Shown piece by piece: positions 1 to 47,882 of a DNA stretch of 47,882 bases (its first letter is position 1; every line of letters begins with the position of its first letter). A program made the position numbers and the translations under genes. The notes beneath the pieces were generated by a model, which worked only from the letters and a program-made list of their open reading frames with translations, had not been told where the DNA came from and did not search any database. Where the stretch lies: contig NZ_JABANC010000010.1 in the NCBI RefSeq assembly GCF_012931685.1, forward strand, positions 1 through 47,882, in the 5' to 3' direction. Source of the DNA: Hanstruepera ponticola (lineage in GTDB: Bacteria > Bacteroidota > Bacteroidia > Flavobacteriales > Flavobacteriaceae).

Positions 1-1775
1 TTAATGGTAATACAGCTACTTGTAGTGCTACAGTGACTGTAGAAGACAATGTGGCTCCTGATGTTGTTACACAGGATATTACCATTCAACTAGATGACCA
101 AGGTAATGCGACTATTGAAGCGCTTGAAGTGGATGGTGGATCTACAGATGCTTGTGGTATTGATTCTTATTCGGTATCACCTAGCAGTTTTGATTGTTCT
201 AATATTGGTGATAATACCGTAACATTAACGGTTATAGATATTTATGGTAATTCGGCTAGTAATACAGCTGTTGTAACTGTTGAGGATATGGTAAACCCAA
301 TTGCGGTTTGTAATGATATTACAATCTATTTAGATCCTGATGGTACTTATACCCTATCTCAATCGGACATTGATACCATTGCAGATGGTAGTACCGATAA
401 CTGTGATAATGACTTAACGTACAGTGTGTCTCCTAGCTCATTTACTTGTGCTGAAGAGGGTGACAATACTGTAACGCTTACCGTAACTGATGATTATGGT
501 AATAGCGCTACGTGTACAGCTGTCGTTACCGTTGATGGTAGCTTCCCAGAAGTCACTATTTCACAAAGTGAACTTCCAGAGTTTTGCCAAGGTGCTGTAG
601 TAGTCTTAACGGCTAACAGTGATGAGGCTGTAGAATACTTATGGAACTCCGGTGAAGAAACGGCTTCTATTGAAGTGGCTGGTAATGGTATTTATGGTGT
701 GCTGGTCACATCGGCTACTAACTGTACAGCTTATACCGAGTTTGAAGTAACTGGGTTTGATGCTGGTTCACTTACTGCCGCATACACCATACTAGCTGAA
801 GAGGACGTATTCCTGCATGGTAACAACCTGGTACAATCTGGAGCAGTAGGTGCTATGAATCCAAATATTGGAAACATCAAGTTACACCAAGCAACTACGG
901 TGGTTGATTTTGCACAAGCGGTAAGTCTAGATCTTAACCAAGGTAGTGTGGTTACGGGTGGCTGGAATCCAGTCGCTGCGAATCCAACAATTCCAGCCTT
1001 TGTTTTCAATACGCTTTCCAATAACAGTAGTCCAGATGTTACAGTAAATAACAACCAAACACAAACCCTTAATGGAAGTGTGTATGATGTCATTACTGTT
1101 AAACAAAACGCAACGGTGATATTCAGTCAGTCTAATGTTTACATTAATGAATTAAAAACCTTTGATGGCGCTTCGATTGAATTTGAAAACTGTGCTAACG
1201 TCTTTATAAACGATAAGTTTATGTTGGCTCAAAATGGTACTATTAATGACGATGACCCGAACAAGGTGGTCTTCTATGTCAATGAGGATGTACAGATTGA
1301 AAAAGAGTCTAATGTACGCGCTAGTATTCATGCTTATTATCATGAGTTACTGGTAAAAGGTAACCAGAATGGCGCGCCTACTTATATGACTGGACTCTTT
1401 ATTGCTAACCGTGTGCATGGTAACAAAAACGTCATCTGGAATGCCGATGATTTATGTGATCCGTGTCCTATTGACCAACCTGTTTCTGGTGGTACAGACG
1501 TAAGCGATAACAATGACTTAAGAATGGGTATTGATATGGAGGTTGTGGCTTGGCCTAACCCTTCTAATTCAAACTTTAACTTGAGATTGAAAACGGCTAT
1601 CAGTACAGAAAATGTTACTGTTGAAGTCTTCGATATGAACAACAGACTGGTACATAAAGGTGACTTTAAATTTGATGGTACTCACATTTTCGGTGATAAA
1701 CTCGATGGTGGTGTCTATATTGTCAAAGTGACCCAAAGTGGTATCCAAAAGTCTGTAAGACTTGTGAGATACTAA
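1..1775 (+). CDS. Large secreted adhesin-like HYR-repeat protein with T9SS sorting domain (5' part missing)
   Basis: The frame is open from the first bases (codons from position 3), so the start lies left of the window; the GTG at 33 lies inside a repeat and is not a start. About 590 residues are visible. Two full HYR-type Ig-like repeats (about residues 8-168, counted from 33) share YSVSPSSF, GDNTVTLTV and YGNSA signatures and follow the end of a third. A PKD-like domain (about 175-245) and a beta-rich region (about 250-490) resembling repeat-rich surface proteins come next. The last ~75 residues form a type A T9SS sorting domain (AWPNPSN, then VFDMNNRLVHKG, GGVYIVKV, ending VRLVRY). Known for the family: exported through the Por/T9SS system and anchored or released at the cell surface. 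Adhesion is an inference; no catalytic motif is seen. It is terminated by the hairpin at 1811. Confidence 0.9.
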   Translation, partial: NGNTATCSATVTVEDNVAPDVVTQDITIQLDDQGNATIEALEVDGGSTDACGIDSYSVSPSSFDCSNIGDNTVTLTVIDIYGNSASNTAVVTVEDMVNPIAVCNDITIYLDPDGTYTLSQSDIDTIADGSTDNCDNDLTYSVSPSSFTCAEEGDNTVTLTVTDDYGNSATCTAVVTVDGSFPEVTISQSELPEFCQGAVVVLTANSDEAVEYLWNSGEETASIEVAGNGIYGVLVTSATNCTAYTEFEVTGFDAGSLTAAYTILAEEDVFLHGNNLVQSGAVGAMNPNIGNIKLHQATTVVDFAQAVSLDLNQGSVVTGGWNPVAANPTIPAFVFNTLSNNSSPDVTVNNNQTQTLNGSVYDVITVKQNATVIFSQSNVYINELKTFDGASIEFENCANVFINDKFMLAQNGTINDDDPNKVVFYVNEDVQIEKESNVRASIHAYYHELLVKGNQNGAPTYMTGLFIANRVHGNKNVIWNADDLCDPCPIDQPVSGGTDVSDNNDLRMGIDMEVVAWPNPSNSNFNLRLKTAISTENVTVEVFDMNNRLVHKGDFKFDGTHIFGDKLDGGVYIVKVTQSGIQKSVRLVRY

Positions 1776-1810
1776 TGTGCTTAACTAGTTTTAGTGATTA
1801 AACATAAAAA

Positions 1811-1836
1811 ACCCTCCTATTTGGAGGGTTTTTTTT
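1811..1836. terminator. Bidirectional intrinsic terminator
   Basis: ACCCTCC (1811-1817) pairs with GGAGGGT (1823-1829) across a 5-nt loop. T-runs flank it on one strand and A-runs on the other. It lies between the convergent genes ending at 1775 (+) and 1853 (-), so it can serve both. Confidence 0.85.
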
Positions 1837-1852
1837 ATGTATTCACACAACA

Positions 1853-2695
1853 TCAATCCAAACTTTGTAAAGCTAGAAAGGGTACCCCAATATTATAAGC
1901 CACTTTTTCAATTTTCTGTGAAGTAAAAAGTCTATCGAAAAAATCCACATTTCTATTAATCATAGTAAACATATCAATATTATGTGTCTTAATGTAATTT
2001 TGAATAGTATATAAAAAATCAGCATGTTTTTCTTCTACAAAGACATGAGAAATATTAGCAAATGCTTTAGCCAAATGAGTTTTAACTTTACTTGATTTAT
2101 CTGTTAAAGCGTTATTTTCACTCATATGCAATATGTCAAGCTGAAAATCGTAATGCTCTGCTAAATCAATTAAAATCTTTAATTCAGATTTGTCATATTC
2201 ATTTTGATAAGTTGTGGTAAATAAAATTTTATGCACAGGCTTAAATACATAATTACTTGGTATAGCCAAAACTGGTATTTTTGAATTTCTAATTACGTGC
2301 AACGTATTACTTCCAATAATCTTCTTTAAACTGTTAGTCGCGCCTTTAGTTCCCATGACAATTAGCTCTACATCATTTTTTTCAACGCATTGGTTAATGG
2401 CTTCAAGAAAATTATCATAATCAATTATTGGTACTAGTTCATGTAGAATATTGTTAAAACTATTACCCAAACGCTTAACCTCCTTTTCCAGTTTGATTTT
2501 TTCAGATTCTATTAATTGAGAGTATAAAGAGCTAGAAGGCTTCATATTCATCAAATCATCTGAAATAAAACTTGAGGCTTTTACAACATGTAATATGTAA
2601 AAAGTACAAGCTTCATACTGAAATAAATTCATAATATATTCAGCAGCATGTGTAGCATTATGAGAAAAATCTGTGGTAATAATTATGTTTTTCAT
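1853..2695 (-). CDS. Universal stress protein (UspA family), tandem domain
   Basis: 280 residues, the size of a two-domain Usp. The first half begins with the Usp strand IIITTDFSHNATHAAEY and carries the nucleotide-binding loop GTKGATNSLKKIIGSNT (about residues 115-131), matching G-x2-G-x9-G-(S/T), so this domain should bind ATP. The second half has the same fold pattern but a degraded loop (around NRNVDFFDRLF) and probably does not bind nucleotide. Usp proteins are cytoplasmic stress and energy sensors; the exact role here is unknown. It stands alone, divergent from the DUF3108 gene, with the ATG at 2693-2695 chosen because the Usp fold starts right there. Confidence 0.88.
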   Translation of the reverse strand: MKNIIITTDFSHNATHAAEYIMNLFQYEACTFYILHVVKASSFISDDLMNMKPSSSLYSQLIESEKIKLEKEVKRLGNSFNNILHELVPIIDYDNFLEAINQCVEKNDVELIVMGTKGATNSLKKIIGSNTLHVIRNSKIPVLAIPSNYVFKPVHKILFTTTYQNEYDKSELKILIDLAEHYDFQLDILHMSENNALTDKSSKVKTHLAKAFANISHVFVEEKHADFLYTIQNYIKTHNIDMFTMINRNVDFFDRLFTSQKIEKVAYNIGVPFLALQSLD

Positions 2696-2860
2696 GTTTA
2701 ATAAATAAGTAATCTAAAATTAGTATAATAATGCTAAATATAAAATGATAAATATCATGCAGCTTTAAGACAGTAAATTTTTATTAGAATTATTAAAGAA
2801 ACCTTTTGTATTTTCGGCACGATAAATGTAAAATACACGTTATCTAATAAATTCATATTT

Positions 2861-3643
2861 ATGGCGCGATACTTCTTACTAACTACCTTTTTAGTTTTTT
2901 CTGTTTTAGGCTATTGTCAAAACAATGCTGTTTCGTCTAACGAAAAATTGACATTTACAGCTGCTTATAATATGTCTGGCTTGATGACAGATTTAGCTGA
3001 AGTAACCATGGAAACAAGCACTGTAAAAACATCTAACGCCACACTGTTAAAACTCAAATGTACGGCAACAACCTACAGTAAGTGGGATAATTTTTTTAAA
3101 ATACGTGATTTATATGAAAGCTACGTTAATATGAATTCATTGACACCTTACCTACACAAAAGGGATATTAATGAAGGTGGCTATTATAAATTCATGCAAT
3201 ATAAGTTTAAACATAAATCCAACACCGTAGAAAGTACCAAGCGTAAAAAAGCTAAAACTGGTGATTTTTATGAGGAAAACAAAACACTGTCTATTGGAAC
3301 ATCTACAATTGATATAGTTACTACAATTTATAAAATAAGGAATTTAGATTTATCAAAGGCAACACCAAATAAGGTCTATAACTTTACTGTTTTATTTGAC
3401 AACAAGGAGTTTAAAATATCAGTAATATATAAAGGTACCGAAACGATAAATACTAAAATTGGCAGTAAATCATGTCATAAATTAGCTGTTACCATAAGTA
3501 ATAGCAATGTTTTAAGTGGCAGTAATAATAATTTAATTTGGTTAACAGCTGATGCTAACAAAATCCCAGTATATGCCAAATTTAAAATACCTGTGGGCAA
3601 CGGTGAACTGAAAATAAAATCAGCTTCTGGACTAAAAAATTAA
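2861..3643 (+). CDS. Exported DUF3108 family protein
   Basis: 260 residues with a clear Sec signal peptide (hydrophobic FLLTTFLVFSVLGYC, cleavage near residue 20). The body has the pattern of DUF3108 proteins: a beta-rich start (KLTFTAAYNMSGLMTDLAEVTM), then KIRDLYESYVN and a RDINEGGYYKFMQYKF block with many alternating strands. DUF3108 members are periplasmic or outer-membrane-associated with no settled function; some resemble lipoprotein-carrier-like beta barrels. The next gene begins 5 bp after the stop, so the two are probably co-transcribed. Family assignment is by motif appearance only. Confidence 0.75.
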   Translation: MARYFLLTTFLVFSVLGYCQNNAVSSNEKLTFTAAYNMSGLMTDLAEVTMETSTVKTSNATLLKLKCTATTYSKWDNFFKIRDLYESYVNMNSLTPYLHKRDINEGGYYKFMQYKFKHKSNTVESTKRKKAKTGDFYEENKTLSIGTSTIDIVTTIYKIRNLDLSKATPNKVYNFTVLFDNKEFKISVIYKGTETINTKIGSKSCHKLAVTISNSNVLSGSNNNLIWLTADANKIPVYAKFKIPVGNGELKIKSASGLKN

Positions 3644-3648
3644 AAATC

Positions 3649-3990
3649 ATGAGAAAATTATGCGTCATATTGGCTTTAATCGCTGCTATTCTAGCGGTTA
3701 TACTTTCAGTATTACCTGTATCAAACTTTGCCTTTATACCAGCAATCGCTTCGCTTATTTTTGGACTCGTTGCCATGTATTTATCTAACAAACAAGAAAA
3801 ACCTAAACACACTATAAAGCTCGCTTTTCTTTTAACTATTCTGGCTTTAGGATTAGCCACTTATAAAAGTATTTATAGTACATCAGAAGTTGGAGATACG
3901 GAAGAACTTGAACAAAAAGAAATCCAATCAGAAGAAGATGCCATTGAAGAGTTGAATGATTTGGATTTGGACGACATCGATTTAGAATAG
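3649..3990 (+). CDS. Small inner-membrane protein with acidic tail
   Basis: 113 residues; no family recognised. Three hydrophobic stretches are visible (about residues 4-20, 27-43 and 58-74), the middle pair resembling a small multi-spanning protein, followed by a strongly acidic tail rich in E and D (about 80-113). It starts 5 bp downstream of the DUF3108 gene, suggesting an operon and perhaps a role linked to that exported protein. A DUF4190-like layout is possible but not established. Confidence 0.7.
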   Translation: MRKLCVILALIAAILAVILSVLPVSNFAFIPAIASLIFGLVAMYLSNKQEKPKHTIKLAFLLTILALGLATYKSIYSTSEVGDTEELEQKEIQSEEDAIEELNDLDLDDIDLE

Positions 3991-4064
3991 CATTATTTAA
4001 TACTTTTTAACATGGTTATTTAGCAATTTTTTGTTTTATTTGACTGATAATTAGCTATTAATCA

Positions 4065-5102
4065 ATGAAGTCTTTATTAATTGTTTCTGCGCTTACGCTA
4101 GTAGGCTCCTGTGCCACCACACGATACAGTACCAAAATTGAAAACCTGAAAGAAGGTATACAATTAAGTGATAGTACGACAGTTATGACATACGCCAATA
4201 CCATAACAGCTTCTGAATTAAAGTCGCAACTTTATGCTTTTTCTGCTGATGACTTTGAAGGACGAGAGACTGGAAAAGAAGGTCAAAAAAAAGCTGCTGA
4301 ATTTTTAAAATTTTATTATACAGAACAAGGGATTCACTCTCCAATTAATGACACCATTTATTTTCAAAACATACCTGCCTCCTATCTTCCTGAAGGTACT
4401 GGTAGTTCCGAAAATGTTTTAGCATTTATCAAAGGTTCCGAAAAACCGGATGAAGTTATTATAATTTCTGCGCACTTGGATCATTTAGGTGTTGAGGACG
4501 GAAAAATTTATAACGGAGCTGATGATGATGGTTCAGGCACTACAGCCATAATGGAAATGGCGCAAGCATTTAAAATAGCAAGTGAAAATGGTCATAGACC
4601 TAAACGCAGTGTATTATTTTTACATCTTACTGCTGAAGAAATTGGTTTACAAGGTTCACAATACTATACAGAAAACCCCATTTTTAAATTAGAAAAAACC
4701 ATGGCCAATTTAAATATTGATATGATTGGGCGAATTGATAATAAGCATAAAGATAATGGTAACTACCTCTATTTAATTGGCTCTGACAGAATAAGCAAGG
4801 AGTTACATTACATTTCCGAAAAAATTAATAATCGCTATTTCAATATCGATTTAGATTATACCTATAATGATGAGAACGATAGAAACAGGTACTATTACCG
4901 TTCAGATCACTATAATTTTGCTAAACAAAACATTCCAGTCATTTTTTATTTTAATGGTGAGCATGGTGACTATCACCAAGCTAGTGATACGCCCGATAAA
5001 ATTGACTATGAATTATTAGAAAAAAGAACTCGGCTTATTTTTGCAACGGCCTGGCATTTAGCAAATCAAGAAACAACTTTAGTGCACAATATAAATTTAT
5101 AA
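4065..5102 (+). CDS. M28 family metallopeptidase, lipoprotein, short form
   Basis: 345 residues. The N-terminus has a lipobox (LVGSC, Cys16), so it is a predicted lipoprotein. The M28 di-zinc site is complete: H137 and D139 in SAHLDH, D153 in GADDDGSG, the catalytic E191 with ligand E192 in TAEE, D219 in NIDMIGR and H304 in DYHQASDTPD. It is a predicted aminopeptidase acting on peptides in the periplasm or at the outer membrane. It lacks the ~150-residue PA domain that its downstream paralogue (5220-6776) carries before the catalytic domain; both N-termini share the ADDFEGRETG-type segment. The two look like a tandem duplication followed by loss or gain of the PA domain. Confidence 0.92.
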   Translation: MKSLLIVSALTLVGSCATTRYSTKIENLKEGIQLSDSTTVMTYANTITASELKSQLYAFSADDFEGRETGKEGQKKAAEFLKFYYTEQGIHSPINDTIYFQNIPASYLPEGTGSSENVLAFIKGSEKPDEVIIISAHLDHLGVEDGKIYNGADDDGSGTTAIMEMAQAFKIASENGHRPKRSVLFLHLTAEEIGLQGSQYYTENPIFKLEKTMANLNIDMIGRIDNKHKDNGNYLYLIGSDRISKELHYISEKINNRYFNIDLDYTYNDENDRNRYYYRSDHYNFAKQNIPVIFYFNGEHGDYHQASDTPDKIDYELLEKRTRLIFATAWHLANQETTLVHNINL

Positions 5103-5219
5103 GTATTACACTTCAACACGTGTTAAAGTTTGTTAAAAAGCTAATTCCTATCGGCTTAATTACTGCACTTTTTTGTAATATCGCATCACAATTTACATAT
5201 CTAACACAACGATAATTTT

Positions 5220-6776
5220 ATGAGAAAATCATTTTTATTATTAAGCCTTGCTTTCATCATTTTTAGCTGTGGTTCTTCCAAAGAAACTGCTTCGACTAAA
5301 ACCAAAGCACCTGCCAATCCTACTGATTATGCCAATACCATCACTTCTGATGAACTAAAAGAAATGTTATATATATATGCATCTGATGAGTTTGAAGGTA
5401 GAGAAACTGGTCAACCTGGTCAGAAAAAAGCTGTCAATTACCTAAAGCAACACTACATTGATATGGGCATTCCAGCTGCAAAATCTGATGGTGATTATTT
5501 TCAAAATGTCCCTTTGGAAGTCATGGAAGCTCCAAAAGTTGACTTAACCGTAAATGATGTTAAGTTTACCAATATTGATGATTATGTATCAGTTTCAACT
5601 GCCAAAAATGGTGGTCTAGAAACAAATGAAATTATTTTTGCTGGTTATGGTATTCAAGATGCTGCTTATTCTGATTATAAAGATTTAAATGTTAAAGGAA
5701 AAGTGGTATTGATTAAATCTGGCGAACCTAAAAATGATGATGGTAATTATGTGATTAGTGGTACAACTGAATCCTCAAAATGGTCAAATTTCAGACAGGA
5801 ATTCGCTTCAAAACGTGATGTAGCTAAAGAACTTGGGGCTACTGCTGTTTTGTTTTACCATCCTGACGTTTATTCTATGGCAGCAAGTAGATTTGGCAGA
5901 TCAAGCGGGCGTATGTCGCTTAAAGGAAATGCTGAAGACATGTACTACTTATTAATAAATACAGATTTAGCCAAAGCTATTTTAGAGGATATTGAAACGG
6001 CTTCTGAATCTCAAACCATTTCAAAATCTTTAAGTCTTCAATACTTAAATGCTTCAAATGAGTTTAATTCAGAAAACGTAGCAGCATTTATTAAAGGAAC
6101 CGAAAAGCCAAATGAAGTTATTGTTATTTCTGCTCACTTGGATCATGAAGGCGTAAAAGATGGTGAGGTTTACAATGGGGCTGATGATGATGGCTCTGGA
6201 ACTATTGCCATTATTGAAATTGCAGAAGCCTTCAAAACAGCTGCTGAAAAGGGTCACGGACCAAAACGCTCAATACTTTTTTTACATGTTACAGGTGAGG
6301 AAAAAGGTTTATTAGGTTCTAGATATTATACCGATATGGATCCTATTATTCCGTTAGAAAATACTGTTGCCGATTTAAATATTGATATGATTGGCCGTGT
6401 TGATCCTAAACACGAAGAGGCTGGTGACGATAATTACTTATATTTAATAGGAAGTGATAAATTAAGTACTGAACTGCATAATATTTCTGAAGAAATCAAT
6501 AACAAGTATATCAATATGAATTTTGATTATACTTACAATGATGACAATGATCCTAATCGCTTTTATTACCGTTCGGATCATTATAATTTTGCTAAAAATA
6601 ATATTCCTGTAATATTTTATTTCAACGGAACACATGCTGATTATCACAAGCCAAGTGACACGCCTGATAAAATTCGTTATGATTTATTAGAAAATAGAAC
6701 ACGCTTAATTTTCTATACAGCTTGGGAATTAGCAAACAGAGCTAATAGAATTGTAGTTGATAAAGCTACTGAATAA
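5220..6776 (+). CDS. M28 family metallopeptidase with PA domain, lipoprotein
   Basis: 518 residues. Lipobox IFSC places the lipidated Cys at residue 17. Residues about 95-280 hold a protease-associated (PA) insert (EIIFAGYGI, LNVKGKVVLIKSGEP, GATAVLFYHPD), as in M28 peptidases where PA covers the active site. The catalytic domain follows with H306, D322, E360/E361, D389 and H476 as expected zinc ligands and base. It is nearly collinear with the preceding 345-aa peptidase in the catalytic part, which marks a recent paralogous pair. The 117-bp gap contains no clear terminator, so co-expression is possible. It ends at the terminator at 6802. Confidence 0.93.
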   Translation: MRKSFLLLSLAFIIFSCGSSKETASTKTKAPANPTDYANTITSDELKEMLYIYASDEFEGRETGQPGQKKAVNYLKQHYIDMGIPAAKSDGDYFQNVPLEVMEAPKVDLTVNDVKFTNIDDYVSVSTAKNGGLETNEIIFAGYGIQDAAYSDYKDLNVKGKVVLIKSGEPKNDDGNYVISGTTESSKWSNFRQEFASKRDVAKELGATAVLFYHPDVYSMAASRFGRSSGRMSLKGNAEDMYYLLINTDLAKAILEDIETASESQTISKSLSLQYLNASNEFNSENVAAFIKGTEKPNEVIVISAHLDHEGVKDGEVYNGADDDGSGTIAIIEIAEAFKTAAEKGHGPKRSILFLHVTGEEKGLLGSRYYTDMDPIIPLENTVADLNIDMIGRVDPKHEEAGDDNYLYLIGSDKLSTELHNISEEINNKYINMNFDYTYNDDNDPNRFYYRSDHYNFAKNNIPVIFYFNGTHADYHKPSDTPDKIRYDLLENRTRLIFYTAWELANRANRIVVDKATE

Positions 6777-6801
6777 CAATCAATTCTTTTATAAACAAAA
6801 G

Positions 6802-6832
6802 AAGCCTTTCAGAAATCTGAAAGGCTTTTATT
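6802..6832 (+). terminator. Intrinsic terminator after the M28 pair
   Basis: AAGCCTTTCAGA (6802-6813) pairs perfectly with TCTGAAAGGCTT (6816-6827) over a very tight 2-nt loop, followed by TTTATTTT. It closes the M28 gene pair just before the tRNA on the other strand. Confidence 0.85.
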
Positions 6833-6835
6833 TTG

Positions 6836-6910
6836 GGTGGAAGATCGGTCTCGAACCGACGACCTCCTGAACCACAATCAGGCGCTCTAACCAACTGAGC
6901 TACAACCACC
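6836..6910 (-). tRNA. tRNA-His (GTG anticodon)
   Basis: On the minus strand the molecule begins at 6910 with the extra G-1 typical of tRNA-His, then GTGGTTG, the D arm, an anticodon stem CCTGA/TCAGG around loop TTGTGGT (anticodon GTG), and a T arm GTCGG/CCGAT. CCA is not fully encoded. The 3' acceptor strand is CTTCCAC, so acceptor positions 5-68 and 6-67 are T opposite T rather than Watson-Crick; the rest pairs. The gene is otherwise complete and should be functional. Confidence 0.93.
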
Positions 6911-6971
6911 ATTTTAAATAGGACTGCAAATGTAATTTATTTCCTTTTTTTTACAAAGCGTTTTTAAAATA

Positions 6972-7694
6972 TTATTTCAAATCAAAGAAACTATTCACAG
7001 CAGGATACCGCTCAACAGTAAAACCTTCACCGTGTTCCGTATTTATTAAACGTCCCAAATCTCTGGCTCTATATTCTATACTATCTGTAAAGTTCTTACT
7101 TGAAATAGGTGTTTCAGGTTCTTTACTATTCGCATCATAGAATTGTGTTTTATAAGCCAATACGGCATCAACTTTAGTCTGAATAAAACCAGTAACATCA
7201 ACTACAATTTGTGGTTCTAAATTTTTCCATTGAATATAATGATAAACAGCTTTTGGACGCCACGGCTCTTGATAACCATCATAATCATCACATTTAGTAT
7301 CTATCTTTAAAAGCCCACTTAAAAAACAGGCATCACTAACCAGTTTACTACCTTTTCCATGGTCAATATGTCTATCGTCAATAGCATTACACAATACAAT
7401 TTCAGGTCGATATTTACGTATTATCTTTATCAGTTCAATTTTATGTGTCTTGTCATTTACAAAAAACCCATCAGCAAACTCCATATTATCCCTAACAGCG
7501 ACACCTAGAATGTCAGCTGCTTTTTCTGATTCTCTATCTCTAGTTTCTGCTGTGCCTCGTGTTCCCAATTCACCACGGGTTAAATCAACTATTCCAACTT
7601 TTTTACCATTGGCAACTTCTTTGGCTATTGTAGCACCACAACCTAACTCAACATCATCTGGATGTGCTCCAAAAGCTAATATGTCTAATTTCAT
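6972..7694 (-). CDS. bshB1: Bacillithiol biosynthesis deacetylase BshB1
   Basis: 240 residues, standard length. A PIG-L/LmbE-type zinc deacetylase: AFGAHPDDVELGCG near residue 7 gives the zinc residues H11 and D14 and base D13, and DRHIDHG supplies the further His ligand. TRGELGTRGTAETR is characteristic of the BshB1 group. It removes the acetyl group from GlcNAc-malate to give GlcN-malate for bacillithiol, the low-molecular-weight thiol of many Bacteroidota. It lies 9 bp downstream of a trans-sulfuration enzyme on the same strand; bacillithiol needs cysteine in its last step, so the pair makes metabolic sense. bshA and bshC are not in the window. Confidence 0.92.
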   Translation of the reverse strand: MKLDILAFGAHPDDVELGCGATIAKEVANGKKVGIVDLTRGELGTRGTAETRDRESEKAADILGVAVRDNMEFADGFFVNDKTHKIELIKIIRKYRPEIVLCNAIDDRHIDHGKGSKLVSDACFLSGLLKIDTKCDDYDGYQEPWRPKAVYHYIQWKNLEPQIVVDVTGFIQTKVDAVLAYKTQFYDANSKEPETPISSKNFTDSIEYRARDLGRLINTEHGEGFTVERYPAVNSFFDLK

Positions 7695-7703
7695 GTTTTT
7701 TAT

Positions 7704-8876
7704 TTATAATTGAACTCGTATCCGTTCTTTTGTTTTTTGTATGGCTTGTTCTATATCTGTTATCAAATCCTTTTTAGATTCAATACCAACTGAAAAGCGA
7801 ATTAATTGGTCGCTAATACCTACTTTATCACGCTCCTCTTGAGACAACAATGCATGTGATGTAAGGTGAGGTGATAACACCGTGCTTTCAACACCAGCAA
7901 GGCTCATGGACGATTTTATTAATTTTAATTCTTTCTGAAACAACTTCGCATCTAAACCATCTTGTAATTCAAAAGAGAGCATCCCTCCAAATCCTTTCAT
8001 TTGCTTTTTTGCCAATTCGTAATCTGGATGCGATTTCAAACCAGGATAATTAACCTTTTTCACATCAGGATGCTTCATCAAAAATTTGGCTAACCGTTTA
8101 GCATTTTTATTTTGCGCTTTTACACGTAAGCCAAGTGTTTTGATGCTTCGCTCTAACATCCAAACTGTCATATCGCTTAAGTTTCCACCAAAATTTTTTG
8201 CAACGTGCCAGATTTCGGCCATATGCTTTTCCGAACCCATCAAGGCTCCAGCTAGTATATCACTATGCCCTCCTAAATATTTGGTTGCTGAATGCATAAC
8301 AATATCAATACCTAAAACTATAGGATTTTGATTTACCGGACTTGCAAACGTGTTATCAATGGTGGTAAGTATTCCGTTACCCTGTGCTAATCTAGCCACA
8401 CCTTCAATATCAGTAATAGTCAGTAAAGGGTTTGATGGAGTTTCTATATGAATAAGCTTTGTATTCGGCTGAATAGCAGCTTCAAAATCCGAAATGCTAT
8501 AACCATCAGTAAAAGTATATTCAATGCCAAACTTTGGAAATTCTTCACGTATAAAATTACTGGCTCCACCATATAGCGTGTTTTGAACAACCAAATGATC
8601 ACCAGCTTTCAAGAAGGTTAAAAACATAGCACTAATGGCTGCCATACCAGAACCAAAAATCAAAGCTGATTCGGTATGTTCAAGTGCTGCTAATTTTTTT
8701 GCTAAAAATTCTTGGTTTGGGGTGTTAAAATATCGTGGGTAACGTTTGACATCAACATCATTAAATTCATATGAAGTAGCCATGTATATAGGTGATACAG
8801 CGCCTTTAAACTGAGTGTCCTTAACTTCTCCTACATGTGTGCAAACCGTGTTCAACCCGTATTTGTTCTTTGTCAT
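7704..8876 (-). CDS. PLP-dependent trans-sulfuration enzyme (cystathionine gamma-synthase / beta- or gamma-lyase type)
   Basis: 390 residues, typical of the Cys/Met metabolism PLP family. The PLP lysine is K199 in HSATKYLGGHSD; other family blocks are GSGMAAISA, YGGASNF, ETPSNPLLTITDI and DNTFASP. Which reaction dominates (cystathionine synthesis, cystathionine cleavage to cysteine, or methionine gamma-lyase) cannot be read from motifs alone. The gene sits directly upstream of bshB1 in a likely operon, which favours a role in cysteine supply for bacillithiol; this is inference. ATG at 8874-8876. Confidence 0.88.
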   Translation of the reverse strand: MTKNKYGLNTVCTHVGEVKDTQFKGAVSPIYMATSYEFNDVDVKRYPRYFNTPNQEFLAKKLAALEHTESALIFGSGMAAISAMFLTFLKAGDHLVVQNTLYGGASNFIREEFPKFGIEYTFTDGYSISDFEAAIQPNTKLIHIETPSNPLLTITDIEGVARLAQGNGILTTIDNTFASPVNQNPIVLGIDIVMHSATKYLGGHSDILAGALMGSEKHMAEIWHVAKNFGGNLSDMTVWMLERSIKTLGLRVKAQNKNAKRLAKFLMKHPDVKKVNYPGLKSHPDYELAKKQMKGFGGMLSFELQDGLDAKLFQKELKLIKSSMSLAGVESTVLSPHLTSHALLSQEERDKVGISDQLIRFSVGIESKKDLITDIEQAIQKTKERIRVQL

Positions 8877-8917
8877 ACCTTTATGATAATTTGAGCTTCT
8901 AATTTACAAATAATGTT

Positions 8918-10324
8918 CTACACTTTTACCAACTTCCAAGCGCCTTTTTTGAACCATATAATTCCAATTACAGCGATTAAAACTTCGGCTAAAGTAATGG
9001 CCGAAAATACACCAATAGGTCCAAAATCTAAATAAATTGACATGATGTATGCAAATGGTAATTGAAATAACCAAAAGCAAACAAAATTTATGTAAGTTGG
9101 TGTCTTGGTATCTCCTGCGCCATTAAAGGCGTTTATAATAACCATACCATAACCATAAAAAATATAACCAGCTGCAATAACCCGCAAACATAAGCTACCA
9201 TACTCAACCACATCTGGAGTGGTATTAAACAGTAGTATTATTTGAGGTGCAAAAACCAAGTAAGCAATGGAAACCAACCCCATAAACCAAGCGTTATATT
9301 TTCCTGTTTTCCAAACAGATTGTTCAGCCCTATCAGGTTTTTGTGCACCAAGGTTTTGACCAACAAGTGTCGCAGCTGCATTGCTCATTCCCCAAGCAGG
9401 CATAAGTGTGAACATCATTACCCGTATGGCTATGGTATAACCAGCCAAAACCTCACTACCAAACTCACTCATAATGCGCATAAGAAACACCCAACTGGAT
9501 GTTCCTATCAGAAATTGCCCAATTCCACCTAATGAGACTTTTATCAGATTAAGCATGACCTCCATTTGTAACACCATGTCCTTGAGCTTGATTTTTATTT
9601 TACTATAGCCATAAAATAAAATACCTAATTGAAATAGAACAGCTGTCCCACGTCCAATTGTTGTGGCAATGGCAGCTCCTTCAACACCATAAGCGGGAAC
9701 TGGTCCAAAACCAAAAATAAAAATTGGGTCTAGAATAATATTCAACCCGTTTGACAATACCAATGTCCACATAGCTACCGAAGCATTTCCAGCACCACGA
9801 AATATTGCATTGATTAAAAATAAAAGCATGATGGTGATGTTACCACCTATGAGAACCCTTGTATAACCATATCCTTCTTCAATTAAATCAGGCTCTGCTC
9901 CCATTAATGATAGCAACTCTTTTGGATATATAATACCAAATACACTAATAATTGAAGCCACCAATACACCTAAAATAATAACCTGAACTGCAGCTTTTGA
10001 GGCACCTGGTATATCCTTTTCCCCAACACGCCTGGCCACAACAGCCGTTGCTGCCATGCTCAAACCAATAGCTATGGCATAAACTAGTGTAATTACGGAT
10101 TCGGTTAAACCAATAGTAGCTACAGCATTTACACTAACTTGTGAGACATACATAATATCTACAAGTGCGAAAATAGATTCCATGAGCATTTCAAGAATCA
10201 TCGGTATTGAAAGCATAAATACCGCACGCCTGATACTTCCAGATGTAAACTCCTGCTCCTTTCCAGAAACAGCCATCTTAAAATATTGAAATAGTTTTTT
10301 TAAAGAAATGTTTTGTTGTTGCAT
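8918..10324 (-). CDS. MATE family multidrug/cation exporter
   Basis: 468 residues with about 12 hydrophobic segments in two homologous halves, as in MATE (NorM/DinF) transporters, which export cationic compounds using a Na+ or H+ gradient. Visible landmarks are RRAVFMLSIPMILEMLMESIF at the start of TM1 (PM-x-LEM), ARRVGEKD after TM3 and GMSNAAATLVGQNLGAQKPDRAE in the second half. Substrate is not predictable. The gene is monocistronic on the minus strand and preceded by a promoter and a highly foldable ~105-nt leader (10325-10430), implying post-transcriptional control. Confidence 0.93.
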   Translation of the reverse strand: MQQQNISLKKLFQYFKMAVSGKEQEFTSGSIRRAVFMLSIPMILEMLMESIFALVDIMYVSQVSVNAVATIGLTESVITLVYAIAIGLSMAATAVVARRVGEKDIPGASKAAVQVIILGVLVASIISVFGIIYPKELLSLMGAEPDLIEEGYGYTRVLIGGNITIMLLFLINAIFRGAGNASVAMWTLVLSNGLNIILDPIFIFGFGPVPAYGVEGAAIATTIGRGTAVLFQLGILFYGYSKIKIKLKDMVLQMEVMLNLIKVSLGGIGQFLIGTSSWVFLMRIMSEFGSEVLAGYTIAIRVMMFTLMPAWGMSNAAATLVGQNLGAQKPDRAEQSVWKTGKYNAWFMGLVSIAYLVFAPQIILLFNTTPDVVEYGSLCLRVIAAGYIFYGYGMVIINAFNGAGDTKTPTYINFVCFWLFQLPFAYIMSIYLDFGPIGVFSAITLAEVLIAVIGIIWFKKGAWKLVKV

Positions 10325-10431
10325 TTTTGAAATTGTTTAATATAAAAAACATCAGGTAATTAAGAACTACCTGAAACTAAACGTCGTTAAGTTCACGACT
10401 CATCTAAATGGTTATATTAAACAATCATAGG
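10325..10431 (-). promoter_or_regulatory. Candidate structured 5' leader of the MATE gene (three-way junction)
   Basis: On the minus strand the leader begins near 10431 and ends at the MATE ATG. A perfect 14-bp outer helix is formed by ATTGTTTAATATAA (10425-10412) and its complement TTATATTAAACAAT (10345-10332). Inside it are two hairpins: GTCGT/ACGAC around 7 nt (10399-10383) and TCAGGTA/TACCTGA around 9 nt (10374-10352). The 3' strand of the outer helix ends 7 nt before the start codon, where the ribosome binds. The predicted start of transcription falls a few bases before the 5' strand of the helix, so nearly the whole leader is folded. No known riboswitch consensus was recognised. Confidence 0.6.
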
Positions 10432-10435
10432 CATA

Positions 10436-10466
10436 CAAATATGGTAAATATATTGTAAAATTCAAA
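10436..10466 (-). promoter_or_regulatory. Bacteroidota-type promoter for the MATE gene
   Basis: Minus strand: TTTG (10466-10463), a 19-nt spacer, then CATATTTG (10443-10436), one mismatch from TAnnTTTG. The predicted start is about 10429-10431, directly before the structured leader. Confidence 0.6.
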
Positions 10467-10518
10467 AAAGGTTATGAATTACATATTGTGCTGATTTATA
10501 GAATGTTATAAAATATAA

Positions 10519-10550
10519 TTGGATTTTTTAGCTTTTTTTTGCTATCTTTA
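10519..10550 (+). promoter_or_regulatory. Bacteroidota-type promoter for the 123-aa gene
   Basis: TTGG (10519-10522), 20 nt, then TATCTTTA (10543-10550). The expected transcription start is at or within a few bases of the ATG at 10556, so this mRNA is probably leaderless or nearly so. Confidence 0.55.
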
Positions 10551-10555
10551 CAGTT

Positions 10556-10927
10556 ATGACTACAACAGACAAACAGGAAAATACCGTTTTTTTAAAAGAA
10601 TCATTAAGTTATTTAGAAAATTTAGGTTACGACAATATCAAAGCTGATGTTGACGGTTACGAAACGCCAAAATCGTATCACAAAAAAGGTAGTGACGTTA
10701 CGATCACACCAGACATTGTTGCCGAAAAAGCTGGCAGAAAACACTATTTTGAAATAAGCTTAAAATCAGAAGAGCCTATTCTTCTTAAGTCAAAATGGCG
10801 TTTTTTAGACGTACTGACCAGGATGAAAGATCACAAATTTAGAATCATAACACGTCGTGGACATTACAAGTTCACACAAGATATGTTAGATGATTTAAAT
10901 TTGGATAAAAATCCAATAAAGCTATAA
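10556..10927 (+). CDS. Small orphan protein, possible restriction-endonuclease-like fold
   Basis: 123 residues; family not recognised. Residues about 50-75 read TPDIVAEKAGRKHYFEIS, an arrangement reminiscent of the PD-(D/E)xK core (Asp, short beta hairpin, then E-x-K), but the third position is Ser rather than Lys (EIS, with K two residues on), so catalysis is doubtful. The C-terminal half is basic (KWRFLDVLTRMKDHKFRIITRRGHYKF). It could be a Holliday-junction or repair-nuclease-like protein or simply a conserved hypothetical. It stands alone; its stop codon (10925-10927) directly abuts the stop of the convergent mscL, with no terminator between. Confidence 0.7.
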   Translation: MTTTDKQENTVFLKESLSYLENLGYDNIKADVDGYETPKSYHKKGSDVTITPDIVAEKAGRKHYFEISLKSEEPILLKSKWRFLDVLTRMKDHKFRIITRRGHYKFTQDMLDDLNLDKNPIKL

Positions 10928-11374
10928 TTATTCCGACCTAGATTTTAGTAATCTATTCTGTTCTTCCATTAATTCCGAAAGTCTTGACAAGAGTTCAATG
11001 TCCTTTGGGGTCGCTACCGTATGGTCTTTTGTGTCTTGGGCACGTTTTCGTAAACGATTCATGAATTTCACCACAACAAAAACGGTAAAACCAATGATTA
11101 TAAAATCCAGCAGCACTTCACCAAATGCACCATAACCAATAGCAACCTCATTTGTTACAATGGCTCCTGAAGCATCTGTAACTGCATCTTTTAATATAAT
11201 ACGTCTATCTTGAAAATTAACGCCATCAGTAAGCAAAGACAGTGGTGGTAAGAAAACTTGTTTTACCAGTACATCAATCACTTTATTAAATGAGGCTCCT
11301 ATTATAATACCAACAGCCATATCCATCATATTGCCTTTTACAGCAAACTCTTTGAACTCTTTGAAGATTTTCAT
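10928..11374 (-). CDS. mscL: Large-conductance mechanosensitive channel MscL
   Basis: 148 residues, normal for MscL. The N-terminus (KIFKEFKEFAVKGNMMDMAVG) and TM1 (VGIIIGASFNKVIDVLV) match the pore-lining helix; TM2 is FGEVLLDFIIIGFTVFVVV, followed by the charged cytoplasmic helix. A homopentameric inner-membrane channel that opens under membrane tension to release osmolytes during hypo-osmotic shock. It is 19 bp downstream of ccsBA on the same strand, possibly the end of the same transcript, and overlaps no other gene; its stop abuts the convergent gene at 10927. Confidence 0.95.
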   Translation of the reverse strand: MKIFKEFKEFAVKGNMMDMAVGIIIGASFNKVIDVLVKQVFLPPLSLLTDGVNFQDRRIILKDAVTDASGAIVTNEVAIGYGAFGEVLLDFIIIGFTVFVVVKFMNRLRKRAQDTKDHTVATPKDIELLSRLSELMEEQNRLLKSRSE

Positions 11375-11393
11375 GTGAACTAATTATGAAATA

Positions 11394-14300
11394 TTATTTT
11401 TTGTAGAACTTAACATACTTTCTATACGCCAACACACCAATTACAGCAACTATTCCAAAGGCTATAGCGATAAACTTTAAACTCACTATTTGATCTCCGC
11501 TGGCATAAGAATGTAATCCAGCTAAATAGAAATTCACTCCAAAATAGGTCATCATAATACTAGAAAAGGCAATAATAGAAGCCAAATTAAAACCAAAACG
11601 ACCACGTAACCCTGGAACCAAACGCATATGAATGACAAACGCATAAATCATAATACTGATTAAGGCCCAAGTCTCTTTTGGATCCCATCCCCAATAACGT
11701 CCCCAACTTTCGTTGGCCCACATTCCACCTAAAAAGTTTCCAATGGTCAGCATAACTAACCCAACAGTTAATGCCATTTCATTAATGATGGTAATCTCTT
11801 TAATTTTAGACAACAATCTATCTTTATTATTCTTGTTAGTAAAAATCATTAACAATAAGGCTACCAATCCTAGTATCATTCCCAACGTAAAAGGTCCATA
11901 ACTCGCTACAATAACAGCAACATGAATCATAAGCCAATAACTATCTAGTACAGGCTGTAGATTTGCAATGGCAGGATCCATCCAGTTCCAATGCGCAACC
12001 ATCAAAATCATTGACGTTACAAAAGCAGTTGAAGCAATGGTTAAATCACTCTTACGCCCAAAAGCAAGTCCAAAAAACATCGTAGCCCAAGCTACATAAA
12101 TCATCGATTCATAAGCATCACTCCAAGGTGCATGGCCCGAAATATACCACCTGGCAATTAAACCTAAAGTATGCAAAGCAAACAGGGCATGAATAACATA
12201 TTTAAAGTTTGTAAGCTTATCTACCAATTTACTTTTATCCTTGAAAATTTGAACAATCAATAACACAAATAAAATCGTTGCAGCATATAGATACCAGCTA
12301 AACAACTTTTTAAAAATATCGTATTTATTGTAGGCTATTTCTGTTTTTATTTTCTTTTCCGAAAGCATCACGTCGCTACCATACTTTCTTTGCGTTTTAG
12401 TAAAGGATTCTAAAATCTCATTAGCTTGAGAATAATCACCTGATTTTTTGGCATTATTCAATGTCATTAAATAGGCACTAAATCCATTATTGATAAAGTT
12501 CCCATAAAGTGAATCTTTTACTTGCTCTTTATACCCTTCTCGCCTATACTCTATCGACGAAATCCATTTGTTGTTTTCATCATCAGGTAGGGGGAAAATT
12601 CGCAGCGCATAACCATCTATAGTATTGTACAGCAAATTGACTCGTTGATCAGTTTCCTTAAATTCTTTTTGAAAGCCATTTGGGATTTGAGCCTTATAAG
12701 CTTCTTCAAGATAAGGAGCCAGTTTGTAATTACCTTCAGGCGTGAAAAAATCAACTAAAGCCATATATTTCTGATCCTTTTCTACACCTATTAACCTCCT
12801 GATAGAATCACCCTTTTGAGGTTTCAAATAAATGATTGGCACATTGTACCATAACAATGGGCTTTCCTGAATAGATAAAAACACCTGATTAGCATCAAAT
12901 TCCTCATAAGTATCATGCTTACTCAATTTTCGTAACATTTCAGAAGCAAATGTATTGACAGGCATCATACGACCACTAACATCCTGTATAACCAAATGCC
13001 CAAATTTATCAGCATGATCTTTGGGTGTGATATTGGCTCTTAAAATAGAATCAATTTGTGCTTTTGAAGTTCTCCCGTGGTCATGACCATCATTTACACT
13101 ATGCGTCTGTGAATATCCTTGAAGTCCCAAACACAGAAACAGTATAGCTGCAGCTTTGGTTTTTTTATTTTTAACCTTTTCAAGTAAACGCTTTAAGTCA
13201 CCAAAACGCGAGTTTTTATCAAATAAAATAGCCATTAAACCAAGGTATAGTAAAAAGTACCCAATATAGGTTACCCAAGTACCTAACATATCATGATTAA
13301 CCGATAGTTTCGTGCCCTTTTCATCAGGATCAAATCCAGATTGAAAAAAACGATACCCTCTGTGGTCTAAAATGTTATTCATAAAAATGCGATAATTAAA
13401 ATCGCCCTGCTCCTCATCCAACACTGTTACCTCACTGGCAAATGCCGAATAACTATTTTCAGTACCAGGATATTTATCAGCAATAAAATCATTGAGCTTT
13501 ATATTAAACGGTAATTCTAATATTTTAGAGCCGTATTTTACAGCAATATCCAATCCGCCAACTGATACCTCTTCAAATGGTTTACTATAGCCTTGGCCTC
13601 CTAATAATTTAATACGCTTTGTTTCACCTTTTGAAGTTACTTTTAAAACCAAACCATCTTCATCACCTCGTAATAACTGTGATTTTTTAACAATATCAAA
13701 TTTTCCCTTTACAACGGGTTTTGGAAATACCATTTGCATATTACCAATGATGTAACGTGAACGCAGTACCAATGGTTGAATACTATCTTTGACCAATTTA
13801 CCTGTATTGCCCGTAGCCATAGTCATATACTCACCCTCAAAAGGCGATTGTATGTTAAGCTCGCCATCACTATAAGTGATATTTACAGCACCATCCACCT
13901 CTTTATTTAATGAAAAAAGAATATTATGAATACTCTGAACTTCACCAGATTTTAAAAAATGATTGTGTGGCGCACCACCTCCTGCTTCAACAAGTTTAAG
14001 GTATTCTTCACCTTCGTCATCCGGCAAAATATCCTTTTCAGCTCCAGCAATAAATTTTTCTAATTCAAAAACCACAGGTTGATCATTATAGGTTTCTGTA
14101 ATTTTAAAATCGTTATCCAATCTAGGCGAAAAGTCAACTTCCTCTTCAACAATTTTACGCTGTGGTAACCCATTTATCATATAATCACCATCAATGTAGG
14201 CTGTGATATACGTTTTTTGGGAAAGAAATACATTTTCAGTTTCACCTTCACGAATAGCCATCATCCCTTCAAACCCAATATAACGGGTAATACCTGCTCC

Positions 14301-14582
14301 AACAATTATGAGAATAAAGGATAAGTGTAGCGTTAGTGTCGCCCACTGCTCCTTTCGCCAAAGGCGATATTTTTTAATATTTCCTAAAAAGTTGATTACA
14401 AATAATAACATAATAGCTTCAAACCACCATGTATTATAAATCAAATTACGTGTATAAGGTGTTGGCGATGTCTCTTGTCCAGCATCCATAAATGTACCAA
14501 TAGCCATAGCAGCAGCAAAAGCAATAAATAAAATGGATGTTAAACGGGTAGAAAATAGAATTTTGGAGAGTTTATTAAGCAT
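11394..14582 (-). CDS. ccsBA: Fused cytochrome c biogenesis protein CcsBA (ResB-CcsA)
   Basis: 1062 residues from the ATG at 14580-14582. The N-terminal part is CcsB/ResB-like (TM segments near the start, a large periplasmic domain, a TM around residue 440), a second hydrophobic signal-like segment follows near 480, and the C-terminal ~270 residues are CcsA with the tryptophan-rich haem-handling motif WGRYWGWDPKETWALI and several TMs. Such fusions export haem and ligate it to apocytochrome c in system II. An in-frame TTG at 14612 would add 10 residues but it lies inside a TAAATTTG promoter box, so the ATG is preferred. The gene next downstream is mscL. Confidence 0.93.
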   Translation of the reverse strand: MLNKLSKILFSTRLTSILFIAFAAAMAIGTFMDAGQETSPTPYTRNLIYNTWWFEAIMLLFVINFLGNIKKYRLWRKEQWATLTLHLSFILIIVGAGITRYIGFEGMMAIREGETENVFLSQKTYITAYIDGDYMINGLPQRKIVEEEVDFSPRLDNDFKITETYNDQPVVFELEKFIAGAEKDILPDDEGEEYLKLVEAGGGAPHNHFLKSGEVQSIHNILFSLNKEVDGAVNITYSDGELNIQSPFEGEYMTMATGNTGKLVKDSIQPLVLRSRYIIGNMQMVFPKPVVKGKFDIVKKSQLLRGDEDGLVLKVTSKGETKRIKLLGGQGYSKPFEEVSVGGLDIAVKYGSKILELPFNIKLNDFIADKYPGTENSYSAFASEVTVLDEEQGDFNYRIFMNNILDHRGYRFFQSGFDPDEKGTKLSVNHDMLGTWVTYIGYFLLYLGLMAILFDKNSRFGDLKRLLEKVKNKKTKAAAILFLCLGLQGYSQTHSVNDGHDHGRTSKAQIDSILRANITPKDHADKFGHLVIQDVSGRMMPVNTFASEMLRKLSKHDTYEEFDANQVFLSIQESPLLWYNVPIIYLKPQKGDSIRRLIGVEKDQKYMALVDFFTPEGNYKLAPYLEEAYKAQIPNGFQKEFKETDQRVNLLYNTIDGYALRIFPLPDDENNKWISSIEYRREGYKEQVKDSLYGNFINNGFSAYLMTLNNAKKSGDYSQANEILESFTKTQRKYGSDVMLSEKKIKTEIAYNKYDIFKKLFSWYLYAATILFVLLIVQIFKDKSKLVDKLTNFKYVIHALFALHTLGLIARWYISGHAPWSDAYESMIYVAWATMFFGLAFGRKSDLTIASTAFVTSMILMVAHWNWMDPAIANLQPVLDSYWLMIHVAVIVASYGPFTLGMILGLVALLLMIFTNKNNKDRLLSKIKEITIINEMALTVGLVMLTIGNFLGGMWANESWGRYWGWDPKETWALISIMIYAFVIHMRLVPGLRGRFGFNLASIIAFSSIMMTYFGVNFYLAGLHSYASGDQIVSLKFIAIAFGIVAVIGVLAYRKYVKFYKK

Positions 14583-14608
14583 AGTATGAGACTCTAAAAT
14601 TGGGTCGT

Positions 14609-14617
14609 GCAAATTTA
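14609..14617 (-). promoter_or_regulatory. -7 box upstream of ccsBA
   Basis: Minus strand TAAATTTGC matches TAnnTTTGC exactly, about 27 nt before the ATG at 14582. The -33 element is weak. It decides the ccsBA start, because the alternative TTG would begin within this box. Confidence 0.5.
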
Positions 14618-14680
14618 ATGCTTTTTGTTTAGTTTTAAGTCATTGAAGCTCGCGAAATGTTGTTAAAATTACGCAAATTA

Positions 14681-15076
14681 CTAACGCGCTTCAAATATTT
14701 TCAAATACAAAAAAGTTCCCATTTTTCTGGCTCTGCGTTTAGCATTATCTGCTACTTCACCTACAAACAATTCGTCTATGGTTTGAAACCATAAATTAAG
14801 CCATATGCCAAAATGATGTTCCGTAATACTTTGATTGTTTTCCTGATCGACCTTAACATGAACCTCAAGAGGATTTCCATAATATTTATGCTCCAACTTT
14901 CGGGTCATAAATAAACTGGTTTCCCAAAACGATGTAAGCCGATCAATATGCGCTTCCCAATCAGTTATTATAGGTAGAAAAAAAGGACCCAGTAAGGCAT
15001 CCTCTTTTACTTTATCATAAAACGATGATACAAGTAAATGAACATCATCACGGGTTTTAATATCTTTTTTATCCAT
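14681..15076 (-). CDS. Group III truncated hemoglobin
   Basis: 131 residues, the usual size of a truncated globin. Group III features are SFYDKVKEDALLGPFF in the B/CD region, FWETSLF in helix E, YYGNPLEVH, and the ITEHHFGIWLNLW segment with histidines 87/88 near the haem-binding F/G helices. It is a haem protein that probably binds O2, NO or other ligands; bacterial group III members are tied to NO or redox stress. It lies 68 bp upstream of the ccsBA ATG and divergent from the DUF2520 gene. Which histidine is proximal was not resolved. Confidence 0.88.
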   Translation of the reverse strand: MDKKDIKTRDDVHLLVSSFYDKVKEDALLGPFFLPIITDWEAHIDRLTSFWETSLFMTRKLEHKYYGNPLEVHVKVDQENNQSITEHHFGIWLNLWFQTIDELFVGEVADNAKRRARKMGTFLYLKIFEAR

Positions 15077-15137
15077 ACACTAACAAAGATAATGCTTGTT
15101 GTTTTTATATCATATAATACTTACTTATTTTAGCCAT

Positions 15138-15896
15138 ATGATTACAGTTTGTCTTTTAGGCGCAGGAAACGTTGCAACACATCTTTATATGGCTTTTACA
15201 GATGCTGAAGGTATAACCGTAAAGCAATGGTTCAACAGAGATATAAAAAAAATAAGTAGCTACAAAAATAAGGTTGAAATCACCAATGATATACAAACTT
15301 TAGAAAAAGCCGATATTTATGTACTAGCTGTAAGTGACGATGCCATTTCAGATCTTTCACAAAGGCTTCCTTTTGAGAACAGACTTACGGTACACACATC
15401 AGGTAGTGTGAATATTTACGATTTAGACAAAAAAAACAGGCGAGGTGTTTTTTATCCATTACAAACATTCTCAAAGGATGTAGCTGTCAATTTCTCTGAA
15501 ATTCCAGTTTGCATTGAAGCACTTGACAAAAAGGATTTAAAAAACCTTAAAGCACTAGCTAATGCTATTGGAAGCAATTGGTATAAAATCAACACAGAAC
15601 AACGTCAAACACTGCATGTGTCTGCTGTTTTTGTAAATAATTTCACCAATCAATTATACCGTATTGCCCATGAAATAAGTGATGCCAAAAATATCAATTT
15701 TGATATTCTTAAACCGTTGATTTTAGAAACTGCAAAAAAAGTTCAAGAGGTCTCACCTTACATGGCGCAAACAGGGCCTGCAAAGCGCAATGATAAAAAG
15801 ACCATAAAAAAACACTTAAAACAACTAGAAAGTGAGGAACATAAGACCATTTATGAACTGCTTACACAATCAATAAAGAAAACACATGGAAGATAA
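15138..15896 (+). CDS. Rossmann-like and DUF2520 domain protein
   Basis: 252 residues from the ATG at 15138; an upstream TTG at 15096 would add 14 residues but the Rossmann strand MITVCLLGAGNVATHL starts at the ATG. GAGNVATH is the dinucleotide-binding loop; the C-terminal half (LNE-like QTLHVSAVFVNNFTNQLY) matches DUF2520, which resembles the dimerisation domain of ketopantoate or prephenate dehydrogenase-type oxidoreductases. Substrate unknown. It overlaps the next gene by 11 bp and heads a four-gene operon ending with maf. Confidence 0.85.
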   Translation: MITVCLLGAGNVATHLYMAFTDAEGITVKQWFNRDIKKISSYKNKVEITNDIQTLEKADIYVLAVSDDAISDLSQRLPFENRLTVHTSGSVNIYDLDKKNRRGVFYPLQTFSKDVAVNFSEIPVCIEALDKKDLKNLKALANAIGSNWYKINTEQRQTLHVSAVFVNNFTNQLYRIAHEISDAKNINFDILKPLILETAKKVQEVSPYMAQTGPAKRNDKKTIKKHLKQLESEEHKTIYELLTQSIKKTHGR

Positions 15897-16416
15897 AAGC
15901 TATAAAGAGTACTTAAAACACATCACCACCTTTATTTTTGATATCGACGGCGTTCTAACTGATGGATCTGTCATGGTAACTACTTCTGGAGACATGTTAC
16001 GAAGTATGAATATCAAAGATGGCTATGCCCTAAAAACAGCTGTGGATCGTGGCTATAATATATGTATCATTTCTGGAGGCTCTAATGAAGGTGTTAGACT
16101 GCGTTTAAATGGTTTAGGCATAAACAATGTGTTTTTAGGTGCTCATAATAAAATTGAGCAGCTTAACAACTATCTGGATTCAAACAATATTGATTTAAAA
16201 AATGTGTTGTATATGGGTGATGATATTCCAGATTTTCCAGTTATGAAGTTAGTAGGTTTACCTACCTGCCCACAAGATGCCGTTCCGGAAATAAAAGCAA
16301 TCTCAAAATATGTATCCCATAAAAATGGTGGAAAAGGCGCTGTTAGAGATGTCATTGAGCAGGTTTTAAAGGTTCAAGACAAATGGCTAGGAAGCTTCGA
16401 TGCTAAATATGATTAA
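15886..16416 (+). CDS. kdsC: KdsC-type HAD phosphatase (KDO-8-phosphate phosphatase)
   Basis: 176 residues, the size of tetrameric cap-less C0 HAD phosphatases. Motif I is FDIDGVLTDG (nucleophile Asp and the second Asp), motif II is IISGG, motif IV is YMGDDIPD, and the C-terminus has the KNGGKGAVRDVIE segment typical of KdsC. It hydrolyses 3-deoxy-D-manno-octulosonate 8-phosphate in lipid A-core synthesis, or a related nonulosonate 9-phosphate. It overlaps the DUF2520 gene by 11 bp, implying translational coupling. The following 126 bp are a heptamer repeat tract. Confidence 0.9.
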   Translation: MEDKSYKEYLKHITTFIFDIDGVLTDGSVMVTTSGDMLRSMNIKDGYALKTAVDRGYNICIISGGSNEGVRLRLNGLGINNVFLGAHNKIEQLNNYLDSNNIDLKNVLYMGDDIPDFPVMKLVGLPTCPQDAVPEIKAISKYVSHKNGGKGAVRDVIEQVLKVQDKWLGSFDAKYD

Positions 16417-16422
16417 TACAAT

Positions 16423-16538
16423 TACTAACCACTAAAAACTAAACACAAACCACTAACAACTAAACACTAAACACCAAACACTAAACACTAAACACCAAAC
16501 ACTAAACACTAAACACTAAACACTAATTACTAAACACC
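16423..16538 (+). repeat. Heptanucleotide tandem repeat (ACTAAAC/ACCAAAC)
   Basis: Nine exact or one-base-variant 7-bp units run from 16459 to 16521 in the order actaaac, actaaac, accaaac, repeated with a 21-bp super-period, with degenerate units on both sides. The tract fills the gap between kdsC and the prenyltransferase. A short relic of the same family is at 22960-22988. Confidence 0.9.
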
Positions 16539-16542
16539 AAAA

Positions 16543-17457
16543 TTGAACATTCTCAACCTCATCCGCTGGAAAAATCTATTAATGATTGCCTTGATGCAAT
16601 ATCTACTTAAATATGTGTTGCTACTTCCTTTTGGTATAGACATCACATTAAATGGTTTTGGGTTTTCGTTGCTAATGATTACAACCCTATGTCTGGCTGC
16701 AGCTGGCTATATCATCAATGATATTTATGATCAGGAAACGGACCTCATAAACAAACCCAATAAGGTAATTGTTGGCAAAACTGTTTCAGAAAAAACAGCT
16801 TACACCCTCTTTATTGTTTTTAATGTTATTGGCGTTTTGCTTGGGTTTTATCTATCGCATTTAGTAGGCAGAAGTGGTTTTTTTGCCTTGTTTGTAGTAA
16901 TATCAGCTTTGCTTTATATTTATGCAAGCTACTTGAAACAACTCATATTAGTTGGTAATATTGTGATTTCTATTTTAGTGGCCTTAAGTCTAATAATAGT
17001 CGGATTGTTTGAACTACTACCCGCTGTTACTCCACAAAATCAAGAAACACAGTTAACCTTTTTTAAAATCATTTTTGACTACGCCGTTTTTGCGTTTCTA
17101 TTGAATGTAATCAGAGAGCTGATTAAAGATATTCAAGATATTGATGGCGATCATAAAGCAGGTATGAACACTTTGCCCATAGCTATTGGGCGTAATCGTG
17201 CAGCCAAAGTTACTTTTGCAATTGCTTTTATTCCGCTTTTTCTAGTCATATATTACGTTGCCACATACATGTACAAACAAATATATGTTGTTGTATATTT
17301 TTTAATTTTCGTCATTGCACCACTTATCTATTTAATTATTAAGCTATATATGGCAGAAACAAAAACAGATTTTGCCTTCTTGAGTAAGCTGACTAAAGCC
17401 ATTATGCTTTTCGGTATGTTATCGCTTGTGGTGTATAAATTTGTACTTTTAGATTAA
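16543..17457 (+). CDS. UbiA-family prenyltransferase (geranylgeranylglycerol-phosphate GGT-like)
   Basis: 304 residues, 8-9 TM segments. The two Asp-rich motifs are NDIYDQETD (about residue 64) and DIQDIDGDHKAG (about 194), which bind Mg-diphosphate of the prenyl donor. The acceptor cannot be read from sequence; Bacteroidota homologues are often labelled geranylgeranylglycerol-phosphate geranylgeranyltransferase-like. The start is TTG at 16543: an in-frame TAA at 16531 rules out anything upstream, and the conserved LIRWKNLLMIALMQ begins at residue 6, so internal ATGs would cut the fold. It overlaps maf by one base (TAATG). Confidence 0.87.
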   Translation: MNILNLIRWKNLLMIALMQYLLKYVLLLPFGIDITLNGFGFSLLMITTLCLAAAGYIINDIYDQETDLINKPNKVIVGKTVSEKTAYTLFIVFNVIGVLLGFYLSHLVGRSGFFALFVVISALLYIYASYLKQLILVGNIVISILVALSLIIVGLFELLPAVTPQNQETQLTFFKIIFDYAVFAFLLNVIRELIKDIQDIDGDHKAGMNTLPIAIGRNRAAKVTFAIAFIPLFLVIYYVATYMYKQIYVVVYFLIFVIAPLIYLIIKLYMAETKTDFAFLSKLTKAIMLFGMLSLVVYKFVLLD

Positions 17458-18044
17458 TGTTAAATAATAACCTAAATAATTACCATATCATTCTAGCTTC
17501 TGGGTCACCAAGAAGACAACAGTTTTTTAAAGATTTAAACATCCCTTTTGAAATTAGGTTAAAACCCGTAAAAGAAGAATTCCCAGATAGACTGAATCAT
17601 TTTGAAATAAGTGATTACTTGGCTCAATTGAAAGCACTGCCTTTTAAAGAAGAATTAAAAAGCAATGATATCTTGATTACAAGCGACACCATTGTTTGGC
17701 ATAACAACAAAGCTTTAGGGAAACCAAATACAGAAGAAGAAGCCTTCCAAATGATTCAATCATTAAGTAACAACACACACGAAGTCATCACATCGGTATG
17801 CTTCACAACACCTACAATACAAAAAACAGTCAACGCCATCACCAAAGTAACTTTTAAAAAGTTAAATGATTCAGAAATAAATCATTACATAAGTTTATTT
17901 AAACCTTTTGATAAGGCTGGAGCCTACGGTATTCAAGAGTGGATTGGACAAATAGGTATCACTAAAATTGAAGGCTCATACTTCAATGTAGTCGGACTAC
18001 CAACACACCTTGTATATGAAACACTCAATTCATTAGTTTCCTAA
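17457..18044 (+). CDS. maf: Maf-like nucleotide pyrophosphatase
   Basis: 195 residues. Maf hallmarks are LASGSPRR (about residue 13), the ITSDTIVWHNNKALGKP block with the catalytic Asp, and the KAGAYGIQEWIG-x-IEGSYFNVVGLP region. Maf proteins hydrolyse non-canonical or canonical NTPs (dTTP/UTP in the YhdE group, m7GTP or pseudo-UTP in others) and are linked to cell-division arrest or nucleotide house-cleaning. The ATG overlaps the UbiA stop. Last gene of the operon; repeat-derived sequence follows. Confidence 0.93.
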   Translation: MLNNNLNNYHIILASGSPRRQQFFKDLNIPFEIRLKPVKEEFPDRLNHFEISDYLAQLKALPFKEELKSNDILITSDTIVWHNNKALGKPNTEEEAFQMIQSLSNNTHEVITSVCFTTPTIQKTVNAITKVTFKKLNDSEINHYISLFKPFDKAGAYGIQEWIGQIGITKIEGSYFNVVGLPTHLVYETLNSLVS

Positions 18045-18085
18045 TACCATCTATACATCTAAAGCCAATAGAATAGATACTTCCA

Positions 18086-18185
18086 TGGTCATACTGGATT
18101 CGCTTCAGTATCAAAATGCCAAAATAGTCGTCACTTCGAGTGATTGCCGAAGTATGAGAAAATAGCATTGAGAAGCAACCCCATT
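18086..18185 (+). repeat. Dispersed hairpin repeat, copy 1 (within the 18045-18361 intergenic stretch)
   Basis: Hairpin 1 is ATACTG (18091-18096) with CAGTAT (18106-18111). Hairpin 2 has CTTCGAG at 18135 and TTGAGAAG near 18168; its central stem (ATTGCC against GAAAAT) is partly mispaired, so this copy looks decayed. Related copies are at 20003, 20333 and 21636. The rest of 18045-18361 shows no gene; an apparent 77-codon frame across it on the minus strand is only the repeat read through. Confidence 0.75.
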
Positions 18186-18361
18186 CTGTAAATGCAAGAA
18201 TAGGCACTATAAAGATAAAATTCATGCTTACATCAGTAACAGGCTTTTTGGTTCGCATTCAGTATCACAAAAACGAATATACAATGCATAAAAAACCCAA
18301 AAGAACTTAACACATATACATTTCTATACTATCTTTACACTCAAAATAAAGAACACAAATT

Positions 18362-18892
18362 ATGTTTTTTGAGAAGTACCAATCAGAATTAATCATCAGC
18401 GCCTTTTTATTGGTTTTATTATTTGTGGTTCGCATCATTGCAAACACCTTAATAAAAAAACTAGGGAGAAAATCGGGTATTAATGATGCACGTATTCAGT
18501 TAATTTGTCGCTATACTACAGTCACAATTTTTGGACTCTGGATTTTATTTGAAGCCATTATTTTTGGTGCAGAATTCAAGGATTTAGCTTTAGTGTTTTC
18601 TTCGGTATTTGCAGTAATAGGCATTGCGCTTTTTGCTATTTGGTCTATTCTCAGCAATATCACTTCTGGTATTATCATGTTTTTCTCTTTCCCCTATAAA
18701 GTAGGTGACAAAATTCAAATACATGATAAAGATTTTCCTATTGAAGCCATTATTGAAGATATTGGTGCCTTTCAACTACATTTAAGGCAAGATAATGGTG
18801 ATTTAGTTACCTATCCCAACAACTTAATTTTACAAAAGGCGGTAACACTTGTTCAAAAAGATGCTATTGATGAAGGCTCTGATGCCGTTTAG
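18362..18892 (+). CDS. Short MscS-family mechanosensitive channel protein
   Basis: 176 residues, short for MscS. Three TM segments are followed by the pore helix and start of the beta domain: SSVFAVIGIALFAIWSILSN, then ITSGIIMFFSFPYKVGDKI and a short Sm-like domain (IIEDIGAFQLHLRQDNGDLVTYPNN). The C-terminal vestibule domain of full-length MscS is missing, as in other minimal family members. Probably an osmotic-release channel. It is followed after 29 bp by corA on the same strand, so the two may share a transcript. Confidence 0.88.
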   Translation: MFFEKYQSELIISAFLLVLLFVVRIIANTLIKKLGRKSGINDARIQLICRYTTVTIFGLWILFEAIIFGAEFKDLALVFSSVFAVIGIALFAIWSILSNITSGIIMFFSFPYKVGDKIQIHDKDFPIEAIIEDIGAFQLHLRQDNGDLVTYPNNLILQKAVTLVQKDAIDEGSDAV

Positions 18893-18921
18893 TTAAAAAA
18901 TTTATTGTAAATTTCTGTTCT

Positions 18922-19989
18922 ATGGGTAAAAAAAGAACCAGTAAATATAAAAAGCACGTTGGTCAGGTTCCAGGAACCATGGTGTACACCGGCGACAAGA
19001 CTTCACAAAAACTCTTTATAGAATCCTTTGATTACAATAGCGAATTTGTTCATGAACAGGAACATTTTGATATAGACGAAATTTTAAAATTCAAAACCAC
19101 AGACACCATAACTTGGATCAATATCAATGGTCTTAATTATATTGACGAAATCCAACGCATTGGTGAATTCTACAACCTTCACAATCTGATTTTAGAAGAT
19201 ATTGTAAACACTTCACAAAGACCCAAAATAGATGAGTATGACGATTATATTTTTGTCGTCTTAAAAATGCTCTATTATGATACCGATGAAAATATTGTTG
19301 CCGAACAAGTAAGCTTTGTGCTAGGCGATAATTACGTGCTCACCTTTCAGGAATCAGAAGGCGATGTATTTGATTCTGTTAGAGATAGATTGCGCTTCGC
19401 CAAAGGGCGAATTCGGGGTCTGGGATCAGACCACTTACTCTATGCTCTAATTGATGCCGTGGTGGACCATTACTTTATTGTCAATGAAACCATGGGTAAT
19501 AAAGTAGAAGATCTTGAAGACCTGCTTTTTAGCGGCATAATAAAAGAAAATCTAAACAAACAAGTACTGGAACTTAAAAAAGAATTACTCAAAGTACGTC
19601 GTGTTATTTTTCCACTGCGCGAAATCATAAGTCGTATTGAAAAAAGTGACCACAAACTCATTAAACCAAGAACCATTCAGTTCTATCGTGATATTTATGA
19701 CCATACCATTCAGCTTTCAGATACCATTGATATTTACCGCGAGATGATATTCAGTTTAATGGATATGTACATGACCTCCATAAGCAACAAAATGAACGAA
19801 GTCATGAAAGTCTTGACCATCATGGCAACCATATTCATCCCACTCACGTTTATTGCGGGCATCTACGGTATGAATTTTGACCACATGCCAGAACTCCATT
19901 ATCAATACAGTTACTATATTCTTTGGGCTGTTATGATTGTAGTCTTTATAGGCATGCTCTACTATTTCAAAAGAAAGAAGTGGCTTTAA
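18922..19989 (+). CDS. corA: CorA magnesium/cobalt transporter
   Basis: 355 residues, the size of the bacterial CorA pentamer subunit. The signature GMN is present at the end of TM1 (IYGMNFDHMPEL), preceded by KVLTIMATIFIPLTFIAGIYG; TM2 is YYILWAVMIVVFIGMLYYF, ending with a basic KRKKWL tail. The long N-terminal cytosolic funnel has TSQRPKIDEYDDYIFVVLKML. It imports Mg2+ (and Co2+/Ni2+). Single gene or second in an operon with the MscS-like gene. Confidence 0.95.
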   Translation: MGKKRTSKYKKHVGQVPGTMVYTGDKTSQKLFIESFDYNSEFVHEQEHFDIDEILKFKTTDTITWININGLNYIDEIQRIGEFYNLHNLILEDIVNTSQRPKIDEYDDYIFVVLKMLYYDTDENIVAEQVSFVLGDNYVLTFQESEGDVFDSVRDRLRFAKGRIRGLGSDHLLYALIDAVVDHYFIVNETMGNKVEDLEDLLFSGIIKENLNKQVLELKKELLKVRRVIFPLREIISRIEKSDHKLIKPRTIQFYRDIYDHTIQLSDTIDIYREMIFSLMDMYMTSISNKMNEVMKVLTIMATIFIPLTFIAGIYGMNFDHMPELHYQYSYYILWAVMIVVFIGMLYYFKRKKWL

Positions 19990-20002
19990 AATAATCCTTT
20001 TG

Positions 20003-20125
20003 TCATGCTGAATTCATTGCAGCATCTATTATAGCACTTCAAACTCGTCACTTCGAGTGATTTTCGAAGTATGAGAAAATAGTATCGAGAAGTAACCCCT
20101 TTCAGGCAACGCCAGAATACACTGT
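20003..20125 (+). repeat. Dispersed hairpin repeat, copy 2
   Basis: Hairpin 1: ATGCTG (20005-20010) with CAGCAT (20020-20025). Hairpin 2: CTTCGAG (20051) to TATCGAGAAG (20083-20092), with an inner stem ATTTTC/GAAAAT around a 9-nt loop. The inner stem differs from the other copies but is still self-complementary. Confidence 0.8.
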
Positions 20126-20243
20126 CGTAAGCATAAAGCACAAAAGCTTCGAGAACAAGAGCATCGCGACGCGAAGTTTTGAGCTTGGTTCACCACAGGT
20201 GAAATGCCTACCGACAGTAAAAGCACTTTTGGGTTCGCTTGCC

Positions 20244-20260
20244 TTGAGCCTGTCGAAAGG
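20244..20260 (+). repeat. Short dispersed repeat, copy a
   Basis: TTGAGCCTGTCGAAAGG; its near copy with one base change is at 21991-22007, where it is bracketed by ACTAAACC (21979) and GGTTTAGT (22006) as inverted arms. In this first block it lies before the large structured repeat; in the second block it lies after, so the blocks are mosaics. Confidence 0.7.
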
Positions 20261-20332
20261 TTTTGTGCCTAAAAAAGAACAAACAAAAACAAACTCTCTC
20301 TTTAGATAAAGAACAATGGCTAAAATACCTTT

Positions 20333-20602
20333 CGTCACTTCGAGTGATTGGCGAGGCACGAGCCAATCGTATCGAGAAGCATCCCCATTCTGGCAACACC
20401 AGAAAACCGCTACCGCAAATACGGCATACTTTTTTGGTGCGTAGCAAAATCAAGCCTTGTATAGCCTTGGGCAGAGGAGCATTGCCTAGCGCAGCGGTTG
20501 CAATGCGCATGACAATACAAGGGCGACAGATTTTCAAGTACCAAAAAATAAGCCTAGACCTTTTTGGTTCTTTTTACGGCAATGGTAAAAAGAACAGTAT
20601 AA
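20333..20602 (+). repeat. Large nested-hairpin repeat, copy A
   Basis: Starts with a hairpin-2 unit (CTTCGAG 20338; stem GATTGGC/GCCAATC at 20346-20368; TCGAGAAG 20372). A long imperfect palindrome follows: TTTTTTGGT (20430) with ACCAAAAAA (20540), AAAATC (20446) with GATTTT (20529), CCTTGTAT (20455) with ATACAAGG (20515), and GCATTGC (20479) with GCAATGC (20500). It ends in GTTCTTTTTAC (20567) paired with GTAAAAAGAAC (20585) around 7 nt. Together with copy 2 it accounts for much of the 720-bp gap 19990-20709; I see no gene in the gap, and the open frames across it follow the repeats. Confidence 0.85.
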
Positions 20603-20709
20603 AAACAAAAAACAACTGATCGCTGTTTTAGAAGGAGAGTTAGAAATCAACAGAAAACTTTTAGCTTAAAATTCATCTGTCAACTGTTATACATCACCCG
20701 TCATCACCC

Positions 20710-21603
20710 CTACCGTTTCAAAACCCTAAAAGTCTCAACCCGTTCCCCAACAAAAACCCGAACCAAATATAGCCCCGACTCAAACCCACTCATACCAACA
20801 ACATCATTTAAAGCACCAGTTTCAGGCACAGAAGTATACACCCGTTGCCCCAATAAATCATAAATAGTAACAGACGTTATAGGTTTTTTAGCCCTAACCC
20901 GCAACACATCCTCAACAGGATTGGGATAAACCTGCACAACATCCAAACCAAACTCCCCAACACCAAGCGTACACACTTCCACCTGCTCAAAGGCATCAGC
21001 ACCGTATGTTTCTATCAACCCACCTTGGAAGGTCAAGGTCGCACGATGGTTAAAACCTCCATCAACTAAGTATGGGGTTATAAACAAAACATAGCGTTCC
21101 CCGGCATTTACGGTAATATAGGGCAAAAATCCACTTATACCAGTACCATCCCCTCCCATAATGGGGTGTACACCAATACCCGTATAGGCATCAACAGAAT
21201 TACCAGGATTGTTGGTATTACATACCACTTGGTAATCCATATTGTGCAAATCTGTACAATCGGGGTTGTTACCAAACATTATATACTCCCAATCCTCTTC
21301 TATTTCTGGTAAGATATAAAACCCAAACTCACCCGTATATTTGGGTGTAAAGGTAAACCAAGCAGAACTGGATTCAAACATAGTAAAACTAGTATTGGAT
21401 TGACAAAAAATCCCTAACTCCCCATACGCATCATCTATAGACCCAGGTCCATTTACCTCAAAATAATAACTCTGGCTGGCATCACAAATGGTATAGGCGT
21501 CTGGGCAATCAGCCTCCGCTGTTATCTGTGCCTGTACTTCAAATGTCATAAACAAAACACAAACTATATAAAAAACACGTACAATGGGCTTACTTAATTT
21601 CAT
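20710..21603 (-). CDS. Secreted protein with T9SS sorting domain, unusual codon use
   Basis: 297 residues with a signal peptide (VFYIVCVLFMTFEVQAQ). The N-terminal part (about 25-200) starts with a CPDAYTICDASQSYYFEVNG block and SSAWFTFTPKYTG, a beta-sandwich common in flavobacterial surface proteins. The last ~75 residues are a type A sorting domain (VQVYPNPVEDVLRVRA, IYDLLGQRVY, GLYLVRVFVGERVETFRVLKR in pieces), so it is delivered by the type IX system. Function of the passenger is unknown. Codons such as GGG and CGG are frequent near its 3' end, unlike neighbours. It is bracketed by direct copies of the nested-hairpin repeat. Confidence 0.85.
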   Translation of the reverse strand: MKLSKPIVRVFYIVCVLFMTFEVQAQITAEADCPDAYTICDASQSYYFEVNGPGSIDDAYGELGIFCQSNTSFTMFESSSAWFTFTPKYTGEFGFYILPEIEEDWEYIMFGNNPDCTDLHNMDYQVVCNTNNPGNSVDAYTGIGVHPIMGGDGTGISGFLPYITVNAGERYVLFITPYLVDGGFNHRATLTFQGGLIETYGADAFEQVEVCTLGVGEFGLDVVQVYPNPVEDVLRVRAKKPITSVTIYDLLGQRVYTSVPETGALNDVVGMSGFESGLYLVRVFVGERVETFRVLKR

Positions 21604-21635
21604 ATTCTAAATATATAATTTTATTTATTCCCTTT

Positions 21636-21955
21636 TTCATGCTCAATCCATTTCAGCATCTATTATAACACTTCAACCTCGTCTCTTCGAGTGTTACGAC
21701 CTTTAGCGTCGGAATGTATCGAGAAGCAACCCCATTCTAGCAACGCCAGAACAAACCACTGTAAGTTAAGTACGGCATACTTTTTTGGTGCTTAGCAAAA
21801 TCAAGACCTTGTATAGCGTTGGGCAGGGGAGCATTGCCTAGCGTAGCGGTTGCAATGCGCATGACAATACAAGGGCGACAGATTTTCAAGTACTAAAAAA
21901 TAAGCCTAGACCTTTTTGGTTCTTTTTACGGCAATGATAAAAAGAACAGTATAAA
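21636..21955 (+). repeat. Composite repeat: hairpin repeat copy 3 plus nested-hairpin repeat copy B
   Basis: Hairpin 1 is ATGCT (21639) with AGCAT (21655). Hairpin 2 runs from CTTCGA (21685) to TATCGAGAAG (21717-21726) with a third inner stem version (CGAC/GTCG). The nested palindrome follows at 21781-21900 with CCTTGTAT (21807), ATACAAGG (21867), GCATTGC (21831) and GCAATGC (21852). The outer arm ACTAAAAAA (21892) pairs with TTTTTTGGT (21781) through one G-T wobble. Same orientation as copy A. With the 21979-22013 hairpin it fills most of the gap 21604-22072. Confidence 0.85.
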
Positions 21956-21978
21956 CAACCTCTGCCTTGAGCTGTCAC

Positions 21979-22013
21979 ACTAAACCTGTCTTGAGCTTGT
22001 CGAAAGGTTTAGT
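21979..22013 (+). repeat. Hairpin around short dispersed repeat, copy b
   Basis: ACTAAACC (21979-21986) pairs with GGTTTAGT (22006-22013); between them lies TTGAGCTTGTCGAAAGG (21991-22007), a one-base variant of the copy at 20244. Confidence 0.65.
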
Positions 22014-22072
22014 CCTTCAAAAATGAACAAATGAAAATTTAAACCTTTTTAAGGCAATAGTAAAAGAGAAAG

Positions 22073-22831
22073 CTAAAAACCTAAAAAACACTCTAAAACC
22101 CTAATCCCAACCCCATCCTTCGCATTCAAAACATACAACACCCCATCAACCTCTTGGTAAAACCGCACACCCAACACCGCAAGAAATGTCCCAGAAGAAA
22201 CAGGCATGCTATTTGGCACTAAAGACACCGTAGTACCCATAAAATCCAAATCCAATATTAACGAATCCGCAAGATGCAAATCGTAATCCAACGTATCAAA
22301 ATCCATATCCAAAACGCCATAAGTAAGCCCAATATGGGTAGCACCAGATATAAACCCAACACGGGTAATATCAAATTCAGAAATAGTCAGTTCAAAAGTA
22401 CTCGCATCAACAGTATATTTAAAAGGCAGAACCCCACGCACATCACAGTCAGGCGTATAATCAAACCGTTTAAACAGTGCTAGCCCATTGCTCTGGGCAA
22501 CGCCATTACCAACACAACGTTCACCACGTTTGTTAATAGTATCCAAATCCTTCAATTGCGTAAACAAGCCCATCAACCTACTATGAAAAAACGTAAACTT
22601 ATAGTTATTATAAAAAGGGCGCAAAGCCGTTCTAAAAGCTTTGTTCACCGCAGAACAATGACCAAATTCACTACTGTTCTCCCGTACCCGTTGCATACTG
22701 GCATGACTTTTTATAGCCTTGCCATTAAAACCACCACCAGCCTTTCTGGCAACCGGCTTACCATTCAAATAATAAAAATTAATCCCTCCAAGTGTCCCCA
22801 CCAAAGGAATTATACCTTGCTGCTTTGCCAT
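22073..22831 (-). CDS. Conserved protein of unknown function (MAKQQGI... type)
   Basis: 252 residues, no known domain recognised. The first 110 residues are basic and look like the conserved part: MAKQQGIIPLVGTLGGINFY, a Gly-rich KPVARKAGGGFNGKAIKS, SMQRVRENSSEFGHCSAVNKAFR, and DTINKRGERCVGNG. I recall similar N-termini in other flavobacterial hypothetical proteins, but I cannot name a function. The C-terminal part is beta-rich (FELTISEFDITRVGFISGA). No signal peptide or TM. It shares G-rich codon use (GGG, AGG) with the T9SS gene at 20710 and lies in the same repeat-rich island, upstream of it on the same strand; a link between the two is only inferred. Confidence 0.75.
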   Translation of the reverse strand: MAKQQGIIPLVGTLGGINFYYLNGKPVARKAGGGFNGKAIKSHASMQRVRENSSEFGHCSAVNKAFRTALRPFYNNYKFTFFHSRLMGLFTQLKDLDTINKRGERCVGNGVAQSNGLALFKRFDYTPDCDVRGVLPFKYTVDASTFELTISEFDITRVGFISGATHIGLTYGVLDMDFDTLDYDLHLADSLILDLDFMGTTVSLVPNSMPVSSGTFLAVLGVRFYQEVDGVLYVLNAKDGVGIRVLECFLGF

Positions 22832-22861
22832 AATATATTGTTTTAAATATTAATAACTTCC

Positions 22862-22945
22862 ATCACCCGTCTCCCGTCTTCCGCCATCAGTCACCCGTCT
22901 TCAGTCTTATGTCATCCATCATCCGTCCCCAATCACCTGTCTCCA
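22862..22945 (+). repeat. Degenerate CACCCGTCT-type tandem repeat
   Basis: A loose tandem array of ATCACCCGTCTCC, CAGTCACCCGTCTTC and ATCATCCGTCCCC variants with period about 7-15 bp. A fragment of the same kind occurs at 20692-20708. Together with the heptamer relic and the 11-bp array it fills the 363-bp gap before the PIG-L gene; no gene is seen there. Confidence 0.65.
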
Positions 22946-22959
22946 GCAATCACCCCTCT

Positions 22960-22988
22960 ACTAAACACCAAACACCAAACACCAACAA
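22960..22988 (+). repeat. Heptamer repeat relic (ACTAAAC/ACCAAAC)
   Basis: Four units (actaaac, accaaac, accaaac, accaaca) of the family that forms the long tract at 16423-16538. Confidence 0.75.
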
Positions 22989-23012
22989 CTAATATACAAA
23001 AAATTAAAATTT

Positions 23013-23067
23013 AGGTTATAGCGTGGTTATAGCATGCTTATAATAAGATTATAACAAGGTTATAACG
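23013..23067 (+). repeat. Five 11-bp tandem repeats upstream of the PIG-L operon
   Basis: AGGTTATAGCG, TGGTTATAGCA, TGCTTATAATA, AGATTATAACA, AGGTTATAACG: five consecutive 11-bp units with an invariant TTATA core. The period is close to one DNA helical turn, so the cores face the same side of the helix, as in cooperative protein-binding or curved regions. It lies about 100 bp before the -7 box of the downstream operon. Confidence 0.75.
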
Positions 23068-23165
23068 TCATAAATCAATACCTAATATAAGTCAAATAGC
23101 ATCCTACTAAAAGTAACAACCGTTAAAGAAACTTTAAAACCCAACACATCCCTGTTTTACTTTAT

Positions 23166-23173
23166 TATATTTG
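23166..23173 (+). promoter_or_regulatory. -7 box of the PIG-L operon
   Basis: TATATTTG is a perfect TAnnTTTG, 21 nt before the ATG at 23195. The in-frame TTG at 23171 overlaps this box, which argues against a longer protein. No good -33 element is seen; activation through the 11-bp array is conceivable. Confidence 0.5.
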
Positions 23174-23194
23174 GCTGTAGCTAACCAGTTTATT

Positions 23195-25729
23195 ATGTTA
23201 AGAAGAATACAAGCCACATTTATTTGCCTTTTAATTTCCTTAAGCGCTCTGGCGCAACAACCCCAAAAACCTAATGCTTCAGAAATATACGAGTCCATTA
23301 AAAAGCTTAACTTTTTAGGTTCAGTTCTCTATGTAGCCGCACACCCTGATGACGAAAACACACGACTCATTTCGTATATGTCGAATGAGGTTAAAGCTAG
23401 AACAGCTTATTTATCACTCACACGTGGTGATGGTGGTCAAAACCTTATTGGTCCTGAAATACGTGAATTATTAGGGGTTATTAGAACACAAGAACTCTTA
23501 ACAGCTCGACAGATTGACGGTGGCGAGCAACGTTTTACACGTGCCAATGACTTTGGCTACTCTAAACACCCACATGAAACATTACAAATCTGGAACAAAA
23601 AGGAAGTATTGAGTGATGTTGTTTTAGCCATCAGACAATTCCAACCAGATATTATCATCAACCGCTTTGACCACAGAACACCTGGAAGTACGCATGGTCA
23701 CCACACCAGTTCTGCCATGTTAAGTGTTGAAGCATTTGATTTGGCAAATAGCCAAACTGCCTACCCAAGTCAATTGGAAAATCTTAAACCCTGGCAACCC
23801 AAACGTATATTTTTTAATACCTCTTGGTGGTTTTATGGTAGCCAAGAGCGTTTTGAAAAAGCAGATAAAACCAATTTAATCGGTTTTGATACAGGCGAAT
23901 ACTTTCCCTCAAAAGGTTTAAGCAATACCGAAATAGCAGCGTTAAGCCGTAGTCAACACAAATCGCAAGGATTTGGTAATACAGGAACTCGTGGTACCCA
24001 AATGGAGTATATTGAATTGATAAAAGGTGAAATGCCCAATGATAAAACTAATTTATTCGAAGGTATTGACACATCTTGGAGTCGTGTAAAAGGTGGCCAA
24101 GCTATCGGAACTATTTTAAAAGATGTTGAAGCTAATTACGACTTTAAGAATCCATCAGCTTCAATTCCAAAACTAGTTACTGCCTATCAATTGATTCAAA
24201 AATTAGAAAATGACCATTGGAGAACGGTTAAAACAGAAGAGATAAAAAAAATCATCGCGGCTTGTGCGGGCTTATATTTAGAAGCTGTCGCCAAAACCAA
24301 TCACGCGACTTTAAATGAATCCCTTGAACTCAATCTTGAAGTGATTAATCGTAGTTCTTTAAATATGGACTTGGTATCCTATATAAATCCTAACGGCTTA
24401 TTAGTTAATAAAGGAATCACTCTCAAAGAAAATAATAATATTGCTATTGAAGAAAACTTCAAGGTTACAGCAACAGATGATGAAGAAATTACCACCACAC
24501 CATATTGGCTGACGGAAAAAGGCACGCTTGGTATGTATAAAGTTTCTGACCCATCATTAATAGGAAAACCAGAAACGCCTGATTACTTTACAGTAACCTT
24601 TAATATTACAATTGACAACGTTACCATTCCATTTACAAAATCAGTAGTATATAAAACCAATGACCCTGTAAAGGGAGAAGTTTACAAACCTTTTGAAATT
24701 ATTCCGGAAGCCACTGCGAGAATTACAGAGAAAGTAATCATATTCGATTCGGACAATGAAAAAGAAATTTTAGTGAGTGTAAAAGCTGGACGAAACAATT
24801 TGAATGGTGTTGTGGAGTTATGCCATCCTAACAATTGGAATGTGTACCCAGATAAGCAAACCATTTCTATTTCCAATAAAGGAGAAGAGCAAACAGTGGC
24901 TTTCAAAGTAATTCCGCCAAATAATCAAGATGAAGGCTTTGTAAGTCCATTAGTTACCATTGGCGAAAACAAATACACTGATGAACTGATAGAAATTGAT
25001 TATGATCATATCCCTTATCAAACGGTCTTGTTACCAAGTGAGAGTAAAATAGTTCGTTTAGACATAAAAAAGAAAGGTGATAATATTGGATACATTGCAG
25101 GAGCTGGCGATGTTGTTCCTGAAAGCTTACAACAAATAGGCTACCATGTTTTAACTATAGCTCCAGAAGACATAACTCCAGAAAATTTAAACCGCTTTGA
25201 TGCTTTAGTTATTGGTATTCGCGCATACAATACAATTGAAACTTTAAAATTTAAACAAGATATCTTATTTGACTTTGTAGAAAATGGTGGTAATATGATT
25301 GTACAATACAATACCAGTCGCGGATTAAAAGTTGATAATTTAGCACCTTATAAATTAGAGTTATCTCGTGATCGCGTTACAGATGAGTTTGCAGAAGTTA
25401 AATTTCTAGAACCTAATCATCCTTTATTAAATTACCCTAACAAAATTACAGAACAGGATTTTGATGGATGGACTCAAGAGCGTGGTTTATACTTCCCAGA
25501 TTCATGGGGAAAAGAATTTACACCTATATTATCCATGAATGATAAAGGAGAATCATCAAAAAAAGGTAGTCTTCTTGTTGCACAATATGGTAAAGGCTAC
25601 TACATATATACTGGCTTAAGTTTCTTCAGGGAATTTCCTGCAGGTGTATCAGGAGCCTATAGGTTGTTTGCCAATATGTTATCCATTGGACAGGAAACAT
25701 TAAAACCTGAACAAAACTTAAAAAACTAA
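23195..25729 (+). CDS. Exported PIG-L family deacetylase with C-terminal ThuA-like domain
   Basis: 844 residues from the ATG at 23195, which begins a signal peptide (RIQATFICLLISLSALAQ). The N-terminal third is a PIG-L/LmbE zinc deacetylase: VAAHPDDENTR gives the ligands, GHHTSS supplies the later histidine, and TRGDGGQN is typical. A beta-sandwich middle region (about 370-620) is followed by a glutamine amidotransferase/ThuA-like domain (DALVIGIRAYNT, FVENGGNMIVQYNTSRG). Such enzymes act on N-acetylated sugars or related amides in the periplasm. The following 33-aa membrane peptide and sodium:solute symporter are 4 bp and 108 bp away, suggesting that the released product is imported. Confidence 0.88.
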   Translation: MLRRIQATFICLLISLSALAQQPQKPNASEIYESIKKLNFLGSVLYVAAHPDDENTRLISYMSNEVKARTAYLSLTRGDGGQNLIGPEIRELLGVIRTQELLTARQIDGGEQRFTRANDFGYSKHPHETLQIWNKKEVLSDVVLAIRQFQPDIIINRFDHRTPGSTHGHHTSSAMLSVEAFDLANSQTAYPSQLENLKPWQPKRIFFNTSWWFYGSQERFEKADKTNLIGFDTGEYFPSKGLSNTEIAALSRSQHKSQGFGNTGTRGTQMEYIELIKGEMPNDKTNLFEGIDTSWSRVKGGQAIGTILKDVEANYDFKNPSASIPKLVTAYQLIQKLENDHWRTVKTEEIKKIIAACAGLYLEAVAKTNHATLNESLELNLEVINRSSLNMDLVSYINPNGLLVNKGITLKENNNIAIEENFKVTATDDEEITTTPYWLTEKGTLGMYKVSDPSLIGKPETPDYFTVTFNITIDNVTIPFTKSVVYKTNDPVKGEVYKPFEIIPEATARITEKVIIFDSDNEKEILVSVKAGRNNLNGVVELCHPNNWNVYPDKQTISISNKGEEQTVAFKVIPPNNQDEGFVSPLVTIGENKYTDELIEIDYDHIPYQTVLLPSESKIVRLDIKKKGDNIGYIAGAGDVVPESLQQIGYHVLTIAPEDITPENLNRFDALVIGIRAYNTIETLKFKQDILFDFVENGGNMIVQYNTSRGLKVDNLAPYKLELSRDRVTDEFAEVKFLEPNHPLLNYPNKITEQDFDGWTQERGLYFPDSWGKEFTPILSMNDKGESSKKGSLLVAQYGKGYYIYTGLSFFREFPAGVSGAYRLFANMLSIGQETLKPEQNLKN

Positions 25730-25733
25730 TCTC

Positions 25734-25835
25734 ATGAATGAATCCAACTACCAATGGAAGAAAATGTACACATTAGTACTTCTAGCTAATGTGGTTTATT
25801 GGATTGTCTTCTATCTAATCATGCAAGCCTTTTAA
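25734..25835 (+). CDS. 33-residue single-span membrane peptide
   Basis: ATG at 25734, TAA at 25833-25835. The peptide has a polar N-terminus (NESNYQWKKM) and one hydrophobic helix (YTLVLLANVVYWIVFYLI). It starts 4 bp after the PIG-L stop and ends 2 bp before the symporter ATG at 25838, so translation of all three is probably coupled. Position and composition suggest a small subunit or stabiliser of the symporter, as known for other small membrane proteins paired with transporters; no family was recognised and this is inference. Confidence 0.65.
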   Translation: MNESNYQWKKMYTLVLLANVVYWIVFYLIMQAF

Positions 25836-25837
25836 TT

Positions 25838-27529
25838 ATGCAAACATTAGATTGGATTATCTTATCATTGACTTTATTGACAATAGTTGGCTATGGAACT
25901 TACCAAACTAGAGGCAGTAAGAACGTTCAGGATTACTTAAAAGGTGGTAACTCTTCCCAATGGTGGACTATTGGATTATCTGTTATGGCAACTCAAGCTA
26001 GTGCCATTACCTTTCTATCAACTCCTGGTCAGGCGTTTAATGATGGAATGGGATTTGTTCAATTTTACTTTGGACTACCAATAGCCATGGTTGTTATTTG
26101 TATGGTTTTTATACCACTTTACCATAGACTTAAAGTATATACAGCCTATGAGTTTTTAGAAAATAGGTTTGATTTAAAAACCCGCACACTTACTGCTATT
26201 TTATTCCTAATACAACGTGGTTTAGCTGCTGGAATAACCATTTTTGCTCCTGCAATTATACTATCAGTGGTATTGGGTTGGAACTTATTATTGCTTAACG
26301 TTATTATAGGTATTCTAGTTATTATATACACTGTTTCAGGAGGTACTAAAGCTGTAAATGTTACTCAAAAACACCAAATGGTTGTTATTTTTACAGGAAT
26401 GGTCATAGCTTTTATTCTTATTGTAAATAAGCTTCCGGAAAATATCACTTTTAGTAATGCTTTAGACATTGCTGGAGCTAGTGGTAAAATGGACATTCTT
26501 GATTTCTCTTTTGATTTGAATAATCGTTACACCTTTTGGAGTGGTATTATTGGTGGTACGTTTTTAATGCTTTCTTACTTTGGAACAGACCAAAGCCAAG
26601 TGCAGCGTTATCTATCAGGAAAATCCGTAAGGGAAATGCAACTAGGTCTTATTTTTAACGGAATCTTCAAAGTACCTATGCAATTCTTTATTTTGTTAGT
26701 TGGTGTGATGGTATTTGTTTTTTATCAATTTAATAAAGCTCCTGTTAATTTCAATCCTGTGGCAACCGAAGTTGTTTTAGAAACTGAATATGCTGATGAA
26801 TATGAAAGGCTACAAACTGAACAAGATGCTATTTATGAAGATAAGCAAGCACTTATTGCCGATTTCATTACCAATAAAAACGAGGCTTCAATTCTAGGTG
26901 TTGCTCTTGCTAATGCCAAAAATGATAGTATTCGGAATCGTGCCAAAGCATTAATAGAAAAAGCTGGCGAAGCCAAACAAATAAAAGTTGAAAGTAACGA
27001 TAAGGATTATGTTTTTATTCATTTTATCCTAAACAATCTCCCTCGTGGTTTAATTGGATTGCTGCTAGCAGTAATTTTAAGCGCGGCCATGTCAAGTACA
27101 GCAAGTGAATTAAATGCACTAGCATCAACCACTACAATAGATTTATATAAGCGAAATACAACTGAAAAAACTGAAACCCAAATGGTAAAAGCCTCAAGAT
27201 GGTTTACTTTAATTTGGGGAATATTAGCCATTTTGGTTGCCTGTGTTGCCAATTTAGCCGAAAATCTCATCCAGCTTGTAAATATCATAGGATCTATATT
27301 TTATGGCAATGTATTGGGTATTTTTCTATTAGCATTCTTTTTTAAATATATTAAAGGTAATGCTGTATTCGTTGCTGCTTTAATAACGCAAGTTCTTGTA
27401 ATAGGCCTGTTCTTGCTTAATGAATTTGAAATGATTAATCTACCTTTTCTTTGGCTTAATTTTGTTGGCTGTGTCATTGTGATTGTCATTGCTCACATCT
27501 TTCAAGGAATTACAAAACAAACAACTTAA
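25838..27529 (+). CDS. Sodium:solute symporter (SSS family)
   Basis: 563 residues from the ATG at 25838; an upstream start at 25799 would overlap the 33-aa gene and add a non-hydrophobic stretch. It has about 13 TM segments with SSS motifs: GLSVMATQASAITFLSTPGQ in TM1-2, YFGTDQSQVQRYLSGKS, and AMSSTASELNALAST in the later core. A hydrophilic insert of ~85 residues (about 305-390, rich in E, K and A) interrupts the core between TM segments, as in some Bacteroidota members. Na+-driven uptake of a sugar, acid or amide; the upstream deacetylase suggests a carbohydrate product. Confidence 0.9.
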   Translation: MQTLDWIILSLTLLTIVGYGTYQTRGSKNVQDYLKGGNSSQWWTIGLSVMATQASAITFLSTPGQAFNDGMGFVQFYFGLPIAMVVICMVFIPLYHRLKVYTAYEFLENRFDLKTRTLTAILFLIQRGLAAGITIFAPAIILSVVLGWNLLLLNVIIGILVIIYTVSGGTKAVNVTQKHQMVVIFTGMVIAFILIVNKLPENITFSNALDIAGASGKMDILDFSFDLNNRYTFWSGIIGGTFLMLSYFGTDQSQVQRYLSGKSVREMQLGLIFNGIFKVPMQFFILLVGVMVFVFYQFNKAPVNFNPVATEVVLETEYADEYERLQTEQDAIYEDKQALIADFITNKNEASILGVALANAKNDSIRNRAKALIEKAGEAKQIKVESNDKDYVFIHFILNNLPRGLIGLLLAVILSAAMSSTASELNALASTTTIDLYKRNTTEKTETQMVKASRWFTLIWGILAILVACVANLAENLIQLVNIIGSIFYGNVLGIFLLAFFFKYIKGNAVFVAALITQVLVIGLFLLNEFEMINLPFLWLNFVGCVIVIVIAHIFQGITKQTT

Positions 27530-27548
27530 TAATACCGTCTTCATATAA

Positions 27549-27580
27549 AAAGCAGCTCAAATTGAGCTGCTTTTTTTTGT
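27549..27580 (+). terminator. Intrinsic terminator of the PIG-L/symporter operon
   Basis: AGCAGCTC (27551-27558) pairs with GAGCTGCT (27564-27571) around AAATT, followed by a run of eight or more T. Confidence 0.9.
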
Positions 27581-27668
27581 CATATATATTATTCTTTTTG
27601 TAAATTATATTTGTCTATATGTAAAGTTTGTTTTACTTTTGATTAATCAATTTTAAAATCGAACAGTT

Positions 27669-28136
27669 ATGAAATCAAATTATTTATTATCAAACAAATT
27701 CAAACCGCTAGGTTGGTTTTTGTTTATTATCGGACTCATTGGTGGTATCATTCTCTACGCTATAGATTACGATGGAGAGGTTATGGTTACCAAAGTGTTT
27801 TCTATTTATAGCGACCCTTTTATAGGTGATGCTGGGTTCTTTAAAGTAATTGAAAACGGTATTGCAGATGAACTTGTTTATGTATGTTTAATCATAGGAG
27901 GACTTCTTGTAGGATTTACAAAAGAAAAAGTTGAAGATGAGTATATTTACAAGCTTCGGACTGAATCACTAGTTTGGGCCATTATTTTCAATTATATATT
28001 ATTACTTTTTACAATTGTATTTGTATATGACATGACATTTTTTAATGTGTTAATTTTCAACGTTTTCACACCTCTACTATTCTTCGTATTCCGATTTAAC
28101 TTTATTAAACTAAAATCTGGCAACCATGAAGAATAA
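27669..28136 (+). CDS. Four-TM membrane protein paired with an XRE regulator
   Basis: 155 residues with four hydrophobic segments (about 14-31, 68-84, 103-119 and 123-141); family not recognised. It overlaps the following HTH gene by 11 bp, so the two are translated together. Similar layouts (small integral membrane protein plus a ~65-aa Cro/CI-type regulator) are widespread, and the membrane part is suspected to tune the regulator or sense an envelope signal; that role is inference here. Confidence 0.8.
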   Translation: MKSNYLLSNKFKPLGWFLFIIGLIGGIILYAIDYDGEVMVTKVFSIYSDPFIGDAGFFKVIENGIADELVYVCLIIGGLLVGFTKEKVEDEYIYKLRTESLVWAIIFNYILLLFTIVFVYDMTFFNVLIFNVFTPLLFFVFRFNFIKLKSGNHEE

Positions 28137-28326
28137 CCTAAAAGTTGAGCGCGCGATTCACAATTTAACTCAAGCTGATTTAGCTGACAAAATTGGCGTA
28201 AGCAGACAATCCATTAACGCCATGGAAAAAAACAAATATGTTCCATCAACAGTGTTAGCTTTAAAAATTGCTAAATTGTTTAATAAACCTGTTGAAGCTA
28301 TTTTTTTTCTTGAAGAAACTGACTAA
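28126..28326 (+). CDS. XRE (Cro/CI) family HTH regulator, minimal
   Basis: 66 residues, essentially only the HTH: VERAIHNLTQADLADKIGVSRQSINAMEKNKYVPSTVLAL in the canonical TQ-x-LA-x-x-(I/V)GVSRQ-x-I pattern, then ALKIAKLFNKPVEAIFFLEE, the helix that closes the domain. DNA-binding dimer, likely autoregulating the pair. It overlaps the upstream membrane-protein gene by 11 bp and is closed by the terminator at 28329. Confidence 0.92.
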   Translation: MKNNLKVERAIHNLTQADLADKIGVSRQSINAMEKNKYVPSTVLALKIAKLFNKPVEAIFFLEETD

Positions 28327-28328
28327 AA

Positions 28329-28352
28329 AAAGCGACCAATTGGTCGCTTTTT
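28329..28352 (+). terminator. Intrinsic terminator after the XRE gene
   Basis: AGCGACCA (28331-28338) pairs with TGGTCGCT (28341-28348), a perfect palindrome with flanking A and T runs; it can serve the convergent gene ending at 28373 too. Confidence 0.85.
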
Positions 28353-28372
28353 ATTCTTATAAATTTAGAAAA

Positions 28373-29221
28373 CTAGTTCGCCTCCCACTCTTTTAATGAC
28401 TCTTCATTAAACTTCACATATTGATTATTACCAGCTTCTTTAGCTCCTGCTAACGATTTTTTAGCTAGTGCAATAGCGCCATCTTTATCTCCTGCTTTTG
28501 CATAAATTAAAGACTGTTGTCTTAATTGCCAAAAAGCTGGTTTTTCAGTCATTGACATAGCCTTATCTATCCATTCTTTAGCTTGCTTCATATCTTTACC
28601 TTCCTGTAAATAGTAAACAGATGCAGCATAATAATCTTGAGCTGTTGGATTACCGTTTAAGGCGTCATTTATAGAAGTTAAAACTTTTTCATCTGTAGGG
28701 ACAGTGAAAGGCACGGCAATATATGTGTCAGCCCAAATAATATCTAATGTCGCACTACCATTTCTAATGTTGTTTATATCAATTGATAATGTTTCAACAT
28801 TGAATGGTAATTTGTGAGATTGTACTTTTGCTATAGCTGCAACTTTGCTCTCATCCCATTCTTGTGGAACTCCCCAATTTTCAGTATCCGAATATAAGTA
28901 AACTTCCCAAAGTGACTCTCCTGGCTTTGTGAAAATAGCATAAGATCCAGCAGGTACTTTATTACCTCCAATGGTTATAGGGTCACTAAAAGTAATAATA
29001 GTATTTTTATTAGCTCCTGTACGCCACATTTTGTCATAAGCTTCCAATCCACCAAATATTTTTCTATCCTTTACTCCAGGACGCGAATATTCAATGGTAA
29101 TATCTGTTAATCCAACCTTTTGCTCTACTTTACTAAAAGGGCTTGGTTGTGGTGTTGTAACCTGCGCATTCATAGAGAATGAAAAGGCCAATAACAATGT
29201 AAATAATAATAGTTTTTTCAT
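28373..29221 (-). CDS. Exported DUF2911 protein
   Basis: 282 residues with a signal peptide (KKLLLFTLLLAFSFSMNAQ). The DUF2911 core is clear: PSPFSKVEQKVGLTDITIEY, SRPGVKDRKIFGGL, WRTGANKNTIITFS and VPAGSYAIFTKPG (about residues 27-130). The C-terminal ~80 residues resemble a TPR-type helical segment (YYLQEGKDMKQAKEWIDKA). Function not established; the family is common in Bacteroidota secretomes. It is a single gene on the minus strand facing the terminator at 28329. Confidence 0.88.
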   Translation of the reverse strand: MKKLLLFTLLLAFSFSMNAQVTTPQPSPFSKVEQKVGLTDITIEYSRPGVKDRKIFGGLEAYDKMWRTGANKNTIITFSDPITIGGNKVPAGSYAIFTKPGESLWEVYLYSDTENWGVPQEWDESKVAAIAKVQSHKLPFNVETLSIDINNIRNGSATLDIIWADTYIAVPFTVPTDEKVLTSINDALNGNPTAQDYYAASVYYLQEGKDMKQAKEWIDKAMSMTEKPAFWQLRQQSLIYAKAGDKDGAIALAKKSLAGAKEAGNNQYVKFNEESLKEWEAN

Positions 29222-29314
29222 ATGATTAGTGTAGTTTGATTTATATAGTAAAAATACGGATAAAGATTTTTATGAAATGTTAACAAAAAGATAAATAGCT
29301 AAAGCCTTTGAAAG

Positions 29315-29746
29315 CTAGTCGTTATCCCAATCAAACTTTTTATAAACACTCCGTTCTAATTCTGCAAAATTCTCTAAATGATTAATATACTGATCGGTTG
29401 TCAAAATTGCTTTAACCTCCATGTTCATTTTATCAACTATCTCGTCAAATTTAATGTGTATTTCTTCATCAGTATGAGCCTTATCCTTGTCATTCAAACG
29501 ACTCATGTCATAAATACGTGAAAAAATAATAGCATCATATTCCTCGCGCACCTCATCAGATAGTTTCATCTCATTCACACGCTCATATAACCAATGAGCC
29601 ATATTTGCACGCTCCTCTACAGTATAAACTGTATCAACTTTTGCAGCTTGACGTCTTTGTTGTTTCGTACTAACGGTGTTTTGTCCAAATGATGACACAA
29701 CAACAAATAATGTTAAAATAGTTAGATAGTAGTATTTGTCTTTCAT
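29315..29746 (-). CDS. Small exported helical protein, unknown function
   Basis: 143 residues with a signal peptide ending near SSFGQ (residue 22). The mature part is mostly charged helix (MKLSDEVREEYDAIIFSRIYDMSRLNDK, read in parts) and ends MEVKAILTTDQYINHLENF, resembling the LTxxQ-like helical repeats of periplasmic Spy/CpxP-type proteins, but no exact motif. Function unknown. Single gene; a 324-bp gap with a promoter follows on the other strand. Confidence 0.7.
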   Translation of the reverse strand: MKDKYYYLTILTLFVVVSSFGQNTVSTKQQRRQAAKVDTVYTVEERANMAHWLYERVNEMKLSDEVREEYDAIIFSRIYDMSRLNDKDKAHTDEEIHIKFDEIVDKMNMEVKAILTTDQYINHLENFAELERSVYKKFDWDND

Positions 29747-29947
29747 AGTAAAATAAAATTATATTCAAATATAATAATTCTTTAGAGTGTATGATGATAT
29801 CATCTTGAATAATTTAAGTCATATTTTTCAAACTAATTTATCTATATGACACTATAGATTATATAGATACGCATTTACAAAACCAAGCATTTAAAAGTGG
29901 TAATTTGAAAAATTAAATATTTTTTGTCAAACTTATTTAAAATAAAA

Positions 29948-29978
29948 TTGGACAAATAAATTATTTTATCTAACTTTG
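29948..29978 (+). promoter_or_regulatory. Strong Bacteroidota promoter of the folE-photolyase operon
   Basis: TTGG (29948-29951), 19 nt, then TAACTTTG (29971-29978), an exact TAnnTTTG. The predicted start near 29984 leaves a ~85-nt leader before folE. The rest of the 29747-30070 gap shows no gene. No operator was identified. Confidence 0.7.
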
Positions 29979-30070
29979 AAAATGAAATATTAGACAAACA
30001 ACAATTTTAAGTTAAAATAATGCTTTGATTTCTGTTACAAACACAAGTACAGCATTACAAAAAAAGAGCT

Positions 30071-30766
30071 ATGAAAATTAAAACTTTTGAAAAACCAAAA
30101 AACGGCCATCATTTAAATGGGTTTAGTGCAACAGAAATAGGTGACGATCATTTATACACGGGATTGGAAACTCCAATGAAAAAAGATGCCTTTAAGTTAA
30201 CAGATGAAGAAAAGAAAAAGCGTATTGCTTTTCTTTTTGAAGAGATTATGGATGTTATGGGATTAGATTTAACAGACGATTCGTTAAAGGGCACTCCAGA
30301 TCGTGTTGCCAAAATGTACATAGATGAAATATTTTCTGGGTTAAATCCAAAAAACAAGCCTAAAGTGGCCTTATTTGATAATAAGTATCAGTATAATCAA
30401 ATGCTGGTGGAAAAAAATATAACGTTTTATTCTAATTGTGAGCATCATTTTGTTCCTATAATTGGCAAAACTCATTTGGCCTATATTTCCTCTGGTAAGG
30501 TTATTGGACTGTCAAAGCTTAATCGGATTGTGCAGTATTATGCCAAGCGCCCTCAAGTACAAGAGCGTTTAACAAATCAAATTGCAAACGAACTTAAAAA
30601 TGTATTAGAAACAGAAGATATTGCTGTTATAATTGATGCTAAACATTTGTGTGTATCGTCTAGAGGAATTAAAGATGATACATCAGCGACGGTCACAACC
30701 TATTACGGTGGTGCGTTTAACGATCCTCAAAAAATAACTGAATTACATAACTATATAAATCATTAA
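30071..30766 (+). CDS. folE: GTP cyclohydrolase I FolE
   Basis: 231 residues. Zinc ligands C123 and H126 (SNCEHHF) and C194 (KHLCVSSRG) have the same 71-residue Cys spacing as E. coli FolE; LKGTPDRVAKMYIDEIF, HLAYISSGKVIGLSKLNR and QVQERLTNQIA are family blocks. It converts GTP to 7,8-dihydroneopterin triphosphate, the first pterin step of folate synthesis. Here it heads an eight-gene operon ending with a photolyase; since photolyases use folate-derived antenna pterins, a link to the photoenzyme cofactor is possible but inferred. Confidence 0.95.
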   Translation: MKIKTFEKPKNGHHLNGFSATEIGDDHLYTGLETPMKKDAFKLTDEEKKKRIAFLFEEIMDVMGLDLTDDSLKGTPDRVAKMYIDEIFSGLNPKNKPKVALFDNKYQYNQMLVEKNITFYSNCEHHFVPIIGKTHLAYISSGKVIGLSKLNRIVQYYAKRPQVQERLTNQIANELKNVLETEDIAVIIDAKHLCVSSRGIKDDTSATVTTYYGGAFNDPQKITELHNYINH

Positions 30767-30769
30767 GCT

Positions 30770-30994
30770 ATGGAACTAATAAACAAAGCGCTTGAATTTG
30801 AGCAAAGAAAGATGAAATCTTTATCAACTAGTGATAGAATTAAAATCTCAAGAGAAGCTAAACAATTGATTTTAGACTTAAATCAGATTTACAAGCAGAA
30901 AAAAGATGATCGTATTATGGATATTATGAAACGTCTAACCGCTATCAAACGCAAAGTGGAAAAACGTTTAAAAGGTAAGCCATTAATGGCATAA
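30770..30994 (+). CDS. Small basic helical protein, unknown
   Basis: 74 residues, highly charged helices (LEFEQRKMKSLSTSDRIKIS, IYKQKKDDRIMDIMKRLTAIKRKVEKR). No family recognised. It starts 3 bp after the folE stop and ends 9 bp before the SDR gene, so it is a genuine operon member. Its amphipathic helices resemble the Lacal_2735-type protein later in the operon, but no homology is asserted. Confidence 0.75.
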   Translation: MELINKALEFEQRKMKSLSTSDRIKISREAKQLILDLNQIYKQKKDDRIMDIMKRLTAIKRKVEKRLKGKPLMA

Positions 30995-31003
30995 AAAACA
31001 CAT

Positions 31004-31690
31004 ATGAAAACATATATCGTAATAGGTGGCAGCCGCGGAATTGGGCTGTCACTTGTTAATTTATTACTGGAAAACAATAATAAAGTCATAAACATTAGTC
31101 GTAATAAACCAGACTTAAGTCACGACAACCTAACACATCATAGTGCCAATGTTTTAAAAGACGAATTACCCGAAGTAGCATCTTGTGATGGCTTGGTTTA
31201 TTGCCCAGGAAGCATTAACTTAAAACCAGTAGCTCGATTAAAGCTTGATGAGTTTAGAGAAGATTACGAAATAAACGTAATTGGAGCTGTAAAGGCCATA
31301 CAAGCGTATTTACCAAGGCTTAAATCAGGACAAAATCCATCAATCGTACTTTTCAGTACTGTGGCTGTAAAATTGGGAATGCCATTTCATGCCAGCGTAG
31401 CAGCAGCGAAAGCTGGAGTTGAAGGTTTGACCAAGTCATTAGGTGCTGAATTAGCGCCAACAGTTCGTGTTAATGCTATTGCGCCTACAGTAACGGATAC
31501 TGATTTAGCTTCAAAACTATTACGAAATGATAAAATGATGGAAAACATCACCGAAAGGCATCCTTTAAAGAAATTTTTAAAGCCAGATGAAGTGGCAAAT
31601 ATGGCAGCCTTTTTATTATCAGAAAACGCAAGTTCACTTTCGGGTCAAATATTTGAAATGGATTGCGGTATTGTTTCTTTTAAAATATAA
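31004..31690 (+). CDS. SDR family protein lacking the catalytic Tyr
   Basis: 228 residues. Rossmann motif GGSRGIG (about residue 8) binds NAD(P); S118 (FSTVAV) is at the catalytic Ser position and K136 is in place, but the YxxxK tyrosine is V132 (SVAAAK). RVNAIAPTVTDTDLASKLL is the usual loop after the active site. Without Tyr the classical hydride transfer should be impaired; this SVAAAK form may be a subgroup with another use, for instance nucleotide binding or a different acid. It lies between a small helical protein and glutathione peroxidase in the stress operon. Confidence 0.87.
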   Translation: MKTYIVIGGSRGIGLSLVNLLLENNNKVINISRNKPDLSHDNLTHHSANVLKDELPEVASCDGLVYCPGSINLKPVARLKLDEFREDYEINVIGAVKAIQAYLPRLKSGQNPSIVLFSTVAVKLGMPFHASVAAAKAGVEGLTKSLGAELAPTVRVNAIAPTVTDTDLASKLLRNDKMMENITERHPLKKFLKPDEVANMAAFLLSENASSLSGQIFEMDCGIVSFKI

Positions 31691-31693
31691 ATC

Positions 31694-32239
31694 ATGAAAA
31701 AACTCTTTATAATTTGTCTTATGCTAAACTTCTTTAATAAAACAAGAGCACAAAATACACCTACAGAATCTTTATATGATATTCAAATTAACAATTTAGC
31801 AGGCGAACCCATTAATTTAGCAGATTACAAAGGCAAGTATATTCTTTTTGTAAATGTAGCTTCAAAATGTGGTTTTACAGGGCAATATGCCGACCTACAA
31901 AAGCTGTATGATGAATACCAAGATAATCTAATGATAATTGGTGTTCCTTGTAACCAATTCGGTGGTCAAGAACCTGGTACTGCCGATGAAATTCAAACCT
32001 TTTGCGAAAAAAATTATGGCGTTAGTTTTTTAATGACAGAAAAAGTTGATGTTAAAGGCGACAATCAGCACCCACTCTACAAGTGGTTGACGAGTAAAGA
32101 ATTAAACGGTAATTCAAATTCAAGTGTGAAATGGAATTTTCAGAAATATTTAGTTGATGAAAATGGTAATCTTTTAGATTATTATTTTTCAGTAACCAAT
32201 CCAACAAGCGCAAAAATCACAAAGCATTTAAACCAATAA
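31694..32239 (+). CDS. Exported glutathione peroxidase-type thiol peroxidase
   Basis: 181 residues with a predicted signal peptide (FIICLMLNFFNKTRAQ), so it works outside the cytoplasm. The peroxidatic residue is C59 in VASKCGFTGQY, i.e. a Cys and not a selenocysteine enzyme. The catalytic Gln and Trp/Asn are in NQFGGQEPGT and VKWNFQKYLVD. Family members reduce H2O2 and lipid hydroperoxides, in bacteria usually with thioredoxin. It is 3 bp from the SDR gene and 3 bp from the next small gene, part of the photo-oxidative stress operon. Confidence 0.92.
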   Translation: MKKLFIICLMLNFFNKTRAQNTPTESLYDIQINNLAGEPINLADYKGKYILFVNVASKCGFTGQYADLQKLYDEYQDNLMIIGVPCNQFGGQEPGTADEIQTFCEKNYGVSFLMTEKVDVKGDNQHPLYKWLTSKELNGNSNSSVKWNFQKYLVDENGNLLDYYFSVTNPTSAKITKHLNQ

Positions 32240-32242
32240 ATT

Positions 32243-32413
32243 ATGTTTGGAATATTTAAAAAACAGTCAGAAATTGAATCATTACAGAAAAAATATGCCA
32301 AAGCCATGAAAGATTGGCATCGTCTTTCTACTACTGACAGAAAAGCTAGTGATGAAGTCTATGCGCAAGCCCAGAGTATAGCCGAACAAATTGAAGCTTT
32401 ACAAAATAAATAA
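32243..32413 (+). CDS. Lacal_2735-type small protein
   Basis: 56 residues. Starts MFGIFKKQSE, then a long charged helix (LQKKYAKAMKDWHRLSTTDR) and ends with AEQIEALQNK. This matches my memory of the Lacal_2735 family of very short flavobacterial proteins. Function unknown, possibly a membrane-surface or coiled-coil factor. It fits exactly between glutathione peroxidase (3 bp) and tspO (1 bp). Confidence 0.75.
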   Translation: MFGIFKKQSEIESLQKKYAKAMKDWHRLSTTDRKASDEVYAQAQSIAEQIEALQNK

Positions 32414-32414
32414 T

Positions 32415-32879
32415 ATGAGTTTTATTAAACGTTTACTTCTTTTTCTAATAATTAATTTTGGAGGTTTAGCAATTGGTGGATGGCTCATGAATAATGGGCC
32501 ACAATCTGAATGGTACACCAATCTTAATCAAGCACCTTGGACACCACCTGGATGGGTTTTTGGTGTGGCCTGGACAACAATAATGATTTGCTTTTCAGTG
32601 TATTTAGCCAAATTATTTAGTCATCAAAATTCAAAATTTTTAAGAATTTTATTTGTTGTTCAAGTTATTTTAAATATTTCATGGAATTATATCTTTTTCA
32701 ATCAGCATTGGGTAGGATTAGGACTTCTAAACATTTCACTGTTAACCTTATTTATCTTTTATTTCTTTTTTAAATTCAGAATGGACGACATAAAGACCTA
32801 TTCATATTTATTACTGCCTTATATGATTTGGCTACTGATTGCCACGTCCTTGAATGCTTACATATATGTTAATAACTAA
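32415..32879 (+). CDS. tspO: TspO/MBR family protein
   Basis: 154 residues from the ATG at 32415 (an earlier frame start at 32391 overlaps the previous gene and is not needed). Five TM helices are expected. Signatures are NQAPWTPPGWVFGVAWTTIM in TM1-2 loop/TM2 and WNYIFFNQHWVGLGLLNI. TspO proteins bind porphyrins and steroids and are tied to light and oxidative-stress responses in bacteria. It overlaps the next gene by one base (TAATG). Confidence 0.94.
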   Translation: MSFIKRLLLFLIINFGGLAIGGWLMNNGPQSEWYTNLNQAPWTPPGWVFGVAWTTIMICFSVYLAKLFSHQNSKFLRILFVVQVILNISWNYIFFNQHWVGLGLLNISLLTLFIFYFFFKFRMDDIKTYSYLLLPYMIWLLIATSLNAYIYVNN

Positions 32880-33340
32880 TGAAGATATACACCTTACATA
32901 AAAAACAAAATCTACCAATTTCTGTTGAGCAGGCTTGGGATTTTTTATCTGACCCAGGCAATTTAAAAGTTATTACTCCAGATTACATGGGATTTAATAT
33001 TCTTTCTGGAGCAGATAGACCTATGTATGCAGGGCAAATAATTCAATATATAGTTACACCTGTATTAGGAATAAAAACAAAATGGGTAACAGAAATAACA
33101 CATGTAATTGACAAACATTATTTTGTTGACGAACAACGATTTGGACCCTATTCGCTATGGCATCACAAACATTTTATTAAAGAAATTGAAGGTGGCGTGG
33201 AGATGGAAGATATTATAGACTATAAAATTCCACTAGGCATTTTAGGACAGTTGGTTCAACCAATTTTGGTAAAGCCCAAACTAGAAGAAATTTTTGAATA
33301 TCGCCAAAAAAAATTAATCGAACTTTTCGGAACTTTGTAA
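32879..33340 (+). CDS. SRPBCC (START/Bet v1-like) family protein
   Basis: 153 residues. Begins with the ligand-cavity strand QNLPISVEQAWDFLSDPGNLKVITPD, then a helix-grip beta sheet (WVTEITHVIDKHYFVDEQRFGPY, in parts) and a long C-terminal helix (LEEIFEYRQKKLIELF). A hydrophobic-ligand binder, function unknown; in this family it is often found between tspO and photolyase genes, as here. Start overlaps the tspO stop; the photolyase follows 1 bp later. Confidence 0.87.
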   Translation: MKIYTLHKKQNLPISVEQAWDFLSDPGNLKVITPDYMGFNILSGADRPMYAGQIIQYIVTPVLGIKTKWVTEITHVIDKHYFVDEQRFGPYSLWHHKHFIKEIEGGVEMEDIIDYKIPLGILGQLVQPILVKPKLEEIFEYRQKKLIELFGTL

Positions 33341-33341
33341 T

Positions 33342-34646
33342 ATGAACGAGCCTGTAAATATTTTCTGGTTTAGAAGAGATCTGCGTTTAGATGATAATCG
33401 TGGTTTTTTTGAGGCATTAAAAAGTGATAATCCTGTTTTACCTATTTTCATTTTTGATACAAAAATTCTAGACAAACTTCCTGAAGACGATGCACGTGTA
33501 ACGTTTATTTTTAATACGCTTCAAGGTATGCGGCAGACCCTTCAAGATGAACATGAAAGCAGTATAGCCATATTCATAGGTAAGCCAAAAGAAGTATTTG
33601 AAAATCTAATTAAAGAATACAACATATATGGTGTTTACACGAATCACGACTATGAACCTTATGCCAAAAAGCGTGACAAGGAAATTAAGGATTTTTTAAG
33701 CAAGAATAATATAGATTTTAAGACATATAAAGATCAAGTCATTTTTGAAAAAAGTGAAATAGTCAAAAATGATGGCGATCCATACATGGTTTACACACCA
33801 TACATGAAAACTTGGAAAAGCACATTTAATGCTGATAATCTAGAAATATTTTACACAAACAATTATCTCAAAAATCTAGTCAAACATTCTAGATTACCTA
33901 ATGTATCACTTTCAGATATTGGCTTTAAAAAATCAGATCAAAATATCGCAGCGTATGATGTTACGCCTACCCTAATACAGGAGTATGAAGACAAGCGTAA
34001 TTATCCAGCTAAAGATGCTACATCGCGACTAGGACCTCATTTACGATTTGGAACAGTAAGTATTCGAAAAATGGTAAAAAAAGCCATTGCAGAAAAAAAC
34101 GAAATATTTTGGCAAGAATTAATATGGCGTGAATTCTTCATGCAAATTCTATGGCACTATCCACATACTGTAAGTGAGAGTTTTAAACCAAAATACGATA
34201 GAATTGAATGGCGAAATAATGAAACGGAATTTCAAGCTTGGTGTGAAGGCAAGACTGGTTATCCTTTAGTTGATGCAGGTATGCGTGAATTAAATAATAC
34301 TGGTTTTATGCATAACCGTGTAAGAATGTTAGTAGGCTCATTCTTATGTAAACATTTATTAATTGATTGGCGTTGGGGCGAAGCCTATTTTGCTGAAAAG
34401 TTACATGACTACGAAATGGCAAGTAATATTTGAAATTGGCAATGGGTTGCTGGATGTGGAGTTGATGCTGCACCATACTTTAGAATTTTTAATCCAACAA
34501 CACAAATTAAGAAGTTTGATAAAAACCATGAGTACATTAAAAAGTGGGTTCCAGACTATCAAGAATTAACGTATCCTAAACCTATCGTAGATCATAAAGA
34601 GGCCAGAGAGCGGTGTTTAGCTGCTTATAAATCAGCTCTTAATTAA
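33342..34646 (+). pseudogene. phrB: Cryptochrome/deoxyribodipyrimidine photolyase interrupted by an in-frame TGA
   Basis: The frame begins FWFRRDLRLDDN and runs through the photolyase N-terminal antenna domain and most of the FAD domain (KDATSRLGPHLRFGT, WQELIWREFFMQ, FMHNRVRMLVGSF). At 34431-34433 a TGA follows MASNI. The same frame continues without gaps after it: [20 protein letters not shown] and on to TAA at 34644-34646, giving 434 codons in all, the normal length. The Gly expected after SNI (GGA) is the affected codon. The truncated 363-aa product lacks the last FAD-contacting helices. It could be a real nonsense mutation or a sequencing error. Confidence 0.85.
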
Positions 34647-34665
34647 TTATTTTAATTAATTAAAT

Positions 34666-34674
34666 TATCTTTAC
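34666..34674 (+). promoter_or_regulatory. -7 box of the VCBS T9SS gene
   Basis: TATCTTTAC (one change from TAnnTTTG) about 20 nt before the ATG at 34694; the gene needs its own promoter after the photolyase operon. Confidence 0.45.
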
Positions 34675-34693
34675 TACATCCAATTATATAATC

Positions 34694-36418
34694 ATGTACA
34701 AAAAACTACTCACATTAGCAGTAATTATGCCTCTAATGTCCTTTTCTCAAATTACTTTTACAAATTCAAACACCCTTCTCACCAACCCTAATTTAACCAG
34801 CGGCTGCGCTATTGGAGTAAGTGACATGAATGGTGATGGTCTCGATGATATTATCAGACTTGATGATGCTAGAAACTTACAAATTGAATATCAAACTGCA
34901 GGTGGTGGAAATTTCACGCAATACAATTTTGGAAGTGTTGGTGGTTCACAATGGGGTTTAGCTATTGCTGATGTCGATCAAAACGGTTATAATGATATTG
35001 TAACTGGCGGTTCTTATAATGGTATCAAACTAATAAAAGCAAATGCAGACGGTACTGCATATTCTTCCACAACACTTGGCGGTAATATTTTTCTACAAAG
35101 TGTCAATTTTGCGGATATAGATAACAATGGTTTTATTGACATATTTGCATGCCATGATGATGGTGTTTCTCTTGCTTATAGCAATGATGGCAGCGGTAAT
35201 ATGACGGTAAACAATGGTTTGATTAATGCAGTTTCAACCATACCTTCTGACAACTCGGGAAATTATGGTAGTATTTGGGCCGATGTTAACAATGATGGTC
35301 ATTTAGATTTATACATATCCAAATGTCGTTTAGGAGTAAACAATCCAAATGATGGCAGACGCGTGAATTTATTATTTATGAATGATGGCAATAATAATTA
35401 TACTGATGATGCGGTAGCGAGAGGCTTGGCTCCTCTTGGTCAGTCGTGGTCGGCGAATTTTGAAGATATTGATAATGATGGGGACTTGGATTGTGTTTTA
35501 ATAAATCATGATATATCAAGTAAAATATTTACCAATGATGGCAGTGGAAACTTTACCGATATTACTGCTACTTGTGGTATTACTTCAGTTTTGGCAGGTT
35601 TAGGCTCTGGTGGAATTCAAGTTATGATGGAAGATTTTGATAATGATACGTTTATAGATTTGTTTATCACCATGCGAAGTGGCACGCATCATTTATTCAA
35701 AAATAATGGCGACAAAACCTTTACGGAGGTTACGTCACCTTTCACCTTACCTGCAGGACCTTCAAGAATACAAAGCGCTGCTGTAGGTGATCTAAACAAT
35801 GATGGCTTTATAGATGTTATGGCGGGCTTTGCTACGGGATACAATGGTCCATCAAGTAATCCTGATGTACTGTATTTAAATGATGGTAATACCAACAATT
35901 GGACAGAAATTAGATTAATTGGTGATGCAAGTAATATAAATGGTATTGGCGCTAGGATTGAAATTCAAGGTGCATGGGGAACTCAAATAAGAGAAGTAAG
36001 AGCAGGAGAAAGTTACGGAACCATGAATTCCTTGATGACGCATTTTGGACTCGGTGCAGCTACACAAATTGATGCAATAGTTGTGCATTGGACTTCTGGA
36101 GCTGTTGATACCATTTCGAATCCAAATATAAACGAAGTCATAGTAATAGAAGAAGGTCAAACCTTAAGTGCTATTGGTTTAGATAATCATGAGATAAGAC
36201 TCTATCCCAACCCTGTGAATGATTTCTTAAATATATCTATGAAAGGGAATACTAACTTAAACTATGCTATTTATAATTTAACTGGTAAGTTAATTCAGGA
36301 AATGACGATGTTACCAGCTTCAAATCAGATAGACATAAAATCTTTAAAGAGTGGCATTTACTTTATACATCTAAATACCAATCAAAAAACAACAATTCAT
36401 AAAATCGTAAAGAAATAA
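34694..36418 (+). CDS. VCBS/FG-GAP and ASPIC/UnbV repeat protein with T9SS sorting domain
   Basis: 574 residues; signal peptide (YKKLLTLAVIMPLMSFSQ). Residues about 25-400 hold repeated Ca-binding FG-GAP-like units with D-x-D/N-x-D-G signatures (DMNGDGLDD, DVDQNGYND, DIDNNGFID, DVNNDGHLD, DIDNDGDLD, DLNNDGFID). An ASPIC/UnbV segment follows (INGIGARIEI, EVRAGESYGTMNSLMTHFGLG). The last ~80 residues are a type A sorting domain (LYPNPVNDFLNIS, IYNLTGKLIQEMT). It is a beta-propeller surface or secreted protein (CRTAC-like); ligand unknown. Confidence 0.93.
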   Translation: MYKKLLTLAVIMPLMSFSQITFTNSNTLLTNPNLTSGCAIGVSDMNGDGLDDIIRLDDARNLQIEYQTAGGGNFTQYNFGSVGGSQWGLAIADVDQNGYNDIVTGGSYNGIKLIKANADGTAYSSTTLGGNIFLQSVNFADIDNNGFIDIFACHDDGVSLAYSNDGSGNMTVNNGLINAVSTIPSDNSGNYGSIWADVNNDGHLDLYISKCRLGVNNPNDGRRVNLLFMNDGNNNYTDDAVARGLAPLGQSWSANFEDIDNDGDLDCVLINHDISSKIFTNDGSGNFTDITATCGITSVLAGLGSGGIQVMMEDFDNDTFIDLFITMRSGTHHLFKNNGDKTFTEVTSPFTLPAGPSRIQSAAVGDLNNDGFIDVMAGFATGYNGPSSNPDVLYLNDGNTNNWTEIRLIGDASNINGIGARIEIQGAWGTQIREVRAGESYGTMNSLMTHFGLGAATQIDAIVVHWTSGAVDTISNPNINEVIVIEEGQTLSAIGLDNHEIRLYPNPVNDFLNISMKGNTNLNYAIYNLTGKLIQEMTMLPASNQIDIKSLKSGIYFIHLNTNQKTTIHKIVKK

Positions 36419-36440
36419 ATGCGCATCTAAATAATAAATA

Positions 36441-36469
36441 TGAGCCGTTATGAGATAACGGCTTTTTTT
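36441..36469 (+). terminator. Intrinsic terminator after the VCBS gene
   Basis: AGCCGTTA (36443-36450) pairs with TAACGGCT (36456-36463) over TGAGA, followed by seven T. Confidence 0.9.
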
Positions 36470-36563
36470 ATTTAGCCACGTTTAGTCAAATTATAACATG
36501 TATTTAATTACCAGATATTTAATTTTTTACTAGCTTTAGTAAATAACTTAAAATCCAAAAACA

Positions 36564-36926
36564 ATGAATACAAAAGAAGTAGCAAATAAATGGCGAACCA
36601 TGTGTCAAGAGGGTAAAAACTTGGACTGTATCAATGAACTTTATGCAGATAATGTAGTGAGCAAAGAAATGCCTGGTATGCCAGGAGAAGTTATTACTGG
36701 AAAACAAAATGTTTGGAATAAAAGCAAAGAATGGTTAGACAGTGTTGAAAATTTTCATTCAAGTGAAATTAGCGAACCTGTTATAGCTGGAAACTTTTTT
36801 ACAGCCAAAATGGGATTTGATTGTACGTTTAAAGAACGTGGCAGACAAAAAATGGAAGAGGTCTGTGTGTACGAGGTCAAAGATGGCAAAATTGCCAGTG
36901 AACAATATTTTTATAGTATGGAGTAA
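36564..36926 (+). CDS. SnoaL-like / NTF2-fold protein
   Basis: 120 residues, the size of a one-domain NTF2-like protein. It has the helix-then-sheet pattern EVANKWRTMCQEGKNLDCI, LYADNVVSKEMPG, ITGKQNVWNKSKEWLDSVE and ends CVYEVKDGKIASEQYFY, typical of SnoaL-like polyketide cyclase or limonene-epoxide-hydrolase relatives. Ligand or reaction unknown. A TAGCTTTAG box (36531-36539) precedes the start, and the terminator at 36939 separates it from murA. Confidence 0.83.
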   Translation: MNTKEVANKWRTMCQEGKNLDCINELYADNVVSKEMPGMPGEVITGKQNVWNKSKEWLDSVENFHSSEISEPVIAGNFFTAKMGFDCTFKERGRQKMEEVCVYEVKDGKIASEQYFYSME

Positions 36927-36938
36927 CACGCAAATAAA

Positions 36939-36968
36939 AAAGCTTCGAAATTTTTGAAGCTTTTTTTA
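36939..36968. terminator. Bidirectional terminator between the SnoaL-like gene and murA
   Basis: AGCTTC (36941-36946) pairs with GAAGCT (36956-36961), extended by A/T runs on both sides. It lies between convergent genes. Confidence 0.8.
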
Positions 36969-36969
36969 G

Positions 36970-38289
36970 TTATTCATGTTCTTTAAGACGCTCAATTTTG
37001 GCCCCAATGGCTCGTAAACGCTCGTCTATATTTTCGTATCCTCTATCAATTTGTTCAATATTGTGAATGGTTGATGTGCCTCTAGCAGATAAGGCTGCTA
37101 TTAACAGCGATACACCTGCACGTATATCTGGAGATGTCATAGTCGTTGCTTTTAAATCAGACTGAAAATCATGCCCAATAACGGTAGCTCTATGTGGATC
37201 GCAGAGAATAATTTTTGCTCCCATATCAATAAGTTTATCCACAAAGAACAAACGGCTTTCAAACATTTTTTGATGTACTAAAACACTACCTCTAGCTTGT
37301 GTAGCAACCACCAGAATAATACTCAATAAATCTGGTGTAAAGCCTGGCCAAGGTGCATCGGAAATGGTTAAAATAGAACCATCTATATAACTTTGAATTT
37401 CATATCCATCTACATGGGCTGGTATGTGAATATCATCACCACGTCTTTCAACTGTAATACCCAGTTTTCTAAATACGTTGGGAATTTGACCTAAATCATC
37501 CCAACTTACATTGGTTATAGTCAACTCACTTTTTGTCATCGCTGCCAATCCAATCCAGCTACCAATTTCAATCATATCTGGCAACATGGTATGTTCTGTA
37601 CCACCAAGGCTATCAACACCTTCAATGATTAGCATATTAGATCCAATACCTTTTATATTGGCTCCCATCCTATTTAACATCTTACACAGCTGTTGTAAAT
37701 AAGGTTCGCATGCGGCGTTATAGATTGTAGTAGTTCCTTCTGCCAAAACTGCAGCCATAACAATATTAGCTGTTCCTGTAACAGAGGCTTCGTCGAGTAA
37801 CATATAAGTTCCAACTAACTTATCAGCTTCTACACCATAAAAATAATCTTCGCGATTATAACGGAATTTGGCTCCTAAATTTATAAAACCTTCAAAATGG
37901 GTATCTAAACGTCTGCGTCCTATTTTATCGCCTCCAGGCTTTGGAATATATCCTTTACCAAATCTAGCCAATAAAGGACCAACTATCATGATGGAACCTC
38001 TTAGGCCTCGACCATCTACCTTAAAAGCTTCAGATTCTAAATATTTTAAATTGACCTCATCAGCTTGAAACGAATAAGCATTATTGGATAGCTTCTCAAT
38101 CTTTACACCTAGCTTTCTTAAAAGTTCTATAAGTTTATTGACATCAACAATATCAGGTATATTATGAATAGTGACTTTTTCTGGAGTCAACAATACAGCG
38201 CATAAAATTTGAAGTGCTTCGTTTTTTGCTCCTTGAGGCTGGATGCTTCCTTTTAATTGATGGCCTCCTTCAATTTTAAATATTCCCAT
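36970..38289 (-). CDS. murA: UDP-N-acetylglucosamine 1-carboxyvinyltransferase MurA (Asp variant)
   Basis: 439 residues, normal length. K22 and N23 (GAKNEAL) sit at the E. coli positions for UDP-GlcNAc binding; the inside-out alpha/beta-barrel motifs TITDAPW-like (LTISDAPWPGFTPDLLS) and RGYENIDERL are present. The loop that carries the fosfomycin-alkylated Cys115 in E. coli reads PKPGGDKIGRRRLDTH, with Asp at residue 121. It catalyses the first step of peptidoglycan precursor synthesis in the cytoplasm. The Asp form is known to be active but resistant to fosfomycin. Starts 5 bp after the DUF4290 gene (minus strand operon). Confidence 0.96.
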   Translation of the reverse strand: MGIFKIEGGHQLKGSIQPQGAKNEALQILCAVLLTPEKVTIHNIPDIVDVNKLIELLRKLGVKIEKLSNNAYSFQADEVNLKYLESEAFKVDGRGLRGSIMIVGPLLARFGKGYIPKPGGDKIGRRRLDTHFEGFINLGAKFRYNREDYFYGVEADKLVGTYMLLDEASVTGTANIVMAAVLAEGTTTIYNAACEPYLQQLCKMLNRMGANIKGIGSNMLIIEGVDSLGGTEHTMLPDMIEIGSWIGLAAMTKSELTITNVSWDDLGQIPNVFRKLGITVERRGDDIHIPAHVDGYEIQSYIDGSILTISDAPWPGFTPDLLSIILVVATQARGSVLVHQKMFESRLFFVDKLIDMGAKIILCDPHRATVIGHDFQSDLKATTMTSPDIRAGVSLLIAALSARGTSTIHNIEQIDRGYENIDERLRAIGAKIERLKEHE

Positions 38290-38294
38290 GAAGT

Positions 38295-38942
38295 TTAATA
38301 GCGTTTTCTATTTCTATTATTATTTTTTTTGTGATGTCCCTTTTTACTGGAGTTAGAACTGTATTTCTTTTTACTACGCATTAAGCTACTGGCATCGGTT
38401 AAATCTTCATCTGCATTAAGCAAATTGATTTTTCCTCCTGACAATTCTCGGAGATGCTCAAAAATCACATCATCCTCAACGGTGTCTTTATTCCAGTTTA
38501 AAAAACATTTTTTCATATGGTTGGCTATGGTATAAACCAAAGCCTCCTTCAACTCGCCTTCCTCCCAAGTATTAGCCACATCAATCATGGTTTTAATATT
38601 ATTTCCGTAGAAACGATATTTTGGATGGTTCTGCGGATAATCTAATGTTTCTGGACGTTCCGAGAGCACTTCTTTTGAAGGCTTTTCATAAGGTGAATCG
38701 GCATCTAATTCAAAATTAGACATGATAAATAATTGATCCCAAAGCTTGTGTTGAAAATCTGGTACATCACGCAAATGAGGCTGCAAATTACCCATCACAG
38801 ATATGATGGCTTGAGCCAATTTATTACGTTCTTCTTTTGTTTCACGTGTTTTGGCATAATTCACCATTTTCTGTAAATGCCTACCGTATTCTGGTATAAT
38901 TAAATGTTCGCGTTCCGAATTGTATTCTAAATGTTCTATCAA
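38295..38942 (-). CDS. DUF4290 family protein
   Basis: 215 residues. It begins LEYNSEREHLIIPEYGRHLQ, typical of this Bacteroidota family, is mostly helical, has no signal peptide, and ends in a long Lys/Asn/Ser/His-rich basic tail (KKKYSSNSSKKGHHKKNNNR), suggesting nucleic-acid or polyanion binding. Function unknown. It is 5 bp upstream of murA, so it is co-expressed with the first cell-wall step. Confidence 0.88.
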   Translation of the reverse strand: MIEHLEYNSEREHLIIPEYGRHLQKMVNYAKTRETKEERNKLAQAIISVMGNLQPHLRDVPDFQHKLWDQLFIMSNFELDADSPYEKPSKEVLSERPETLDYPQNHPKYRFYGNNIKTMIDVANTWEEGELKEALVYTIANHMKKCFLNWNKDTVEDDVIFEHLRELSGGKINLLNADEDLTDASSLMRSKKKYSSNSSKKGHHKKNNNRNRKRY

Positions 38943-39008
38943 AATAAAAATGTGTAGAGGTTAACTTTTAGCAAGAAGTATCATGCCTGCGCAAAGTACA
39001 AAAAAATT

Positions 39009-39302
39009 CTAAAGACTAATAACTCCTTGAACGTTTTCTGCCACTTCTTTATATTTGGCAATAACATCTTCTGGTGTTTTCATATTAACGTTAATAGAAA
39101 CGCTGGTATATTTACCATTTTTTGATTCGGTGGTATTAATTACGGCTCCCATATTATCAAAAAGTGCTTCAACTTCTGAAATGCCATTACCTTCCGATTT
39201 TACAATAAACTTATACAAATACTCCGATGGCCACGTAGCCGTATCATATAATTGACCCTTTAACTTTTCGTAAAAAGCATCCGGATTTTGATTCTCTTCC
39301 AT
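39009..39302 (-). CDS. DUF493 (YbeD-like) protein
   Basis: 97 residues, the size of DUF493 proteins, which have an ACT-like beta-alpha-beta fold. Visible: YLYKFIVKSEGNGISEVEAL and KYTSVSINVNMKTPEDVIAKY, the two strand pairs of that fold. Possible regulatory ligand or protein-binding domain; role unknown. It stands divergent from the AAA gene and separate from DUF4290. Confidence 0.85.
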   Translation of the reverse strand: MEENQNPDAFYEKLKGQLYDTATWPSEYLYKFIVKSEGNGISEVEALFDNMGAVINTTESKNGKYTSVSINVNMKTPEDVIAKYKEVAENVQGVISL

Positions 39303-39393
39303 ATTAATTACATTAAGCTACAAAGATACTGTTTCCAATTCATTTTTTAGTTTCCTTTTTAATTACGATTTTTACATCCAAAATGTTGCTGTC

Positions 39394-39936
39394 TTGAACG
39401 TAAAAAAAATTGTAATTACTGGTGGTCCTGGAACTGGAAAAACGTCCATTATCAATGAATTAAAAAGACTGGGACATGTTTGTTTAGATGAAATTTCACG
39501 TGAAGTTACTCTAAAAGCGCGTAAGGAAGGTATTGAACAGTTATTCTTAACACAACCACTACTATTTAGCGAACTCTTATTAAAAGGACGTGAAACACAA
39601 TTTTCGCAGGCAAACACATTAGGAAAAGATTTGGTTTTTTTAGATCGAGGCATTCCTGATGTTATTGCCTATATGGATTATATTGGTGATGCATATCCTG
39701 AAAAATTTGTAAACAGTTGCAAAAACCATGTCTATGATATGGCTTTTATTTTAGAGCCTTGGCAAGAAATATTTGTAAGTGATAGTGAACGTTATGAAAA
39801 CTTTGATCAAGCTGTAAAAATTCATCATCATCTTCTTAATACCTATGAGCGTTTTAACTACGCGCTCATGGATGTACCCTTTGATACCATTGAAAATAGA
39901 GCACAATTTATTCTTAATGTTGTAAAGAAACTATAA
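39394..39936 (+). CDS. P-loop AAA family ATPase/kinase (AAA_28-like)
   Basis: 180 residues. The P-loop GGPGTGKTS is at about residue 10, Walker B-like LVFLDRGIPDV at about 82, and the C-terminal half is helical. It resembles NadR/nucleoside-kinase type AAA_28 proteins; substrate unknown. The start is TTG at 39394: no in-frame ATG lies between it and the upstream stop-side region, and the ATP-binding strand begins 5 codons later. The nearby ATG at 39383 is in another frame. It overlaps recQ by one base (TAATG). Confidence 0.83.
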   Translation: MNVKKIVITGGPGTGKTSIINELKRLGHVCLDEISREVTLKARKEGIEQLFLTQPLLFSELLLKGRETQFSQANTLGKDLVFLDRGIPDVIAYMDYIGDAYPEKFVNSCKNHVYDMAFILEPWQEIFVSDSERYENFDQAVKIHHHLLNTYERFNYALMDVPFDTIENRAQFILNVVKKL

Positions 39937-41840
39937 TGGAACAACCCATCAATATATTAGAGAGATATTGGGGTTTTACAACTTTCAGACCATTACAAGA
40001 ATCCATAATTAATGCGGTACTTGATAATGAAGACACTTTTGCGCTATTGCCAACTGGTGGCGGAAAATCACTATGCTTCCAAATACCAGCTTTAATAAAA
40101 GAAGGGATTTGTATTGTGGTTTCACCTTTAATAGCCTTGATGAAAAATCAAGTTCAGGCACTCAATGAAAAAGGTATCAAAGCTATGGCATTAACCAGTG
40201 GTATTGCCTACAGTGAATTAGACACCATGTTGGACAATTGTATTTATGGTAATTATAAGTTTTTATACCTCTCCCCAGAACGCTTACAACAAGAACTCGT
40301 GCAGGATAGAATCCGTCAAATGCATGTAAACCTCATTGCTGTTGATGAAGCACACTGCATTTCGCAATGGGGAAATGATTTTAGACCAGCTTATAAAAAC
40401 ATTGTCACGCTCCGAGAAATTCAACCCAATGTCAACTGCATAGCATTAACTGCTTCGGCAACGCCAAAAGTGGTTGATGATATTGTGGCTGAACTCGATT
40501 TTATTGATGCCAAAATATTTCAACAGTCATTTCATAGAGATAACTTGGCGTATATGACATTCGAAACCGAAGACAAACGCTATGAACTAGAACGCATCCT
40601 AAAAAAAAATCAAGCGCCTTCAATCATTTATGTTAGAAACAGAAAGGCTACCCTTGAAATAAGCAGCTTTCTCGAAAGCAAAGGTTTCGCGACAACATAT
40701 TTTCATGGTGGACTCTCTAATTACGAAAAAGATCAACGACTTAACGCTTGGTTGCGCGAACAAAAACCCATTATGGTTTCAACAAATGCCTTTGGAATGG
40801 GTATTGATAAACCAAATGTAAAAACTGTTATTCATTTAAATTTACCAGATAGTTTAGAGAGTTACTTTCAAGAAGCTGGAAGAGCTGGTAGGAATGGTAA
40901 TAAAGCCTTTGCCGTTATTCTTAAAAGTAATTCGGATGAAGCACATCTAAAAAATCAATTTTTAAAAGTTTTACCTACTATTGATTTTATTAAAACGGTA
41001 TATAGAAAACTCTGTAATTACTTTCAAGTTTCCTATGGCGAAGGCCAGCATAAGAGTTTTGATTTCAACTTTAATTCATTTTGCAAAACCTATAATTTTA
41101 ATAGTGCTTTAGCCTATAATGCATTACAAGCCTTAGACCGTACAAGTGTCATTAATTTATCACAGCAATTCAAAAATCAAACAAGCTTACAATTTATAGT
41201 ATCCAATAATAGCCTGTTTCAATACTTGAACAACCATCCCAATTTAAGTCTTACTGTTAAGTCACTATTACGAACATATGGTGGTGTTTTTGAACATGAA
41301 ACAACTATTAACACGCTACGGATTTCGGAAAAAGTATCTATTACAGAAAAAGAGTTAGAGAACAAACTCCTAATGTTAGAAAAAGATGAGATTATCGCAC
41401 TCAAATTATCTCGAACAGATGCGCAAATTACATTTATTGAGCCGCGGGAAGACGATAAAACCATCAACAGAATTGCCAAAACCATCGAACAACAGAATAA
41501 GGTAAAAACCAATCAAGTCGCTTCGGTTATAGCATATATGAGCAATAATGACACCTGCAAGAGTATCCAACTTTTAAGTTACTTTGGCGAAACCAATTTG
41601 GAGCCTTGTGGTATCTGTTCAGTTTGTATTAAAGATAAACACGCGCAGCAAACAGACGCTGTAAAAGATATTACCGAAGCCATTATCACAAAATTAGAGC
41701 TTGGTCCATTATCATCTCGGGAAATGGTTGAACAACTAAAATTCAATAAAGAAATAATTCATAACACGCTTAAAGTATTATTAGAACATGGCGTGATAGC
41801 TATCACAAACAACAACACCTATAAATTATCACATGTATGA
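39936..41840 (+). CDS. recQ: ATP-dependent DNA helicase RecQ
   Basis: 634 residues. Helicase motifs in order: I (LPTGGGKSLCFQIP), II (VDEAHCISQWG), III (ALTASAT), V (FGMGIDKPNVKTVIH) and VI (QEAGRAGRNGN). The RecQ-specific zinc site is near residue 560 (EPCGICSVC). There is no clear HRDC domain; the C-terminus instead has a short winged-helix-like region. 3'-5' unwinding in recombination, restart and repair. Stop codon TGA overlaps the fmt start (ATGA), implying coupled translation. Confidence 0.95.
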   Translation: MEQPINILERYWGFTTFRPLQESIINAVLDNEDTFALLPTGGGKSLCFQIPALIKEGICIVVSPLIALMKNQVQALNEKGIKAMALTSGIAYSELDTMLDNCIYGNYKFLYLSPERLQQELVQDRIRQMHVNLIAVDEAHCISQWGNDFRPAYKNIVTLREIQPNVNCIALTASATPKVVDDIVAELDFIDAKIFQQSFHRDNLAYMTFETEDKRYELERILKKNQAPSIIYVRNRKATLEISSFLESKGFATTYFHGGLSNYEKDQRLNAWLREQKPIMVSTNAFGMGIDKPNVKTVIHLNLPDSLESYFQEAGRAGRNGNKAFAVILKSNSDEAHLKNQFLKVLPTIDFIKTVYRKLCNYFQVSYGEGQHKSFDFNFNSFCKTYNFNSALAYNALQALDRTSVINLSQQFKNQTSLQFIVSNNSLFQYLNNHPNLSLTVKSLLRTYGGVFEHETTINTLRISEKVSITEKELENKLLMLEKDEIIALKLSRTDAQITFIEPREDDKTINRIAKTIEQQNKVKTNQVASVIAYMSNNDTCKSIQLLSYFGETNLEPCGICSVCIKDKHAQQTDAVKDITEAIITKLELGPLSSREMVEQLKFNKEIIHNTLKVLLEHGVIAITNNNTYKLSHV

Positions 41841-42787
41841 ACAAGGAACTGCGAATAGTTTTTATGGGAACACCAGATTTTGCTGTTGCCACCTTAAAAA
41901 CCCTGGTTGAAAATAACTATCAAATTGTTGGAGTCATTACTGCTCCCGATAAGCCAGCAGGTAGAGGTCGTAAAATTCAGGAGTCGGCCGTAAAGACCTA
42001 TGCAAAATCACAAGGTTTGCACATTATGCAACCTACAAACTTAAAGCATGACGATTTTGTTCAAGAATTAAAATCTTTAGAAGCCAATTTACAAATTGTG
42101 GTAGCCTTTAGAATGCTGCCAAAAATTGTTTGGCAAATGCCCAAATATGGCACCTTTAATTTACATGCTTCTTTGCTACCCAATTATCGTGGTGCAGCTC
42201 CTATTAACTGGGCTATAATAAATGGTGAAACAAAAACAGGGGTTACCACCTTCTTTATTGATGAAAAAATTGATACCGGTGAAATGATTCTTCAAAAGGA
42301 AGTTGCCATTGAAGATGAAGATAATGCTGGTACACTTCATGACAAGTTAATGACCATAGGAAGCCAACTGGTTCTTGAAACCGTTAAACGAATAGAACAA
42401 GGTCAGGTTAATACCAGTATCCAAAAAGAAAATCCGACCATTAAGGATGCTCATAAATTAAATAAAGACAATTGTAAAATAAACTGGGATAATGATATCA
42501 AGACCATTCACAACAAAGTTCGTGGTCTCAATCCTTACCCTGGAGCTTGGTGTTATTTGCAGAATGGTGAAGAACAGTTAGAAATTAAACTCTACCAGAC
42601 AAGTTGGGTATGTGATAATCATGACCTTACTATAGGAACCCTAGTTGCTGATAAAAAAACACTTAAAGTAGCTGCATCAAATGGCTTCATTTTGGTAGAA
42701 CAAATTAAACTACCTGGTAAACGAAAAATGGATATAATTTCACTGCTAAACGGATACCAATTTCACGACAATGCCAAAATGCTGTAA
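41837..42787 (+). CDS. fmt: Methionyl-tRNA formyltransferase Fmt
   Basis: 316 residues, normal size. FMGTPDFAV begins the Rossmann domain, ITAPDKPAGRGRK is the variable loop contacting tRNA, the active-site Asn-His is in FNLHASLLPNYRGAAPINWA, and the catalytic Asp is in the IDTGEMI region. The C-terminal domain is a beta barrel for tRNA. Formylates Met-tRNAfMet with 10-formyl-THF. Overlaps the recQ stop by 4 bp; last gene of the operon. Confidence 0.96.
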   Translation: MNKELRIVFMGTPDFAVATLKTLVENNYQIVGVITAPDKPAGRGRKIQESAVKTYAKSQGLHIMQPTNLKHDDFVQELKSLEANLQIVVAFRMLPKIVWQMPKYGTFNLHASLLPNYRGAAPINWAIINGETKTGVTTFFIDEKIDTGEMILQKEVAIEDEDNAGTLHDKLMTIGSQLVLETVKRIEQGQVNTSIQKENPTIKDAHKLNKDNCKINWDNDIKTIHNKVRGLNPYPGAWCYLQNGEEQLEIKLYQTSWVCDNHDLTIGTLVADKKTLKVAASNGFILVEQIKLPGKRKMDIISLLNGYQFHDNAKML

Positions 42788-42891
42788 ACCCCTATCATTA
42801 CTCATATCTTAAAAACATCGATAAAATGCACGCTCGTTATTAACAAAAGTGTTAAGTTATCAACAAATTCATGCATTTGCCTTGCTATTAC

Positions 42892-42921
42892 TTGCGTGAT
42901 ACGATAATCCGTATAAATTTG
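42892..42921 (+). promoter_or_regulatory. Promoter of the HU gene
   Basis: TTGC (42892-42895), 18 nt, then TAAATTTG (42914-42921), an exact -7 box. The leader before the ATG at 42979 is about 50 nt and very A/T-rich, as in highly expressed genes of this phylum. Confidence 0.65.
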
Positions 42922-42978
42922 TAGAGGATTTAACAAAAATGTTTAACCAACAATTTATTAATAATTAAAAATTAAATT

Positions 42979-43251
42979 ATGAACAAAACAGATTTAATCG
43001 ATGCTATGGCAGAACACGCAGGAATTACTAAAGCAGCTGCAAAAAAAGCTTTAGAGTGCGCGTTAATTGAAATTGAAGGAGCTTTACAAAAAGGTAACAG
43101 AGTTTCTTTAGTAGGATTTGGTTCTTGGTCAGTTTCTAGAAGAGCTGCAAGAGATGGAAGAAACCCACAAACAGGAAAGACTATTAAAATTAAGGCTAAA
43201 AATGTAGTTAAATTTAAAGCTGGTTCTGATTTATCAAGAGCAGTAAACTAA
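42979..43251 (+). CDS. hup: HU-type DNA-binding protein
   Basis: 90 residues, the classic HU size. The fold's arm and body are visible: TKAAAKKALECALIEIEGALQKG, VGFGSWSVSRRAARDGRNPQTGKTIKI, and VKFKAGSDLSRAVN. The conserved arm motif is R-(N/D)-x-x-T-G (RNPQTGK). Nucleoid-associated, bends DNA. Single gene with its own strong promoter and terminator. Confidence 0.97.
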   Translation: MNKTDLIDAMAEHAGITKAAAKKALECALIEIEGALQKGNRVSLVGFGSWSVSRRAARDGRNPQTGKTIKIKAKNVVKFKAGSDLSRAVN

Positions 43252-43272
43252 TTTAAGCTTTACCATATTTTT

Positions 43273-43303
43273 AAAAAGGTCTTCAATTTTGAAGACCTTT
43301 TTG
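43273..43303 (+). terminator. Intrinsic terminator of the HU gene
   Basis: AAAGGTCTTCAA pairs with TTGAAGACCTTT (centred near 43288), followed by T-rich sequence. Confidence 0.9.
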
Positions 43304-43323
43304 CTTATAAATGCTTTTATCTA

Positions 43324-43355
43324 TTTGTTTTTTATAAAAAAAATGTTAGTTTTAG
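43324..43355 (+). promoter_or_regulatory. Promoter of the YqgE gene
   Basis: TTTG (43324-43327), 19 nt, TAGTTTTAG (43347-43355). The expected start (about 43359-43362) makes an ATG at 43363 leaderless and the ATG at 43375 a start with a ~13-nt leader. Confidence 0.6.
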
Positions 43356-43374
43356 TAAGTAAATGCCCAACTAT

Positions 43375-43935
43375 ATGATTACAATACAACCCAAAAAAGG
43401 TAATTTGTTAATCGCCGAACCATCAATCATTGGTGATGTCTCCTTCAACCGTTCCATAATTTTATTGGCAGACCATAATAACGAAGGCTCTATTGGTTTT
43501 ATATTAAATAAACCGCTAGACTATACCATATCCGATTTAATCCCAGAATTAGACACCAAAATGCGGGTTTATAATGGTGGACCTGTGGAACAAGACAATC
43601 TGTACTTCATTCATAAAATCCCAGAGTTAATTCCGGATAGTGTCGAAATTTCCTTGGGTATTTATTGGGGTGGCGATTTTAATAAAGTAGCTGAACTTAT
43701 TGCTGAAAACAAAATCAATGAAAAGAGCATTCGTTTCTTTTTAGGCTATTCAGGTTGGGAAGCCAACCAACTAAACGAAGAACTCAAATCCAATTCATGG
43801 ATTGTTACTGAAAATATCTACAAAAAATCCATCATCGAAAAAGACTACGAAACCTTCTGGAAAGAAAAAATGTTGGAATTTGGAGGTGAATACACCATTT
43901 GGTCCAATGCGCCGGAAGACCCTAGTTTTAACTAG
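43375..43935 (+). CDS. YqgE/AlgH family protein
   Basis: 186 residues from the ATG at 43375; the ATG at 43363 would add MPNY but the conserved part begins MITIQPKKGNLLIAEPS. Family blocks are VSFNRSIILLADHNNEGSIGFILNKP and RVYNGGPVEQDNLYFIH, then FFLGYSGWEANQL and WIVTENI. AlgH/YqgE proteins are cytoplasmic with a poorly defined regulatory role (alginate regulation in pseudomonads). The stop overlaps the convergent gene (43928) by 8 bp. Confidence 0.92.
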   Translation: MITIQPKKGNLLIAEPSIIGDVSFNRSIILLADHNNEGSIGFILNKPLDYTISDLIPELDTKMRVYNGGPVEQDNLYFIHKIPELIPDSVEISLGIYWGGDFNKVAELIAENKINEKSIRFFLGYSGWEANQLNEELKSNSWIVTENIYKKSIIEKDYETFWKEKMLEFGGEYTIWSNAPEDPSFN

Positions 43936-44773
43936 TTAACCGAATCAGCGTATTCACTTTTTGAAAGATGTCCTTGGCTACTTGGTTATCAAATTCCTTT
44001 TTACGGTATTTACTCACTGGCTGAATCCCTGTAATCACATTAGTAATAAATAACTCATCAGACTTTTGCAATTCAAATGGAGACACATGATCTTCAATCA
44101 AAACATAGTTAGGTGATTTCTCTATCACATCCAGTACCTGCTTGCGCATAACTCCTTTAAGGCATCCATCTTCCAAAGGTGGTGTTTTAATGTCGTTTCC
44201 TTTCACCAGAAATATATTGCCATTCAGAGCCTCAACCACATGCTTATTTGTATTTAAAAGTAAACAATTGTCAAGCGTGTTTTCTTGAGCATAAATACTA
44301 CCAACCACATTAATAGCCTTGTTGTTGGTTTTTAAGGTTGACAACAAACTAGGCGACACATAATAATCCTTAAACAAATCTACTTCATAAGCCGCATCAT
44401 TAAATAGATAGAAATCTGAAGCCAAGGGCCACACCTGAATTATAAAACCAACGCCGTTATCTTCAGGTGTATATAAACCCCCTGCATGTCTATAAACGGA
44501 CAATTTAACCCGTGTTGTTGCCTGCTCCAAGTCATTGGCCTGTATGGTAGCTAGTAATTGCGATTCCAAAAACTCCATGGTAAAATTCATGGGGATGTCC
44601 ATACGTAAGATGCGCATAGAAGCCATGAGTCTGAAATAGTGATCTTCCCAAAACAACACCTTTCCGTAAGAAACTTTAAGGGTTTCAAAAAGTGTGTCGC
44701 CATAAGCAAAACCACGGTTAGTAGTTTTCAGAATGGTATCGTTATTTGTGAGGTCGCCGTTGTGATTAATCAT
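43928..44773 (-). CDS. Class IV PLP aminotransferase (aminodeoxychorismate lyase-like)
   Basis: 281 residues from the ATG at 44771-44773; a TTG at 44803 would add 10 residues made by reading through a terminator hairpin and is rejected. The PLP-lysine region is LSTLKTNNKAINV (about residue 149); family blocks are NRGFAYGDTLFETLKV, WEDHYFRLMASM, GCLKGVMRKQVLDV and LFITNVITGIQPV. Acts either as 4-amino-4-deoxychorismate lyase (PabC; folate) or as a D-amino or branched-chain aminotransferase; motifs do not settle it. Minus-strand gene, own promoter embedded in the upstream terminator. Confidence 0.87.
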   Translation of the reverse strand: MINHNGDLTNNDTILKTTNRGFAYGDTLFETLKVSYGKVLFWEDHYFRLMASMRILRMDIPMNFTMEFLESQLLATIQANDLEQATTRVKLSVYRHAGGLYTPEDNGVGFIIQVWPLASDFYLFNDAAYEVDLFKDYYVSPSLLSTLKTNNKAINVVGSIYAQENTLDNCLLLNTNKHVVEALNGNIFLVKGNDIKTPPLEDGCLKGVMRKQVLDVIEKSPNYVLIEDHVSPFELQKSDELFITNVITGIQPVSKYRKKEFDNQVAKDIFQKVNTLIRLTS

Positions 44774-44815
44774 AAAAAAAGTCCCGAAATAAATTCGGGA
44801 CAAAGATATGGTTTA
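44774..44815 (-). terminator. Terminator of the START-like gene overlapping the promoter of the aminotransferase
   Basis: Minus strand GTCCCGAA (44801-44794) pairs with TTCGGGAC (44788-44781), followed by seven T directly before ATG 44773. Just upstream on the same strand is TATCTTTG (44809-44802), an exact -7 box. Transcripts starting ~7 nt after that box would begin within the 5' arm and not form the full hairpin, so one site can end one mRNA and start the next. Confidence 0.7.
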
Positions 44816-44830
44816 TATTAAAATTGGCTG

Positions 44831-45217
44831 TTATGCAGAACCTAATACTTGTTTTAAATCTGCAATTTGATTTTCCCATAGCATTTTAGACTCATCAACC
44901 TCATCTTCTTCGGCAAAATCAATGACAATAATTGAGACATCTTTTGTGATTTCATCAACCTGAATACGAATTTCAAAGTAATAAGGATCCTCTTCATCAG
45001 CAAGCCACTTAAACTTAATGCGCTCACCACTTTTTTTGCTCACCAATTTAGCTTGTTCTTCAGTGCCATCCCAGATGAATTTAAACAGCTCGCCACGTGA
45101 GTTCACATTCTCGGCAAACCACTCTGATAATCCAGAAGGGGTAGATATGTATTGATATAATAATTGCGGTGAAGCGTGTATAGGAAACTCCATTTCAAAT
45201 TTCACTTTTTCGTCCAT
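44831..45217 (-). CDS. START-like domain protein
   Basis: 128 residues from the ATG at 45215-45217; another ATG at 45221-45223 is possible. KVKFEMEFPIHASPQLLYQ is the opening strand and helix, then STPSGLSEWFAE and FIWDGTEEQAKLV, the hallmark of small flavobacterial START-like (SRPBCC) proteins of unknown role. It ends at the terminator at 44801 and has no partner gene on its strand. Confidence 0.82.
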   Translation of the reverse strand: MDEKVKFEMEFPIHASPQLLYQYISTPSGLSEWFAENVNSRGELFKFIWDGTEEQAKLVSKKSGERIKFKWLADEEDPYYFEIRIQVDEITKDVSIIVIDFAEEDEVDESKMLWENQIADLKQVLGSA

Positions 45218-45304
45218 AGTCATAAATATAATTTGTTCGCTCAATATATACATTAATTGATAAGTTTTAAAACTATTTTTTATAAATATTTTATTGTGAC
45301 AATA

Positions 45305-45335
45305 TTTGTACTGAATAAATTTGTTGTTATATTTG
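45305..45335 (+). promoter_or_regulatory. Strong promoter of tRNA-Met
   Basis: TTTG (45305-45308), 19 nt, TATATTTG (45328-45335), an ideal Bacteroidota promoter. The ~50-nt leader before the tRNA contains AACGG/CCGTT (45347-45362) and TTCCTAT/ATAGGAA (45372-45389) hairpins, probably trimmed during processing. Confidence 0.8.
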
Positions 45336-45392
45336 CAGCCTTAAAAACGGTATGCGCCGTTAATTATGAGATTCCTATTTTCATAGGAAAAT

Positions 45393-45466
45393 GGCGAGAT
45401 AGCTCAGTTGGTTAGAGCGTCGGATTCATAACCCGGAGGTCCCGAGTTCAAATCTCGGTCTCGCTA
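45393..45466 (+). tRNA. tRNA-Met (CAT), probably elongator
   Basis: GGCGAGA pairs with TCTCGCT (first pair G-T), D arm with GTTGGTTAGAGC, anticodon loop TTCATAA (CAT), T arm CCGAG/CTCGG, discriminator A, CCA not encoded. It does not look like the initiator (no three G-C pairs in the anticodon stem); a tRNA-Ile2 with CAT read as lysidine cannot be excluded. An integrase follows 54 bp downstream, so the 3' end is the likely attachment site of an element. Confidence 0.92.
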
Positions 45467-45490
45467 CAAAGCGTAATTCAGCGTAAACAG

Positions 45491-45520
45491 ACGGTTTAGT
45501 TCACTCTAAACCGTTTTTTT
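45491..45520 (+). terminator. Terminator between tRNA-Met and the integrase
   Basis: ACGGTTTAG (45491-45499) pairs with CTAAACCGT (45505-45513) over TTCACT, followed by seven T (45514-45520). The integrase ATG is the very next base. Confidence 0.85.
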
Positions 45521-46939
45521 ATGTTTACCTTAACTGAATTTCTTACATTTGAACACGAAAAGGAGCCCCAACCTGAACACAAATTGGCACACAAAAAACA
45601 ATTTTCTGCCCCAAAGATCTATACCGGTGATAATGACCTAAAACGCCGTTGGTATGTCTATTTTTCATTCAGAAATCCATCCACTGGTAAGATGGAAAGA
45701 CAGAAGAATATTTATGGTATTGCCAATAAAATGAAAACAAAGACCGATCGTTATACCATCCTTAATTTTTATAAAAAGACATTACACCGTTTATTAAGAG
45801 AAGGCTACAATCCCTACGAAAATAATTTAGAACGGTTTTTGGGAGGCCAAACAATTTCTCCGCCAAAAGAACCCAAGGTTGAAGTTGTTCCAGCTATTAC
45901 CTATCCGAAAACAACCATTAAACCCCTACCCTTTCTTAAAAAGGAAAAAGAGGCTGAAACCATATCTCAACCAGTACAACAGGTCTCTATAACTGAACCT
46001 AAAACCGAAAAGGTAGAAGAAGAAGAAAGAATGTCTTTGAGGGAAGCATTTGATTTTGCGCTTAAAATGAAAGAGAAATTGGTTAAACCACGTACCATTC
46101 AAGATTACAGGAACCGATCGAAAAATTTTATTAAATGGTTGAAAGAAGAGCATCCAAATGTTAAGCATCCCGATCAAATAACCCGAAAAATGTGCATGGG
46201 ATATCTAAACCAACATCTTATTAAAAATACACCGCGTACACGAAATAACAGCCGTGTGGATTTAAGCAGTATGATGCAGGTATTGGAGGACAATGAAATT
46301 ATCCCGGTTAATGTCATGCGAAAAACACCGGTTGTAAAGTCCAAGCCTGAAAGGCACAAGCGGTATGATTCTCAAACATTGGATGCTATTTTCAGTTATC
46401 TTGAAGAACAAGACCCCATACTCCTATTGTACATTAAATTTATCTCCTTTAATTTTATGAGACCTATCGAAGTTAATAGGCTTCGGGTCAAGGATTTGAA
46501 TTTAAAAACGAAGACCTTGACTTTTCAGGCAAAAAACAGTCCGCTCAAGACTAAAATTATTCCTGATTTGGTATTGGAAGCCCTTCCTGATTTATCAAAA
46601 TTACCTGGCGACAATCCCTTAATAACAAACAAAGGCATTGGGTTGCCATGGAATACTACAGTCGATAACCGAAGAGATTATTTTAGTAAACGTTTTAAAC
46701 GTGTGGTAAAAGATAAATTTAATTTGGGAGCTGATTTTGGTCTTTATAGCTTCAGACATACTTTTATAACAAAATTATATAGAAAATTACTTGAGAACAG
46801 CTCACCTTTTGAAGCAAAAAGTGTCCTAATGACTATTACAGGTCATACATCCATGCAAGCCTTGGAAAAGTATTTGCGTGATATTGATGCTTTTTTACCA
46901 AGTGATTATTCCGATTTAATACGAATGGATGGAGAATAG
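45521..46939 (+). CDS. Tyrosine recombinase/integrase of an integrated element
   Basis: 472 residues. N-terminal ~110 residues look like an arm-binding domain (RRWYVYFSFRNPSTGKMERQ); a 60-residue K/E/P-rich linker (about 112-170) follows, then a SAM-like core-binding domain (about 171-270, RTIQDYRNRSKNFIKWL) and the catalytic domain. Catalytic residues: R314 (FMRPIEV), R412 (GLYSFRHTF), H442 (ITGHTS) and nucleophile Y451 (LEKYLRD); the first His of the usual H-x-x-R is Y409. It should integrate and excise DNA at the tRNA-Met 3' end. Its ATG directly follows the terminator, so it has no leader of its own. It overlaps the next gene by 11 bp. Confidence 0.94.
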   Translation: MFTLTEFLTFEHEKEPQPEHKLAHKKQFSAPKIYTGDNDLKRRWYVYFSFRNPSTGKMERQKNIYGIANKMKTKTDRYTILNFYKKTLHRLLREGYNPYENNLERFLGGQTISPPKEPKVEVVPAITYPKTTIKPLPFLKKEKEAETISQPVQQVSITEPKTEKVEEEERMSLREAFDFALKMKEKLVKPRTIQDYRNRSKNFIKWLKEEHPNVKHPDQITRKMCMGYLNQHLIKNTPRTRNNSRVDLSSMMQVLEDNEIIPVNVMRKTPVVKSKPERHKRYDSQTLDAIFSYLEEQDPILLLYIKFISFNFMRPIEVNRLRVKDLNLKTKTLTFQAKNSPLKTKIIPDLVLEALPDLSKLPGDNPLITNKGIGLPWNTTVDNRRDYFSKRFKRVVKDKFNLGADFGLYSFRHTFITKLYRKLLENSSPFEAKSVLMTITGHTSMQALEKYLRDIDAFLPSDYSDLIRMDGE

Positions 46940-47633
46940 TAAACACGTTTTAAATAAGATCATTTCTAATCTATTTAGGAACTATATTTTCTATTTTCCT
47001 AAACAATTCTATCCTAATATAGAACCAACGTTTTTAAGTGACATTATTAGGCCGGATATGGTCAATACTATTTATTATTTCGATTTCAACAAAGAATTAC
47101 ATAAAAATCCTTCTGTAATACATGGTCTCGATATTTTTAATAAAGGAAATCAACTGGATAACAATACCAATGATCTTATTACTCTAAAACAGAATCTGAC
47201 ACTTGAAGAATTTTATCACATCTTTGAAAAATATGGACAGTATGTTGGAACCCATTGCATAATGACTCAATGGATGTATGCAAACATTAAAATTGACATG
47301 CCATTGACAACTTCCAAAGTAGAAAGTATGTTTCAATTTCAAGCGAAAGCTTTTGACGAGCATGCAGATAAACTAGAAAGTTATTTTGGAGAGGAAACAA
47401 TCACATCTGAGGTAGATGATAATCAGGTTCTGGAAATCGTATCAGAAACGTTAGAGGAACTTCCAGCAATCGAAATAAAAAAAGAGGTTGAAATACCTAC
47501 TAAACCACAGAAAAAGGAAGCACCTTTAAAGGCTAAACAAAAAGAACCTCTAATGACTGATGAAAAAGCCAGAAAATATATTTTAGAAACTGTTTTTGGG
47601 ATAGACCCAGAATTTTTAGATGCAGAATTCTAA
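46929..47633 (+). CDS. Unrecognised protein co-translated with the integrase
   Basis: 234 residues; ATG at 46929 overlaps the integrase end by 11 bp. The first ~150 residues form a mixed globular region (NLFRNYIFYFPKQFYPNIEP, LTLEEFYHIFEKYGQYVGTH). Residues about 150-205 are a flexible acidic then K/P-rich linker (EIKKEVEIPTKPQKKEAPLK) similar in character to the integrase linker, and the end is a short helical motif (MTDEKARKYILETVFGIDPE). No family recognised; an excisionase, partner of the recombinase or array-binding factor are options. The 22-bp array begins 64 bp after its stop. Confidence 0.75.
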   Translation: MENSKHVLNKIISNLFRNYIFYFPKQFYPNIEPTFLSDIIRPDMVNTIYYFDFNKELHKNPSVIHGLDIFNKGNQLDNNTNDLITLKQNLTLEEFYHIFEKYGQYVGTHCIMTQWMYANIKIDMPLTTSKVESMFQFQAKAFDEHADKLESYFGEETITSEVDDNQVLEIVSETLEELPAIEIKKEVEIPTKPQKKEAPLKAKQKEPLMTDEKARKYILETVFGIDPEFLDAEF

Positions 47634-47696
47634 TATTTTTTTTAAAATCCTAAAGTTAGGGTTTCGCTTTTCCTCTATTGATTAAAATACTTAATT

Positions 47697-47882
47697 TTGA
47701 CTACAATGGTGGTCAATTTGACTACAAACGGGGTCAACAGCAATGGTGGTTATTGCATTTTGCAATGGTGGTTATTGCATTTTGCAATGGTGGTTATTGC
47801 ATTTTGCAATGGTGGTTATTGCATTTTGCAATGGTGGTTATTGCATTTTGCAATGGTGGTTATTGCATTTTGCAATGGTGGT
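47697..47882 (+). repeat. Tandem array of 22-bp self-complementary units, running off the window
   Basis: Seven units at exact 22-bp spacing start at 47741, 47763, 47785, 47807, 47829, 47851 and 47873 (last one cut by the window edge). Each holds GCAAT-GGTGGTT-ATTGC followed by ATTTT, and the junction between units can alternatively pair ATTGCA-TTT-TGCAAT. Two divergent units precede them (47697-47716 and 47718-47737) with arms TTGAC/GTCAA and 10-nt loops. There are no unique spacers. The 47634-47696 stretch before it has no gene. Confidence 0.95.

Follow-up and report, generated by a model that had tools for sequence, protein, structure and literature searches.

What is a tandem array of short, self-complementary units doing immediately downstream of an integrase gene? 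The question is posed by the right edge of the window, by which we mean the whole 47,882-nucleotide stretch of Hanstruepera ponticola DNA analysed here. An earlier note, made from the letters alone, had seen there an exact 22-bp array of seven palindromic units and attributed it to selection on pairing or dyad symmetry. The exact period is confirmed (TRF, 6.5 copies, 100% matches), with six full palindromes and a seventh unit that is cut. The array does run off the window, as the note had it: the contig (C1) ends inside it, and contig C2 opens with 5.5 further identical copies, followed by a third dyad; the ends of C1 and C2 may overlap, so the 6.5 and 5.5 copies may not be simply additive. 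Immediately upstream, TRF reports a distinct pair of elements with a 21-bp period at 47696-47737. These are better described as dyads with 8-bp arms and a 4-bp centre, with one mismatch in dyad 1 and two in dyad 2 (Table 1), and they are a separate element from the 22-bp unit rather than variants of it. Dyad 1 folds at -4.0 kcal/mol, a value equalled by 0 of 200 shuffles; the 22-bp unit, in which GCAAT and ATTGC can pair, reaches -3.3 kcal/mol in DNA folding (z -2.25), equalled by 7 of 200. A CRISPR-like array was considered and rejected, as the identical copies carry no spacers and Rfam matches nothing except the tRNA, the only hit at gathering scores over 44900-47882, where no other known structured RNA was found. 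Cassettes, another feature that the earlier note suggested looking for, were likewise not seen within the assembled copies. An intrinsic terminator was set aside, its stems being weak in DNA folding.

Table 1 Positions of the integration target, attachment sites, genes and repeat elements of the island (window coordinates unless a contig or locus is named; L009 is contig C2)
Feature	Position	Strand	Basis or remark
tRNA-Met (CAT), integration target of the island	45393..45467	+	ARAGORN and Rfam
attL, 45 bp spanning the tRNA-Met 3' end	45425..45469	+	45/45 repeat, equal to attR
Tyrosine recombinase, 472 aa	45521..46939	+	Pfam and PHROG
Companion protein, 234 aa, mostly alpha-helical	46929..47633	+	Overlaps integrase gene
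Dyad 1, TTGACTAC-4-GTGGTCAA	47697..47716	.	Reads TTGACTACAATGGTGGTCAA
Dyad 2, 21 bp from dyad 1	47718..47737	.	Reads TTGACTACAAACGGGGTCAA
Iteron array, GCAATGGTGGTTATTGCATTTT x 6.5 up to contig end	47740..47882	+	TRF; period 22
Dyad 3	C2:138-155		After the 5.5 C2 copies
5'-truncated Schlafen group 3 helicase gene	L009:311-733		~190 bp past the array
Druantia-like cargo	L009:798-11905		PADLOC
attR	C2:22149-22193		45/45 identical to attL

The array sits in the left-end module (integrase, companion) of a mobile island that is integrated at tRNA-Met in this marine-type flavobacterium and bears genes for anti-phage defence. The island measures ~24.6 kb plus the array gap between C1 and C2, and in a congener (G300) both of its flanks join at tRNA-Met, which marks the unoccupied site. 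Its Druantia-like cargo includes a DruE-type helicase (PADLOC DruE2, E 0), a C5 methylase whose best match is a general type II methyltransferase model, with DruM models matching less well, a PD-(D/E)XK protein with a weaker DruK match and another protein with a weaker DruL4 match; farther along lie genes of unknown type together with TerB- and TPR-like genes. An integrase beside tRNA-Met, an att repeat at the tRNA 3' end, an unoccupied site in a congener and defence cargo are all shared with other tRNA-integrated islands that use a tyrosine recombinase. By contrast, the core module with a companion of no recognised family, and a dyad-iteron site that recurs between cargo modules, set this island apart: the island type is ordinary, whereas the site and the companion are not. 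Other short repeats also occur in the region, including an 11-bp repeat of ACCCGAAGGAC type (C2:22765-22813, 5 copies), ~570 bp outside attR, and ~17 copies of a 7-bp tandem repeat, ACTAAAC, at 16424-16541 of the window.

The earlier note's picture of a compact module with a recombinase and an overlapping companion holds well beyond this locus. Among the best 80 of 348 integrase relatives, the companion adjoins the integrase in 78, and tRNA-Met lies within 350 bp upstream in 60, with no other tRNA found in those 350 bp at any of the 80 loci. The recombinase itself matches Pfam Phage_integrase at E 8.7e-6 (below the cut-off) and a PHROG integrase at E 2.3e-30, and its presumably catalytic residues R314, R412, H442 and Y451 are invariant in 17 aligned sequences. 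With the window's own genome counted, 29 of the 299 sampled from the family carry the companion. It has no convincing match in Pfam, PADLOC, PHROGs, PDB (sequence and fold) or BFVD, and none in the plasmid and phage collections searched; no Pfam family is shared across 68 members of its family, and its profile finds nothing in the viral stretches L185-L206. Its structure model is confident (mean pLDDT 84.7) and matches no solved or viral fold. The next gene, at the 78 loci with a companion, encodes a zinc-finger protein in 47, a ribbon-helix-helix protein in 11 (9 classed by script and 2, L117 and L156, by eye) and neither in 20, the group that includes the window locus. Many loci with a zinc-finger third gene carry a long palindrome of about GCGTCAAACAAACGTTTGTTTGACGC just 5' of that gene (L042:3640-3683, island orientation), which may be its operator. 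Here and below, loci on the minus strand (L041-L045, L049, L051, L054-L059, L098, L230, L231, L239) are given reverse-complemented, in island orientation.

Could the iterons be arm-type sites of the integrase? Candidate arm repeats are found at the start of the integrase gene and also ahead of attR. The window recombinase gene carries GAACACG/GAACACAA-type repeats within its 5' end (12-bp repeats, 45551-45594); repeats of this type also lie at L047:1711-1753 and 15485-15555, with one copy at C2:22092, and in L047 those of the integrase start reappear just before attR. The counterpart in L058 is GCATACG, and the L056 integrase start encodes the same AYES repeat as L058, yet L056 has a GGTTAC dyad. 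Because the candidate arm repeats differ from the iterons, and because L056 retains this dyad, we judged it unlikely that the iterons are arm-type sites; the GAACACG-type repeats may instead be arm-type sites that the integrase encodes in its own reading frame.

Comparing the same locus in related genomes, as the earlier note had suggested, separates what is kept from what is not. The integrases at an orthologous locus in G301 (L105; 79.6% DNA identity over the module) and at a locus of Bizionia saleffrena (L147) are 84% and 51% identical to that of the window. G301 carries the dyads TTGGTTAC-4-GTACCCAA and TTGGTTAC-4-GACCCCAA, followed by CAAGGGTG at 22-bp spacing, with unrelated linkers and with one copy altered in its last base to CAAGGGTA; an imperfect hairpin remains in its first unit only. 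Bizionia has GGTTAC-type dyads 21 bp apart and then a GCAACGGTGGA array, whose 11-bp unit lacks the GCAAT/ATTGC arms. The window, G301 and L147 sites align without gaps from dyad 1 through the first iteron, and in both relatives GCAAnGGTG is kept at 22- or 11-bp spacing behind two dyads 21 bp apart. Judged from these alignments, the conserved feature is the iteron core CAAnGGTG with its helical spacing, and not the GCAAT/ATTGC hairpin. A hairpin in RNA or DNA is accordingly rejected as a conserved feature, its arms being lost in G301 and in Bizionia, and the earlier note's selection on pairing within the 22-bp unit is left unsupported. The perfect identity of the window copies probably reflects recent slippage over this conserved pattern. 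Beyond the site, the cargoes of G000 and G301 share no blastn match longer than 31 bp as far as the right end.

The dyads behave differently from the 22-bp unit. Between loci their arms change together (TTGAC/GTCAA versus TTGGT/ACCAA type), and symmetry is largely retained through these changes. The note's statement that the arms had changed in step is thus true between the dyads of different loci, although the note had reached it by comparing two different elements; its claim of symmetry in the upstream dyads fared better. Across 31 dyads, pair 4/17 is A-T in 20, G-C in 10 and unpaired in 1, and pair 5/16 is C-G in 19, T-A in 8 and unpaired in 4. The share of paired cells and the covariation score exceed all 500 shuffles, while two of five measures fall within them (330 of 500 shuffles as high for pairs changed on both sides, 478 of 500 for pair types); as the dyads were partly picked for symmetry, the shuffles do not amount to independent proof. 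This selection does not affect the comparison by position of the window, G301 and L147 sites. The covariation set leaves out seven of 38 dyads, most for a shifted register: L145 16133, L166 19857, L163 793, L167 6604, L047 15326, L053 3675 and L119 15544.

Searches across genomes place these patterns on the island side of the module. Of 299 family genomes, 2 contain three CAAnGGTG copies at 22 bp, namely that of the window and G296 (at the Bizionia locus L147), in both cases just 3' of a companion gene, whereas the reversed pattern has 0 matches in the same 299; chance is therefore excluded as the source of the array pattern. Allowing at most one mismatch, the dyad is found in 10 places in the 299 genomes; 8 of these lie downstream of a companion gene at a distance of no more than 10 kb, and the other two, inspected by eye, stand alone without iterons. 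In the 78 named loci (from the best 80 of 348 integrase relatives), the island side has 27 phased 7-mer clusters, spread over 15 loci, in 111 kb of noncoding DNA; the chromosome side has 3, each in a different locus, in 109 kb. The 27 include several pieces of a single region (six in L145), and two of the 3 stem from the same duplicated contig end. Clusters with both dyad and iterons number 12 on the island side and 2 on the chromosome side, both of the latter being that duplicated end. L163 and L164 are identical and were counted once. Neighbouring copies of phased motifs are spaced at 11-13, 20-22, 30-33 or 43-44 bp in 45 of 54 cases, and a Rayleigh test on 26 spacings entered by hand from the phased-cluster output gives R 0.70 for 10.5 bp, one of five periods tried. 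CAACnGTTC at 11 bp occurs in 1 of 299 genomes (G262), near type I restriction genes, and the absence of integrase and companion from the 19.9 kb read around it weakens a strict linkage of such sites to the module.

Dyad-plus-iteron sites with other iteron sequences recur within islands, often between gene modules. Two genomes of the same genus, G028 and G255, carry a 95%-identical HipA module, differently positioned in the two islands, that is bounded on both sides by site copies in direct orientation. These sites have three CGAGGGTA copies at 22 bp (with more variants on one side) and two dyads 32 bp apart, and a further site copy starts ~250 bp before attR in both genomes. Two direct site copies likewise enclose an AAA-ATPase module at L246. 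One site is 91-93% identical between G040 and L166 and has unrelated flanks on both sides, homology beginning at the dyad and stopping past the last iteron. Homology breaks at the site edges, and no crossover inside a site was caught; such breaks also fit mobile sites or sites carried along by homologous recombination. None of the 25 sites in a hand-made list falls inside an ORF of at least 80 aa. Neighbouring genes encode McrBC, type I restriction, HipA, SRAP and Y-family polymerase proteins, as well as carbon-nitrogen hydrolase, secreted FG-GAP, CAAX protease-like, peptidase M41-like and beta-lactamase-like proteins, and several without a family.

We tentatively propose that the array contributes the iteron half of a composite site acting in cis. 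Putatively, proteins would dock there for the recombination or mobilisation of the island and its modules, and the site would mark the island's left end and its module junctions. A binding-site array was among the roles suggested in the earlier note, and is also our best reading. The composite site would comprise two ~20-bp dyads, spaced 21 bp from each other, and after them CAAnGGTG iterons that repeat every 22 bp, or every 11 bp in a relative. Because these elements recur near whole helical turns and combine dyads with iterons, we infer ordered protein binding: a sequence-specific protein could bind along a single face of the helix and assemble a nucleoprotein complex. The site would form part of a left-end module of integrase, companion, site and optional regulator gene in a Flavobacteriaceae family of tRNA-Met islands, several of which carry defence modules. 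As the site lies beside integrase and companion and recurs at module borders, such a complex could serve recombination or mobilisation at the left end and at the junctions where the island acquires, loses or exchanges cargo. Several results count against this docking-site reading: site sequences differ widely among islands; a phased cluster lies within 700 bp after the companion in 8 of 78 loci, most relatives having no array there; genome-wide, the dyad is no commoner than its reversed control (10 versus 12 places in 299 genomes); and one G301 dyad folds no better than shuffles, 129 of 200 being as good.

In a bolder version of the docking-site reading, which we consider distinctly unlikely, the islands would be an integron-like platform for cassette exchange that uses double-stranded dyad-iteron sites: the integrase or the companion would assemble on the adjoining site and swap whole defence modules bounded by direct site copies, with iteron type setting compatibility between islands. 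Integron cassette arrays (attI/attC) are similar in that direct site copies separate modules in islands with a tyrosine recombinase. Integron attC sites end in GTTRRRY/RYYYAAC; the island sites lack such ends and bear iterons. By eye, no paired ends of this type were found at the window, G301, L147, L041/L047 or G040/L166 sites. Two sister islands do contain arrays of same-strand genes between direct repeats with GCCTAAC...CGTTAGG-type ends (L040:5146-9097 and L043:4960-9150, island orientation), features that we take to be attC-like and for which we call these arrays integron-like; they are separate from the dyad-iteron sites.

The main rival, which we regard as unlikely, is an iteron-type replication origin of the excised island, served by an initiator from the host, a helper phage or the companion. 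Iterons of 22 bp combined with dyads are a usual anatomy of such origins, and the site does contain both phased direct repeats and inverted repeats. Phage iterons of like geometry lie in replication-initiator genes. Five viral stretches (L188, L189, L190, L191 and L240) match 22-bp-spaced patterns, which fall inside initiator genes in L188 and L189 (PHROGs) and in L240 (from reading the translation); L190 resembles the L189 region on the opposite strand, and L191 carries an 11-bp CACCATTGCAT-type array (165-240) ~200 bp upstream of a terminase small subunit gene. The 11-bp CAACnGTTC pattern occurs in three viral stretches (L185-L187) and the dyad pattern in one (L192), whereas CGAGGGTA, CAATACCCATTG and AACGTGCGC arrays have 0 matches in viral contigs. 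Lambda-O-type phage origins share the 22-bp phased iterons, with TTGAC/GTCAA-like palindromes interleaved in L188, but lie within initiator genes, whereas the island array is intergenic. Also in keeping with an origin, a gene of the DUF5906 family, presumably linked to phage and plasmid primases, lies ~300 bp beyond the second site of L246. Among integrative islands, SGI1 offers a parallel: it has direct repeats near its integration genes, and its oriV, of iteron type, lies downstream of rep (PMC7433901). That same account gives SGI1 a recognised rep gene and 17-bp iterons (PMC7433901), whereas here no initiator is recognised, either among seven proteins of the island scanned with Pfam or in the companion, which matches no solved fold. 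Moreover, site copies flank modules and can repeat at their borders, unlike a single origin, and a single island, such as L145, can hold several iteron types that are unrelated.

An origin of transfer, or a mimic by which the island hitches on conjugative elements, with iteron types matching different helpers, seems to us improbable. Repeats one turn apart and inverted repeats are usual at oriT, and the product of the alternative third gene, of ribbon-helix-helix type, bears a weak resemblance to the mobilisation protein NikA (E 1.2e-5, below the cut-off). There is also a precedent: staphylococcal plasmids bear diverged oriT mimics of the pWBG749 family, which are likewise short sites on elements without transfer genes (PMC8136818). 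For the island site no link to a relaxase emerged, and Pfam finds none among the seven island proteins scanned. At least as improbable is a cluster of operators for the third gene or the cargo, or a decoy that titrates a regulator. Dyads do lie ~60-100 bp upstream of a zinc-finger gene in L106 and L108, the L163 site is 24 bp upstream of an SRAP gene, and arrays are commoner where the zinc-finger or ribbon-helix-helix third gene is missing (7/20 versus 1/58, Fisher p 2e-4, array loci entered by hand from the phased-cluster output). Yet the genes flanking the 25 listed sites are arranged +|+ at 12, +|- (convergent) at 7, -|- at 5 and open at one, with 0 between divergent genes; a divergent layout is impossible at 11 of the 25, which come after the companion gene, leaving 13 informative. 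Finally, a functionless short VNTR produced by slippage would account for the identity of every assembled copy, but we hold this to be very improbable: iteron core and spacing are kept across genera while linkers diverge, as in G301, where both the 22-bp spacing and the 8-mer persist, with the last base changed in one copy, and the array pattern occurs only at two companion loci among the 299 family genomes.

More broadly, it is a largely open question how genomic islands gather and reshuffle their defence modules. The titles and abstract openings that we searched, with most subscription journals outside reach, yielded no description of this island family or its site. The companion, a conserved protein with no recognised fold at 78 of the best 80 loci among 348 integrase relatives, is an immediate candidate for a binding test. 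A site that is enriched in one island family and that recurs at module borders would give a handle on the shuffling of defence modules.
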